A stretch of DNA of 57,875 bases from Tepidimonas fonticaldi (GTDB taxonomy: Bacteria; Pseudomonadota; Gammaproteobacteria; Burkholderiales; Burkholderiaceae_C), in assembly GCF_007556755.1 (NCBI RefSeq), contig NZ_VJOO01000020.1, positions 1 through 57,875 of the forward strand. Reading direction: 5' to 3'. This document shows, one piece after another, positions 1 to 57,875 of this stretch (its first letter is position 1; each line of letters begins with the position of its first letter). The notes beneath the pieces are model-generated. The model searched no databases. It was not told the DNA's origin and saw only the letters and a list, made by a program, of their open reading frames with translations. The translations under genes were made by a program, and so were the position numbers.

Positions 1-2
1 CA

Positions 3-518
3 ACGGACGCCCCGGCCGCCGCCGAGGCTTCGACCGCGGCAGGCGCCCCCGCGCCGACCCCGCCCGACGCCCCGCCCGACGCCCCGCGCGGGGGCTGGCG
101 CGTGCTGGTGGCCGAGGACCACCCCGTCAACCGCAAATTCATCGGCCTGTTGCTGGACAAGCTGGGCCACCAGGTCGCCTTCGCCGAAGACGGCCGGCAG
201 GCGGTCGCCCTGGCCGCCGAAGGCGACTACGACATCGTGCTGATGGACGTGCACATGCCCGAGATGGACGGGCTGGAGGCCACCCAACGCATCCGGGCGC
301 TGCCGGGACCGCGCGGGCGCGTGCCGATCGTGGCGCTGACCGCCGACATCATGGACGACGCCGAGCAGCGCGCGCAGGCCGCCGGCATGAATGCCTTTCT
401 GGCCAAACCGGTGCAACGCGCCCAGCTCGAAGCGGTGATGGCCCGCTGCATCGCCGCGCGCGCCGAACTCACCAGCCCAGCCCCAGGTGCAGCGGCAGGT
501 AAACCGCCATCCCCGTGA
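3..518 (+). CDS. Hybrid sensor histidine kinase, C-terminal receiver domain (5' partial)
   Basis: The reading frame is open from the first bases of the window, so only the C-terminus of a larger protein is present. An Ala/Pro-rich linker (about the first 30 codons) leads into a response-regulator receiver domain with the acidic pocket (AEDHPVN), the phospho-acceptor Asp in LMDVHMPEMDG (codon at 246-248) and the conserved Lys in FLAKPV. This arrangement is typical of the attached receiver of BarA/ArcB-like hybrid kinases. No DNA-binding output domain follows, so it probably acts in an intramolecular phosphorelay. Its 3' end overlaps the convergent azlD by about 50 bases. The kinase part lies outside the window. 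Confidence 0.8.
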   Translation, partial: TDAPAAAEASTAAGAPAPTPPDAPPDAPRGGWRVLVAEDHPVNRKFIGLLLDKLGHQVAFAEDGRQAVALAAEGDYDIVLMDVHMPEMDGLEATQRIRALPGPRGRVPIVALTADIMDDAEQRAQAAGMNAFLAKPVQRAQLEAVMARCIAARAELTSPAPGAAAGKPPSP

Positions 519-804
519 CGATGGTGCCCAGCACCCCGCCGCGCCAGAAGAACCACGCGGCCCCCGCCACGGCGGCATAGAGGCGCGCATCCTGCCAGGT
601 GTGGATGAGCTGCCCCTGCTGCATCACCACCTCGGGCACCACGACGGCCGCCAGCGCGGCAATCGGCGCGTACTGCAGGCCGCGCTCGGCCCAGTGCGGC
701 AACTGCCATGGCCGATCGGACAAAAAGAAAAAACCGCGCGTGATGACCGTCACCGCGGCCAGCGCGACGAAGGTCAGCAGCGTCCAGGGGTTCAGATCAG
801 CCAT
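469..804 (-). CDS. azlD: AzlD family branched-chain amino acid export subunit
   Basis: A 111-residue membrane protein with about four hydrophobic helices and the AzlD signature region (TVITRGFFFL near residues 19-28, LQYAPIAALAAVVVPE near 43-58). AzlD is the small partner of AzlC; together they export branched-chain amino acids across the inner membrane. It overlaps the end of azlC by 8 bases, which implies translational coupling, and is the last gene of a def-fmt-azlC-azlD run. Its 3' end overlaps the convergent receiver-domain gene. Confidence 0.85.
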   Translation of the reverse strand: MADLNPWTLLTFVALAAVTVITRGFFFLSDRPWQLPHWAERGLQYAPIAALAAVVVPEVVMQQGQLIHTWQDARLYAAVAGAAWFFWRGGVLGTIVTGMAVYLPLHLGLGW

Positions 805-1591
805 GCGGACGGTGGGGGGGAATGGGCGCGCCGCGCAGCCAGCGCGGACCGTGCGCCTCGGCGATCAGGCACACGACGACCGCGACGGCGATCGCCACCA
901 CGATGTTGAGCTTGAGTGGCAGCGCCCAGGCCGCCACCGCCGCCGACCCGGCCACGGCGGCCGACAGCACGCGCAACCGCGACGTGGCCAGCGAGCAGCC
1001 CACCCCCAGCAGCGCCAGAATGCCCGCAAAGCCCAGCCCCCACTCGGTCGGGATGGCATTGGCCAGCACGATGCCGATCACGCTCGCCGTCATCCAGAAC
1101 AGGTAATTGACGCCGCAGCTCCCGGCCAGGTAGGCCTCTTGATCCAGCCGCTCCTCGTCGGTGCGCCCCGGGTGCGGAAAGCGCCGGGCAAAGAAGACGT
1201 AGCTCAAATCCCCCGTCAGGTAACCGGTCAGCAGCCGCTGTCCGCGCGGCAGGTGGGCCACATACGCGCGCAGGTGGATGGAAAACACGACGAAGCGCAA
1301 ATTCACGCAGAAGGCCGCCGCCAGGATCACCCACAGCGGCGCCCCGGCCGTGATCAGCGGCACCGCCGTGAGCTGGGCGCTGCCCGCGTAGACGAGCAGC
1401 GTCATCCACAGCGCCTCCAGCGGCGTCAGGCCGGACTTGACCATCGCCACCCCGGTCATCAGCCCCCAGGCCCCGATGCCGGTGGCCACGCTGACCAGCT
1501 CGCGCGCGCCCGCGGCGAAGGTGGGCCGGCGCCACAGCACCGGGTTGAGAAACGACGCGCGCCAGAATGCGGTGGACGCCGCGGCGCTCAT
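797..1591 (-). CDS. azlC: AzlC family branched-chain amino acid permease
   Basis: Multi-pass inner-membrane protein of 264 residues, the large subunit of the AzlCD exporter. Family features seen: [18 protein letters not shown] near the N-terminus, [14 protein letters not shown] and [12 protein letters not shown] in the middle. The start at 1591 is chosen because its ATG overlaps the fmt stop as ATGA; an earlier ATG at 1609 lies inside fmt. With azlD downstream this makes a complete transporter in the def-fmt operon. Substrate range cannot be judged from the sequence. Confidence 0.85.
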
Positions 1592-2583
1592 CCGGCCGCC
1601 CCCAGGCACACCCCCGGCGGCAGCGCCGTGCCGCGCAAAAAGTCCCCGGCGGCCAGCCGCTTGCCACCGGCGCGCTGCACCTCGGTCAGCACCAGCACGC
1701 CTTGGCCGGTTTGCACACGAATGCCCGCCGCGTCCGCCGCCAGCACCATGCCCGGCGCGGCCGATGGCGCCACCCCGGGTTCGGCCCGGGCGCCCCAGAC
1801 TTTGAGCATGGCGCCGTCCAGCGTGGTGGCCGCCCCCGGCACGGGGTCGAATGCGCGCACGCGCCGCTCGAGCAGCGCAGCGGGCGCCGACCAGTCCAGC
1901 ATCGCCTCGGCCTTGTCGATCTTGTGGGCGTAGGTCACGCCCTCGTCCGGCTGCGGGCGCCGGGGCAGCGGCGCGGCCTCGGCCGCCCGCAGGGCCTGCA
2001 CCACCAGGCGCGCGCCCAGGTCGGCCAGACGGTCGTGCAGCGATCCGGCCGTCTCCGCCGGGCCGATGGGCACGGCCTCCATCGCCACGATGTCGCCCGT
2101 GTCCAGCCCCTCGTCCATCTGCATGATGGTGATGCCCGTCTGCGGGTCGCCAGCCTCGATGGCGCGTTGGATGGGCGCGGCACCGCGCCAGCGCGGCAAC
2201 AGCGAGGCGTGGATGTTGAGGCAGCCCAGCCGCGGCAGCTCCAACACCCAGCGCGGCAGAATCAGCCCATAGGCCGCCACGACCAGCACGTCGGGCCGGG
2301 CGGCCTGCAGCGCGGCGCGGGCGGCCGCCGCGTCCTCGGCCCAGCGGCCGTCCAGCCGCAAGCCGCGCGGCTGCGCGACCGTCCAGCCGTGCGTCTGGGC
2401 CAACGCCTTGACCGGCGAGGGCTGCACCCTCATACCGCGGCCGGCCGGCCGGTCGGGCTGGGTCAGCACCAACACGACGGGAAACCCCGCCTGCGCAATC
2501 GCCTGCAGGGCCGTGGCGGCAAACGCCGGCGTGCCGGCAAAGGCCACCCGCAGCGCGGGGGTGGCCCCGGCAGCCGCGGTCAA
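1588..2583 (-). CDS. fmt: Methionyl-tRNA formyltransferase
   Basis: Transfers a formyl group from 10-formyl-tetrahydrofolate to Met-tRNA(fMet) for translation initiation. The 331-residue protein has the N-terminal formyltransferase fold ([12 protein letters not shown] near residue 11), the catalytic stretch [17 protein letters not shown] and a C-terminal OB-like tRNA-binding domain ending at [12 protein letters not shown]. No ATG or GTG fits the family start. A TTG overlapping the def stop (TTGA) places the conserved start region correctly, so 2583 is preferred. It follows def and overlaps azlC. Confidence 0.88.
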
Positions 2584-3161
2584 AGCCGCGCCTCCGTCGG
2601 CTCGGCGTGCAAGCGGTTGCGCGGCCGGGCCTCGGCCGCAGCGCGCGCGGCCTCCCGCTCGGCCTTGACGAGCTTCATCTTGATGCGCTCGCGCTTGAGC
2701 GGCGAGAGGTACTCGACGAACACCTTGCCCATCAGGTGGTCCATCTCGTGCTGGATGCACACCGCCAGCAGCCCCTCGGCCTCGATCACGCGGCTTGCAC
2801 CGTGCTCGTCCAGCGCGCGCACGCGCACCGCCACCGAGCGCTCGACGCCGTCGTAGATGCCGGGCACCGACAGGCACCCCTCCTCGCCCTTGCGCTTCTC
2901 GTCGCTGGCCCACTCGATCTCGGGGTTGATGAGCACCAGCGACTGGTCCCGGTTTTCGCTCACGTCGATGACGATGATGCGCTCGTGGATGTCGACCTGC
3001 GTGGCCGCCAGGCCGATGCCATTGGCGGCGTACATGGTGGCAAACATGCGCGGGATGATCGCGCGCACGCGATCGTCCACGGCCGCGACCGGTTTGGCCA
3101 CCTTGTGCAGGCGCGGATCGGGGTAGCGCAGGATGGGCAGGAGTTCGGTGGAGGCGTTCAT
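2580..3161 (-). CDS. def: Peptide deformylase
   Basis: Metalloenzyme removing the N-formyl group from nascent proteins; 193 residues. The three family motifs are present: GIGLAATQ (48-55), EGCLSVPG (94-101, metal-binding Cys) and QHEMDHL (137-143, two metal-binding His and catalytic Glu). It has a slightly long charged tail rich in Ala, Arg and Glu. It heads the def-fmt-azlCD operon, is divergent from the LysM gene and overlaps fmt by four bases. Confidence 0.95.
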
Positions 3162-3275
3162 AGGCGAATGTCGGTATTTTCGCCACTTTTGGCGGGGCCT
3201 GCCAGCACGGCGCAGGGGATGGCATTGCCAGAAGTGGGGGCAGACCGCACAATGGCAAGGGAGGAATCGCCACCC

Positions 3276-4541
3276 ATGACCATCCCGCGCCAACGCCCCG
3301 CACCGCTTTCGTCCGCTCCGGTGCCCGCCGCCCGTGGCGGCATCGGCACTGCCCTGTCGCGCTGGGTCGTGGGCACGTTGGTGGGAGCACAGTTGGGCGG
3401 CATGGCCTGCGTCGCCTCGGCCGCACCGCCCTACCCCGTGACCCCGCAGCAGCGCGGCACCGCCGAGCAGGTGGCCCAGGCGGGCGTGCCCCTGTCGGAG
3501 CTGGCCCCCAATGCACCCGAGCGCTACACCGTGCGGCGCGGCGATACCTTGTGGGGCATTTCGGCGCTGTATCTGCAGCGCCCATGGCGCTGGCCAGAGC
3601 TGTGGGGCATGAACCTGCAGCAGATTCGCAACCCCCACCTGATCTACCCCGGGCAGGTGCTGGTGCTCACGCGCATCGGCGACCGCGCCGTGCTGCAGCT
3701 CGCCGCGGACACGCCCCCCACGGTCAAGCTCTCGCCGCGCGTGCGCGCCGAGCGGCTGCGCGACGAGGGCATTCCGCCGCTGCCCCCGGGGGCGATCGAA
3801 CCCTTCCTGGCCGACGTCGATATCGTCGATGCCGACACCCACGAGCGCGCGCCGCGCATCGTCGCCGGCCCGGAAGCGCGGGTGCTGCTGGCCCGCGGCG
3901 ACCGCGCCTACGCCCGCGGCCAGTATGGCCCGAGTGATGCCCTCACGGGCGACGCGCTGGAGGCGCAGGCGGACCGGCCGCGCGTGCTGTCGATCTACCG
4001 CAATGCCGTCGCGCTGCGCGACCCGGAAACCGGCGAGGTGCTGGGCTACGAAGCCCACGCCGTGGGCCGTGCGGAGCTGGTGCGCAGCGAACGCGCGGGC
4101 GAGGGGCCCGACGGGCAGCCGGCCCTGGTGCCGGCGACCGTCCAGATCGTGCAGGCGCGCGAGGAAATCCGCATCGGCGACCGGCTGCTGCCCCAGTCCG
4201 GGCGCGAGATGCGCTTGTACATCCCCCACGCCCCCGCGGCCCCGATCCGCGGGCAGATCGTCAAGGTGCACGGCGATGCCGTGCGCTACGCGGGACAAAA
4301 CCAGATCATCGTGCTCAACCGCGGGCGCGCCGACGGGCTGGAGGCGGGCCATGTGCTCGCCGTGCTGAAGGACCGCACCCGGCTGACCGACAAGACCGAC
4401 GAGGCGCGACCGGACCTCCTGCTGCCCGGGGAGCGCAACGGGCTGATGATGGTGTTTCGCACCTTCGAACGCGTCTCGTACGCCCTGATCCTGCAGATCA
4501 CCGACGGCGTCAAGAGCGGGGATCGCTTCGTCAACCCCTGA
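3276..4541 (+). CDS. Secreted LysM peptidoglycan-binding protein
   Basis: A 421-residue exported protein. The N-terminus has basic residues, then a hydrophobic segment (about residues 26-46) ending in VASAAP, a signal peptide. A LysM domain lies at about 83-133 ([13 protein letters not shown] to IYPGQVLVL) and anchors proteins to peptidoglycan. The remaining 280 residues are a conserved uncharacterised region seen beside dprA in many Burkholderiales. The start at 3276 follows GGGAGGA at good spacing; an ATG at 3252 lies upstream of that ribosome-binding site. A CACAAT -10-like box sits at 3248-3253. Divergent from def, same strand as dprA. Confidence 0.8.
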
Positions 4542-4569
4542 CGCGCGGCAGGCAGGGGGACCGAGACGG

Positions 4570-5676
4570 ATGGCACCCGACAACTGGGTCGAGTGGTTGC
4601 GGCTGATCGCCACGCCGGGTGTGGGCTCGGCGACGGCGCGTCGGCTGCTGGCGGCATTTGGCCCGCCGGCAGCCGTGTTGGCCCAACGCCACGGGGCCTT
4701 GGCCGAGGCGGTGGGGCCCACGGTGGCCAGCCGCCTGCAGGCCGAGCCCCCGGAATGGCCGGCGCTGCTCGCCCGCACCCAAGCCTGGCTGACGCAGCCG
4801 GACCACCATCTGATCGCCCTGGGCGATGCGGCCTACCCCGCAAGCCTGCTGACCACCCCGGACCCGCCCCCGCTGCTGCATGTGGTCGGTGACCCTGCGG
4901 CCCTGAGCGCGCCACGGGCCCTGGCCGTGGTCGGCAGCCGCAACCCCACCCCGCAAGGCGCCGACAACGCGCGCGCCTTTGCCCGTGCGCTGGCGGCGGA
5001 GGGCGTGTGCATCGTGTCGGGGCTGGCCGCCGGCATCGACGCCGCCGCGCACGAGGGCGCCCTGGCCGCTGGCGGCCGGACCGTGGCGGTGGTCGGCACG
5101 GGGGTGGACCGCGTCTATCCGGCGCGCCACCGGGCGCTGGCGCACCAGATCGCGGCGGCGGGCTGCCTCGTCAGCGAACACCCCCTGGGCACGCCGCCGC
5201 TGGCGCCGCATTTTCCGCGCCGCAACCGCATCATCGCCGGCCTGACGCAGGGCACGCTGGTGGTGGAAGCCTCGCTCGGATCGGGGTCGCTCATCACGGC
5301 GGAGCTGGCCACCCAGATGGGGCGGGAGGTCTTCGCCATCCCCGGCTCCATCCACGCGCCGCAGTCGCGGGGCTGCCACGCCCTGATCCGGCAGGGAGCC
5401 AAGCTGGTGGAGACCGCCGAGCACATCCACGAAGAGCTGCGCGCGGTCTGGGGCCTGGCTGCCGGCACCCCGGCCCCTGCCAGTGGCGCGACACCGTCGC
5501 CCGCCGACGACCCGGTACTGGCCGCCCTGGGCCACGACCCCACGCCGTTCGACCTGCTGCAAGCGCGCTGCGGCTGGGACACGGCCCGCCTGCAGGCCCA
5601 CCTGCTGACGCTGGAGCTGGACGGACACGTGCAGCGCCTGCCCGGCGGCCTGCTGCAGCGCGTGGTGCGGACCTAG
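4570..5676 (+). CDS. dprA: DNA-processing protein DprA
   Basis: Loads RecA onto single-stranded DNA entering during natural transformation. The 368-residue protein has an N-terminal SAM-like region ([14 protein letters not shown]), the DprA Rossmann-like core ([16 protein letters not shown] near 119-134, [13 protein letters not shown] near 152-164, [20 protein letters not shown] near 215-234) and a C-terminal winged helix ([13 protein letters not shown] onward). It starts 28 bases after the LysM gene and is probably co-transcribed. It converges on secF with a 12-base gap. Confidence 0.94.
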
Positions 5677-5688
5677 GGGCAGCGGGCC

Positions 5689-6639
5689 TCAGACCACGGC
5701 GCCGGCGTTCGGGTCGTCGCCTTCGCCCGCTTTCTTGGGCGCCTTGACCAGATCCTCGCGCCGGATGCCCAGCCACATGGCGATGCCCGCCGCCACGAAC
5801 ACCGACGAGTAGATCCCGAACAGGATGCCGATGGTCAGCGCCAGCGCAAAGTAATGCAGCGTCGGGCCGCCAAACAGCAGCATCGACAGCACCATCGCCT
5901 CGGTCGAACCGTGGGTGATGATGGTGCGGCTCATGGTCGAGGTGATCGCATGGTCGATGACCTCGCGCACCGTCATCTTGCGCTGGCGGCGGAAGGTCTC
6001 GCGGATGCGGTCGAAGATGACCACCGACTCGTTGACCGAGTAGCCCAGCACCGCCAGCACCGCCGCCAGCACCGCCAGCGAGAACTCCCACTGGAAGAAG
6101 GCAAAAAAGCCCAGGATGATGACGACGTCGTGCAGGTTGGCGATGATGGCGGCGACCGCGTACTTCCACTCGAAGCGCACGGCCAGATAGATCATGATGC
6201 CGCCGATGACGAAGGCCAGCGCGAGCAGCCCGTTGCTGACCAGCTCGCGGCCGACCTGGGGCCCGACGAACTCGGTGCGGCGCAGCTCCACCGCCGGGTC
6301 CTGGGCGCGCAGGGCCGCCAACAGTTGCTCGGTCTGCTGGCCGGAGTTGAGGCCCTCGCGCAGCGGCAGACGCATCATCACATCGCGCGAGCTGCCAAAG
6401 TTCTGCACCGGCACATCGGCATAGCCCAGGCCCGCCACGACCGCCCGCACCTGCCCCAGGTCGACCGGCTGTGCGTAGGACACCTCGACCACGGTGCCGC
6501 CGGTGAACTCGACCGACAGGTGCAGGCCGCGCGTGACCAGAAAGAACACCGCCGCCAAAAAGGTGGCGAAGGACACCAGGTTCAGCACCAGCATGTGGCG
6601 CGTGAACGGGATGTCCTTGCGGATCCGAAACAGTTCCAT
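5689..6639 (-). CDS. secF: Protein translocase subunit SecF
   Basis: Inner-membrane component of SecDF, which uses the proton gradient to aid late steps of Sec export. The 316-residue protein has six predicted helices, the first periplasmic segment with VEFTGGTVVEV, and the conserved YSVNESVVIFDRIRE and STMSRTIITH regions. It lies 18 bases after secD in the yajC-secD-secF operon. In many relatives these genes follow tgt; here tgt is about 30 kb away. Confidence 0.95.
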   Translation of the reverse strand: MELFRIRKDIPFTRHMLVLNLVSFATFLAAVFFLVTRGLHLSVEFTGGTVVEVSYAQPVDLGQVRAVVAGLGYADVPVQNFGSSRDVMMRLPLREGLNSGQQTEQLLAALRAQDPAVELRRTEFVGPQVGRELVSNGLLALAFVIGGIMIYLAVRFEWKYAVAAIIANLHDVVIILGFFAFFQWEFSLAVLAAVLAVLGYSVNESVVIFDRIRETFRRQRKMTVREVIDHAITSTMSRTIITHGSTEAMVLSMLLFGGPTLHYFALALTIGILFGIYSSVFVAAGIAMWLGIRREDLVKAPKKAGEGDDPNAGAVV

Positions 6640-6657
6640 CGTCGCTCTCCTGGCGGA

Positions 6658-8532
6658 TCAGTCGGCCTTGCCCGCGCCGGACGGGGCGATGCGGATGCCG
6701 ATCGAGACGGCACGCAGCTTCTTCTGGCGCCCGTACCACAGGTTGACCAAGCCACGCGAGAAGAACACGGCCGAGAACATGCTGGTCAGGATGCCGATGC
6801 AGTGCACCACCGCGAAGCCGCGCACCGGGCCCGAGCCGAACGTCAACAGCGCCAGCCCCGCCATCAGCGACGTGATGTTGGAATCCAGAATGGTGTCCCA
6901 GGCGTGCTCGTAGCCTTTGTGGATGGCCGTCTGCGGTGCGGAGCCGTTGCGCAGCTCCTCGCGCACCCGCTCGTTGATGAGCACGTTGGCATCGATCGCC
7001 ATGCCCAGCGTGAGGGCGATCGCGGCAATGCCCGGCAGCGTCAGCGTCGCCTGCAGCATGGACAGCACCGCCACCAGCAGCATCAGGTTGACCGCCAGCG
7101 CAACGCTGGAAAACACCCCGAACAGCCGGTAGTAGATGCACATGAAGGCGACCACCACCGCAAAGCCCCAGACCACGCTGTTGAAGCCCATGCGGATGTT
7201 GTCGGCGCCCAGGCTCGGGCCGATGGTGCGCTCTTCGATGATCTCCATCGGCGCGGCCAGCGAGCCGGCGCGCAGCAGCAGCGCGGTGTCGTTGGCCTCC
7301 TGCGTCGTCATGCGGCCGGAGATCTGCACGCGGCCGCCGCCGATCTCGGTGCGGATGACCGGCGCCGTGACCACCTCGCCCTTGCCTTTTTCGAACAGCA
7401 GAATCGCCATGCGCTTGCCGACGTTCTCGCGCGTGACGTCGCGGAACACCCGCGCCCCCTTGCCGTCCAGCGTCAGGTTGACCACCGGCTCCTGCGTCTG
7501 GCTGTCGAAGCCCGCTTGCGCATCGGTCAGGTTCTCGCCGGTCAGGATCACCTCGCGCTTGACGATGACGGGCGCCCCGTTGCGGTCCAGATAGCGCTCG
7601 GCGCCAAAGGGCACCGGCCCCGCGTTGCGCTCGGCGGCCAGCCCCTCGGGGCTTTCGTCCACCATGCGGATTTCCAGCGTCGCGGTGCGGCCCAGGATGT
7701 CTTTGGCCTTGGCGGTGTCCTGCACGCCGGGCAACTGCACGACGATGCGGTCCAGCCCCTGCTGCTGGATCACCGGCTCGGCCACGCCCAGCTCGTTGAT
7801 GCGGTTGTGCAGCGTCAGGATGTTTTGCTTGAGCGCCTGCTCCTGGATGCGGCGCGCCGCCTCGGGCCGCAGGGTGAGCGCGAGCACCGTCTCGCCGCCC
7901 TCGTCGCGCTCGGCCAGCTGCACATCCGGAAAGTCGCGCGCGATCAGGTCGCCCGCGGCCCGCGCCGTCGCCGCATCGCGCAGGCGCACCAGCACCGCCT
8001 GCCCTTCGCGGCGCACGCCACCGTGGCGGATGCCCTTGTCGCGCAGCGCGGTGCGCACATCGGCGGCAATGCCCTCGACGCGCTTGTCCACCGCGCCGGC
8101 CATGTCCACTTGCAGCAGGAAGTGCACCCCGCCACGCAAGTCCAGCCCCAGATACATGGGCTGCGCGCCCAGGCTCTGCAGCCACGCCGGGGTGCGCGGC
8201 AGCAGGTTGAGGGCCACCACATGCGTCGGGTTGGCCGGATCGGGGTTGAGGGCCCGCTCGATCGCGTCGCGGGCCTTGAGCTGCGCGTCCGTCGAGGCAA
8301 AGCGCGCCTTGACGGTCTGCCCGTCGAACTGGATCGCCTCCGCCCCCAGGTTGGCCGCCGCGAGCGCCTGCTCGACGCGGCTGACGATGCCTTCGTCCAG
8401 CCGGTGCGCGGCGCGCGCCGACGACACCTGCACCGCCGGCGCCTCGCCAAAGAAGTTGGGCAGGGTGTACAGGGTGGCGATGATGAGCACGACCACCAGG
8501 GTCGCGTACTTCCACCAGGGATATCGGTTCAT
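6658..8532 (-). CDS. secD: Protein translocase subunit SecD
   Basis: Partner of SecF; 624 residues. An N-terminal helix (YATLVVVLIIATLYTLPNFF) is followed by a large periplasmic P1 region containing LGLDLRGGVHFLLQVDM, then a C-terminal five-helix bundle with MGFNSVVWGFAVVVAF, LGMAIDANVLINERVREE and HAWDTILDSNITSLMAG. The Asp in the AIDANV stretch is in the region linked to proton flow in this family. Second gene of yajC-secD-secF. Confidence 0.95.
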   Translation of the reverse strand: MNRYPWWKYATLVVVLIIATLYTLPNFFGEAPAVQVSSARAAHRLDEGIVSRVEQALAAANLGAEAIQFDGQTVKARFASTDAQLKARDAIERALNPDPANPTHVVALNLLPRTPAWLQSLGAQPMYLGLDLRGGVHFLLQVDMAGAVDKRVEGIAADVRTALRDKGIRHGGVRREGQAVLVRLRDAATARAAGDLIARDFPDVQLAERDEGGETVLALTLRPEAARRIQEQALKQNILTLHNRINELGVAEPVIQQQGLDRIVVQLPGVQDTAKAKDILGRTATLEIRMVDESPEGLAAERNAGPVPFGAERYLDRNGAPVIVKREVILTGENLTDAQAGFDSQTQEPVVNLTLDGKGARVFRDVTRENVGKRMAILLFEKGKGEVVTAPVIRTEIGGGRVQISGRMTTQEANDTALLLRAGSLAAPMEIIEERTIGPSLGADNIRMGFNSVVWGFAVVVAFMCIYYRLFGVFSSVALAVNLMLLVAVLSMLQATLTLPGIAAIALTLGMAIDANVLINERVREELRNGSAPQTAIHKGYEHAWDTILDSNITSLMAGLALLTFGSGPVRGFAVVHCIGILTSMFSAVFFSRGLVNLWYGRQKKLRAVSIGIRIAPSGAGKAD

Positions 8533-8598
8533 GGACGAACGCCTTGCGGCGCACGCGGCGCCGCGAATGGGCCCGGGGCCGGTCGCGCCGGCCGCGGC

Positions 8599-8919
8599 TT
8601 ATTTGAGGGTGCCCTTGGGCAGCACCTGCACGACGGCGGTGCGCTGCAGTTGCACTTCGACCCCGTCGGCCAGCTCGATGCCGATGGTGGACTCGCCCAG
8701 CTTGGAGACCTTGCCCAGCAGACCGCCGGCGGTGACGACTTCGTCCCCCTTGGCCAAGGCATCGATCATGGCCTTGTGCTCCTTCTGGCGCTTCATCTGC
8801 GGCCGGATCATGACGAAGTACAGCACCACGAACATGAGCACCAGCGGCAGCAGGCTCATGAGCGTGGAGGTGGTGTCGCCGCCCGCAGCGGCCTGGGCGT
8901 AGGCATTGGAGATGAACAC
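8599..8919 (-). CDS. yajC: Preprotein translocase subunit YajC
   Basis: Small single-pass membrane protein that joins SecDF in the holotranslocon; 106 residues. After a short FISNAYAQ leader comes one helix (SLLPLVLMFVVLYFVMIRP) and the conserved cytoplasmic stretch RPQMKRQKEHK...GDEVVTAGGLLGKV. The GTG start at 8919 is chosen because it restores the family N-terminus and follows AGAGGAA. A TACAAT -10 on this strand lies at 9011-9016. Confidence 0.93.
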   Translation of the reverse strand: MFISNAYAQAAAGGDTTSTLMSLLPLVLMFVVLYFVMIRPQMKRQKEHKAMIDALAKGDEVVTAGGLLGKVSKLGESTIGIELADGVEVQLQRTAVVQVLPKGTLK

Positions 8920-9061
8920 GTCGGATTCCTCTGGCGTGCAAAGGGTTGGGGGCATCGCGGCCGGCGCGCACCGGCAGGCGCTTACCGGCCATCCACGATG
9001 GCAAACGTCCATTGTAGCCCGCGGCCTGCGTGCCGCGGGCATGCGGGGTCGGGGGCGGGCG

Positions 9062-10078
9062 TCAGTCCGGGTGCGCCTGCGCGATCACCGGCTCCGGGCG
9101 CACACGCACCCCCCACAACACCCCGGCCACCAACGCGCCGATGCCCAGCAGCGACAGGGGCGCCGGCCACTCCCCCCGCCACAGGTAGGCGTACAACAGG
9201 GCGGCCAGCGTCTCGAACACGATGAGCTGCCCCGCCAGCGCCGTCGGCAACCGCTGGCTGGCCGCATTCCAGCACAGCGTGCCCAGCCACGACGCCAGCA
9301 GACCAACCGACACCATCAGGCCGACGAACACCGCCGGCCGCGGCCCGAACGGCATGGCGAACGGATCGCCCCGCACCGCGTCCAGCCCCCAGACCAGTGC
9401 GTAGCCGATGGCCGCCAGCGGCAGGGTGGCCAGCCCCTGCGCGGTGGACCAGGCGCGCGGGCTGCGGTCCGGGTGCGCGCGCAGCCAATCGGCGTTGTGC
9501 AGGGGGTACCACGTCCAGCAGGCCACCGCCCCCACGGCCAGCAGCGCGCCCAGCGCGTAGGCACCCACGTCGCGCGCGGGGTCGGCCAGCACGGCCTGCA
9601 GCTCGGTGCGGTTGACCAGCGCAATGCCCAGCGCGATCAGGGCCAGGGCGGGCCACAGACGCCGCCACGGCAGCCGCCCGTCGCGCACCGCGTTGCGGCG
9701 GTTGGCCACGATGGCAATGACCACCGGCAGGGTGCCGATGATGACCGTGGACAAGGGCCCGCCGGTGCGCTGGATGGAGCTGGCCAGCAGCAGGTAGTAC
9801 AGCAGATTGCCCACGAAGGCCAGCTTGAGCGCGTGCCGCCAGTCGGCGCGGCTCAGGCTGCGCAACTCGCGGCGGTCGAACCACGCCAGGGGCAGGCAAA
9901 TCAGCCCGAACGCCAGGTAACGCGCCACCGACTGCAGCGCCGCCGGATACTCGGGCAACATCAGTGGCGCGACGAACACCAGCCCCCACAGGGCCCCGGC
10001 AGCCAGCGCCCACGCGACGCCGCCGCCGATCCCGCCCGCCGTTGCTGCCCCACCGTCTGCACTGCCCGCTGCGGCCAT
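9062..10078 (-). CDS. DMT-superfamily (EamA-type) exporter
   Basis: A 338-residue inner-membrane protein with about ten hydrophobic helices in two EamA-like halves. Recognisable stretches are ALAAGALWGLVFVAPLML near the N-terminus, GNLLYYLLLASSIQRTG and, in the second half, SWLGTLCWNAASQRLP and FETLAALLYAYL. These drug/metabolite transporters usually export amino acids or metabolites; the substrate cannot be predicted. The ATG at 10078 follows GGGAG. It sits between yajC and the indolepyruvate oxidoreductase, both on the same strand, with gaps that allow separate promoters. Confidence 0.8.
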   Translation of the reverse strand: MAAAGSADGGAATAGGIGGGVAWALAAGALWGLVFVAPLMLPEYPAALQSVARYLAFGLICLPLAWFDRRELRSLSRADWRHALKLAFVGNLLYYLLLASSIQRTGGPLSTVIIGTLPVVIAIVANRRNAVRDGRLPWRRLWPALALIALGIALVNRTELQAVLADPARDVGAYALGALLAVGAVACWTWYPLHNADWLRAHPDRSPRAWSTAQGLATLPLAAIGYALVWGLDAVRGDPFAMPFGPRPAVFVGLMVSVGLLASWLGTLCWNAASQRLPTALAGQLIVFETLAALLYAYLWRGEWPAPLSLLGIGALVAGVLWGVRVRPEPVIAQAHPD

Positions 10079-10218
10079 CGCCACTCCCTTGCCTGCACGA
10101 AAAACCGCGCAGTGTACGCCGGCCAGCCCACCGGCGGCAGCGCGCTGCGTCGGGGCGGTGACAGCGCGGCCCGCGCACCGGGCAGGCGCGCGGTCGGGTG
10201 GCGCGCCTGCCCAGCCGG

Positions 10219-13200
10219 TCAGGCGACGCGCGCGGCCGACGTCGGCGCGGCGGCGGCGTCGCCCGCGCGCCAGCGCCGCAGCAGGTCGTCCCACAGCGGG
10301 CGGGCTGTCCGCAGGTTGCGTTCCTTGACGTGGCCAAAGCCCTTGACCCGCGCCGGCCAGCGGGCGATCTCCAGCGCCAGCGGCAACCGGTCTGCCCGCA
10401 GGTCGCGCAACACCTCCTCGACCGCGGCCTCGTACTCGCGGATCAAGGCCCGCTCGGTGCGCCGCTCCTCCGTGTGGCCGAAGGGGTCGAAGGCGGTGCC
10501 GCGCAGCCCCTTGAGCCGGGCCAACACACGGAACGCCCCCATCACCCAGGGGCCGTATTCGCGCTTGACGAGTTCGCCCTTGTCGTTGCGCCGGGCCAGC
10601 AGCGGCGGCGCCAGATGAAAGCGCAGCGTGAAGTCGCCGTCGAACTGCTCGCGCAGACGCTGCAGGAAAGCGCCGTCGGTGTACAGGCGCGCCACCTCGT
10701 ACTCGTCCTTGTAGGCCATCAGCTGCGCCAGATGCCGGGCCACCGCCTCGGTCAGCGCGGTCGAGCCCGTGCCCAGCGCCGCCTCGGCCGCCTGCACACG
10801 GCGCACCAGGGACTCGTAGCGCTGCGCGTAGGCCGCGTTCTGGTAGGCCGTCAAGTGCTCCACCCGCACGCGGATCACGTGCTCCAGCGTGGGCCGCGGC
10901 CGCAGCTCGACCACCTGCGCCGGCTGCAGCCAGCGCTTGACGGCCCCCTCGTCGTGCGCGGCGCGCCGTCCCCATTCGAAGGCCGCCTTGTTGGCCCCCA
11001 CCGCCACACCGTTGAGCTCGATGGCCCGCTCCAGCGACTCGCGCCGCAGCGGTATCCACCCCTTCTGCCACGCATAGCCCAGCACCATCGGGTTGACGTA
11101 GAGCGTGTCGCCCAGCACCTTGAGCGCCAGCGCCTCGGCATCGAACACCCCCACGCCCACGCCGCCCGCCGCCTCGGTGATGGCGGCGACACAGCGCGCC
11201 GACGGGTTCTGCCAAGCCCCGTCCTTGACGAAGGCCGCGGTCGGGGTGGCTTGCGCGTTCAGGGCGACGTGGGTGCGGCCTTCGCGCATGCGCGCCAGCG
11301 TCTCGGGGCTGGCGGCGACGATCGGGTCGCAGGCCAGGATCAGATCGGCGGCGGCGGTGCCCACGCGCGTGGTCAGGATGTCGTCTTGGCGCGCACCGAT
11401 GAGCACATGGCTCCAGGTCGCGCCGCCCTTTTGCGCCAGCCCGGCGGCGTCCTGGGTGACGATGCCCTTGCCCTCAATGTGCGCGGCCACGCCGAGCAAC
11501 TGACCGATGGTGATGACACCCGTGCCCCCCACTCCCGCCACGACGATGCCCCAGGCCCCGGCGCCGGCCCGCAGCTCGGGCAGGGACGGCTCGGGCAGCG
11601 GTGGCAGATCCTTGAGGTCGGGTGCTCCCGCGTCACGGCCGGGCTTGCGCGGCTTGGCGCCTTCCACCGTCACGAAGCTGGGGCAGAACCCCTTGGTGCA
11701 GGAGAAATCCTTGTTGCACGTGCTCTGGTTGATGGTGCGCTTGCGGCCAAACTCGGTCTCCAGCGGCTCCACGCTCAGGCAGTTGCTCTGCACACCGCAG
11801 TCGCCGCAGCCCTCGCACACGCGCTCGTTGATCACGGCGCGCTTGTCTGGATCGGCCATGAGGCCGCGCTTGCGGCGGCGGCGCTTCTCGGTGGCGCAGG
11901 TCTGGTCGTAGATGATCGCCGTCACGCCCTCGGTCTCGCGGCATTCGCGCTGCACGCGGTCCAACTCGTCGCGGTGCAACACCGGCACGTCGGCCGGCAG
12001 CGTCAGCGTCACGCCGCCCAGGGTGGTGTGCTGGGCATGGGCGTATTTGGTCGGCTCATCGGTGACGATGAACAGCTTGCGCACCCCCTCGCTGCGCAGG
12101 CTGTGCACGATTTGCAGCACCGAGTGCCCTTCCGGCCGCTCGCCCACCGGCTGGCCGCCGGTCATCGCCACCGCGTCGTTGTAGAGGATCTTGTAGGTGA
12201 TGTTGACCCCCGCCGCGATGGACTGGCGGATGGCCAGCAGCCCGCTGTGGAAATAGGTGCCGTCGCCCAGGTTGGCGAAGAGGTGCTTTTCGTTCGTGAA
12301 CGGCTGCTGACCGACCCACGGCACGCCCTCGCCGCCCATCTGGGTGAAGGCGAGGGTGTTGCGGTCCATCCAGATCGACATGTAGTGGCAGCCGATGCCG
12401 GCCATGGCGCGCGAGCCCTCCGGCACCCGGGTGGAGGTGTTGTGCGGACAGCCGGAGCAAAACCATGGCACGCGCTGGGCGTCGGCGGTCTGCACCTGGA
12501 TGGCCTGCAGCGACCGTTCGCGCGCCTCGATCACGGCCAACTGCGCCTGCACCCGTGCCGCAATGTCACTGCCCTCGGGCAACAGACCGCGCTTGGTCAG
12601 CCGCCGCGCCAGCGCTCGCGCGATGACGGCGGGCGTCAGGTCCGCATTGGCGCGCAGCAGCGTGTGCGCACTCGGATTCGGCACGGACCACTCGCCGCCG
12701 GAATGGTCGCCCTCGATCTCGTCGAACTTGCCAAGCACGTCCGGCCGCACGTCGGCGCGCCAGTTGTACAGCTCTTCCTTGAGCTGGTATTCGATGACTT
12801 GGCGCTTTTCCTCGACCACCAGGATCTCGCGCAGCCCTTCGGCAAAGGCGCGCGTCGTCTGCGCCTCCAGCGGCCAGACCACCGCCACCTTGTGCACGCG
12901 GATGCCCAGTTGCCGGCAGGTCTCGTCGTCCAGCCCCAGGTCGTGCAGCGCCTGGCGCAGGTCGTTGTAGGCCTTGCCGCTGGCGATGATGCCGTAGCGG
13001 TCGTGCGGCCCCTCGATGACGTTGTGGTTGAGCCGGTTGGCGCGCACGTAGGCGAGCGCGGCATACCACTTGTAGTCCATCAGCCGCGCCTCCTGCTCCA
13101 GCGGCGCGTCGGGCCAGCGGATGTGCACGCCACCCGGGGGCATCTCGAAGTCGTCCGGCAGCGCGATGCGCACGCGCTCGGGGTCGATCTCCACCGTGGC

Positions 13201-13863
13201 GCTGGACTCGACGATCTCCTGAATGGTCTTCATGCCGGTCCACACGCCGGCGTAGCGGCTCATCGCCCAGGCGTGCAGGCCGAGGTCCAGGATCTCCTGC
13301 ACGCTGGCCGGGAAGAACACCGGCAACCCGCAGGCCTTGAAGATATGGTCGCTCTGGTGCGCGGCGGTGGAGCTCTTGGCCACGTGGTCGTCGCCGGCCA
13401 CCGCGATCACGCCGCCCCACGGCGTGGTGCCGGCCATGTTGGCGTGCTTGAAGACATCGCTGCAGCGGTCCACCCCCGGCCCCTTGCCGTACCACAGACC
13501 AAAGACGCCGTCGTAACGGGCGCTGCCGGGCGGCGCGAAGCCCAGCTGCTGCGTGCCCCAGACGGCGGTGGCGGCCAGTTCCTCGTTGACGCCGGGCTGG
13601 AACACGACGTGGTGGGCCTTCAAGTGCTCGCGCGCCTTCCACAGCGCCTGGTCGTAGCCGCCCAGAGGCGAGCCGCGGTAGCCGCTGATGAAGCCGGCGG
13701 TGTGCTTGCCGGCCAGCGCGTCGCGTTGCTGCTGCAGCATCGGCAGGCGCACCAACGCATGCACCCCGCTCATGAACGCGCGGCCGCGATCCAGGGCATA
13801 TTTGTCGTCGAGCGAGACGGATTCCAGCGCGCGCCGGACGTGCTCGGGCAAGGGAGCGGTCAT
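10219..13863 (-). CDS. Indolepyruvate ferredoxin oxidoreductase, fused single-chain form
   Basis: A 1214-residue fused 2-oxoacid:ferredoxin oxidoreductase that decarboxylates aryl-pyruvates to aryl-acyl-CoA. Domains in order: pyrimidine-binding region (FISGYRGSPLGGYDQAL near 57), thiamine-diphosphate-binding region with CSGCPHNTS (about 470), a Cys-rich iron-sulfur segment VCEGCGDCGVQSNC (about 683) plus a further CTKGFC stretch, a gamma-type domain with GVGGTGVITIGQLLG (about 776), and a C-terminal DUF6537-like region. In archaea these parts are separate IorA/IorB chains; the one-chain form is common in Betaproteobacteria. The start at 13863 follows AAGGAG. It implies aerobic or micro-aerobic aromatic amino acid breakdown; the CoA-transferase and FAH-family genes nearby are not obviously in its pathway. 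Confidence 0.9.
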   Translation of the reverse strand: MTAPLPEHVRRALESVSLDDKYALDRGRAFMSGVHALVRLPMLQQQRDALAGKHTAGFISGYRGSPLGGYDQALWKAREHLKAHHVVFQPGVNEELAATAVWGTQQLGFAPPGSARYDGVFGLWYGKGPGVDRCSDVFKHANMAGTTPWGGVIAVAGDDHVAKSSTAAHQSDHIFKACGLPVFFPASVQEILDLGLHAWAMSRYAGVWTGMKTIQEIVESSATVEIDPERVRIALPDDFEMPPGGVHIRWPDAPLEQEARLMDYKWYAALAYVRANRLNHNVIEGPHDRYGIIASGKAYNDLRQALHDLGLDDETCRQLGIRVHKVAVVWPLEAQTTRAFAEGLREILVVEEKRQVIEYQLKEELYNWRADVRPDVLGKFDEIEGDHSGGEWSVPNPSAHTLLRANADLTPAVIARALARRLTKRGLLPEGSDIAARVQAQLAVIEARERSLQAIQVQTADAQRVPWFCSGCPHNTSTRVPEGSRAMAGIGCHYMSIWMDRNTLAFTQMGGEGVPWVGQQPFTNEKHLFANLGDGTYFHSGLLAIRQSIAAGVNITYKILYNDAVAMTGGQPVGERPEGHSVLQIVHSLRSEGVRKLFIVTDEPTKYAHAQHTTLGGVTLTLPADVPVLHRDELDRVQRECRETEGVTAIIYDQTCATEKRRRRKRGLMADPDKRAVINERVCEGCGDCGVQSNCLSVEPLETEFGRKRTINQSTCNKDFSCTKGFCPSFVTVEGAKPRKPGRDAGAPDLKDLPPLPEPSLPELRAGAGAWGIVVAGVGGTGVITIGQLLGVAAHIEGKGIVTQDAAGLAQKGGATWSHVLIGARQDDILTTRVGTAAADLILACDPIVAASPETLARMREGRTHVALNAQATPTAAFVKDGAWQNPSARCVAAITEAAGGVGVGVFDAEALALKVLGDTLYVNPMVLGYAWQKGWIPLRRESLERAIELNGVAVGANKAAFEWGRRAAHDEGAVKRWLQPAQVVELRPRPTLEHVIRVRVEHLTAYQNAAYAQRYESLVRRVQAAEAALGTGSTALTEAVARHLAQLMAYKDEYEVARLYTDGAFLQRLREQFDGDFTLRFHLAPPLLARRNDKGELVKREYGPWVMGAFRVLARLKGLRGTAFDPFGHTEERRTERALIREYEAAVEEVLRDLRADRLPLALEIARWPARVKGFGHVKERNLRTARPLWDDLLRRWRAGDAAAAPTSAARVA

Positions 13864-14186
13864 GGCAGAAAACTCCTTCGAGGCAAAACGGGCCGGTAAG
13901 CCCCCATGCGGACGTCGGGCCTGCCAACTGCGCCCGAGGTGGCCATGCACCGGGATCACCGGCTGCCGCACCTGCCCATCGCGCCCGTCCGCGCATGGGC
14001 CGCAGTGTAGGGCCGGCGCGCGCGGATGGCGCGCTTTCCCGCGCTGGCGCAGGGCCATTTGCGGGTAAACCCTGATCGCCAACCGCCCGCGACCGCCCAT
14101 CCTGCCCGGCGGCCGACAGGGCCGGCAACCGCGCCGGTCGGAAGGCCCGGTGCGCGGTGCTACAGTGCGGCCACACTCAAACCATC
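13864..14186. other. Divergent intergenic region
   Basis: About 320 bases between the oxidoreductase (minus) and the MASE1 protein (plus). I see no convincing small gene. A TACAGT hexamer at 14161-14166, 20 bases before the plus-strand ATG, could be its -10 box. On the minus strand TACACT (about 14003-14008) could serve the oxidoreductase. Neither has a good -35. Confidence 0.4.
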
Positions 14187-17138
14187 ATGGACGTCGTTGC
14201 CCCTGCTGCCAGCACCGCCCCCACGCGCCACGGGCTGCGCGGGGTCGGCTGCGCCCTCATCACCGCGCTGGCGTATCTGATCGGCGGCTGGCTGGCCTTG
14301 CAACTGCGCGTTCCGCCGGACTACGCCATCGTGGTGTTCTTTCCGGCCGGCGTGGCGGCGGGGGCCGCGCTGGTCTGGGGCCGGTGGGCATGGCCCGGCA
14401 TCCTGGCCGGTGCGCTGGCGGTGCAGATCCTGACACACCACAGTCTGGGCGCCGACTGGCGCCACTGGGCGATCGTGGTGCCGGCGCTGGGCGCGACAGC
14501 CATGGCCGCCGTATCGGCCTGGGCCATCCGGCGCTGGGTCGGCTACCCGTCCACCCTCGACGAGCCGCGCCTGGTGCTGCGGCTGCTGTTCGTGGTGCTG
14601 CCCCTGGGCGCGCTGCTCAACGCCAGCGTGGCCGTGCCGACGCTGGTGGCCCGCGGCGTCATCGCCGCCGCCGACGCCTGGGGGCAATGGGCCAGTTGGT
14701 GGCTGGGCGATTCCTTGGGCGCGGTGCTGGTCGTGCCGCTGATGTGGGTGGCCTTTGGCGAACCGCGCTCGGCATGGCAAGCGCGGCGCCGGGGCGTGGG
14801 CATACCGCTCGCGCTGGCGCTGCTGTTGGCCGGCGGCGTGGTGCGGCTGCTGGCCGATGCCCAGGCCCAACAGTTGCGGCTGCGCGCCGAGCAGGCGGGC
14901 GAGCAGGCGGCGCAAACGCTGCAGCGCCGGCTGGACGCGCAAATCGATGCGCTGGAGGCCATGGGCCAGCTGATGGCACGCGCCCCCACCATGGGGCAAG
15001 ACGAGTTCGAGCGCGCGGCCGAGCTGTGGCTGCGCCGCTACCCCGGCACGCAAAACTTCACGTTCAACTGGCGGGTCTCGCGCGCCGACCGTCCGCACTA
15101 CGAATGCTGCGACCCCGGCTGGCCGATCATGGCGCGCGACGCCACGGGCCGCCGCTTTCCGGCACCGGACGCCGACGAGCACATGGTGATCACGCGGCTG
15201 GCGCCGCTGGCCACCAACCAGGCCGCGCGCGGGCTGGACATTTTGACCTTCGAGCCGCTGCGACGGGCCACCCAGCGCGCCATCGACAGCGGCCGCCCCC
15301 AGGCCACCGAACCCTTCCGACTGGTGCAGGAGCAAGGCTCCCAGCGCGGCATCGTCGTCTACCACGCGGTCCGCGCGGCGCACGGCAGCGGCGAGGTGCT
15401 GGGCATCGTCTCGACCGCGTTTCGCATGGGGGACGTCACCCAGGCGGGGCTGGAGGCCGTGCCGCTGGAGGGCTTGGCGCTGTGCCTGATGGACCGCGAC
15501 GCCAGCCCGGACAACCGGCGTCTGGCGGGGCCGGAGGGCTGCGAGCGCGCCACGTCGCCCGACCATCTGGGCGCCCGCACCGAGTGGCCGCTGCGGTTTG
15601 CCCAGCGCGCCTGGGTGTTGCGGCTGGACACCACCGAGGGCTTTTGGCGCCAGAACACGGCCGACGCGCGCATGCACCTGACGGCGAGCACGGCCTTCCT
15701 GACCGTGGCGCTGCTGGCGGCGTTTTTGCTGGTCACCACCGGCCAGCGCCGGCGGGTCGAGCAGTTGGTGGAGCAGCGCACGCTCGAGCTGGCGCGCAGC
15801 CACGCCAGCCTGATCCAGCTCGCGCACTTCGACGCCCTCACCGGCCTGGTCAACCGCAGCTTTTGGACCGAGCAGGCCGAGACGGTGCTGTCCACGGCGC
15901 GGCGCAGCGGGCAGGAGGTGGGCATCATCTTCCTGGACCTGGACCGCTTCAAGCACGTCAACGACAGCCTGGGGCACGCCCAGGGGGATCGCCTGCTGCA
16001 GACCGTGGCGACGCGGCTGCAGGCATGTCTGCGCTCGCGCGACGTGCTGGGGCGATTCGGCGGCGACGAATTCATCGCGCTGCTGCCGTGGGTGAAGGGG
16101 CGCGACGGCGCCGCCACCGTGGCGCGCAAGATCGCCCGCACCCTGGACGAGCCGATCGAGCTGGACGGCGTGCAGGTGCGCGTCGGTGCCAGCCTGGGGG
16201 TGACGGTGTTCCCCTACGACGGCAGCACGGTGGAAACCCTGCTGCGCCACGCCGACACCGCCATGTACGCCGCCAAAGCGGCGGGCCGCAACCAGTGGCG
16301 CTTCTTCGAGCCGTCCATGCACGAGCATGTCTCGCGCCGCCTCGCGCTCGAATCCGCCCTGCGCCAGGCGGTCGACGATCCGCAGCGCGGGGGCCTGAGC
16401 CTCGTCTACCAGCCCCAGATCGACGCCGATGGGCGGCGCCTGCTCGGGCTGGAGGCCTTGCTGCGCTGGGACGACCCTACCCTGGGCCCCATCTCGCCGG
16501 CGGAATTCATCGGCGTGGCCGAGGACGCCGGCATCATCGACCGCCTGGGGGCGTGGGTGCTGCAGACCGCGTGCCGGCAGCTCGCCGCCTGGCACGCCAG
16601 CGCCGACGCGCCGCTGTTCGCGCAGGTGCGGCTGGCGGTCAACATCTCGCCCATCGAATTTGCTCGGCCGGGTTTTCTGGACCATGTGCGCGACGCGCTG
16701 CGCGACCTGGGCCCGGCCACCCGGCTGGTGGAGCTGGAAATCACCGAAAGCCTGCTGGTGCAGGCCGGCGCCGACGTGACCGAGCGCATGCGCGCCCTCA
16801 CCCAACTGGGGGTGGAGCTGTGCCTGGACGATTTTGGGACTGGCTACTCCAGCCTGGGCTATTTGCAGCGGCTGCCGATCGGCAAGCTCAAGATCGACCG
16901 CTCCTTCGTCAACGGCGTGCCCGGGGACCCGGACAGCGCGGCCATCGTGCGCGCCACCCTGTCCATGGCGCACGACCTGGGCCTGCGGGTGGTGGCCGAG
17001 GGGGTGGAGACCCCGGAGCAGCGCGACTTTCTGCGCCTGCACGGGTGCGACGCCTTCCAGGGCTGGCTGTATGCCCGCGCAATGGCGCCGGCCGAGCTGT
17101 TGGCCTGGCTGCGCGCCCGGCAACCGGTGCCGGCCTGA
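14187..17138 (+). CDS. MASE1-CHASE-GGDEF-EAL cyclic-di-GMP protein
   Basis: A 983-residue membrane sensor. Order seen: MASE1-type helical bundle (about 20-190), a further helix near 200-220, an extracytoplasmic CHASE-like domain (about 240-440), a last helix (AFLTVALLAAFLLV near 505-520), GGDEF (about 555-715) and EAL (about 735-975). The cyclase motif GGDEF is intact, with an RSRD I-site five residues upstream. The phosphodiesterase motifs LEALLR, NIS, DDFGTGYSS and KIDRSFV are also intact, so both activities are possible. The ATG at 14187 starts the family N-terminus; a TACAGT box lies 20 bases before it. Signal sensed is unknown. Confidence 0.9.
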   Translation: MDVVAPAASTAPTRHGLRGVGCALITALAYLIGGWLALQLRVPPDYAIVVFFPAGVAAGAALVWGRWAWPGILAGALAVQILTHHSLGADWRHWAIVVPALGATAMAAVSAWAIRRWVGYPSTLDEPRLVLRLLFVVLPLGALLNASVAVPTLVARGVIAAADAWGQWASWWLGDSLGAVLVVPLMWVAFGEPRSAWQARRRGVGIPLALALLLAGGVVRLLADAQAQQLRLRAEQAGEQAAQTLQRRLDAQIDALEAMGQLMARAPTMGQDEFERAAELWLRRYPGTQNFTFNWRVSRADRPHYECCDPGWPIMARDATGRRFPAPDADEHMVITRLAPLATNQAARGLDILTFEPLRRATQRAIDSGRPQATEPFRLVQEQGSQRGIVVYHAVRAAHGSGEVLGIVSTAFRMGDVTQAGLEAVPLEGLALCLMDRDASPDNRRLAGPEGCERATSPDHLGARTEWPLRFAQRAWVLRLDTTEGFWRQNTADARMHLTASTAFLTVALLAAFLLVTTGQRRRVEQLVEQRTLELARSHASLIQLAHFDALTGLVNRSFWTEQAETVLSTARRSGQEVGIIFLDLDRFKHVNDSLGHAQGDRLLQTVATRLQACLRSRDVLGRFGGDEFIALLPWVKGRDGAATVARKIARTLDEPIELDGVQVRVGASLGVTVFPYDGSTVETLLRHADTAMYAAKAAGRNQWRFFEPSMHEHVSRRLALESALRQAVDDPQRGGLSLVYQPQIDADGRRLLGLEALLRWDDPTLGPISPAEFIGVAEDAGIIDRLGAWVLQTACRQLAAWHASADAPLFAQVRLAVNISPIEFARPGFLDHVRDALRDLGPATRLVELEITESLLVQAGADVTERMRALTQLGVELCLDDFGTGYSSLGYLQRLPIGKLKIDRSFVNGVPGDPDSAAIVRATLSMAHDLGLRVVAEGVETPEQRDFLRLHGCDAFQGWLYARAMAPAELLAWLRARQPVPA

Positions 17139-17168
17139 GCGCGCCGTGCGCCCACCGGCCGCGCCGGA

Positions 17169-17458
17169 TCAGCCGACGTGCTGCCGCAAAAAGGCCAGGG
17201 TGCGCTCGCGCGCGAGCCGCGCCGCCTCCACCGTCGTCGTGACGCCGCCGCCGTAGTACGGCACCGCGGCACTCAGGCCGTGCAGCAGGCAGGCGCTGCG
17301 CCACGCCATCAGCCCGCCCCAACAATAGCCCACGACACCGACGCGTGTACCCCAACTCCACCGCGGGGCGCACACGGTGAAACAGCGCCAGCGGGGCGGG
17401 CCACATAAGCCGGGATGCGCGCCCCATCCGGGGGCGCCAGTTCGATGACGGTGTTCAT
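17169..17458 (-). pseudogene. Dienelactone hydrolase family pseudogene, collapsed by internal deletions
   Basis: Four blocks of a dienelactone hydrolase (usually about 230 residues) follow each other in the right order in only 290 bases, in three frames. The N-terminus MNTVIELAPPDGARIPAYVA starts at 17458. Next comes LFHRVRPAVELGYT in a second frame. Then RVGVVGYCWGGLMAWR with the nucleophile Cys, and SAAVPYYGGGV, in a third frame. The last is the tail ARLARERTLAFLRQHVG, ending at 17169. The stretches between the blocks are missing, including those that carry the catalytic Asp and His. No intact product can be made. Confidence 0.85.
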
Positions 17459-17528
17459 TGCCGATGCCATCCTTCCGCGGGCACGGTGCCCCTGCAGGCC
17501 GGAGCGTAGCGCAAACGGCGGGCGCGGA

Positions 17529-17561
17529 CGCACAATGGCCGCACAATGCCCGCACAATGGC
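17529..17561 (+). repeat. Three tandem 11-bp repeats carrying CACAAT, just before marC
   Basis: CGCACAATGGC, CGCACAATGCC and CGCACAATGGC follow each other without a gap. The last CACAAT ends 7 bases before the marC ATG. CACAAT matches the -10-like hexamer found before many other genes in this window, so the repeat may be a triplicated promoter core. Confidence 0.75.
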
Positions 17562-17565
17562 GACC

Positions 17566-18186
17566 ATGGACCTCAAGCCACTGATCACGTTGCTGGCCAT
17601 CGTCAATCCGCTGGCGATCGTCCCCTTCTTCATCCATTACACGCTGGGTTTTTCCGCGCGCCAGCGCCAGCGCACCATCGCCATCTCGGCCCTGTCCGCG
17701 TTTGCCGTGATCGCCGTCTCCGCCCTGGCGGGGTTGCAGATCCTGGAGTTTTTTGGCATCTCGCTGGCCAGCTTCCAGGTCGGCGGTGGCATGCTGCTGC
17801 TCATGTCGTCCCTGTCCATGCTGAACGCCCAGCCGGCCGAAGCCAAAACCACCCGCGACGAGGTGGACGACGCCGCCAGCCGCGCCTCCATCGCCGTCGT
17901 GCCCCTGACCATTCCGCTGCTCACAGGCCCGGCCACCATGTCCACCGTGGTCATCTACGCCGACCAGGCCAAGACCTTCTGGCAGCACGCGGCACTGGTG
18001 GGCTACGGCGTGGTCATCGCCGCCGCTACAGCGCTGTGTTTCACTCTGGCCGAGCCCATCGCGCGCGTGCTCGGCAAGACGGGCATCAACGTCATGACGC
18101 GGCTCATGGGCCTGATCCTGGCCGCGCTGGCGGTGGAGGTCATGGCCAGCGGGCTCACCCGCCTGTTCCCCGCCCTGGCCGGCTGA
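17566..18186 (+). CDS. MarC family inner-membrane protein
   Basis: A 206-residue integral membrane protein with about six helices. Family stretches: LLAIVNPLAIVPFFI at the start, SFQVGGGMLLLMSSLSML, IAVVPLTIPLLTGPATMSTVVIY and the C-terminal TRLMGLILAALAVEVMASGL. The MarC/YhcE family has no settled function. The ATG at 17566 matches the family N-terminus (MDLKPLITLLAIVNP). The gene is immediately preceded by three 11-bp tandem repeats with -10-like hexamers, so the message may be leaderless. The low-Mr phosphatase gene follows 34 bases downstream. Confidence 0.85.
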   Translation: MDLKPLITLLAIVNPLAIVPFFIHYTLGFSARQRQRTIAISALSAFAVIAVSALAGLQILEFFGISLASFQVGGGMLLLMSSLSMLNAQPAEAKTTRDEVDDAASRASIAVVPLTIPLLTGPATMSTVVIYADQAKTFWQHAALVGYGVVIAAATALCFTLAEPIARVLGKTGINVMTRLMGLILAALAVEVMASGLTRLFPALAG

Positions 18187-18220
18187 GGCGGCCGCGGGCC
18201 CGATCCGGCACAATCGCCGC

Positions 18221-18730
18221 ATGGATGCCGCGTACGAATACCGGGTCGTCTTTTTTTGCATGGGCAACATCTGCCGCAGCCCAACGGCGCACGGCGTGTT
18301 TCGCCACCGGCTGCAGGCCCGCGGCTTGCACCATCGTGTGGCGGTGGCGTCGGCCGGAACGCACGCCTACCACGTCGGCCAAGCGCCCGACGCCCGCAGC
18401 CAGCACCACGCCCGGCTGCGCGGATACGATCTGGCCGATCTGCGCGCGCGGCAACTGGCCGCCGCCGATTTCGAGCACGCCGACCTGCTGCTGGCCATGG
18501 ACTGGGACAACCTCGCCCTGGCCGAGGCCCTGTGCCCACCCCCACACCGACGCAAGCTGCGGCGACTGACGGAGTTTTGCCGCCGCCACGACAGCCCCGT
18601 GGTCCCGGACCCGTACTATGGCGGCGCCGACGGTTTCGAGCATGTGCTCGATCTGGTGGAAGACGCCTGCGACGGCCTGCTCGACCACATCGAACGCGTG
18701 CTCGCCGCCCGTGTCGAGGCGCGCCACTGA
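18221..18730 (+). CDS. Low molecular weight protein-tyrosine phosphatase
   Basis: Cytosolic phosphatase of 169 residues. The phosphate-binding loop CMGNICRSPT (residues 13-22) carries the catalytic Cys13 and Arg19. The general-acid motif DPYYGG is near residue 130. The C-terminus ends with the usual helix. Alternatives are an arsenate reductase-like or Wzb-like role, but no exopolysaccharide genes are near. A CACAAT box at 18209-18214 ends six bases before the ATG, suggesting a leaderless message. The CoA-transferase ATG lies 5 bases after its stop. Confidence 0.9.
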   Translation: MDAAYEYRVVFFCMGNICRSPTAHGVFRHRLQARGLHHRVAVASAGTHAYHVGQAPDARSQHHARLRGYDLADLRARQLAAADFEHADLLLAMDWDNLALAEALCPPPHRRKLRRLTEFCRRHDSPVVPDPYYGGADGFEHVLDLVEDACDGLLDHIERVLAARVEARH

Positions 18731-18734
18731 TGCC

Positions 18735-19958
18735 ATGAACACCCACCCCTCCCCAACCCAAGCGCGCGCGGGCGGGCCGCTCGCCGGCATCCGCGTGCTG
18801 GAACTCGGTCAACTCATCGCCGGGCCCTTTGCGGCCAAGACGCTCGCCGATTTTGGCGCCGACGTCATCAAGATCGAGCCCCCCGATGGCGGCGATCCGC
18901 TGCGCAAATGGCGCCTGCTGCGCGACGGCACCTCGGTCTGGTGGGAGGTGCAGTCGCGCAACAAACGCTCCGTGCGCGCCGACCTGCGCAGCGCGGACGG
19001 GCAGTCGCTGGTGCGGCGCCTGGCCGCCGAAGCGGACGTGTTGATCGAAAACTTCAAGCCCGGCACGCTGGAAGGCTGGGGCCTGGGCTGGGACGCCTTG
19101 CACGCGCTCAACCCGCGGCTGGTCATGCTGCGCCTGTCGGGCTATGGTCAAACCGGCCCCTATGCGCACAAGCCGGGCTTTGGCATTCTGGGCGAGGCCA
19201 TGGGCGGCCTGCGCTATCTGACCGGCGAGCCGGGCCGGGTGCCGGTGCGCACCGGCGTGTCGATCGGCGACTCGATCGCGGCGCTGCACGGCGTCATCGG
19301 CGTGTTGCTGGCGCTCTACCACCGCGACGCCCGCGGCGGCCAGGGTCAGATGGTCGACGTCGCGCTGTACGAGAGCGTGTTCAATCTGATGGAGAGCCTG
19401 CTGCCCGAGTACGACGCCTTTGGCGTGGTGCGCGAGCGCGCCGGCAGCGCCCTGCCCGGCATCGCCCCCTCCAACGCCTACCGCTGCCGCCCCGGCGCGG
19501 ACGGGCAGGACAGCTATGTGCTGATCGGCGGCAACGGCGACGGGATTTTCCGCCGCCTGATGCGCGCCATCGGCCGCGACGACCTGGCGCAGGACCCCGA
19601 CCTCGCCCACAACGACGGCCGGGCCCGGCGCGCGGCGGAACTCGACGCCGCCATCGAAGCCTGGACCCGCGACCGCAGCGTGGACGAGGTCATCGCCGCG
19701 CTGGACGCCGCAGACGTGCCGGTGGGCAAGATCTACACCGCCGCCGACATCGCCACCGATCCGCAGTACCACGCGCGCGGCATGGTGCTGCCATCCACCG
19801 ACCGCGAGGGCCGTCCGCTGAAGGTGCCCGGTATCGTCCCCAAGCTGAGCGACACCCCGGGGGCGTTGCGCCATCCGGCCCCGCGGCTGGGCGAACACGA
19901 TGCCGAGGTGATCCCCGCGACGGGCTGGCCGCGCCCCCGCAGCGCCCAAGCCGAATAA
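18735..19958 (+). CDS. CaiB/BaiF family CoA-transferase
   Basis: Class III CoA-transferase of 407 residues. Conserved stretches: GIRVLELGQLIAGPFAAKTL and ADFGADVIKIEPP at the N-terminus, NKRSVRADLR, DVLIENFKPGTLEGWGLG, LRLSGYGQTGPY and DVALYESVFNLMES. These enzymes move CoA between carboxylic acids; the acid here cannot be told. It may share a transcript with the phosphatase upstream. An intrinsic terminator follows its TAA. Confidence 0.88.
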   Translation: MNTHPSPTQARAGGPLAGIRVLELGQLIAGPFAAKTLADFGADVIKIEPPDGGDPLRKWRLLRDGTSVWWEVQSRNKRSVRADLRSADGQSLVRRLAAEADVLIENFKPGTLEGWGLGWDALHALNPRLVMLRLSGYGQTGPYAHKPGFGILGEAMGGLRYLTGEPGRVPVRTGVSIGDSIAALHGVIGVLLALYHRDARGGQGQMVDVALYESVFNLMESLLPEYDAFGVVRERAGSALPGIAPSNAYRCRPGADGQDSYVLIGGNGDGIFRRLMRAIGRDDLAQDPDLAHNDGRARRAAELDAAIEAWTRDRSVDEVIAALDAADVPVGKIYTAADIATDPQYHARGMVLPSTDREGRPLKVPGIVPKLSDTPGALRHPAPRLGEHDAEVIPATGWPRPRSAQAE

Positions 19959-19962
19959 CAAA

Positions 19963-19991
19963 AAACCCGTTGGCGTTGGGCCAACGGGTTT
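19963..19991. terminator. Intrinsic terminator shared by convergent transcripts
   Basis: A perfect 11-bp stem, AAACCCGTTGG with CCAACGGGTTT, surrounds a 7-base loop. It lies between the CoA-transferase (plus) and the initiator tRNA (minus). Reading minus, the 3' side runs into TTTTTTG; reading plus, into TTTGAATGTTTG. It could stop both transcripts. Confidence 0.8.
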
Positions 19992-19998
19992 GAATGTT

Positions 19999-20075
<77 letters not shown>

Positions 20076-20087
20076 TCAGAAGCCAGA

Positions 20088-20116
20088 ATTATAGCACGAT
20101 TATTCGGCTTTGTCGC
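20088..20116 (-). promoter_or_regulatory. Promoter of the initiator tRNA
   Basis: On the minus strand, GCGACA (20111-20116) and a perfect TATAAT (20088-20093) are separated by 17 bases. Transcription would start around 20081, a few bases before the mature tRNA. The -35 lies inside the end of rplQ. This would allow fMet tRNA synthesis independent of the ribosomal operon. Confidence 0.6.
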
Positions 20117-20501
20117 CAGCCGCCGCAGCGTCGGCCGCCGGCTCGGCGCGATCGACCAGTTCCATGTAGGCCATCGGCGCATTGTCGCCAACGCGGAAGC
20201 CCATCTTCAGGATGCGCGTGTAGCCGCCCGGGCGGTTCTGGAAGCGCGGGCCCAGCTCGTTGAACAGCTTGACCACCGTGTCGCGGTCGCGCAGGCGGTC
20301 GAAGGCCAGACGGCGGTTGGCCAGCGTCGGGGTCTTGGCCAGCGTGATCAGCGGCTCGACGACGCGGCGCAGTTCCTTGGCCTTGGGCAGCGTGGTCTTG
20401 ATGGCCTCGTGCTTGAGCAGCGAGTTGGCCATGTTGCGCAGCATCGCCTGGCGGTGCGAGCTGGTGCGGTTGAGTTTGCGCAGTCCGTGTCCGTGACGCA
20501 T
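20100..20501 (-). CDS. rplQ: 50S ribosomal protein L17
   Basis: Large-subunit protein of 133 residues with the invariant start [20 protein letters not shown]. The Ala/Glu-rich tail (residues 121-133) is longer than the E. coli core, as in relatives. Last gene of the alpha-operon part of this superoperon. Confidence 0.97.
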
Positions 20502-20579
20502 GGTAGGTTCCTTTCTGTCTTGTCACCGGCGGCCGGATCAGGTACCGCCGGGGGTCACTGGGTTGAGGGAAAACCCGGG

Positions 20580-21566
20580 TCAGTGCTTTTCCAGACCCGC
20601 CGGCGGCCAGTTGTCGAGCTTCATGCCCAGCGTCAGGCCGCGCGAAGCCAGCACTTCCTTGATCTCGTTGAGCGACTTGCGACCCAGGTTGGGGGTCTTG
20701 AGCAGCTCGTTTTCGGTGCGCTGGATCAGATCACCGATGTAGTAGATGTTCTCGGCCTTGAGGCAGTTGGCCGAACGCACGGTCAGCTCCAGCTCGTCGA
20801 CCGGACGCAGCAGGATCGGATCGAACGCCGGAGCGCCGGCCTTGGCACCGGCACCGGCTTCGAACGCCGCGCCGCCCTCGAGCTGCGCGAACACCGACAG
20901 TTGCTCGACCAGGATCTTGGCCGCGGCGCGCACCGCCTCCTCCGGGCCGATGGCGCCGTTGGTCTCGATGTCCAGCACCAGCTTGTCCAGATCGGTGCGC
21001 TGCTCGACGCGGGCGTTTTCCACCGCGTAGCTGACACGCTTGATCGGCGAGAACGAGGCGTCCAGCACGATGCGGCCGATGCTGTTGCGGTGGTCGTCGC
21101 CCTTGCGCAGGTTGCCCGGCACATAGCCGCGGCCCTTCTCGACCTTGATCTGCATGTCCAGCTTGGCGCCGGGCGCGAGCGTGGCGATCGGATGCTCGGG
21201 GTTGAGGATCTCGACGTCGTGCGGCGTCTGGATGTCGCCGGCCGTGACCACGCCCTCGCCTTCCTTGCGCAGGCTCAGCGTCACCTCGTCGCGGTTGTGC
21301 AGCTTGAACACCACCCCCTTGAGGTTGAGCAGGATGTGCACCACGTCCTCCTGCACCCCGTCGATGGTGGAAAATTCATGCACCACGCCCGCGATCGTGA
21401 CCTCCGTCGGTGCGTGCCCGACCATCGACGACAGCAGCACCCGCCGCAGCGCGTTGCCCAGCGTGTGGCCATAGCCCCGCTCGAAGGGCTCGAGCGTCAC
21501 CTCGGCGCGATTGGCCGACAGGCGCTCGACTTGGATGGTCTTGGGTTTGAGCAGGTTATTCAGCAT
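20580..21566 (-). CDS. rpoA: DNA-directed RNA polymerase alpha subunit
   Basis: RNA polymerase assembly and activator-contact subunit; 328 residues. N-terminal dimerisation domain with [19 protein letters not shown] (about 30-48); C-terminal domain with [19 protein letters not shown] and [14 protein letters not shown]. The start MLNNLLKP at 21566 is the family start; an ATG at 21620 lies in the spacer. It lies between rpsD and rplQ. Confidence 0.97.
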
Positions 21567-21677
21567 TCGGACTTCCTTCAATACCCTCGGCTCGTTACAC
21601 CGATAAGGCCGATGGAGCACAAAATCCCGGATCCCGCGGGATGCGGAATCCGGGCTCTAATGGGGCACGCCCGAGGA

Positions 21678-22301
21678 TCAACGCGAGTACAGTTCGACGA
21701 TCAGCGATTCGTTGATGTCGGCGCCGAATTCGTCGCGGTCCGGCACCTTCTTGAAGACGCCTTCGCACTTGTCGGCCGCCACTTCGACCCAACCCGGGAA
21801 ACCGATCTGCTTGGCCAGCTCCAGCGCTTCCTTGACGCGGTTCTGGTTGCGGGCCTTCTCGCGCACGGCAACGACATCCCCCGCGCTCACCAAGTAGGAC
21901 GGGATGTTGACCGTCTGGCCATTGACGCTGATGCCTTTGTGCGAGACGAGCTGGCGGGCTTCGGCGCGGGTGGAGGCAAAGCCCATGCGGTAGACGACGT
22001 TGTCCAGACGCGACTCGAGGATGGACAGCAGGTTCTGACCGGTGTTGCCACGGCGGCGGTCGGCCTCGGCAAAGTAGCGGCGGAACTGACGCTCCAGCAC
22101 GCCGTACATGCGCTTGACCTTTTGCTTCTCGCGCAGCTGCAGACCGAAGTCCGAGGTGCGGGAGCCCGAGGTGCGGCCGTGCTGGCCAGGCTTGGTGTCG
22201 AACTTGGCCTTGTCGCTGATGGAGCGGCGCGCGCTCTTCAGGAACAGGTCGGTGCCTTCACGGCGGGAGAGCTTGGCCTTGGGGCCGAGGTAACGTGCCA
22301 C
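21678..22301 (-). CDS. rpsD: 30S ribosomal protein S4
   Basis: Primary 16S rRNA-binding protein, 207 residues, with the S4 RNA-binding domain ([20 protein letters not shown] onward). The GTG start at 22301 gives the family N-terminus [16 protein letters not shown]. In E. coli S4 represses its own operon. Here it is separated from rpsK by 255 bases with a promoter-like sequence, so it may sit behind its own long leader. Confidence 0.96.
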
Positions 22302-22508
22302 TGGTGATCCTTTCCGTACTGCCGCAACCCACCCCGACCGGGGCCATTGCGGGAGCCAGCGGGTGGGTGCGACGCCGACGGGGATGTTCGTTCGGTCGCC
22401 CGGGTATCGACCCCGGGCCTGTCGTCGCACCAGCCCACGCTGGCGGTGGTCTAAACATCGATGCCACCCGACGAACCGGCGCGGGCGGCGCTCAAAGAAA
22501 AGCTTGCT

Positions 22509-22539
22509 ATTGTAGCGCGCTCGACGGCCGCTGTGTCAA
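22509..22539 (-). promoter_or_regulatory. Promoter in the rpsK-rpsD spacer
   Basis: Minus-strand TTGACA (22534-22539, perfect) and TACAAT (22509-22514) with a 19-base spacer, longer than ideal. It would drive rpsD-rpoA-rplQ with a leader of about 200 bases before the rpsD GTG. The rest of the spacer (22302-22500) has short GC inverted repeats but no gene that I can support. Confidence 0.55.
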
Positions 22540-22556
22540 GCGGCCAATCGCCCGCA

Positions 22557-22961
22557 TCAGATGCGGCGACGCTTCGGGGGGCGGCAGCCGTTGTGGGGCA
22601 CCGGCGTGACGTCGGAGATGGACGTGATCTTGATGCCCAGCGCGCCCAGCGCGCGCACCGACGACTCGCGACCCGGGCCGGGGCCCTTGATCTCGACGTC
22701 CAGGTTCTTGATGCCCTGCTCCATCGCGGCACGGCCCGCCGCCTCGGAGGCGACCTGCGCGGCAAACGGGGTGGACTTGCGCGAACCCTTGAAGCCCTGA
22801 CCACCCGCCGACGCCCAGGCCAGCGCATTGCCCTGGCGGTCGGTGATGGTGATGATGGTGTTGTTGAACGACGCGTGCACGTGCGCGATGCCGTCGGCGA
22901 TGTTCTTGCGAACCTTCTTGCGCACGCGGGCCGCGGCGTTGGCGGAAGGAGACTTGGCCAT
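22557..22961 (-). CDS. rpsK: 30S ribosomal protein S11
   Basis: Platform protein of the small subunit, 134 residues. Conserved stretches: [38 protein letters not shown] and the C-terminal [15 protein letters not shown]. Lies 21 bases after rpsM. Confidence 0.97.
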
Positions 22962-22982
22962 GACTGTCCTTTATGCGGCGGA

Positions 22983-23348
22983 TTACTTCTTCAGCGGCTG
23001 AGCGGCTTTGCGCGGACCCTTGCGCGTGCGCGCATTGGTCTTGGTGCGCTGACCACGCACCGGCAGGCCACGGCGGTGACGGAAACCGCGGTAGCAGCCG
23101 ATGTCCATCAGGCGCTTGATGTTCATCGTCACCTCACGACGCAGGTCGCCCTCGATCGTGAGCCGACCGACCTGCTCACGCACCTTTTCGAGTTCGGCGT
23201 CGGACAGGTCCTTGATCTTCTTCGAATACGGAATCCCGCAGGCGTCGCAGATCAGGCGCGCACGGGTGCGGCCGATGCCATAGATCGCCGTCAGGCCGAT
23301 CTCGGCGTGCTTGTGCGGCGGGATGTTGATACCAGCGATACGTGCCAT
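22983..23348 (-). CDS. rpsM: 30S ribosomal protein S13
   Basis: Small-subunit head protein contacting tRNA, 121 residues. Start [19 protein letters not shown] and C-terminus [19 protein letters not shown] are typical. Follows rpmJ by 18 bases. Confidence 0.97.
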
Positions 23349-23366
23349 GGTGGTCCTCTACTCGAA

Positions 23367-23480
23367 TCAGCCTTGACGCTGCTTGTGTCGCGGGTCGGTG
23401 CAAATCACGCGCACGACGCCATGGCGACGGATGATCTTACAGTTGCGGCACATTTTCTTGACGGAAGCCGAAACTCGCAT
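23367..23480 (-). CDS. rpmJ: 50S ribosomal protein L36
   Basis: A 37-residue zinc-ribbon protein, [19 protein letters not shown] at the start, with the ligands C11, C14, C27 and His32. It retains the full set of zinc ligands. It sits in its usual place between infA and rpsM. Confidence 0.95.
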
Positions 23481-23510
23481 GTTGCTCTCCTAAAAACGAA
23501 AATCGGTCGC

Positions 23511-23729
23511 TCACTTGGCGCGAAACACGATGCGGGCGCGGGTCAGGTCGTACGGTGTGAGCTCGACCTTGACCTTGTCCCCGGGCAGGATGCGGATGTA
23601 GTGCATCCGCATCTTGCCGGAGATGTGCCCCAGCACGACATGCCCGTTTTCCAGTTTGACCCGGAAGGTGGCATTGGGGAGGTTTTCGATCACCTCACCC
23701 TGCATCTCGATGACGTCGTCCTTCGCCAT
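23511..23729 (-). CDS. infA: Translation initiation factor IF-1
   Basis: A 72-residue OB-fold factor that blocks the ribosomal A site during initiation. The start [13 protein letters not shown] at 23729 is the family start; an in-frame ATG four codons upstream overlaps secY. Ends [10 protein letters not shown]. Lies 4 bases after secY. Confidence 0.96.
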
Positions 23730-23733
23730 GTTC

Positions 23734-25050
23734 TTACGCACCCGTGGCCTTGAACGAGGCCTTCTTCAACAGCGACTCGTACTGCTGCGACATCATGTAG
23801 TTCTGCACCTGCGCCCAGAAGTCCATCGTCACCACGACGATGATCAGCAGGGACGTGCCGCCGAAATAGAACGGCACGTTGTACTTCAGGATCAGAAACT
23901 CCGGCAGCAGGCACACCAGCGTGATGTAGACGGCGCCGGCCAGCGTCAGCCGCAGCAGAATCTTGTCGATGTAGCGCGCGGTCTGGTCGCCGGGACGGAT
24001 CCCGGGGATGAACGCGCCGCTCTTCTTCAGGTTGTCGGCCGTCTCGCGGCTGTTGAACACGAGCGCCGTGTAGAAGAAGCAGAAGAACACGATCGCCGTG
24101 GCGTAGAACGCCACATAGATCGGCTGTCCCGGCGACAGGGCCGAGGCCAGATCGCGCAACCAGCGGGTGCCGTCGCCCGTGCTCATCCAGCTCACCAGCG
24201 TGGTGGGCAGCAGGATGATCGACGAGGCGAAGATCGGCGGAATCACACCGGCCATGTTGAGCTTGAGCGGCAGGTGCGACGACTGGCCGCCGTAGACCTT
24301 GTTGCCGACCTGGCGGCGCGCGTAGTTCACCAGAATGCGGCGCTGGCCGCGCTCGATGAAGACCACGCCATAGGTCACCACGATCACCAGCGCGACGATG
24401 AAGATCGCCGCCAGGATGCTCATGGCGCCGGTGCGCACCAGCTCCAGCAGGCCGCCGATGGCGTTGGGCAGACCGGCCGCGATACCCGCGAAGATCAGGA
24501 TCGAAATGCCGTTGCCCAGGCCGCGCTCGGTGATCTGCTCGCCCAGCCACATCAGGAACATCGTGCCCGCCACCAGGCTGACCACCGCGGTAAAGCGGAA
24601 CGTCAGGCCGGGGTCGATCACCAGACCGGGCGAGCCCTCCAGCGCCAGCGCAATGCCCAGCGCCTGGAAGACCGCCAGCAGCAAGGTGCCGTAGCGCGTG
24701 TACTGGGTGATCTTGCGACGACCGGCCTCGCCTTCTTTCTTGAGCTGCTCGAACGTCGGCACGACGTAGGTCATCAGTTGCATGATGATCGACGCCGAGA
24801 TGTACGGCATGATCCCGAGCGCGAACACCGTGAAGCGCGACAGCGCCCCGCCCGAGAACATGTTGAACAGACTCAGGATGCCGCCCTGCTGACCCTTGAA
24901 CAGCTGTTCGAGCTGAACGGGGTCGATGCCCGGCACGGGGATGTGCGCCCCGATCCGGTACACCACCAGGGCCAGCAGCAGGAACACCAGCCGGCGACGC
25001 AGGTCGCCGAACTTGCCGGTCTTGGCGAGAGTCGTTGCGTTGGTGGCCAC
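23734..25050 (-). CDS. secY: Protein translocase subunit SecY
   Basis: Channel of the Sec translocon, 438 residues with ten helices. Seen: [14 protein letters not shown] in helix 1 and plug region, [30 protein letters not shown], and cytoplasmic loops with [20 protein letters not shown]. Placed after rplO as in other bacteria. Confidence 0.97.
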
Positions 25051-25079
25051 GAGCGATCCCGGGTGCGTGGTACGACCGA

Positions 25080-25511
25080 TCAGGCCACCGAGCCGCCCGC
25101 CGCCTCGATGGCAGCCTTGGCGCCGGCCGTGGCCGCGACGTTGGTCAGCTTGACGGCGATGCTGAGCTCACCGGTCTTGATGACCTTGACCTTCTTGGCC
25201 AGTTGGGGTACGAGCCCGGCCTGCTTCAGGGTGAGCAGGTCGACCTCGGCCTGACCCAGCGCCTGCAGGTCAGCCAGCGTCACTTCGGCGTTGAACTTGA
25301 GCGCCTGCGACTTGAAGCCGCGCTTGGGCAGGCGGCGCTGCAGCGGCATCTGACCGCCTTCGAAGCCGACCTTGTGGAAGCCGCCCGAGCGGGACTTCTG
25401 GCCTTTGTGGCCGCGGCCCGCCGTCTTGCCCAGACCGGAACCGATGCCACGGCCGACGCGGCGGCGGGGCTTCTTCGAGCCCGCAGCGGGCTTGAGGGTG
25501 TTGAGTTCCAT
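25080..25511 (-). CDS. rplO: 50S ribosomal protein L15
   Basis: Large-subunit assembly protein of 143 residues. Start [20 protein letters not shown] and the glycine-rich [20 protein letters not shown] are typical. Confidence 0.97.
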
Positions 25512-25524
25512 CTCGAGACTCCGA

Positions 25525-25707
25525 TCAGAGCACCTGAACCAGGTAGCTCACCTTGTTGATCATGCCGCGCACGGCAGGGGTGTCCTGCAGCTCGCGCACG
25601 CTGCCCAGCTTGCGCAGGCCCAGCCCGCGCACCGTGGCGCGGTGGGACTCTTTGCAGCCGATCGGGCTGCGCACGAGCTTGACTTTGACGGTGTTGGGGG
25701 TCGTCAT
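25525..25707 (-). CDS. rpmD: 50S ribosomal protein L30
   Basis: A 60-residue protein, [20 protein letters not shown] near the start and [14 protein letters not shown] at the end. Lies between rpsE and rplO. Confidence 0.96.
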
Positions 25708-25720
25708 GGTGTTCTCCCGA

Positions 25721-26239
25721 TCAGGCCACGAGTTCCTCGACCGACTTGCCGCGCTTGGCGGCGATCTCGGCCGGCGTGGTCGACTTGCGCAGGGCGTCCA
25801 GCGTCGCGCGCACCAGGTTGTACGGGTTGGTCGAGCCGTGGCTCTTGGCCACGACGTCGGTGATGCCCATGACCTCGAAGACGGCGCGCATCGGACCGCC
25901 GGCGATGATGCCGGTCCCCTTGGGGGCGGGCATCATGATGACGGTGGAGGCGCCGTGGTGGCCCTTGACCTCGTGGTGCAGCGTGCCGCCCTTGAGCGAC
26001 ACCTTGAACATGCTGCGACGCGCCTCGTCCATGGCCTTTTGCACGGACACCGGCACTTCACGCGCCTTGCCCTTGCCCATGCCGATGCGGCCGTCGCCAT
26101 CGCCCACCACGGTCAGCGCCGCGAAACCCATGATGCGGCCACCCTTGACCACCTTGGTCACGCGGTTGACCGAGATCATCTTCTCGCGCAGGCCGTCGTC
26201 GTTGGCCTCGGTCTTCACGTTAGCTTGCATTTTTGCCAT
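25721..26239 (-). CDS. rpsE: 30S ribosomal protein S5
   Basis: A 172-residue protein of the decoding-fidelity region. Seen: [20 protein letters not shown], the double-stranded-RNA-binding fold, and [19 protein letters not shown]. The start MAKMQ at 26239 fits relatives; a GTG three codons upstream (26248) is possible but is only three bases from GGAG. Confidence 0.95.
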
Positions 26240-26256
26240 TTGCGTCACCCGCTCCG

Positions 26257-26622
26257 TCAGAATTGCAGGCCGGCTTCACGCGCGGCTTCGGCCAGGGCCT
26301 TGACGCGGCCGTGGTATGCGAAGCCCGAGCGGTCGAACGCCACCTTCTCGATGCCGGCCGCCTTGGCCTTCTCGGCAATGCGCTTGCCGATCAGGGCCGC
26401 CGCCGCGGTGTTGCCGCCCTTGCCGGCACCGCCGAGCTGGGCACGGACTTCGGGCTCCAGCGTGGAGGCCGACGCCAGCACGCGCGCGCCATCGCCCGAG
26501 ATGATGTTGGCGTAGATGTGCAGGTTGGTGCGGTGCACCGCCAGGCGCACGGCGCCCTGCTGGGCGATGCGGATGCGGGTCTGCCGCGCGCGACGCAAAC
26601 GCTGTTCTTTCTTGGTCAACAT
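26257..26622 (-). CDS. rplR: 50S ribosomal protein L18
   Basis: 5S rRNA-binding protein of 121 residues. Start [19 protein letters not shown] and end [20 protein letters not shown] are typical. Confidence 0.97.
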
Positions 26623-26633
26623 GTTCGCAGTCC

Positions 26634-27167
26634 TTACTTCTTCTTGGTCTCTTTGATGACGACCTTCTCATCCGCATACCGGATGCCCTTGCCCTTGTAG
26701 GGCTCGGGGGGACGCACCGAACGGACCTCGGCGGCCACCTGGCCCACGCGCTGGCGATCCGCGCCCTTGATCAGGATCTCGGTCGGGCTCGGGGTCTCGG
26801 CCTTGACGCCCGCGGGCATCTCAATCTCGACCGCGTGCGAGAACCCGACGTTGAGGTTGAGTTTGGTGCCTTGGGCGGCGGCCTTGTAGCCCACGCCCAC
26901 CAGCGTCAGCTTGCGCTCGAAGCCCTTGCTGACACCGACGACCATGTTGTTGACGAGCTGGCGCACAGTACCGCTGAGCGCGCTGGCTTCGCGGGTTTCG
27001 TCCGCCGGGGCGAACGTCAGCGTGCCGCCGTCCTGGACCACCTGGACCCGGGGATTGAGCGGCAGGCTCAGCGCGCCGAGCGCGCCCTTGACGTTGATGC
27101 TGTCCTGGCCAATCGCCACCTCGACGCCTTGCGGGATGGTGATGGCGGCTTTCGCTACACGAGACAT
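26634..27167 (-). CDS. rplF: 50S ribosomal protein L6
   Basis: A 177-residue protein. Start [19 protein letters not shown] at 27167 and C-terminal [17 protein letters not shown] are typical. Longer in-frame starts lie in the spacer after rpsH. Confidence 0.97.
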
Positions 27168-27192
27168 TTGCGTTGCTCCTTCCTGCCTCGCA

Positions 27193-27588
27193 TCAGGCGA
27201 CGTAGCACAACACTTCGCCACCCACGCCGGCGGCGCGCGCCTTGCGGTCGGTCATCACGCCCTTGGGCGTGGTGACGATGGCCACACCCAGACCGTTCAT
27301 GACCTGGGGGATGGACTTGGCGCCGCGGTAGACGCGCAGGCCCGGGCGGCTGACGCGCTCGATGCGCTCGATGACAGGACGCCCGGCGTAGTACTTCAGG
27401 GCGATTTCCAGCTCTTTCTTGCCGTCGGCCTCTTTCACCTGGAAGCCGTCGATGTAACCCTCGTCCTTCAGCACCTGTGCGATGGCGGTCTTCAGCTTGG
27501 AAGCCGGCATCGTCACGACGGCCTTGTCCACCATCTGCGCATTGCGGATGCGGGTCAGCATGTCGGCGATCGGATCACTCATGCTCAT
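27193..27588 (-). CDS. rpsH: 30S ribosomal protein S8
   Basis: A 131-residue 16S rRNA-binding protein, in E. coli the translational repressor of the spc operon. Start [18 protein letters not shown] and end [11 protein letters not shown] are typical. Confidence 0.97.
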
Positions 27589-27608
27589 TTGGGGTTCTCC
27601 TTCGCGCC

Positions 27609-27914
27609 TTACCAGCTGGCCTTGGTCACGCCGGGGATTTCACCGGCAAAGGCCAGCTCGCGAATCTTGGTGCGGGCCAGACCGAATTGCTTGAACGTGC
27701 CACGCGGACGACCGGTGATCTCGCAGCGGTTGCGCTGGCGGGTCGGGTTCGCGTTGCGGGGCAGCTTCTGCAGCGCCGCGCGGGCGGCGTCACGCTCCTC
27801 GTCGGAACGCTTGGCGTCCTTGGCGATGGCCTTCAACTCGTTGTATTTGTTGGCGAACTTGGCGACCAGTTTGTCGCGCTTGAGTTCACGCTGGAGCAAA
27901 GCTTGCTTAGCCAC
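27609..27914 (-). CDS. rpsN: 30S ribosomal protein S14
   Basis: A 101-residue S14 of the long, zinc-free type: the region before CEITGRPRG lacks the CxxC pairs of the short form. The GTG start at 27914 gives the family N-terminus [16 protein letters not shown]. Confidence 0.95.
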
Positions 27915-27922
27915 GGACCACC

Positions 27923-28462
27923 TCAGTTCTTGAACGGGAAACGGAAACCGGCGAGCAGCGCCTTGCACTCGTCGTCGGTCTTGGCCGTCGTCGTGATGCT
28001 GATGTTCAGACCACGCACCGCATCGACCTTGTCGTACTCGATTTCCGGAAAGATGATCTGCTCTTTGACGCCGATGTTGTAGTTGCCACGGCCGTCGAAC
28101 GCGCGCCCCGAAATACCGCGGAAGTCGCGCACGCGCGGCAGCGCGATGGTGACGAAGCGGTCCAGGAATTCGTACATGCGGGCACCGCGCAGCGTGACCA
28201 TGCAGCCGATCGGCTGGCCTTCGCGGATCTTGAAGCCGGCGATGGCCTTGCGGGCACGGGTCACGACGGGCTTCTGGCCGGCGATCTTGGTCAGGTCGGC
28301 GACGGCGTTTTCCAGCACCTTCTTGTCGGCCACGGCCTCACCCACGCCCATGTTGAGCGTGATCTTGGTGATGCGCGGCACCTCCATGACGGACTGGTAG
28401 CCGAACTGCGCCTTGAGCGCCGGCGCGATTTTGTCGCGGTAGAGTTGTTGGAAACGTGCCAT
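27923..28462 (-). CDS. rplE: 50S ribosomal protein L5
   Basis: 5S rRNA-binding protein of 179 residues: [20 protein letters not shown] and [18 protein letters not shown] are diagnostic. The start at 28462 (MARFQQLY) fits relatives. An ATG at 28468 overlaps the rplX stop (ATGA) and is an alternative with closer AAGG. Confidence 0.95.
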
Positions 28463-28464
28463 GG

Positions 28465-28785
28465 TCATGCCACCTTGATTTCTTCGCCGCTGGACTTGTA
28501 GACGCGCACTTTCTTGCCGTCGGCCAGCACCTTGATGCCCACGCGGTCGGCCTTGCCCGTCACCGGGTTGAAGATCGCGACGTTGGACTGGTGGATGGGC
28601 ATGGTCTTCTCGACGATGCCACCGGGCACGCCCTTGAGCGGATTGGGACGCACGTGCTTCTTGACCACGTTGACCCCTTCGACGACCACGCGCTGCTCAT
28701 CGGCGCGGCGCAGCACCTTGCCGCGCTTGCCCTTGTCGCGCCCCGTGATGACGATGACTTCGTCGCCTGTACGGATCTTGTTCAT
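28465..28785 (-). CDS. rplX: 50S ribosomal protein L24
   Basis: Assembly-initiating large-subunit protein, 106 residues, with the KOW motif ([18 protein letters not shown], residues 8-25). Follows rplN by 9 bases. Confidence 0.97.
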
Positions 28786-28794
28786 GACGGTTCC

Positions 28795-29163
28795 TCAGAG
28801 AACTTCGGGCGCCAGGGACACGATCTTCATGAAACGCTCGGTGCGCAGCTCGCGCGTGACCGGGCCGAAGATGCGGGTGCCGATCGGCTCCAGCTTGTTG
28901 TTGAGCAGCACGGCGGCGTTGCCGTCGAACTTGATGAGCGCGCCATCGGGGCGGCGAATGCCCTTGGCCGTGCGCACCACGACCGCGTTGTAGACCTCGC
29001 CCTTCTTGACGCGGCCACGCGGCGCGGCTTCCTTGATGCTGACCTTGATGATGTCGCCCACGCTGGCATAGCGGCGCTTAGAGCCGCCGAGCACCTTGAT
29101 GCACATCACGGACTTGGCACCCGTGTTGTCAGCAACATCGAGTCGAGTTTGCGTTTGGATCAT
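28795..29163 (-). CDS. rplN: 50S ribosomal protein L14
   Basis: A 122-residue protein at the subunit interface; start [20 protein letters not shown] is invariant in the family. First gene of the spc-type operon here. The S10-operon genes that usually lie upstream are absent; proC is divergent instead. Confidence 0.97.
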
Positions 29164-29334
29164 GATGTAGTCCCAACTTGAATCCCTGGGCCACCGCGGC
29201 CTAGGCGATCAGTCTTGGGCCCGTCGTCGCAGGCGCCGCTCAGCGACCGGCCGGCTACGCGCCGACACGATCCGCTGCGCTGCCACCGTGCTTCGGTGGG
29301 CAGATGGTCTTCACCCAATCAGGCGAAGCCGCAT

Positions 29335-29363
29335 ATTGTCGCGGGCTTCGGCGCGCCTGTCAA
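29335..29363 (-). promoter_or_regulatory. Promoter of the rplN ribosomal superoperon
   Basis: On the minus strand TTGACA (29358-29363, perfect) and GACAAT (29335-29340) are exactly 17 bases apart. Transcription would start near 29328, leaving a leader of about 165 bases before rplN. The leader contains short GC-rich inverted repeats but no gene that I can support. Confidence 0.75.
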
Positions 29364-29402
29364 CCCCCCTGTATACCTCCAGATTGGCCGACAATGCGGG
29401 GC

Positions 29403-30269
29403 ATGACTTCCGATTCGCCCCTGTCCCTGTCGTCCCCCACCCCGTCGTCGCCCCTGCTCGGTCAGCGCATCGCGTTCATCGGCGGGGGCAACATGGCCAG
29501 CGCCCTGATCGGCGCGCTGCTGCAGGCCGGCTGCCGCCCGGCGGACATCGCCGTCGTCGATCCCGGCGAGGCCGCGCGCGAGCGGCTGCGCGAACGCTTC
29601 GGCGTGCACACGCTGGCGGGCGCAGACCCGGCGCTGACGGGCTGCCGGCTGGCGGTGTGGGCGGTCAAGCCCCAGACCTTCCGCGAGGCCGCGGCCGCTG
29701 CAGCCCCCCACCTGGGCGGTGCGCTGCACCTGAGCGTGGCCGCCGGCATCCGCTGCGCGAGCATGCGGGCGTGGCTGGGCAGCGACCGCATCGTGCGCAC
29801 CATGCCCAACACACCGGCGCTGGTCGGGCTGGGGATGACCGGGGTGTATGCCCTGCCCGGTGTGACGGCCGAGGACCGGGCGCTGGCCGAGGCGCTGATC
29901 GCCGGCACCGGGCGCTGGGTGTGGGTGGCCAACGAGGCGGCGCTGGATGCGGTCACCGCGCTGTCCGGCTCCGGCCCGGCCTACGTGTTTTATTTTCTGG
30001 AAGCGATGCGCGAAGCCGGCACCGCCATGGGGTTGCCGGCCGAGGTGGCGCTGGAGCTGGCGGTCGGCACCTTCATCGGGGCCGCCCGGCTGGCCCAGGA
30101 CGCGGGCGAACCCCCCGAGGTGCTGCGCGAGCGCGTCACGTCCAAGGGAGGCACGACCGCCGCCGCGCTGGCCGCGCTGGAGGCGGCCGGGGTGAAAGAC
30201 GCCTTCATCGGCGCGATGCACGCGGCGCGCCAGCGCGCGCAAGAACTGGGCGACGCCTTCGGCGCCTGA
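29403..30269 (+). CDS. proC: Pyrroline-5-carboxylate reductase
   Basis: Last step of proline synthesis, NAD(P)H-dependent; 288 residues. The N-terminal Rossmann fold has IAFIGGGNMASALIGALL (about 22-39). Catalytic-region motifs are AVKPQ, TMPNTPALVGLGMTG, LSGSGPAYVFYFLEAM and VTSKGGTTAAAL. A Ser/Pro-rich extension of about 20 residues precedes the fold. GACAAT (29390-29395) ends 7 bases before the ATG and no Shine-Dalgarno is visible, suggesting a leaderless message. Confidence 0.95.
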   Translation: MTSDSPLSLSSPTPSSPLLGQRIAFIGGGNMASALIGALLQAGCRPADIAVVDPGEAARERLRERFGVHTLAGADPALTGCRLAVWAVKPQTFREAAAAAAPHLGGALHLSVAAGIRCASMRAWLGSDRIVRTMPNTPALVGLGMTGVYALPGVTAEDRALAEALIAGTGRWVWVANEAALDAVTALSGSGPAYVFYFLEAMREAGTAMGLPAEVALELAVGTFIGAARLAQDAGEPPEVLRERVTSKGGTTAAALAALEAAGVKDAFIGAMHAARQRAQELGDAFGA

Positions 30270-30290
30270 GGCCGGGCGGATGCCCGCCCG

Positions 30291-31172
30291 TCACCCCAGC
30301 GCCTGCTGCAACACGAGGCCGCCGAACAGGGTGGCCCCCAGCCAGTGGTTGAGGCGGAAAGCGCGAAAACACCCTTCGCGCGTGCGGTCGCGGATCAGCC
30401 GCGCGTGCCACAGCACCTGCGCCGCGGCAGCGGCTACGCCGGCGGCGAACCACGGCCCGCCCGCGTGCGGCCACACCAGCGCCGTCCACAGCGCCAGGTG
30501 CAGCACGTAGAAGGCCAGCACCGCCGCCACGTCCCAGCGGCCGAGCGTGATCGCCGAGGTCTGGATGCCGATGCGCAGGTCGTCGTCGCGATCGACCATC
30601 GCGTACTCGGTGTCGTAGGCCAGCACCCAGAACAGATTGGCCGCGAGCAGCCCCCAGGCCAGCGCCGGTACCTCGCCGCGCACCGCCGCGAACGCCATCG
30701 GGATGCCGAAGCTGAACGCCACGCCCAGCACCGCCTGCGGCATGGCGAAAAAGCGCTTGGTGTACGGATAGAACACCGCCACCGCCAGCGCCGCGAACGA
30801 CCACGCCACCGCCGCGGCGCTGGTGGTCAACACCAGCGCGAAGGCCACCAGCGCCAGCGCCGCGCCGACCGCCAGGGCCTCGCGCGGGCCGACGCGGCCG
30901 CTGGTCACCGGCCGCTGCGCGGTGCGCTTGACGTGGCGGTCGAACTCGCGGTCGGCCACGTCGTTGACGCAGCAGCCGGCGCTGCGCATCAGCACGGTGC
31001 CCGCGACGAACACCAGCAGCAGGTGCCAGCCGGGCCAGCCGCCGGCGGCCAGCCACAGCGCCGACAGCGTCGGCCACAGCAGCAGCAGCCAGCCGGCCGG
31101 GCGGTCCCAGCGGATCAGGTCCAGGTACAGGGCCAGGCGCGTGCGCCAGGCCGGGGGGGGCGAAGCGGGCAT
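30291..31172 (-). CDS. ubiA: 4-hydroxybenzoate polyprenyltransferase
   Basis: Inner-membrane prenyltransferase of ubiquinone synthesis, 293 residues and about eight helices. Both Asp-rich motifs are present: [15 protein letters not shown] (metal and diphosphate binding) and [21 protein letters not shown]. The start at 31172 overlaps the oxyR stop as ATGA; an ATG at 31190 inside oxyR is less likely. Third gene of recG-oxyR-ubiA. Confidence 0.94.
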
Positions 31173-32140
31173 CAGGTCAGACGCTTGCATCCGGGCAGCT
31201 CACAGGCATAGACGGCATTGCGCAGGGCGGCGATGGCTTCGTAGCGGGTGAAGCTGCGCCGCCACACCAGCACGACGCGCCGCATCGGCGGCTCGCCGGC
31301 GAAGGGAATGTAGCGGACATAGGCGCCATCGCCCGGCGCCCCGGCGGCGACCGCCTCGCGCGCGGCCGGATCGAGCGCCCCCTTGGGCACCGACAGCTGC
31401 GGCACCAGCGTCACGCCCATGCCCGCGGCCACCATGTGCTTGATCGTCTCCAGCGACGAGCCCTCGAAGCTCTTCTGGATGCCCTCGGCGTTGTCGGAAA
31501 AGCGCGCGAACTCCGGGCAGACCTGCAACACATGGTCGCGGAAGCAGTGGCCGTTGCCCAGCAGCAGCATGGTCTCGCGCTTGAGCTCCTCGGCGGTGAT
31601 GCTCTCGCGCGCGGCCAGCGGGTGGTCGCGCGGCACCACCGCGACGAAGGGCTCGTCGTACAGCGGCGCGACGGCCAGGTTGGTGTCGGGGAAGGGCTCG
31701 GCCAGGATGGCCGCATCCAGCTCGCCCAGGCGCAACTGCTCCAGCAGCTTGGCGGTGAAGTTCTCTTGCAGGATCAGCGGCATTTGGCGCGCGCGATCGA
31801 TGACCTGGCGCACCAGGTCCGGCAGCAGATAGGGCGCGATGGTGTAGATGAGCCCCAGGCGCAGCGGCCCGGCCAGGGGGTCCTTGCCGCGCTTGGCGAT
31901 TTCCTTGATCGCGGCGGCCTGCTCCAGCACGGTCTGCGCCTGGCGCACGATTTCTTCGCCCAGGGGGGTGACGGTGACTTCGCTCGCGCTGCGCTCGAAG
32001 ATTTTGACTTCCAGCTCTTCTTCGAGCTTTTTGATGGCCACCGACAAGGTGGGCTGCGAGACGAAGCAGGCCTCGGCCGCCCTGCCGAAGTGGCGCTCGC
32101 GCGCCACCGCGACGACGTACTTGAGTTCGGTCAGGGTCAT
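31172..32140 (-). CDS. oxyR: Hydrogen peroxide sensor OxyR
   Basis: LysR-family regulator of 322 residues. The N-terminal winged helix covers residues 1-60 ([20 protein letters not shown]). The two redox cysteines that form the disulfide fall at Cys199 and Cys208 ([12 protein letters not shown]), the same numbers as in E. coli, so this is OxyR rather than a generic LysR. It is in line with recG upstream (73-base gap) and ubiA downstream. Dps lies 15 kb away and could be a target. Confidence 0.95.
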
Positions 32141-32213
32141 GGGCAGACTCCGTGGCACCGGCGGTCCTGCCGGGGGATCGGCCGGACAGCCGGCAGCCGG
32201 GTGGATTATCGGA

Positions 32214-34391
32214 TCAAGCCTTCAGATAGTCTAACTTGCCCCCCAGCCAGCGGTCGAGGTGCCGCTGCGCCTGCTCGGGGTGCCGCTGCCACAGGCGCGG
32301 GGCCCAGCGGCGCGCCCATTCGATGAGGGGCTCGTCGGTCTGCAAATCGGCAAACCGCAGCAAAGGCGCCCCCGATTGGCGCGCCCCCAAAAACTCGCCC
32401 GGGCCGCGGATGGCCAGATCGCGGCGCGCGATCTCGAAGCCGTCCTGGGTCTCGACCATGGCGCGCAGGCGTTCGCGCGCCGATTCGCTGACGCGGCCCG
32501 ACTCGCCGGGGCTGTAGAGCAGCAGGCAGACCGAAGCCACCGCGCCGCGCCCGACGCGCCCGCGCAACTGGTGCAATTGGCTCAGGCCAAAACGCTCGGC
32601 GTGCTCGATGACCATCAGCGACGCATTGGGCACGTCCACACCGACTTCGATGACCGTGGTGCTGACCAGCACGGCGAGGGCGCCTGCGGCGAAGGCAGCC
32701 ATGATGGCTTTTTTGTCGGCGGGCGGCAGGCGCGAGTGCAGCAGGCCGACCTGGACCGGGCGGCCGTCCGCGCCGGTCACGCCCTGCAGGGCGGCGGCCA
32801 GCTCGGCGTGGGTGGCGGTGGCGGCGCGCAGATCGAGCGCCTCGCTCTCCTCGATCAACGGGCACACCCAGTACACCTGCCGGCCCTGCGCCACCTGTTG
32901 GCGGATGCGCTCCATCACCTCGGGCCGGCGGTGCTCGGCCAGCACTTTGGTAACGATGGGGCTGCGCCCGGGGGGCAGCTCGTCGAGGGTGGAGACATCC
33001 AGATCGGCATAGACGCTCATGGCGAGCGTGCGCGGGATGGGGGTGGCGCTCATCATCAGCAGGTGCGGCTCCATCCCCGCGGCGGCGGCCCCGGCCTTGT
33101 GGCGCAGCGCCAGCCGCTGGGCGACGCCGAAGCGGTGCTGCTCGTCGATGACGGCCAGGCCCAGGCGTTCGAACGTCACCTGCTCCTGGATGACGGCGTG
33201 GGTGCCGACCACCAGCGCGGCCTCGCCCGCCGCGATGCGCGACAGCATGGCCTGGCGCTGGGCGCGCGGCTGGCTGCCGGTGAGCCACGCCACTCCGCGG
33301 CCCAGCGGGGCGAGCAACGGCTCCAGCCACTGCACCATCTTGCCAAAGTGCTGCTCGGCCAGGATCTCGGTCGGCGCCATCAGGGCGCATTGCCAGCCGG
33401 CATCGACCGCGACGGCCGCGGCCAGCGCGGCCACCACCGTCTTGCCGCTGCCCACGTCGCCTTGCAGCAAGCGGTGCATGGGGGTGGGGCGGGCCAGGTC
33501 GGCGGCGATCTCGGCCACCACCCGCTGCTGTGCCCCGGTCAGGGCAAAGGGCAGCGCAGACTGCAGGCGCCACGGCAGGCCGTCGTCCGCCGCGCGCAGC
33601 ACGGGGGCGCGCAGGGCGTCGCGCTCGCGGCGCGCGCGCACCTGAGCCAACTGCTGGGCCAGCAGCTCCTCGGCCTTCAAGCGCTGCCAGGCGGGGTGGG
33701 TGCGATCGTCCAGCGCCGTGCGCGGCGCGCGGGGGTCGGGGTGATGCAAAAACGCCAGCGCCGCCTGCAGCGTCCACGGCTCGCCGCCGGCCCCCGGCAG
33801 GTCGGCCAGGGCTTCGGGGGGAACGGTCTCGGACAGATCGGCCTGCTGCAGCGCGCGCGCGACCGCGGTCCGCAGATAGGGCTGCGGCAGGCCGGCCGTG
33901 GTCGGGTAGACCGGAGTCAGGCCGGCGGGCAAGGGGGCATCCGGCGACAGCAGGCGGGGATGCACCAGCGTCCAGCCCGCCCAGCCCCCGCGCAGCTCGC
34001 CATGCGCCCGCACGCGGGCACCGACGGCCAGTGCCCGCTGGTGACTGGGGTAGAAGGTGAAAAACCGCAGCGTGCAGCGCCCCCCGCCGACCACGGCCAG
34101 GGTGGCGACGAGCTGGCGGCGCGGGCGCAGCAGCACCTCGCAGGCCAACACCTCGCCCTCAATCAGCGCCTCGTCCCCGTCGCGCGCGTCGGCCAGCGGG
34201 CGCACGCGCGTCCAGTCCTCGTAGCGCAAGGGCACATGCAGCGCCAGATCGATGGGCCGCACCAAGCCCAGCCGCCGCAGCGCGCGCTGCGGGCCGCTGA
34301 GCCGCTCGCGCCCCGCGCCGGCCGGCGCGGCGTCGGGCGCGGCCGGGGCCTGCGGGGAGCGGGAACGGGTGGCGGACGTGGCGCGGGCCAT
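32214..34391 (-). CDS. recG: ATP-dependent DNA helicase RecG
   Basis: Fork-reversal helicase of 725 residues. The N-terminal wedge/OB region covers about 40-270, after a Pro/Ala-rich extension. Helicase motifs: I GDVGSGKTVVAAL, II DEQH (VIDEQHRFG), III MMSATPIPRT, VI QLRGRVGRG. The C-terminus AQRHLDRWLGGKLDYLKA is typical. First gene of recG-oxyR-ubiA. Confidence 0.95.
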   Translation of the reverse strand: MARATSATRSRSPQAPAAPDAAPAGAGRERLSGPQRALRRLGLVRPIDLALHVPLRYEDWTRVRPLADARDGDEALIEGEVLACEVLLRPRRQLVATLAVVGGGRCTLRFFTFYPSHQRALAVGARVRAHGELRGGWAGWTLVHPRLLSPDAPLPAGLTPVYPTTAGLPQPYLRTAVARALQQADLSETVPPEALADLPGAGGEPWTLQAALAFLHHPDPRAPRTALDDRTHPAWQRLKAEELLAQQLAQVRARRERDALRAPVLRAADDGLPWRLQSALPFALTGAQQRVVAEIAADLARPTPMHRLLQGDVGSGKTVVAALAAAVAVDAGWQCALMAPTEILAEQHFGKMVQWLEPLLAPLGRGVAWLTGSQPRAQRQAMLSRIAAGEAALVVGTHAVIQEQVTFERLGLAVIDEQHRFGVAQRLALRHKAGAAAAGMEPHLLMMSATPIPRTLAMSVYADLDVSTLDELPPGRSPIVTKVLAEHRRPEVMERIRQQVAQGRQVYWVCPLIEESEALDLRAATATHAELAAALQGVTGADGRPVQVGLLHSRLPPADKKAIMAAFAAGALAVLVSTTVIEVGVDVPNASLMVIEHAERFGLSQLHQLRGRVGRGAVASVCLLLYSPGESGRVSESARERLRAMVETQDGFEIARRDLAIRGPGEFLGARQSGAPLLRFADLQTDEPLIEWARRWAPRLWQRHPEQAQRHLDRWLGGKLDYLKA

Positions 34392-34471
34392 GGACCGATC
34401 CTAGCAGCGCCATCGCCGACGATGGGAGAAAGCGACAGTCGCCCGCCCGCCGCATCGACAGCGCCGGGCGC

Positions 34472-34756
34472 TTGCCCTACGATGACTTGCACCATCCCCA
34501 ATCCTTGCGGGCCGCCCCCCTGCACTACCATGACCCAGCGCCGCCTCAACCCGGTTCCCCGCCCCCGTATCTGCAGGCCGATGCCGATTTCGAAGCGATC
34601 TTCGAGCTGGCGCCAGTGTCGCTGTGGCTGGAGGATTTTTCGGCGCTGCGCGCGCTGTTCGAGCGCTGGCGCGCCGAGGGCGTGACGGATCTGGCCGCGC
34701 ATCTGGCGGCGCACCCGCCCGCGCGGCGGCGCAGCGACCGCGTGCCGCCGGCCTGA
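34472..34756 (+). pseudogene. Remnant of a PAS-domain sensor protein
   Basis: The frame encodes DFEAIFELAPVSLWLEDFSA and ALFERWRAEGVTDLAAHLA, the N-terminal segment of PAS-type sensory GGDEF/EAL or kinase proteins. It then runs into unrelated Arg/Pro-rich sequence and stops after about 94 codons. No ATG is in frame; only a TTG at 34472. An ATG at 34530 opens a different frame that could have been the original start before a frameshift. The rest of the sensor is missing. It converges on the diguanylate cyclase gene. Confidence 0.6.
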
Positions 34757-34781
34757 GTCGGACGGGGTCGGCCCGAGCGCC

Positions 34782-35825
34782 TCAGGTGCGGCTGGACGCG
34801 CCCTCGCCCGGCGACGTCCACACCACGCGGTCGCGCCCCTCGCGCTTGGCGCGATACAGGGCCGCATCGGCCCGGGCCAGACAGGCCTGCCAGGACTCCG
34901 GCGCCGTGTGCACGGCCACGCCCGCCGAGAACGTGACGGCCCGGTCGGCGATACGCACCCGCTCGCGCACCACCTGGCGGATGCGCTCCAGCACCGCCGC
35001 GGCGGCCGCGGCATCGCCCTGCCCCAGCCAGACGACGAACTCCTCGCCGCCAAAGCGGTAGAGGCGGTCCGTCTTGCGCAACGCCGACTGCACCACCGTC
35101 GCCAGATCGCGCAGCACGGCGTCCCCGGCTTCATGGCCGTGGCCATCGTTGATGGCCTTGAAGTGATCGACATCCAGGACGGCCAGCGCACCCACGGAGG
35201 CCCCGCACCGGAAAGCCTGCGCAAACTCCACCTCCATCAGGCGGCGGTTGCCAACGCCGGTCAGCGGATCGAGCAGGCTCAGGGCCTGCCAGCGCTCGAT
35301 GCGTCGGTGGGCCTGCTGCGACACCAGATACCCGAAGACCCCGGTGAGCACATTGGTGATGACGAAAAACGGCAGCCCCTCGGTGCCACCCAGCTCCTGC
35401 CAGGACAGCGCCGCGGCCCCCAGCACCGCGGCCGCCCCCAGCACGACCGCCGCCGGCGCAGGCACGAGGAAAAAGTTCATGAGCACGCCCGGGTAGGCCC
35501 AGAACAGGGCCGCAAACTGGGCCGCGAGGCCGATGGCCCAAATGCCGCCGACGATGGCCACCGCCATCACCCAACCGGGCCAGCGCGTGTCGCGCGTGCG
35601 CCAGGCGTACCACGCCGCCGCCCCGATGGCGATGGCCAAAATGGCGTCCGAGGCGGCCGCCAGCCAGTTGGCGGTCAGGGCGCGGTAGACGGCAAAGGGC
35701 GCCAGCCAAACCACGGCGACCACACCGCCGAGCGTGAGCACGGCCAGCGCGTAGTCGTTGAGAAGCGCCTCACGCCAGTCGGCGCGCTGCGGGGTGTCGC
35801 GCAACAGGGGGGATGCGGCAGACAT
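34782..35825 (-). CDS. Membrane diguanylate cyclase (GGDEF)
   Basis: A 347-residue protein with about five N-terminal helices (residues 25-180) and a C-terminal GGDEF domain (about 185-340). The active site reads GGEEF (about 258-262) with an RKTD I-site five residues upstream, so an active, product-inhibited cyclase is expected. No EAL domain. The membrane part resembles MASE-type sensory bundles but I cannot name the class. Confidence 0.9.
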   Translation of the reverse strand: MSAASPLLRDTPQRADWREALLNDYALAVLTLGGVVAVVWLAPFAVYRALTANWLAAASDAILAIAIGAAAWYAWRTRDTRWPGWVMAVAIVGGIWAIGLAAQFAALFWAYPGVLMNFFLVPAPAAVVLGAAAVLGAAALSWQELGGTEGLPFFVITNVLTGVFGYLVSQQAHRRIERWQALSLLDPLTGVGNRRLMEVEFAQAFRCGASVGALAVLDVDHFKAINDGHGHEAGDAVLRDLATVVQSALRKTDRLYRFGGEEFVVWLGQGDAAAAAAVLERIRQVVRERVRIADRAVTFSAGVAVHTAPESWQACLARADAALYRAKREGRDRVVWTSPGEGASSRT

Positions 35826-35925
35826 GGCCGGCGGGTCTCCTCGGTGACGGTCCGGACGCTTCGGGCGGCGCCCGTGACAGGCGATTCATTGTGCCAAAAC
35901 CGCCGCCGCCACGCACGCCCGCCGG

Positions 35926-37017
<1,092 letters not shown>

Positions 37018-37100
37018 GTTTCAACCCCATTCGGTGACACGGCGTGACTGTAGTCGATCACAGGCGCGGCGGCCGGCGGCGACGGCCCCGGCCACGTCGC

Positions 37101-37865
37101 TCAGCCCAGGCGCTCGTACAGCGCCACGAAGGCCTGCGTCAGGCGGTGCCGCGGGTCCAGGTGGATGAGGGGTCGGGCGGCCTCGTGGGACTCGCGCACC
37201 TTGACCGACGCAGGCAGATACGGCTCCAGCACCGGCAGCCCCTCGTCGCGCAACGCCTGCACGAGCCGCTGCGGCAGCGCGGCGCGCGCCTGAAACTGGT
37301 TGACCACGATGCCGCGCACCGCCAGCGCCGGGTTGTGGTCGGCGCGGATTTCGGCCACATGGTCGAGCAGCGTGTAGAGCGCCTGGCGCGAAAACGCATC
37401 GCAATCGAAGGGGATCAGGCAGCCGCTGGCGCCCATGAGTGCGCTGCGCGTGTAAAAGTTGAGCGCCGGCGGCGTGTCGATCACGATGGCATCGTAGTCC
37501 GCCCGCAAGGCGGCCAGCGCCTCGCGCAGCTTGTAGATCTTGTGGCGCGCTTCCAGCTTGGCCTGCAACTCCTCCAGCACGGGGCTGGCCACCAGCACGT
37601 CCAGCCCGTCGAACGGGGTGCGGCGCACGAAGGCCTGCGGCGGCTCGCTGCGCAGGCTGTACGACAGCGTCTGCTCGAAAAAGTCCGCCACCGTCGGGCC
37701 GGGCTGCGCCACGGCATCGCCCAGCAGATAACGCGAGGCATTGCCCTGCGCATCCAAATCCACGACCAGCGTGCGCCGACCGCGCGCGGCCCCGATCGCG
37801 GCCAGGTTGCAAGCAATGGTGGACTTGCCCACCCCACCCTTTTGATTGAAGACGACCAACGGCAT
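37101..37865 (-). CDS. Orphan ParA/MinD-like ATPase
   Basis: A 254-residue P-loop ATPase with the deviant Walker A KGGVGKST (about 8-15), Walker A' VVDLDAQGNAS and Walker B AIVIDTPPAL. No ParB gene or parS-like repeats are beside it, so it is not an obvious chromosome-partition pair. Orphan ParA proteins place other cargo such as granules or chemoreceptor arrays. The ATG at 37865 has GGGGG at good spacing; one at 37871 does not. Confidence 0.85.
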   Translation of the reverse strand: MPLVVFNQKGGVGKSTIACNLAAIGAARGRRTLVVDLDAQGNASRYLLGDAVAQPGPTVADFFEQTLSYSLRSEPPQAFVRRTPFDGLDVLVASPVLEELQAKLEARHKIYKLREALAALRADYDAIVIDTPPALNFYTRSALMGASGCLIPFDCDAFSRQALYTLLDHVAEIRADHNPALAVRGIVVNQFQARAALPQRLVQALRDEGLPVLEPYLPASVKVRESHEAARPLIHLDPRHRLTQAFVALYERLG

Positions 37866-38014
37866 GACCATACCCCCGCACCACCGACCGGCCCCGCGCC
37901 GGCCTACCCCCGCATGTTATGGGGCAAGCAAGACACGGGCCTGACACGGTCGCGCGCCGTGGGACAATCCGCGTCCCTTGGACTTGGCACGGGCCCGTCC
38001 GGCCCTCGAGCGAC

Positions 38015-39112
38015 ATGACGACCCTTCCCCCCGCCGCCACACCGGCGCGCGCCTGGACCACCAGCGACTTCGACTTCGACCTCCCGCCCGAGCTGATCGC
38101 CCAGCACCCGGCGCCGGAGCGCAGCGCCTCGCGCCTGCTGGATGGGCGCGGCTGGCCGCCGGCGGACCGCATCTTCCGCGAGCTGCCGGCGCTGCTGGCG
38201 CCGGGCGACCTGCTGGTCTTCAACGACACGCAGGTGATCAAGGCGCGCCTGTACGGCGAAAAGCCCACCGGCGGGCGGCTGGAGCTGCTGGTGGAGCGGG
38301 TGCTGGCCGACGGCGAGGTGGTGGCGCACATGAAGGTCAGCAAGAAGCCCGCCCCCGGCACCGTGCTGCGCATGGCGCCGCAGGCCGACGGGCAGCCAGC
38401 CTTCACCGCCACGCTGCTGGGCCGCTGGCCCGACGCCGACGGGCCGCTGTTCCGCCTGCGCTTCTCCGACGACCCCTACGCGGTGATGGAGCGCCACGGG
38501 CACGTGCCGCTGCCGCCGTACATCGAGCACCCCGACACCGCCGAGGACGAGCAGCGCTACCAGACCGTCTTCGCCAAAAACCCCGGCGCGGTGGCCGCGC
38601 CGACCGCGGCGCTGCACTTCGACGAGGCGGTGCTGGCGGCGCTGGCCGCGCGCGGCGTGCAGCGCGCCAGCGTCACGCTGCACGTGGGGGCCGGCACTTT
38701 CCAGCCGGTCAAGGGCGAGGACATCCGCGCCCACCGCATGCACAGCGAGTGGTACCGCATTCCGCCGCAGACGCTGGCGGCGCTGGAGCGCACGCGCCGC
38801 GCCGGCGGGCGCGTGCTGGCGGTGGGCACCACCACCGTGCGCACGCTGGAGAGCTGGGCGCGCAGCGGCGCCACCGAGGGCGACACCGACATCTTCATCA
38901 CGCCGGGCTTCGACTTCCGCGTGGTCGACCTGCTGATCACCAACTTCCACCTGCCGCGCAGCACGCTGATGATGCTGGTGTCGGCGTTCGCCGGCTACGA
39001 GCACGTCATGGCGCTGTACCGCCACGCGATCGGGCGGCGCTACCGCTTCTTCAGCTACGGCGACGCGATGCTGCTGGCGCGCGCGGGCTCGGCCGCCGCG
39101 GCGGCGGACTGA
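38015..39112 (+). CDS. queA: S-adenosylmethionine:tRNA ribosyltransferase-isomerase
   Basis: Makes epoxyqueuosine on tRNA from AdoMet; 365 residues. Family stretches: [60 protein letters not shown] and [19 protein letters not shown]. The ATG at 38015 fits the family. tgt, the earlier pathway step, lies 700 bases downstream on the same strand with a toxin-antitoxin pair between. Confidence 0.95.
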
Positions 39113-39119
39113 GGCGGTT

Positions 39120-39509
39120 TCAGGGCGCTGCCGCGCCCGGCTTCGGCACGTAGCGCACGCCGGGCAGGCCGGCGTAGTCGGCGTCCTGCGTCCACAGCGT
39201 CGCGCCGAACTCCTGCGCCATGGCCAGCATGATGGCGTCGGCCATCGCCAGCCGGTGCCGCTGCGCCACGCCCGCGGCGGCCACCGCGCGCGCGTCGGTC
39301 AGGTCCAGCACGCGGCCCAGCCGCATCACGTCCAGGCAGCGCGTCACCACCTCCTCCGGCAGGCTGCGGGCCAGCACCCGGTGCACCTCGTACAGCGCGA
39401 TGCAGGGCACCAGCAGATGACGGCGGTCTTCGATGACCGGCTTGAACACCGGCCCGTTGGGGCCGGCGCGAAAGAATTCGATCCAGCCGGAGGAGTCGAC
39501 AACGTTCAT
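39120..39509 (-). CDS. PIN-domain (VapC-type) ribonuclease toxin
   Basis: A 129-residue PIN-domain protein. The acidic residues expected for metal binding are seen: Asp5 in VVDSSGWIEFF, Glu41 in ALYEVHRVL, and Asp91 in MADAIMLAMA, followed by LWTQDADYAGLPGV. VapC toxins cut tRNA or rRNA. It starts immediately after the antitoxin stop. Target cannot be predicted. Confidence 0.88.
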   Translation of the reverse strand: MNVVDSSGWIEFFRAGPNGPVFKPVIEDRRHLLVPCIALYEVHRVLARSLPEEVVTRCLDVMRLGRVLDLTDARAVAAAGVAQRHRLAMADAIMLAMAQEFGATLWTQDADYAGLPGVRYVPKPGAAAP

Positions 39510-39740
39510 TCAGTCGAACTCCCGGTCCGGCTCCTTCGGCGGTTCGAGGTCGTCGCCGAGGTCGTAGCCCTTGAGCATGCCGTAGTAGGCGCTCATCGGC
39601 GTCTCGGGCCGGATGACGAGCTCCTGGCCGCGCAGCTCGAACTGGATGTAGGAGCCGGGCCGGATGCCGAGCTTGGCGCGCATCGCGGCGGGCAGCGTGA
39701 CTTGCCCCTTGCTGGACACGACGGCTTCGACGGTTTCCAC
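39510..39740 (-). CDS. AbrB/MazE-type antitoxin
   Basis: A 76-residue protein with an AbrB swapped-hairpin DNA-binding domain (VVSSKGQVTLPAAMRAKLGI) and an acidic C-terminal tail (YDLGDDLEPPKEPDREFD) likely to cover the PIN toxin. The GTG start at 39740 is chosen because AAAGGAA lies six bases before it; an ATG at 39773 has no such site. Expected to autoregulate the pair. Confidence 0.85.
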   Translation of the reverse strand: METVEAVVSSKGQVTLPAAMRAKLGIRPGSYIQFELRGQELVIRPETPMSAYYGMLKGYDLGDDLEPPKEPDREFD

Positions 39741-39785
39741 GGCGATTCCTTTACTTACCCAAAAGTCAAGCAAATTCTATGGTAA

Positions 39786-40997
<1,212 letters not shown>

Positions 40998-40999
40998 CC

Positions 41000-42808
41000 T
41001 CAGCCGCTGGGGGCATCCGCCACGAATACCGTGAGCACCCCGGTGTAGCCATACAGGCGGTGGTGGGCGATCTCACCCGCGGCAAAAAACCCGACCAGCG
41101 GCACGTCGCCCAGAGCGTGCCGCACGATCTGCAGTTCGGCCCCGGGGCCGCCGAAATGCGGCCCGCCCCGGCCATTGCAGCTCACATACACCGCACCCGC
41201 GATGCGCTGCACGGGGTCGCCGCCGACCTCGCCCTCCTCGGGGCTGAGTTCGTCGCGGATCTCGGCGCAGATGCGCACCAAGTCCGCGCGGGCGGCCTGT
41301 ACATCGCGCGCGCACAGGGTCAGGGTGCCGCCGACGGGCACCTCGTCGGCGACGACGAAGGCGCGCCGCGCCGGGTCCAGGCCCACCAAGTGGCGCACCA
41401 ACAGGTCGTCGCCCAGGCGCAGAGGCACGCGCCCGACGTGCTCCCGATGCCCCTCGGGCCCCGTTCGGCCCGCCGAGGCCGGCGCCGCCGGTGCCTGCAA
41501 GCCGACCAGCGTCTGTCGCAGGCGCGCAATCACGGCGGGCAGATCGTCCAGCGACAAGTCCAGCGCGCGCAGCAGCACATCGAGCGCGGGCTGACCGTCC
41601 AGCTCGTCCACGCACTGCGCCCGCGCGGCCGTGATGCGGTACGCGGGCGAGACGGCGCGCACGCCCTGCGTCACGCGCGAGACGATGCCCACATCCGGCC
41701 CGAAGGCCACGCCGCTCAAGCCCCCACGGAACAGACCGGCCGCCGCCTCTCGCCCATGTCCGGCCAGACCGCCGCGGCTGGAGCGCGCGATTTGCAGCGA
41801 GCCGGCGCGGCTGGCCGCCAAGCCCCCGAACAGATAGTGGCCCAGCGTGCGCTCGGCCAGCTCCTGCACCAGCTCCGTCACATCGGGCGTAGCGGGGTCG
41901 GCGTGCACCAGCGCGGTCTGCGGCACGAAGCCTTCCGGCCCCTGGGTGGCCCCCAGCGGCGCCAGCCCGCTGAAGACGCGGTAGCGGCTGGGCGCCAAGT
42001 CGCACAGCATGACGGCCAGCCCCGGCTCGTCGATGTACTCGGCCCCGCCGGCGCAGATACCCACGCCCACCGCCCCCACCCAGTCGGTCACCTGCGGCAA
42101 CTCGGCGCTCAGGTGATCCAGGATGTCGGCCGCGGCATCGGCGTAGTGGTCGGTCAGGTACAGCACCGCCAGCGGCGTGACGGCCTGGCCGGCCTCCAGG
42201 CGGCCGGCCGCACCGCCGTGCCCAGCAGGGTCGGCAGGCGCTGCCGCGGCCAGTTGGGCGCGCAACTGGGCCAGCACCAGCGCGGCGGCCGTTGCGGTGT
42301 GTTGCGCCATCTCTTGCAGGGTGTTGGCCGCAATCGTCTGGAATTGGTCGGTCAGCGACCGCCACCAGCGCACCGGATCGACCCCGGGCGCCGCGGCCGG
42401 TGCCTCCGTGGGTGGCTCGCTGGCGGGCGACCCTCCTTGCGCAACGGCTTCCGTCCCGACACCGGGGCTGGCGTTGGCGCCGGAACTGGCGAATGCCTGC
42501 GCCATTTCGTGGAGGCTGACGTTCATGCCCTTGAGGGTGGCCAGGGTCATCTTCTGCACCTCGAGCGCCTGGATCGTCGCCTGCAGCGCCCGGGCATTCT
42601 GTTCGAGCCAGAAGTGGACGGCCTTGAGGTCGCGAATGCGGCGCTCGAGCTCATCGACATCGAACACCGGGGCCACCCACTGCGTCATGGGCGGGGCATC
42701 CGCGGCCGGGCTGCCGCCGGCCAGGCCCTGCAGAAAGGCAAACCCGGGGACGTACCGGGCATAGGGCGCGAAGGCCGCCTGAAAGGCGCCGAAGTCGGGC
42801 GGGGTCAT
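41000..42808 (-). CDS. PhaM-FIST fusion protein
   Basis: A 602-residue protein joining two usually separate families. Residues 1-185 match PhaM, the PHA-granule protein that activates PHA synthase: VPGFAFLQGLA, DELERRIRDLKAVHFWLEQN, ALEVQKMTLATLKGMNVSL and DPVRWWRSLTDQFQTIAANT. The Lys/Ala-rich DNA-binding tail of PhaM is absent. After a Pro/Ala/Gly linker (186-210) comes a FIST sensory region (LAVLYLTDHYADAAADILD, HADPATPDVTELVQELAERT, GGLSGVAFGPDVGIVSRVTQ) and a FIST C-domain (AGAVYVSCNGRGGPHFGGPG, LVGFFAAGEIAHHRLYGYTG). The FIST N-terminal residues before LAVLYL are missing. The frame is continuous. The start at 42808 has AAAGG upstream. Confidence 0.82.
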   Translation of the reverse strand: MTPPDFGAFQAAFAPYARYVPGFAFLQGLAGGSPAADAPPMTQWVAPVFDVDELERRIRDLKAVHFWLEQNARALQATIQALEVQKMTLATLKGMNVSLHEMAQAFASSGANASPGVGTEAVAQGGSPASEPPTEAPAAAPGVDPVRWWRSLTDQFQTIAANTLQEMAQHTATAAALVLAQLRAQLAAAAPADPAGHGGAAGRLEAGQAVTPLAVLYLTDHYADAAADILDHLSAELPQVTDWVGAVGVGICAGGAEYIDEPGLAVMLCDLAPSRYRVFSGLAPLGATQGPEGFVPQTALVHADPATPDVTELVQELAERTLGHYLFGGLAASRAGSLQIARSSRGGLAGHGREAAAGLFRGGLSGVAFGPDVGIVSRVTQGVRAVSPAYRITAARAQCVDELDGQPALDVLLRALDLSLDDLPAVIARLRQTLVGLQAPAAPASAGRTGPEGHREHVGRVPLRLGDDLLVRHLVGLDPARRAFVVADEVPVGGTLTLCARDVQAARADLVRICAEIRDELSPEEGEVGGDPVQRIAGAVYVSCNGRGGPHFGGPGAELQIVRHALGDVPLVGFFAAGEIAHHRLYGYTGVLTVFVADAPSG

Positions 42809-43018
42809 GGTGGGCATCCTTTGCGCGGCATCGACCGCATGCACCGTAGCATGCCACAGCCACGACACGCCCGGACACCCGGCGGCCTGCCCTCGGCGCC
42901 CTTGATCGGCGTCAAAGGCTGGCCTGCACGGCCCGGCTGACCTTGGCCGTCGCCGGGAATCGGCGCCACAATGTCAAACATCGGCCCGGGCCCGGGCCGC
43001 TACCACGAGCCGACGACC

Positions 43019-43402
43019 ATGAGCCAGCCCATCTCCGACACCTATGCCCAGCAGCTGCAACAGATGCGCGCCGACCTGATCGCGCAGATCCGCGCCCAGC
43101 GGGGCGGCAAGATCGGCCGCGCGGAGTCCGCCCTGGATCCGCACGACATCCAGAGCGGTGACTGGAGCCAGGTGGACGGCGAGCGCGATCTGGCGCAGGC
43201 GCTGGACGAGCGCGAGACGGCGGCGCTGCGCGCGATCGACGAGGCCCTGCAGCGCATCGCCAACGGCACCTTCGGCCTGTGCACGGACTGCGGGGCGGAG
43301 ATCCCGACCGCCCGGCTGCACGCCGCCCCGACCGCGCAGCGCTGCATCGGCTGCCAGACCCGCTACGAGCGCGACCACCCCGGCGCAACCCCGTCGCTCT
43401 GA
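43019..43402 (+). CDS. TraR/DksA family zinc-finger regulator
   Basis: A 127-residue protein with an N-terminal coiled coil (about 10-80) and a C4 zinc finger (CTDCGAEIP...CIGC, about 93-117). It has the general DksA layout but is shorter, so it is a DksA-like paralogue and not the main DksA. Such proteins bind the RNA polymerase secondary channel. Its 3' end overlaps the convergent FAH-family gene by 40 bases. Confidence 0.88.
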   Translation: MSQPISDTYAQQLQQMRADLIAQIRAQRGGKIGRAESALDPHDIQSGDWSQVDGERDLAQALDERETAALRAIDEALQRIANGTFGLCTDCGAEIPTARLHAAPTAQRCIGCQTRYERDHPGATPSL

Positions 43403-44304
43403 GCGGAGGCCCACTCGACGTCGATGGGGCCGAACGGGGCGCGGCCATCGGGCAAGCGGGCGTCGATGTGCACCCGGTCGCCCGGCGCCAACCAGGGGGT
43501 GCTCGCACGGCCCAGGGTCAGGCGCTCGGCCGCACGGCGCATGGCCAGATTGGCATAGCCGCGCGGCCAGGTGGGGGGATCGCCCGGCTCCTGCGGAGTA
43601 GGCAGGGTGCCGCCGGCGACCACCGTCCCGGCCGACAGGCCGCGGATCCGGGCCGCGTGCGCGATCAGCGCCCCAAAGGGCACCGCTTGGTCGGCCCCGT
43701 CGGCAATGCCCAGCTTGCGCCCGTTCCAGGTCGTGGTCACGCAGGCCGCCAGGCGTCCGTCGCGCCACGCGGGGCCGACTTCGTCCGGCGTCACCACGCA
43801 CGGCGCCAGCGTCACGCCCCAGGGCTGCGTCGGCTCCGCCGGCGCGTCGCCATGCCGCCAGTGGCAAGCCAGCGCCAGCAGGCGAACCGCCTCCAGCGCA
43901 GCCGCCGGATCCACCCCGGGGGAGACGTCGCCGCAGACCACGGCCAGCGACGGCCCGACATCCGCCACGCCATCCACGGCCGGCAGCGGCCGTGCCGGCC
44001 CCCACAGGGCATCGCTGCACCAGGGGCGGGGCTCGTCGGCGCCGTCCTCGGGGGCCAGCCACGCCACGGCCCGCGGCAGCGGCGCGGCGCACAGTCGCGG
44101 ATCGAAGGGAAACGCATGGCGGGCCTTGCCCTGGTCGAGCGTCAGGGCCAGGTCGCGCAACTGCGGGGCAATGAAGTTCCAGTCGTCGAGCGCCTGCTGC
44201 AGGGTGTCGGCGATGCCGCTGGCGTAGTGCGCCAACGTGCCGTCGCGCGACACGACGACGAGCTGGCCATCGCGGCTGCCGTCGCGGTAGGTGGCAAGTT
44301 TCAT
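43363..44304 (-). CDS. Fumarylacetoacetate hydrolase family protein lacking metal ligands
   Basis: The 313-residue protein clearly belongs to the FAH family: MKLATYRDGSRDGQLVVVSR at the start, KARHAFPFDPR, VTPDEVGPAWRDGRL, TTTWNGRKLG and GALIAHAARIRGLSAGTVV. The two Glu metal ligands normally in the FEAEVAVV stretch are replaced by Gly117 and Ser119 (VGPSLAVV), and the Asp of the NDVS motif by His148. About 40 central residues are missing or unrecognisable. It is probably inactive as a hydrolase or is decaying. The start is a good family match. Confidence 0.75.
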   Translation of the reverse strand: MKLATYRDGSRDGQLVVVSRDGTLAHYASGIADTLQQALDDWNFIAPQLRDLALTLDQGKARHAFPFDPRLCAAPLPRAVAWLAPEDGADEPRPWCSDALWGPARPLPAVDGVADVGPSLAVVCGDVSPGVDPAAALEAVRLLALACHWRHGDAPAEPTQPWGVTLAPCVVTPDEVGPAWRDGRLAACVTTTWNGRKLGIADGADQAVPFGALIAHAARIRGLSAGTVVAGGTLPTPQEPGDPPTWPRGYANLAMRRAAERLTLGRASTPWLAPGDRVHIDARLPDGRAPFGPIDVEWASAQSDGVAPGWSRS

Positions 44305-44350
44305 GGGGGGTGTCTCACGGATGCCGTGCGCAGCCGCTAGTATCGCGCCC

Positions 44351-45487
44351 ATGAGGGCACCGCATCCGCGATGGGCGCGCGCACTGGCCGTCGGCGCGGC
44401 GGTGGTCGCGCTGCACGTGGCCGCACTGACGCTGGCCTGGCGCCCGAGCGAGGCGCCCGTCGGCACGGGGGGCGATGGGCGGATACCGACGGTATCGGCC
44501 GCCCTGCTCCCGCCACCTGAGCGGGCTGCCCCCACCGATGCACGGCGCCCGGCATCGCCGCCCGTCGCACGGCCACGCCAGACAATGGCCCCAGTGGCAC
44601 CCGCAGCCCCGGCCGTTGCGGACACGTCGGCGGTGGCATCCCTCGGCCCCGCGCTGTCGTCCGGGGTCCAAGACGCAGATGGCCCCAGCCTCTCCACCCC
44701 CGCAGACGCGGCGAGCGGCCCCGCTGACGAAGCCCCCTCCGCCCCACGGGACCCCGAGGCGGGCGCATCGGTCACCGCCGCAGCGGGCCTGCTGGCTGCG
44801 GCCCCGCCCAACACCGATCCGCCCGGAGGGAACCGCTGGCGGCCTCCGCCAGCGGGGCGGATGGAGTACGAGGTGCTCGGCGAAGCCAAGGGCCTGAGCT
44901 ACCGGGCCGACGCCGTGCTGGACTGGCGGCCGGACGACGAACGCTACCGGCTTGAGCTGGCGCTGCGGGCGTTTCTGGTGGGCAGCCGTGTGCAGGTCAG
45001 CAGCGGGGTGCTGACCCCCATGGGCCTGCAACCGAGCCGCTTCGAAGACCGGGCACGGCGCGAGCGCTGGCTGGCGTTCGATTGGCCAGCCCCGCCCGAA
45101 CCCGGGCGGGCGCACGCCGATGGCGGCACCGCCATCGAGGGCCTGCCCGCGGGCACACAAGACCGGCTGGGGGTTTTCGTGCAACTGGGCGGCTGGGTGG
45201 ACGCCATGGCGCCTGGGCAACGCTGGCGCATCCCCGTGGCCAGTTTGGGGCGGCTGGAGCTGTGGACCGTCGAGGTCGTCGGGCGCGAGCCCATCACCGT
45301 CCCGGCGGGCAGCTTCGACGCGGTGCGCCTGCGGCGTGTGCCGGAGGGTGAGCAGGGTCTGAGCGTGGAGGCTTGGTATACCCCGGCCATCGCGGGCCTG
45401 CCCGTGCGCATCGTACTGCAGCAGCCCCATGGCGAGCGCGTGGACCAGCGGCTGCGCCACTGGCGCCCGGCCGGTACCCCCCCTTGA
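44351..45487 (+). CDS. DUF3108 domain protein with N-terminal anchor
   Basis: A 378-residue protein: a short cytoplasmic start, one hydrophobic helix (about 10-28, ALAVGAAVVALHVAALTLA), a long Pro/Ala-rich stretch to about 160, and a C-terminal DUF3108 domain (MEYEVLGEAKGLSYRA to RIVLQQPHGERVDQRL). The layout recalls TonB-like periplasm-spanning proteins. Function unknown. TAGTAT (44338-44343) ends 7 bases before the ATG. Confidence 0.8.
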   Translation: MRAPHPRWARALAVGAAVVALHVAALTLAWRPSEAPVGTGGDGRIPTVSAALLPPPERAAPTDARRPASPPVARPRQTMAPVAPAAPAVADTSAVASLGPALSSGVQDADGPSLSTPADAASGPADEAPSAPRDPEAGASVTAAAGLLAAAPPNTDPPGGNRWRPPPAGRMEYEVLGEAKGLSYRADAVLDWRPDDERYRLELALRAFLVGSRVQVSSGVLTPMGLQPSRFEDRARRERWLAFDWPAPPEPGRAHADGGTAIEGLPAGTQDRLGVFVQLGGWVDAMAPGQRWRIPVASLGRLELWTVEVVGREPITVPAGSFDAVRLRRVPEGEQGLSVEAWYTPAIAGLPVRIVLQQPHGERVDQRLRHWRPAGTPP

Positions 45488-45565
45488 AAAACCCCGGCGC
45501 GCCCCGATGTGCGCAGCAAGGTGGCGATGCCGGCGCCGGGAAGGGCCGTCAGCGCCGCCCCCGAC

Positions 45566-45594
45566 TTGCAGGGACTTTGTGTTTCGAGGATAGT
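45566..45594 (+). promoter_or_regulatory. Promoter of the DUF3567 gene
   Basis: TTGCAG and GATAGT with a 17-base spacer; the -10 ends six bases before the ATG at 45601, so transcription would begin at or very near the start codon. Confidence 0.5.
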
Positions 45595-45600
45595 GTGGCC

Positions 45601-45891
45601 ATGCACATGCTCTACAACTCCGACAGCTTCGCGGTGGTCCACATCTTGGCCAACGCCCAGGAGATGGCGGGCGCGGCCGAGGGGGACGCCCAGCGGCCGG
45701 TGATGCCGCGGCACGGTTTCGAGATCGTGGACAAGCGCTCCGGCAAAGAGGTCTACCTGGACGGCTCCTGGGCCGAGCTGTTCCAGCAGCAGATCGAAGC
45801 GTGGCAACAAAACACCCCCACCCAGGAAGAGGTGGAAGACACGCTGGAGAGCTACGCGTCCCTGGCGCAGACGCCGGTGGTGGTGCACTGA
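45601..45891 (+). CDS. DUF3567 family protein
   Basis: A 96-residue acidic protein, MHMLYNSDSFAVVHI at the start and GFEIVDKRSGKEVYLDG in the middle. The family is found mainly in Burkholderiales and has no known function. A promoter TTGCAG (45566-45571), 17 bases, GATAGT (45589-45594) ends six bases before the ATG; the message is probably leaderless. Confidence 0.85.
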   Translation: MHMLYNSDSFAVVHILANAQEMAGAAEGDAQRPVMPRHGFEIVDKRSGKEVYLDGSWAELFQQQIEAWQQNTPTQEEVEDTLESYASLAQTPVVVH

Positions 45892-45923
45892 AACGGACGC
45901 TTGCGGAGCCGGACCGGTCTCGC

Positions 45924-47021
45924 TCAAGTGAGACTGGCGGTGAGCACGCGGGCGTAGTTGTCGAACGCGATCTTGCGCAAGACGGTTTCGGGCAAGCCCG
46001 CAGAGATCAGCTCTTCCACGGCCTTGCCAAGGTCTCCGTAATGGCGCAGCACCGTCCAGTTGCGCAGCCCCGACATGTCGGTGCCGAACACGACGTGATC
46101 CTCACCAAGATGCTCCACGGCTTCCAGGATGAGGCGCACGTAACCGGATAGGCGGTAGCCTGCCGTCTGATCGAACCCCCACAGGCCGACCACGCCCCCG
46201 CGGCTCGCGATCGCACGGGCCGTCTCCAACGGCAGCAGGCGTTCGTTGCGGGATGCGAAGTGACGCCCCACCCGCAGAGCGCTGTGCGACCAGATGACCG
46301 GTCGGGAGGAAAGAGCTGCCGCCTCGGCCGCAGCCTCAGGCGTCAGATGGGCCAAATCGACCAAGATGCCCCGTTGGTTGCAGCGCGCGATCAAGTCCCG
46401 CCCCAGCGACGTCAGCCCCCCATGCTGGGTCGGCCGGGCTTGCACGTCGGCCAAGGGATTGGGGGTGTAGTGCACCAGTTGCAGGTGGCGTACCCCCATG
46501 CGGTAAGCCGCGTCAACCCGCTCGAGCGCCGCGTCGACGAAATCGCAGCCTTCGCTGGCCAGCACGACGGAGGTGTGGCCGGCCCGCGCCGCCTCCACAT
46601 CATCCTTGCCGAGAACAATCGCTACACCGGCTTGGGTGGCGCTATCGCGCATGGCGCGCCAACCGGCTTCGGTTGCCGCCCACATGCGGTCCGGATCCGG
46701 TGGCGCCGGGGGCGGCAGGAGTTCGCCGTTCGCCCCTCGCCGGACAAGCTCGTAATCCGGCACCCATTTCCACGCGACCAGCTTGACATGCCCTTCGGCC
46801 ATGAAGCGGTCGGGGCTGAAGGTGGCCGACTTGGTGGGACCAAACAACCCCATGTGACTGTGCGTATCGGCCAGCGGCACCACGGGCGCTGGAGACTGCG
46901 CCCAACCTGGCCGCCCGCCGAGCGCGGCGATCCCCAGCCCCAAGCCCAGCACCGCACGCCGCGAGCAGCCCACCACCTGCCAACGGCCGGAGCCTCCACG
47001 CCCATCTTCATCGTCCCACAT
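45924..47021 (-). CDS. M19 family membrane dipeptidase, Tat-exported
   Basis: A 365-residue zinc dipeptidase. The N-terminus has a twin-arginine-like signal (CSRRAVLGLGLGIAALGG, about 19-36). The metal-site motifs ADTHSHMGLF, VVLASEGCDFVD (bridging Glu), VDLAHLTPEA, VIWSHSALR and FGTDMSGL are present. Renal dipeptidase relatives cleave dipeptides. Converges on the DUF3567 gene. Confidence 0.88.
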   Translation of the reverse strand: MWDDEDGRGGSGRWQVVGCSRRAVLGLGLGIAALGGRPGWAQSPAPVVPLADTHSHMGLFGPTKSATFSPDRFMAEGHVKLVAWKWVPDYELVRRGANGELLPPPAPPDPDRMWAATEAGWRAMRDSATQAGVAIVLGKDDVEAARAGHTSVVLASEGCDFVDAALERVDAAYRMGVRHLQLVHYTPNPLADVQARPTQHGGLTSLGRDLIARCNQRGILVDLAHLTPEAAAEAAALSSRPVIWSHSALRVGRHFASRNERLLPLETARAIASRGGVVGLWGFDQTAGYRLSGYVRLILEAVEHLGEDHVVFGTDMSGLRNWTVLRHYGDLGKAVEELISAGLPETVLRKIAFDNYARVLTASLT

Positions 47022-47095
47022 GCCACCACCCCATCACATCGGACGTCGGGCTTGGATCGTAGACAGCGGGCACGGGCACGTCAAGGCGGCGGAGC

Positions 47096-47611
47096 TCACT
47101 CCTCCAGCAGGCTGCGCAGCATCCACGCCGTCTGCTCGTGCACCGACAGGCGCTGCGTCAGCAGGTCGGCGGTCGGCTCGTCGTGCGCCTCGTCCACCAG
47201 CGGGAAGAGGCCGCGCGCGGTGCGCGCCACCGCCTCGTGGCCCAGCGCCAGGATGCGCACCATCTCCATCGCCTTCGGCGGCTCGGCGGGCGCATCCGGC
47301 AGCGAGCTCAGGCGCGCGTACTGCGCGTACGAGGCCGGCGCCACGTGGCCGAGCGCGCGGATGCGCTCGGCGATCGGGTCGATGGCGTTCCACAGCTCGG
47401 TGTACTGCTGCATGAACATGTCGTGCAGACTGTTGAACATCGGCCCGGTGACGTTCCAGTGGAAGTTGTGCGTCGTCAGGTACAGCGTGAAGGTGTCGGC
47501 CAGCAGCCGCTCCAGCCCCTGCGCGATGGCGGCGCGCTGGGCCGGCGCGATGCCGATGTCCACCGGGGTGGCGGCGCGGCTGGCGGTCTTGGTGGCGTTT
47601 TTCTTGGCCAT
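47096..47611 (-). CDS. Dps-like ferritin
   Basis: A 171-residue member of the Dps family with a basic N-terminal tail (MAKKNATKTASRAATPVD) that may bind DNA. The ferroxidase region HNFHWNVTGPMFNSLHDMF and QYTELWNAIDPIAERIRALG is intact. Dps dodecamers store iron and protect DNA from peroxide. OxyR is a possible regulator. The start at 47611 is preferred to an ATG 18 codons upstream. Confidence 0.92.
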   Translation of the reverse strand: MAKKNATKTASRAATPVDIGIAPAQRAAIAQGLERLLADTFTLYLTTHNFHWNVTGPMFNSLHDMFMQQYTELWNAIDPIAERIRALGHVAPASYAQYARLSSLPDAPAEPPKAMEMVRILALGHEAVARTARGLFPLVDEAHDEPTADLLTQRLSVHEQTAWMLRSLLEE

Positions 47612-47701
47612 GGTCGTCAAGCTCCTCGAGAGGGTTGGGGGTACGAAACGGGGTTCATGCCCCATCTTAGCGGCTAGTGGCGCCGCGCCGATAATGGGCG
47701 C

Positions 47702-48427
47702 ATGACGACCGATCCGCTACGGCGGCGCTGGCTGCGCTACGGGGCCGCCGCCACGCTGGCGGCGCTGGCCCGGTGGGCGGGTGCGGCCGCCAGCACGGCG
47801 GCGGGCGACGACGCGCGCGCCGTGGTGGCCGACGAGCCGGCGCGGCTGGCCTGGGTGCGCGCGCGGCTGGCGGCGCTGCCGGGCGCGGCCGACTGGCTGC
47901 TGCTGGGCGAGCAGCACGACGCCGACGCCCACCAGTGGCTGGAGGCCGCCGCGGTGCAGGCGCTGGCGCGCGAGGGGCGTCTGGCCGCGCTGGTGCTGGA
48001 GATGGCCGAGCGCGGCCGCGACACCGCGGCGCTGGCCCCCGACGCCGACGAGGCCGCGGTGCGCGCGGCGCTGGCCTGGCACGACGCCGGCTGGCCGTGG
48101 CGGCGCTACGGCCCGGTGGTGATGGCGGCGGTGCGCGCCGGCGTGCCGGTGGCGGGCGGCAACCTGCCGCGGCGCCAGCACGGCGAGGTGATGCGCGACG
48201 CCGCCTGGGACGATACGCTGCCGGATGCGCAGCAGCGCGCCGCGCTGCACCGCGCGCTGGACGAAGGCCACTGCGGCCTGCTGCCGGCGGCGCAGCTGCC
48301 GGCGATGGTGCGCATCCAGCTGGCGCGCGACGACGCGATGGCCGCCACGCTGCTGGAGCGGCGCAGCCCGGACCGCACGGTGCTGCTGGTGACCGGCGCG
48401 CAGCACGCGCGGCGCGACCGCGGCTGA
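47702..48427 (+). CDS. ChaN/DUF399-like protein, short C-terminus
   Basis: A 241-residue protein with a signal-like N-terminus (RRRWLRYGAAATLAALARW) and the ChaN-like domain: DWLLLGEQHDADAHQWLE, LAALVLEMAERGRD, GGNLPRRQ and VLLVTGAQHARRDRG. It stops right after the ARRDRG motif, where relatives continue for tens of residues, so the end looks truncated. ChaN binds haem in some bacteria. GATAAT (47690-47695) ends six bases before the ATG; no Shine-Dalgarno is seen. Confidence 0.75.
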   Translation: MTTDPLRRRWLRYGAAATLAALARWAGAAASTAAGDDARAVVADEPARLAWVRARLAALPGAADWLLLGEQHDADAHQWLEAAAVQALAREGRLAALVLEMAERGRDTAALAPDADEAAVRAALAWHDAGWPWRRYGPVVMAAVRAGVPVAGGNLPRRQHGEVMRDAAWDDTLPDAQQRAALHRALDEGHCGLLPAAQLPAMVRIQLARDDAMAATLLERRSPDRTVLLVTGAQHARRDRG

Positions 48428-48454
48428 CGGCACCCCTGCCGGCCCCGCGCGCCG

Positions 48455-50377
48455 TCAGGCCCACGCCACGAGCGGCTCCGGCGCGGCGGGCCCGGCGACC
48501 TGCAGCGCCTGCGCGACGACGCGCAGCACCTCAGCGCCGTAGGCGGCGCGCTTCTTCTCGCCCAAGCCCGGGATGCCCTCCAGATCGCCGTCACAGGCCG
48601 GCAGGCGCTGCGCCAGCGCCACGAGCGTGGCGTCGTGGAAGATCACGTAGGCCGGCAGGTCGTGCGCACGCGCCACCTCGGCGCGCCAGCGCTTCAGCGC
48701 CGCCAGCACCTCGCGTTCGCGCAGCGGCAGCCGGGCCTCCGTGGCCAGCGCGCGCGCCTGCCGCGGCGCCCGCTCGGCGCGGCGGCCCTCGGTGGCCACG
48801 CGCAGGTGCAGCGGCTGCTCGCCGCGCAGGATCGGCCGCGCCGCCGGCGTCAGGTGCAGCGTGTGGAACTCCCCGGCCACCTGCACCGCGCCACGCGCCA
48901 CCAGCTGGCGCAGCACGCGCCGCCAGGTCGCCTCGTCGAGTTCGCGCCCGATGGCCCAGGTGGACAGCCGCTCGTGGCCGTGCGCGCGCACCTTGTCGGT
49001 GGCCTGGCCGCGCAGCACGTCGATCACGTGCCCGGCGCCGAACGCCGCGCCGCTTTGCTGCAGGCGGTAGATGCACGACAGGAGCTTGCGCGCCGCCTCG
49101 GTGGCGTCCCAGGTCTGCGGCGGCTGCAGGCAGTTGTCGCAGTTGCCGCACGGGGGGCTGGCCTCGCCGAAGTAGGCCAGCAGCTGCTGACGGCGGCAGC
49201 CGGTGGATTCCGCCAGCGCCAGCAGCGCCTCCAGCTTGGCGCGCAGCACGCGCTTGAACGCCTCGTCGGCGCCGCTGTCGTCGATCAGGCGGCGCTGCTG
49301 CACCACGTCCTGCAGCCCGTAGGCCATCCAGGCGTTGGCCGGCTCGCCGTCGCGGCCGGCGCGGCCGGTCTCCTGGTAGTAGCCCTCGACGTTCTTCGGC
49401 AGATCCAAATGCGCCACGAAGCGCACGTCCGGCTTGTCGATGCCCATGCCGAAGGCGACCGTGGCCACCATCACCAGCCCGTCCTCGCGCAGGAAGCGGT
49501 CCTGATGCCGCTGGCGTGTGGCGGCGTCCAGCCCGGCGTGGTACGGCAGCGCGCGCAGCCCGGCGGCCTGCAGCCGCGCGGCCACCTCCTCCACCTTGCG
49601 GCGCGAGGCGCAGTAGACGATGCCGGCGTCGTGCCGCCCGTCCGGCAGCGTGTGCTCGTCGGCGACGAAGCGCAGCAGCTGGCGCAGTGCGTGGTCCTTC
49701 TCGACGATGGTGTAGCGGATGTTGGGGCGGTCGAAGCTCGCCACGAAGGTGCGCGCGCCTTCCAGCCGCAGGTGCGCGACGATGTCCTCGCGCGTCAGGG
49801 CATCGGCAGTGGCCGTCAGCGCGATGCGCGGCACGCCCGGGCAGCGCTCGGCCAGCACCGCCAGTTCCCGGTACTCCGGGCGGAAGTCGTGCCCCCACTG
49901 GCTGACGCAGTGCGCCTCGTCGATGGCCAGCAGCGCCAGCCGCCCGGCCTCGTGCAGCGCCTGCAGCCGCGCCAGAAAGCGCGGCGTGACGATGCGCTCC
50001 GGCGCGGCGTACAGCAGCGTCAGCTCCCCGCGCATCAACCGCTGCTCCACCGCGGCGGCCTCCTGCGGCGTCAGGCTGGAGTTGAGGCAGGCGGCCTCGA
50101 CCCCGGCCTCGCGCAGCGCGCCGACCTGGTCGTGCATCAGCGCGATCAGCGGCGAGACCACCACCGTCACGCCCAGCCCCGCGCGCTGGCGCACCAGCGC
50201 CGGGATCTGGTAGCACAGCGACTTGCCGCCGCCGGTGGGCATCAGCACCAGCGCGTCGCCGCCGGCGCCGACGTGCGCGACGATGTCGGCCTGCTGGCCG
50301 CGGAAGTCCGCGTAGCCGAACACCTCGGCCAGCACGCGCCGGCCCTCGGCGAGCGCCTGCGCGGGCGTCAGCGTCAC
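48455..50377 (-). CDS. recQ: ATP-dependent DNA helicase RecQ
   Basis: A 640-residue 3'-5' helicase. Motif [15 protein letters not shown], motif II DEAH, motif [12 protein letters not shown], zinc cysteines in the STGCRR...CGNCDNC stretch, winged helix ([16 protein letters not shown]) and a C-terminal HRDC domain ([20 protein letters not shown]). Its ATG overlaps the rhodanese stop by four bases. Confidence 0.96.
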
Positions 50378-50787
50378 ATCTGTTCCCAGGGCAGCCCCTC
50401 GAAGCGCCAGCCGTTGCGGCTGGAGCGGTGGAAGTGCTCGTCCAGCTCGCCCTCAAAGCCGTGCACCACGTGCGCCACGTCGGTGAAGCCGGCCGCCTCC
50501 AGCGCCGCGCCGGCGTCCAGCGTGCGCTTGCCGCTGCGGCAGATCAGCAACACTGGGCGGCTGCGGTCGCCGTCGGCTTCGGCCAGCACGCGCTGCACGA
50601 ATCCTTCGGGGTCCGGCTGCAGGTCGGGGTATTCGTACCAGGGAATGTTGATCACCCCGGGCGGACGACCGACGTAGAGCGACTCGATTTCCATGCGCAC
50701 GTCGATGAACAGGGGCGCGCGTTCGGGCGGATCGCCGGCGCGCTCCTGCAACCAAGCCCAGGCGTCACGGGGCAATAGGTGTTTCAT
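50374..50787 (-). CDS. Rhodanese-like protein
   Basis: A 137-residue single rhodanese domain. The active loop CRSGKRT (about 92-98) keeps the sulfur-carrying Cys. [20 protein letters not shown] is the substrate-side motif. It overlaps recQ as ATGA and is likely co-translated with it. Role unknown. Confidence 0.88.
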
Positions 50788-50827
50788 GGGATGGCGATGG
50801 TAGCGCAGCGCGGGCCCCCCACGTGGC

Positions 50828-51883
<1,056 letters not shown>

Positions 51884-51904
51884 CTACACTGCCTTGCGCA
51901 TTGT

Positions 51905-53092
51905 GTGCGCCCCTCCGTCCCCCGCCCGGTTGCTTTTGTCGTGACCCCGCCCGCCGCCCCATCCTCCAACGCGCCCGCCCCGTCCGGCGACGCCGCGTGG
52001 CGCATGGCGGCGCACTGGCCGGATCTGGCGGTGGCGCTCACGGAGCAGGCCATCGATTCGGTGGACCATCTGTTGCGGGGCCTGGGCTTGCTGCTGCAAC
52101 GCGGCCGCTTGACCGAGGCGGAGTACCGAATTCTGGCGCTGCCCGCACAGCGGCTCAAGCAGTGTGGCGTGCATGCGCAACAGATCGTTCGGCTGCAAAG
52201 CGGGCAGGTGCGCCAATCGCACGAAAAAATCGATCTGGCCTACGTCGTCGAATCGGTGTTGCAGGAGCGGCGCGAGGCCCTGGCCCTGCAAGGCATCACG
52301 GTGCGGCGGCAGTTTCGCCCCGTGGAGTTGCTGATCGACCCGACCGTGGCCTACAGCCTGGTGCAGGCCATGCTGGAATGGGCGGTGCAGCAGGGCAGCC
52401 GGCTGGAGCTGAGCGTGGAGCCGCGCGTGCCCGACGACACCGTCCCCGCGACGGCCGAGCCCGGCCCGCCGCGGGGCTGGCTGGCGGTGGACGTGCTGCT
52501 CGATGGCCCCCGGGTGCCGGAATCGGTCTATGCCGACGGCGTGCTGTGGCTGTTGGCGCAGCAGCTGGCCAGCACCGACGGCGGCATCGCGCTGCAACGG
52601 CAGGTGGAGCCCGGCCGGGTGCGCCTGACGGCACAGTTTCGGCGCACGGTCGGACAAGTCCGCGCCACCGATGCCACCGGCCACGACAGTGGCGCCCCCT
52701 CGACCGTGTTCAAGACCATCGGGGACAGCTACGCCGTGGTGTGCTCGGCCGATGCCCCCACCCGGCTGCGCGCACTGGACGTGGTCAAAAAGCTCGGCAT
52801 CGCCGCCGACGGCGTGGCCAGCGCGGCGCAGGCGCTGGCCGCCCTGGCCGCGCGCGACATCCACCTGCTGGTGCTGGACGAAGCCCACCTGCCGGCAGAC
52901 GCCGCCCAACTGGCCGACACCCTGGCCCAGCGGCGACCCGGCATCGCCGTCGTGCGTTTGGTCGGCGACACCCAGCCCGGCACCGACCAGGACGCGGCGG
53001 GCGAGCACCACGAGGCCCCGCGCATCCCGCTGGAGGCCCTGGATGCGCGGCTCGGCCCGGCCGTGATGTTCAGCCTGTCGAAAGTGGTGTAG
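51905..53092 (+). CDS. Degenerate hybrid histidine-kinase-like protein
   Basis: A 395-residue cytoplasmic protein from the GTG at 51905 (383 residues if the GTG at 51941 is used). The middle resembles a kinase core with a helical segment (about residues 45-100) and an ATPase-like region (LLIDPTVAYSLVQAMLEW) in which the Asn box and Gly boxes are not recognisable. The C-terminus resembles a receiver (AVVCSADAPTRLRALDVVK, HLLVLDEAHLP) with a possible Asp. I see no clear phospho-His. Similar proteins occur beside hemB in relatives. Its 3' end overlaps the CWC gene. Confidence 0.6.
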   Translation: MRPSVPRPVAFVVTPPAAPSSNAPAPSGDAAWRMAAHWPDLAVALTEQAIDSVDHLLRGLGLLLQRGRLTEAEYRILALPAQRLKQCGVHAQQIVRLQSGQVRQSHEKIDLAYVVESVLQERREALALQGITVRRQFRPVELLIDPTVAYSLVQAMLEWAVQQGSRLELSVEPRVPDDTVPATAEPGPPRGWLAVDVLLDGPRVPESVYADGVLWLLAQQLASTDGGIALQRQVEPGRVRLTAQFRRTVGQVRATDATGHDSGAPSTVFKTIGDSYAVVCSADAPTRLRALDVVKKLGIAADGVASAAQALAALAARDIHLLVLDEAHLPADAAQLADTLAQRRPGIAVVRLVGDTQPGTDQDAAGEHHEAPRIPLEALDARLGPAVMFSLSKVV

Positions 53093-53309
53093 CCCCCGCG
53101 CAGCGCGCGCAGATGCAGGCCAGCCCCCGGGCGCCCGCCGGCACCCGGTCCAGCACCTCGGCGCCAAAGTGCGCCTGCGTACACCAGCACGGCGGCTGGG
53201 CGCGGCCGGTTTGCCGCTCGCGCTCCATCGCGCAGCCGTTGCCGCCACCACAGATCGGACACCGGGTGGGATCGACCCGCCCGGCCGCCACCGTCACCCC
53301 CTCAGCCAC
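53070..53309 (-). CDS. Cysteine-rich CWC family protein
   Basis: A 79-residue protein with CPICGGGNGCAMERE, the defining PPCWCTQ and a C-terminal CICARC, six or more Cys likely to bind zinc or iron. Function unknown. The start is uncertain: GTG codons at 53309, 53297 and 53291 are all possible; the first is given. It starts 16 bases after the hydrolase stop and overlaps the convergent kinase-like gene by 23 bases. Confidence 0.7.
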   Translation of the reverse strand: MAEGVTVAAGRVDPTRCPICGGGNGCAMERERQTGRAQPPCWCTQAHFGAEVLDRVPAGARGLACICARCAGATPLSTG

Positions 53310-53325
53310 GCGTTCGCCCCCCGCC

Positions 53326-54099
53326 TCATACCGCCACGGCCTCGCGCAAAAAGCGCTCCATTGCCGTAACCAGGGCAATCGGCGTCTCGTCCATGGGGTA
53401 GTGGCCGGCATTGGCCATCACCTCCAGCCGCGCCTGGGGGTAGTGTTGCAGCCAGGTGGCGCGGCAGGTGGCTTCGCCCAGCGCCGGGTCGTGCTCGCCC
53501 GCGATGACCAGCACCGGCACGGTCTGCCCCTGGATGCGCTCGACGAAAGCGGTCTTGGCCCAGGCGGTCAGGTAGGCGGCAAAGGCCTCCACGTCCGAAT
53601 GCGCCAGCGACGACCGCACCATCGCATCCAACCACGTCCCGGTGAGCCGGCGCCCCGTGGTGAGGTCGATGATCGCGCGGCGCGTGGCGGGATCCTGCGC
53701 CGCGGCCGAGAAAAACGCCCACCCTTCCGGATCGAAGGGCACGCCCCCTGCCGGCACCGGGGTGATGCCGACCAGCGCCTGCACGCGCTGCGGCGCTTCG
53801 GCCAGCACGTATTGGATGGCGCTGCCCCCCATGGAATGCCCCACCAGCGCAAACCGCTCCCAGCCCAACTGGTCGGCCAGCGCCAGGGCATCGTGGGCGA
53901 TCTGCTCGATGGTGTAGGGCCCCCCGCTGCCCTTGCGGTGCCCGTAGCCGCGATAGTCCATGAAGGCGTAGCTGAAGGCGTCGGTGTCCAGGTGCTGAAC
54001 CATCGGCCCCCAGCCGCGCGCATGGCCAAACCAGCCGTGCAGCATCAACACCTTGCGCCGACCCTGCCCGATGACGTGGGCGTCGTGGCGGATATTCAT
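53326..54099 (-). CDS. Alpha/beta hydrolase
   Basis: A 257-residue alpha/beta-fold protein. The nucleophile elbow GHSMGG (Ser at about 92), the oxyanion HGWFGHARGW, an acid Asp in GEHDPALG and the catalytic His in NAGHYPMDE are present. Substrate unknown. The ATG at 54099 fits. The CWC gene follows closely and may be co-transcribed. Confidence 0.88.
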   Translation of the reverse strand: MNIRHDAHVIGQGRRKVLMLHGWFGHARGWGPMVQHLDTDAFSYAFMDYRGYGHRKGSGGPYTIEQIAHDALALADQLGWERFALVGHSMGGSAIQYVLAEAPQRVQALVGITPVPAGGVPFDPEGWAFFSAAAQDPATRRAIIDLTTGRRLTGTWLDAMVRSSLAHSDVEAFAAYLTAWAKTAFVERIQGQTVPVLVIAGEHDPALGEATCRATWLQHYPQARLEVMANAGHYPMDETPIALVTAMERFLREAVAV

Positions 54100-54178
54100 G
54101 TCGTCGTCTCCTCTGGTGCGGGCCTCTGCCCGTGCGTCACACCGGCATTGTGCCGCCATCCGCCGTTCGCGCAACCCC

Positions 54179-54205
54179 AAAAAAAACGGCGCCCGCAGGC
54201 GCCGT
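54179..54205 (-). terminator. Intrinsic terminator of the malate synthase gene
   Basis: Minus strand: ACGGCGCC, loop TGCG, GGCGCCGT, then eight T. Perfect 8-bp stem with a strong T run, 26 bases after the malate synthase stop. Confidence 0.9.
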
Positions 54206-54230
54206 CGTGATCGGGGGCAGGTCCTGGGGA

Positions 54231-56450
54231 TCAGGCCGCCTTGACCTTCAGGCGCCAAGCGTGCAGCAGCGGCTCGGTGTAACCGCTGGGCTGCTCCTTA
54301 CCCTTGAACACCAGATCCAGCGCGGCCTGGAACGCCATGCTGGCCTCGAAGTTGGGCGCCATCGGGCGGTAGTGGGGGTCGCCGGCGTTTTGCTGGTCCA
54401 CCTTGCGCGCCATGCGCTCGAAGGTCTCGCGCACCTGCTCAGGCGTCACCACGCCGTGGTGCAGCCAGTTGGCCACGTGCTGGCTGCTGATGCGCAGCGT
54501 GGCGCGGTCCTCCATCAGGCCGACGTCGTGGATGTCGGGCACCTTGGAGCAACCGATGCCCTGGTCCACCCAGCGCACCACGTAGCCGAGGATGCCCTGG
54601 ATGTTGTTGTCCAGCTCGGCCTGCTTGTCGGCCTCGCTCCAGTTCGGGTTGGCCGCCACCGGCACCGTCAACAGGCCGGCCAGCAGCGTGTCGCGCTCGG
54701 CGTCGGCGTCGATTCTCTCCAGCTCCTGCTGGATCGCGGCCACGTCCACCTGGTGGTAGTGCAGCGCGTGCAGCGTCGCGGCGGTGGGGCTGGGCACCCA
54801 GGCGGTGTTGGCGCCGGCCTTCGGGTGCGCGATCTTCTGCTCCAGCATCGCGCGCATCAGGTCCGGCATCGCCCACATGCCCTTGCCGATCTGGGCGCGG
54901 CCGCGCAGCCCGCACTTGAGGCCCACCAGCACGTTGTTGCGCTCGTAGGCCTGGATCCAGGCGCTGGCCTTCATGTCGTTCTTGCGGATCATCGGGCCCG
55001 CCAGCATGGCGGTATGGATCTCGTCACCCGTGCGGTCCAGGAAGCCGGTGTTGATGAACGCCACGCGGCTGGCGGCGGCGGCGATGCAGGCCTTGAGGTT
55101 GACGCTGGTGCGGCGCTCCTCGTCCATGATGCCGAGCTTGACGGTGCTGTCCGCCAGACCCAGCATCTGCTCCACGCGGCCAAACAGCTCCGCCGCAAAC
55201 GCCACCTCGCGCGGGCCGTGCATCTTGGGTTTGACGATGTAGACGCTGCCGGTGCGGCTGTTGCGGATCGGCTCGCCGCTGGGCAGGCGGCCGCGGCCCT
55301 GCAGGTCGTGCAGCGCGATCGTCGTCGTCACGACCGCGTCCATGATGCCTTCGGGAATCTCGCGCACCGTGCCGTCGGCATCGGTGTAGAGGATGGCCGG
55401 GTTGGTCATCAGGTGGCCGACGTTGCGCACGAACAGCAGCGAGCGGCCGTGCAGCACCACTTCGCCGCGGCCGTCCGGCGCGGTGTAGCGGCGGTCGCCG
55501 TGCAGGCCGCGCGTGAGCGTCCTGCCGCCCTTGTCGAAGCTCTCCGTCAGCCAGCCCTGCAGAATGCCAAGCCAATTGCGGTAGCCCAGCACCTTGTCCT
55601 CGGCGTCCACCGCGGCGACCGAATCCTCCAGGTCCAGGATGGTGGAGAGGGCCGCCTCCACCACCACGTCGCAGACGCCCGCGGCGTCGGTGGCGCCGAT
55701 CGGGTGCGCGCGGTCGATGCGGATGTCCAGGTGCAGCCCGTGGTGGCGCAGCAGCACCGACGACGGCGCCGCCGCCTCGCCCTGGTAGCCGACGAACTGG
55801 GCCGGATCCTTCAGGCCCGTCGTCGCGCCGCCGCGCAGCGTCACGCGCAGCGCGCCGTTCGCCACCGCGTAGGCCGTGGCGTCGGCGTGCGAGCCCTGCG
55901 CCAGCGGCGCGGCCTGGTCCAGCACGCCGCGCGCGTAGGCAATCACCTTGGCGCCGCGCTTCTCGTTGTAGCCGGGGCCTTTGGCGCAGCCGTCGTCCTC
56001 GGGGATGGCGTCGGTGCCGTAGAGCGCGTCGTACAGACTGCCCCAGCGCGCGTTCGCCGCGTTGAGCGCGTAACGGGCGTTGAGGATCGGCACCACCAGC
56101 TGCGGGCCGGCCTGCGTGGCCAGCTCGGCATCCACGTTGGCCGTGGTCACGCGCACGTCGCCGGGCGGCGGCACCAGGTAGCCGATCGTCTCCAAAAACT
56201 GGCGGTAGGCGGCCGGATTGGTGACCGGGCCGGGGTTGGCGCCGTGCCACTTGTCCAACTCGGCCTGCAGGCGGTCGCGCTCCGCCAGCAGCGCACGGTT
56301 CTTCGGCGCTAGGTCGGCGACGATGGCGTCGAAGCCGCTCCAGAAGCGGTCGCTGGCGATGCCGGTGCCGGGCAGCACCTGGTCTTCGATGAAGCGGTAC
56401 AGTACCTCGGCCACCTGCAGCCGACCGACGTTGATGCGCGGTGTCGTCAT
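54231..56450 (-). CDS. glcB: Malate synthase G
   Basis: Glyoxylate-pathway enzyme joining glyoxylate and acetyl-CoA to malate; 739 residues, the long G form. Family stretches: [84 protein letters not shown] and [20 protein letters not shown]. The start at 56450 follows AGAGGA. A LysR regulator is divergent, 141 bases away, and is the obvious candidate regulator. No glycolate oxidase genes are near. Confidence 0.96.
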
Positions 56451-56591
56451 GATCCTCTGACCTCCGATGGCGGCCCGCCGCCGGGGGCGCGGGCCGGGAT
56501 TGTCGAAACGTGCCACTGTAGGCGAAATCCGGGTCCGGATCGACGGCAAGCCGACCGCTTCAGCCGTGACTTTTTGTTCAATAATGCGGGC

Positions 56592-57524
56592 ATGGACCGG
56601 CTCAAGGCGCTGGAAACATTCGTTGCCGTGGCCCAACGCGGCAGCTTGGCCGCGGCCGCGCGCGCCGAAGGGGTGGTGCCGGCCATCGTCGGCCGGCGGC
56701 TGGACGCGCTGGAGGAGTACCTGGGCGTCAAACTGATGGTGCGCACCACGCGCCGCATCACCCTCACGCCGGAGGGCAACGCGTTTCTGGAAGACTGCCA
56801 GCGGCTGCTGGCGGAGCTGGCGCAGGCCGAGGCCAACGTCAGCGCCGGCGGCACCGCGGCGCGGGGCCACCTGCGCATCACCGCCCCGGCCGGCTTTGGG
56901 CGCCAGCACGTCGCCCCGCTGGTGCCCGCCTTTCGCGCCCGCCACCCGGAGGTCACCGTCTCCCTCAATCTGAGCGACCGCGTGGTGGACCTGATCGCCG
57001 AAGGCTACGACTGCGCCGTGCGGGTGGGGGATTTGCCCGACTCGTCCCTGGTGAGCGTGCGGCTGGCCGACAACCGGCGGCTGGTCGTGGCCACGCCCGC
57101 CTACCTGCAGCGCCGCGGCGTGCCGCGCCATCCGCACGACCTGCTGCAACACGACTGCCTGGTGCTGTCATCGGATGCCTCGCAAACGCGCGGCTGGGCG
57201 TTTGCCGTACCCGGCCCGGGCGGGCGCCGGGACCTGATGCATGTGCGCCCACGCGGCCCGCTGGACTGCAGCGACGGCCAGGTGCTGTACGAATGGTGCC
57301 TGGCCGGGCTGGGCCTGGCCTGGCGCAGCACCTGGGAGGTGCAAGCCGACATCGACGCCGGCCGCCTGGTCGCCGTGCTGGACGATTACGCCGCCCCCCC
57401 CAATGGCATCTACGCCGTCTTCCCCACCGCCCGCCACCTGCCGCGGCGCGTGCGGGCCTGGATCGATTTTCTAAAAGACCACTATGGGCGGGCGGAGTTT
57501 TGGGGGGCCAACAAGTCCCTTTGA
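56592..57524 (+). CDS. LysR-family regulator divergent from malate synthase
   Basis: A 310-residue regulator with a winged helix (residues 1-60, [20 protein letters not shown]) and a CrgA-like effector domain ([19 protein letters not shown]). By position it probably controls glcB. The start at 56592 has AATAAT (56580-56585) ending six bases before it. It ends 13 bases before the tracrRNA terminator, so the CRISPR locus abuts it. Confidence 0.9.
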
Positions 57525-57539
57525 TTCCTGCTCCAAATG

Positions 57540-57567
57540 AAAAGCCCAGCAAGCAAGCTTGCTGGGC
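57540..57567 (-). terminator. tracrRNA intrinsic terminator
   Basis: A perfect 11-bp inverted repeat GCCCAGCAAGC with GCTTGCTGGGC around AA (57544-57567), followed on the minus strand by TTTTC. It forms the last hairpin of the tracrRNA. Confidence 0.88.
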
Positions 57568-57617
57568 GGATACAGGCTTTCGCCTTTATTGTAGCAACGG
57601 CTCTCACCCCGGATAGC

Positions 57618-57623
57618 TACAAT
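57618..57623 (+). promoter_or_regulatory. Candidate cas9 -10 box inside the anti-repeat
   Basis: TACAAT on the plus strand, with transcription expected near 57630, then AAGGGAG (57635-57641) seven bases before the cas9 GTG. No good -35 is seen 17 bases upstream. These six bases are also the first six transcribed bases of the tracrRNA on the other strand. Confidence 0.5.
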
Positions 57624-57629
57624 GGCCGC

Positions 57630-57635
57630 ATTATA
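57630..57635 (-). promoter_or_regulatory. tracrRNA -10 box
   Basis: Perfect TATAAT on the minus strand. Six bases separate it from 57623, the first base of the anti-repeat. A weak -35 (TTGTGG, 18-base spacing) lies inside the first codons of cas9. Confidence 0.75.
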
Positions 57636-57648
57636 AGGGAGATTCGTC

Positions 57649-57728
57649 GTGAGCCACAACAAGACACCGGAAAGTCTGGTCTTCGGATTCGACATCGGCA
57701 TCGCCTCGGTCGGCTGGTGCGTGCTATC
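57649..57728 (+). pseudogene. cas9: cas9 (type II-C), 5' fragment cut by an insertion sequence
   Basis: GTG start after AAGGGAG. The first 26 codons read SHNKTPESLVFGFDIG then IASVGWCVL, the RuvC-I motif of type II-C Cas9, with the catalytic Asp at residue 15. After that the sequence changes to a transposon end. Arg-rich bridge helix, REC, HNH and later RuvC motifs are not in the window. They may lie beyond the insertion. As it stands this copy cannot make full-length Cas9. Its lower GC than the flanking genes fits a mobile origin. Confidence 0.85.
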
Positions 57729-57875
57729 TGTCATGTCCCGGATGATTATGGGGTCGCTTTTGGAACAAATCCGATCTTCGCCGATACCAGTCCTTCATGG
57801 CCTGCATGGGCGTGCGGGCATCGAGGGCAGTCTGAGGCAGATGGTGGTTGTAGAGCCAAGCGTAGCGCAAGAGGG
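57724..57875 (-). CDS. Transposase C-terminus (partial, IS481-like)
   Basis: On the minus strand the frame entering from the window edge reads LLRYAWLYNHHLPQTALDA, then RTPMQAMKDWYRRRSDLFQ and KRPHNHPGHDR, then TAG at 57724-57726. This is the end of a DDE transposase: the YNHHxPQxAL and TPMQAMK motifs are common in IS481-type proteins; an IS3-type is possible. The stop codon appears to lie in host cas9 DNA, just outside the element. Confidence 0.75.
   Translation of the reverse strand, partial: LLRYAWLYNHHLPQTALDARTPMQAMKDWYRRRSDLFQKRPHNHPGHDR
57729..57875. mobile_element. Insertion sequence, one end (continues beyond the window)
   Basis: The presumed end begins TGTCATGTCCCGGATGATTA at 57729, with TGT at the tip as in IS481-type elements. 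It interrupts cas9 after codon 26. The other end and any target duplication are outside the window, so family and exact boundary are provisional. Confidence 0.7.

Follow-up and report, generated by a model that had tools for sequence, protein, structure and literature searches.

A complete tracrRNA gene beside a truncated cas9 in Tepidimonas fonticaldi, very probably the remnant of a type II-C CRISPR-Cas locus shared with Tepidimonas aquatica

For the type II-C CRISPR-Cas system of Bordetella pseudohinzii, the accessible text of PMC4624362 describes a putative tracrRNA encoded upstream of and divergently from cas9 with a promoter and a stem-loop terminator, a cas9-cas1-cas2-array gene order, 36-nt repeats, and horizontal acquisition of the locus into a variable site; its cas genes and crRNAs are reported there as expressed. 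The Tepidimonas aquatica and Tepidimonas fonticaldi RNA genes are alike in layout and the other features are found likewise, a likeness drawn by description, although the Bordetella locus is intact and the cas9 of T. fonticaldi is cut. The Neisseria type II-C systems have the plan of anti-repeat, hairpin and terminator in common with the Tepidimonas tracrRNA, and the Neisseria RNA, at about 105 nt, is longer than the 84 nt found here. The Neisseria bergeri locus scores 36.5 bits against the covariance model of the tracrRNA family described below (a length of 140 returned for its tracrRNA by our script was dropped as unreliable); the T. aquatica Cas9 is 42% identical to the N. bergeri Cas9 in the best segment, and its best PDB match is 6kc8, which we take to be the N. 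meningitidis Cas9. A search of the openly licensed literature gave no description of this Tepidimonas tracrRNA/cas9 locus. Our proposal, which we consider highly probable, is that the T. fonticaldi gene supplied the tracrRNA of a Neisseria-type II-C locus, and that this locus, after a recent exchange with a T. aquatica-like genome, was destroyed in T. fonticaldi.

The window, which is the whole 57,875-nt stretch of T. fonticaldi DNA analysed here, carries the tracrRNA gene near its right end on the minus strand (57540-57623), giving 84 nt from the 5' end of the anti-repeat to the fourth T of the terminator. The anti-repeat itself occupies 36 nt (57588-57623, minus strand) and pairs with the T. 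aquatica repeat; it is followed by a predicted hairpin AGGC-GAAA-GCCT of 4 bp with a GAAA loop (57574-57585, minus strand), a GTATCC linker, and an intrinsic terminator (57536-57567, minus strand) with a ten-pair stem (57567-57544), a 4-nt loop and a TTTTCATT tail, the minus strand reading TTTTCATTTG after the stem. A TATAAT -10 box lies six bases before the anti-repeat (57630-57635, minus strand). All four elements that the preliminary description had read from the letters, namely the 36-base anti-repeat, the GAAA hairpin, the intrinsic terminator and the TATAAT box, are thus present on the minus strand. Folded alone, the tracrRNA forms the hairpin and the terminator while the anti-repeat closes on itself; folded with the T. 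aquatica repeat, the anti-repeat gives 8 pairs and then, past an interrupted stretch, 23 more. The predicted energy of this duplex is -55.9 kcal/mol, against a best value of -41.0 and a median of -17.0 kcal/mol for 3000 random 38-nt pieces of the window, so the folding of repeat with anti-repeat that had been suggested as a check came out in favour of the reading. The family covariance model gives the window tracrRNA 87.3 bits (E 8.6e-21), a score to be read with the window itself among the 70 sequences used to build the model; the next-best match in the window scores 15.3 bits. Over the tracrRNA, no Rfam match attains the gathering score of its family, and a relaxed Rfam search of 57400-57875 returned only VrrA (20 bits, cut-off 50) and HDV-F-prausnitzii (13.8 bits, cut-off 44). 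The sole Rfam match above the gathering score in the window is a tRNA gene at 20002-20075 on the minus strand. Judged by its sequence, the tracrRNA gene is real and more than a product of chance.

The repeat predicted from the anti-repeat was essentially right: the T. aquatica repeat, GTTGTAGCTCCCTCTCTCACCCCGGATGGCTACAAT, agrees at 28 of the 29 specified bases, its one odd base permitting a G-U pair, and that of a further relative (G079) agrees at all 29. The exact predicted repeat occurs in 10 of the 67 places at which our script found an array.

A GTDB genome search with an alignment of three Cas9s gave 121 relatives, of which the best 80 were taken (79 distinct loci); with three loci added from further genomes, 82 cas9 places were examined. 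A matching tracrRNA layout was found at 80 of the 82, always on the strand opposite cas9, these 80 tracrRNAs including two duplicate records (L031 = L091 and L033 = L127). The two misses, L106 and L114, have just 78 and 141 bases upstream, and L106 gives a partial match. The alignment holds 70 sequences including that of the window (68 distinct), and among the 27 positions of the anti-repeat core, CCGGGGTGAGAGCCGTTGCTACAATAA, 21 never vary, five hardly do, and the remaining one is either A or G. Cells of the hairpin and terminator are paired in 93.4% of cases, against 80.2% in shuffled alignments and no more than 49.8% after the partners were shifted by one to three columns, and the covariation score is 0.413 against 0.172 in shuffles, with kinship not fully corrected for. 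Pairs kept with both sides changed occur at 10 of the 14 predicted pairs, in 138 cells against 34.2 in shuffles; the count of such pairs, one of five measures, is 10 against a shuffled 7.4 and was reached by 26 of 500 shuffles. Three hairpin pairs and the terminator stem covary across the family. In the 63 of the 82 loci with a usable repeat, duplicates included, own-locus pairing between the repeat and the 5' part of the anti-repeat reaches 0.88 of positions, again with kinship not fully corrected for, and 2000 shuffles of the repeat partners gave a mean of 0.65 and a maximum of 0.73. The window tracrRNA is by these features a predicted member of a widespread, mostly betaproteobacterial family of type II-C tracrRNAs.

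Upstream of the -10 box, a -35-like TTGTGG (57654-57659, minus strand) stands at an 18-nt spacer within the first cas9 codons. It fits just three of the six consensus bases, which is why a strict sigma-70 scan of 57400-57875 found no promoter; the family promoter-scoring script favoured an equally weak GTGGCT at 16 nt. Over the 80 family places the mean upstream promoter-pair score is 8.20, against a mean of 6.06 and a maximum of 6.34 in 100 shuffles, and the best-scoring -10 box matches at least five of six bases in 63 of the 80. A -35 lying across the first cas9 codons is seen by eye in some relatives (L082, G079). A plus-strand TACAAT within the anti-repeat (57617-57622), considered as a -10 box for cas9, was dropped, as its equivalent in G079 is CACAAC. 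With its -10 box and terminator retained, the orphan tracrRNA gene may still be transcribed in T. fonticaldi.

The cas9 reading frame faces the tracrRNA gene on the plus strand (57649-57728) and consists of a GTG start, 26 whole codons and 2 nt. It agrees at every position with the opening 80 nt of the T. aquatica cas9, which encodes a protein of 1122 aa, and the TIGR01865 profile matches it with 18.3 bits over profile positions 2-17; Pfam gave no match for this frame. The claim of a tracrRNA divergent from a type II-C cas9 start is thus borne out, the cas9 here amounting to 26 codons before an insertion sequence. The remainder of the window (57729-57875, minus strand) starts with TGTCATGTCC and encodes a C-terminal transposase fragment, the contig ending inside the element. 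We assign it to a putative IS481-like element from a weak fragment match (17 bits to NF033577 transpos_IS481, cut-off 224, the element being partial); no Pfam family matches the fragment. A second copy of this end, 99% identical, lies at positions 1-151 of another contig (C15), and five more distant copies are 72-75% identical. By eye, the transposase frame overruns the element end (57724-57735), with a stop codon, TAG (57726-57724), that is supplied by the adjoining cas9 DNA; the C15 copy, also by eye, takes a TAA from other flanking DNA.

T. aquatica CLN-1 (NZ_VJNA01000007.1; L031, the same record as L091) has a II-C locus intact by sequence, with the 1122-aa Cas9, Cas1, Cas2 and an array of four repeats spaced 66 nt, whereas the cas9 of T. 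fonticaldi is cut after 26 codons. The two species have identical tracrRNAs, promoter regions and first 80 nt of cas9, and share as neighbour a LysR-family regulator gene, which in the window lies at 56592-57524 on the plus strand (PF03466 and PF00126, queried from 56598). The block from 57352 to 57728 differs from T. aquatica at a single base in 377, and upstream of it (56567-57351) identity is about 84%. On the far side of the locus, the remainder of an aldolase gene is 97% identical to T. aquatica over 203 bases, about 94% over the following 300 bases, and lower beyond. The near-identical block together with the close aldolase remainder points to a recent exchange of the locus between T. 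fonticaldi and a T. aquatica-like genome, plausibly by recombination in the flanks. Elsewhere, 240 bases (L031 11116-11355) are identical between T. aquatica and the T. fonticaldi contig C14 in surroundings of about 90%, a second sign of mosaic exchange. Part of the interior of the T. aquatica aldolase gene (L031, about 9302-9493) is missing from the copy on C14 (L078, about 4390-4450), where the gap is bordered on either side by GCCCGGC.

The tracrRNA covariance model matches two of the 11 genomes of the genus Tepidimonas. In one Tepidimonas genome (G003) the LysR gene adjoins a nitrilase-like gene, with no CRISPR locus and no aldolase gene in between, and in another (G008) a PemK/MazF-like gene occupies the interval after the LysR gene; with T. 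aquatica, these genomes make the interval a variable site in the genus. A plasmid collection gave 34 matching records, and in each of the 20 listed the match falls in the LysR portion of the query.

The T. fonticaldi assembly is a draft of 88 contigs from a genome rated 100% complete. Searched across the assembly, TIGR01865 gave no Cas9 over the cut-off, with 18.1 bits for the stub and 15.2 bits for an HNH-region stretch on contig C23, and a cas1 search of the assembly at E up to 0.001 gave no type II match, the sole Cas1 match being of type I-E. A query made of T. aquatica DNA that starts at cas9 and runs past the aldolase gene gave 42 matches at E up to 1: the first 80 nt of cas9, the anti-repeat (matched by the array), two pieces of the aldolase gene and beyond, and 38 short weak matches (best E 2e-4; 40 of 245 first-look candidates scored). 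From cas9 position 81 on, the T. aquatica cas genes and array thus matched only the anti-repeat and short weak stretches among the 40 of 245 candidates scored, and the T. aquatica cas2, sought with this query alone, had no match. The preliminary description had named the lack of a complementary repeat in the same genome as a refutation of its reading, and for the assembly this is the outcome: a 20-base repeat pattern, allowing up to three mismatches over the whole assembly, has its single match in the anti-repeat itself, and the T. aquatica array as query likewise found the anti-repeat only. Contig C2 (L081, L182) carries a type I-E system, with matches for Cas3, Cse1, Cse2, Cas7, Cas5, Cas1 and Cas2; the one open reading frame tested for Cas6e gave no match. 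Its array has 48 reported repeat copies, spaced 61 nt where shown, in a stretch that may cut the array.

How the remainder of the locus came to be missing is the point at which the leading explanations part. At the far flank, contig C14 ends in an IS5-family transposase gene (338 bits, cut-off 275) that replaces the start of the aldolase gene; C14 and the window contig (C13) are placed side by side solely by synteny with T. aquatica. We infer the loss from absence in an 88-contig draft in which an insertion element stands at a contig end, the usual place for an assembly to break. It is accordingly conceivable, although we think it distinctly less probable than loss, that the locus was interrupted and that the remainder of cas9, cas1, cas2 and the array lie beyond the insertion element, unassembled. 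This differs from the proposal above in the last step only and otherwise overlaps with it; if it were true, Cas9 would still be broken and crRNAs might exist. The contig does end inside the element, and related genomes provide a precedent. The covariance model matches 17 of 299 related genomes, of which 14 have a Cas9 over the cut-off; the three that do not are T. fonticaldi, G138 and G270. G138 was rejected as a second orphan, since its contig simply ends within cas9: the cas9 start lies at the contig end, no insertion sequence is seen there and no other Cas9 exceeds the cut-off, so a missing cas9 can reflect a gap in assembly or binning, and parts of cas9 can go missing at a contig end even where no insertion element stands. 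For G270 the tracrRNA match is weak, at 27.8 bits, and again no Cas9 exceeds the cut-off. In another relative (G113, contig C3, 2291-5959) the cas9 match falls into two separate pieces, and an open frame of 1575 aa is given for each. Three points weigh against simple interruption: a genome rated 100% complete would have to lack about 5.3 kb (L031 3806-9098); a transposase gene also terminates the far flank, inside the aldolase gene; and the T. aquatica query matched no cas genes after position 80 among the candidates scored.

A different suggestion, to which we give little credence, is that the orphan tracrRNA has been kept for another job, either in regulation or in serving an incoming II-C array or Cas9 in trans. 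The whole gene, with its -10 box and terminator, does stand unchanged beside a cut cas9, and a neighbouring species whose locus is intact has exactly the same RNA. However, the adjoining LysR gene end and the cas9 stub have changed just as little (the single difference in 377 bases), so recent exchange alone accounts for the identity of the tracrRNA; that T. fonticaldi has its own type I-E system also speaks against this role. The S. pyogenes tracrRNA has a self-repressing long form, and a counterpart here was considered and dropped, as it needs Cas9. Least probable of all, and very nearly dismissed, is that T. fonticaldi itself has a functional II-C system in which this compact tracrRNA still works. 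The intact RNA features and -10 box and the identity to T. aquatica could be cited in its favour, but searches of the assembly gave neither a Cas9 over the cut-off nor a type II Cas1, nor any repeat complementary to the anti-repeat.

We return to exchange followed by destruction. In an intact locus such as that of T. aquatica, the RNA would be transcribed in the direction away from cas9, its first 36 nt would pair with each repeat of the pre-crRNA, and its short hairpin and terminator stem would hold Cas9; transcription, processing by RNase III and loading of Cas9 are presumed by analogy with known II-C systems. In T. fonticaldi the IS481-like element would have ended the cas9 frame after 26 codons. 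The remaining part of cas9, the II-C cas1 and cas2 and the array did not turn up in the assembly, and the tracrRNA would be left an orphan for which neither a Cas9 nor a matching crRNA was found. The locus would then record a single cycle in which a CRISPR-Cas9 system was gained and lost between close species, exchange that left near-identical flanks being followed by disruption by insertion elements, seen in a genome with a type I-E system.

The T. aquatica system, with its 84-nt tracrRNA and 1122-aa Cas9, is a candidate compact guide scaffold. The earlier guess of a thermophilic host fits, Tepidimonas being a moderately thermophilic genus that grows in the warm. Lengths within the family were counted from the start of the anti-repeat to the end of the T run; of the 80 tracrRNAs, five without a terminator by this rule and four longer than 105 nt were dropped, leaving 71 (69 distinct). 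The 69 span 84-104 nt with a median of 95, the Tepidimonas RNA being the shortest at 84 and four others measuring 85. The preliminary placing among the shorter tracrRNAs therefore stands within the family and falls overall: the Campylobacter jejuni tracrRNA, likewise a short II-C tracrRNA, occurs in two forms of about 74 and 62 nt according to the accessible text of PMC3656092, the 74-nt form being what we take as the longer precursor, and the available part of a survey of 79 Cas9s (PMC7606464) distinguishes one clade with the shortest guides and two hairpins after the duplex. Set beside these, the Tepidimonas tracrRNA is short and no record.

In kind, then, the system is ordinary, and in T. 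fonticaldi it is broken. By description it may be set beside the EHCas9 system, which was recovered from a metagenome and which the accessible text of PMC10281378 presents as experimentally active. For its decay there is a parallel in C. jejuni RM1221, in which, according to the same portion of PMC3656092, cas9 contains a stop and only weak expression of CRISPR and tracrRNA is seen.
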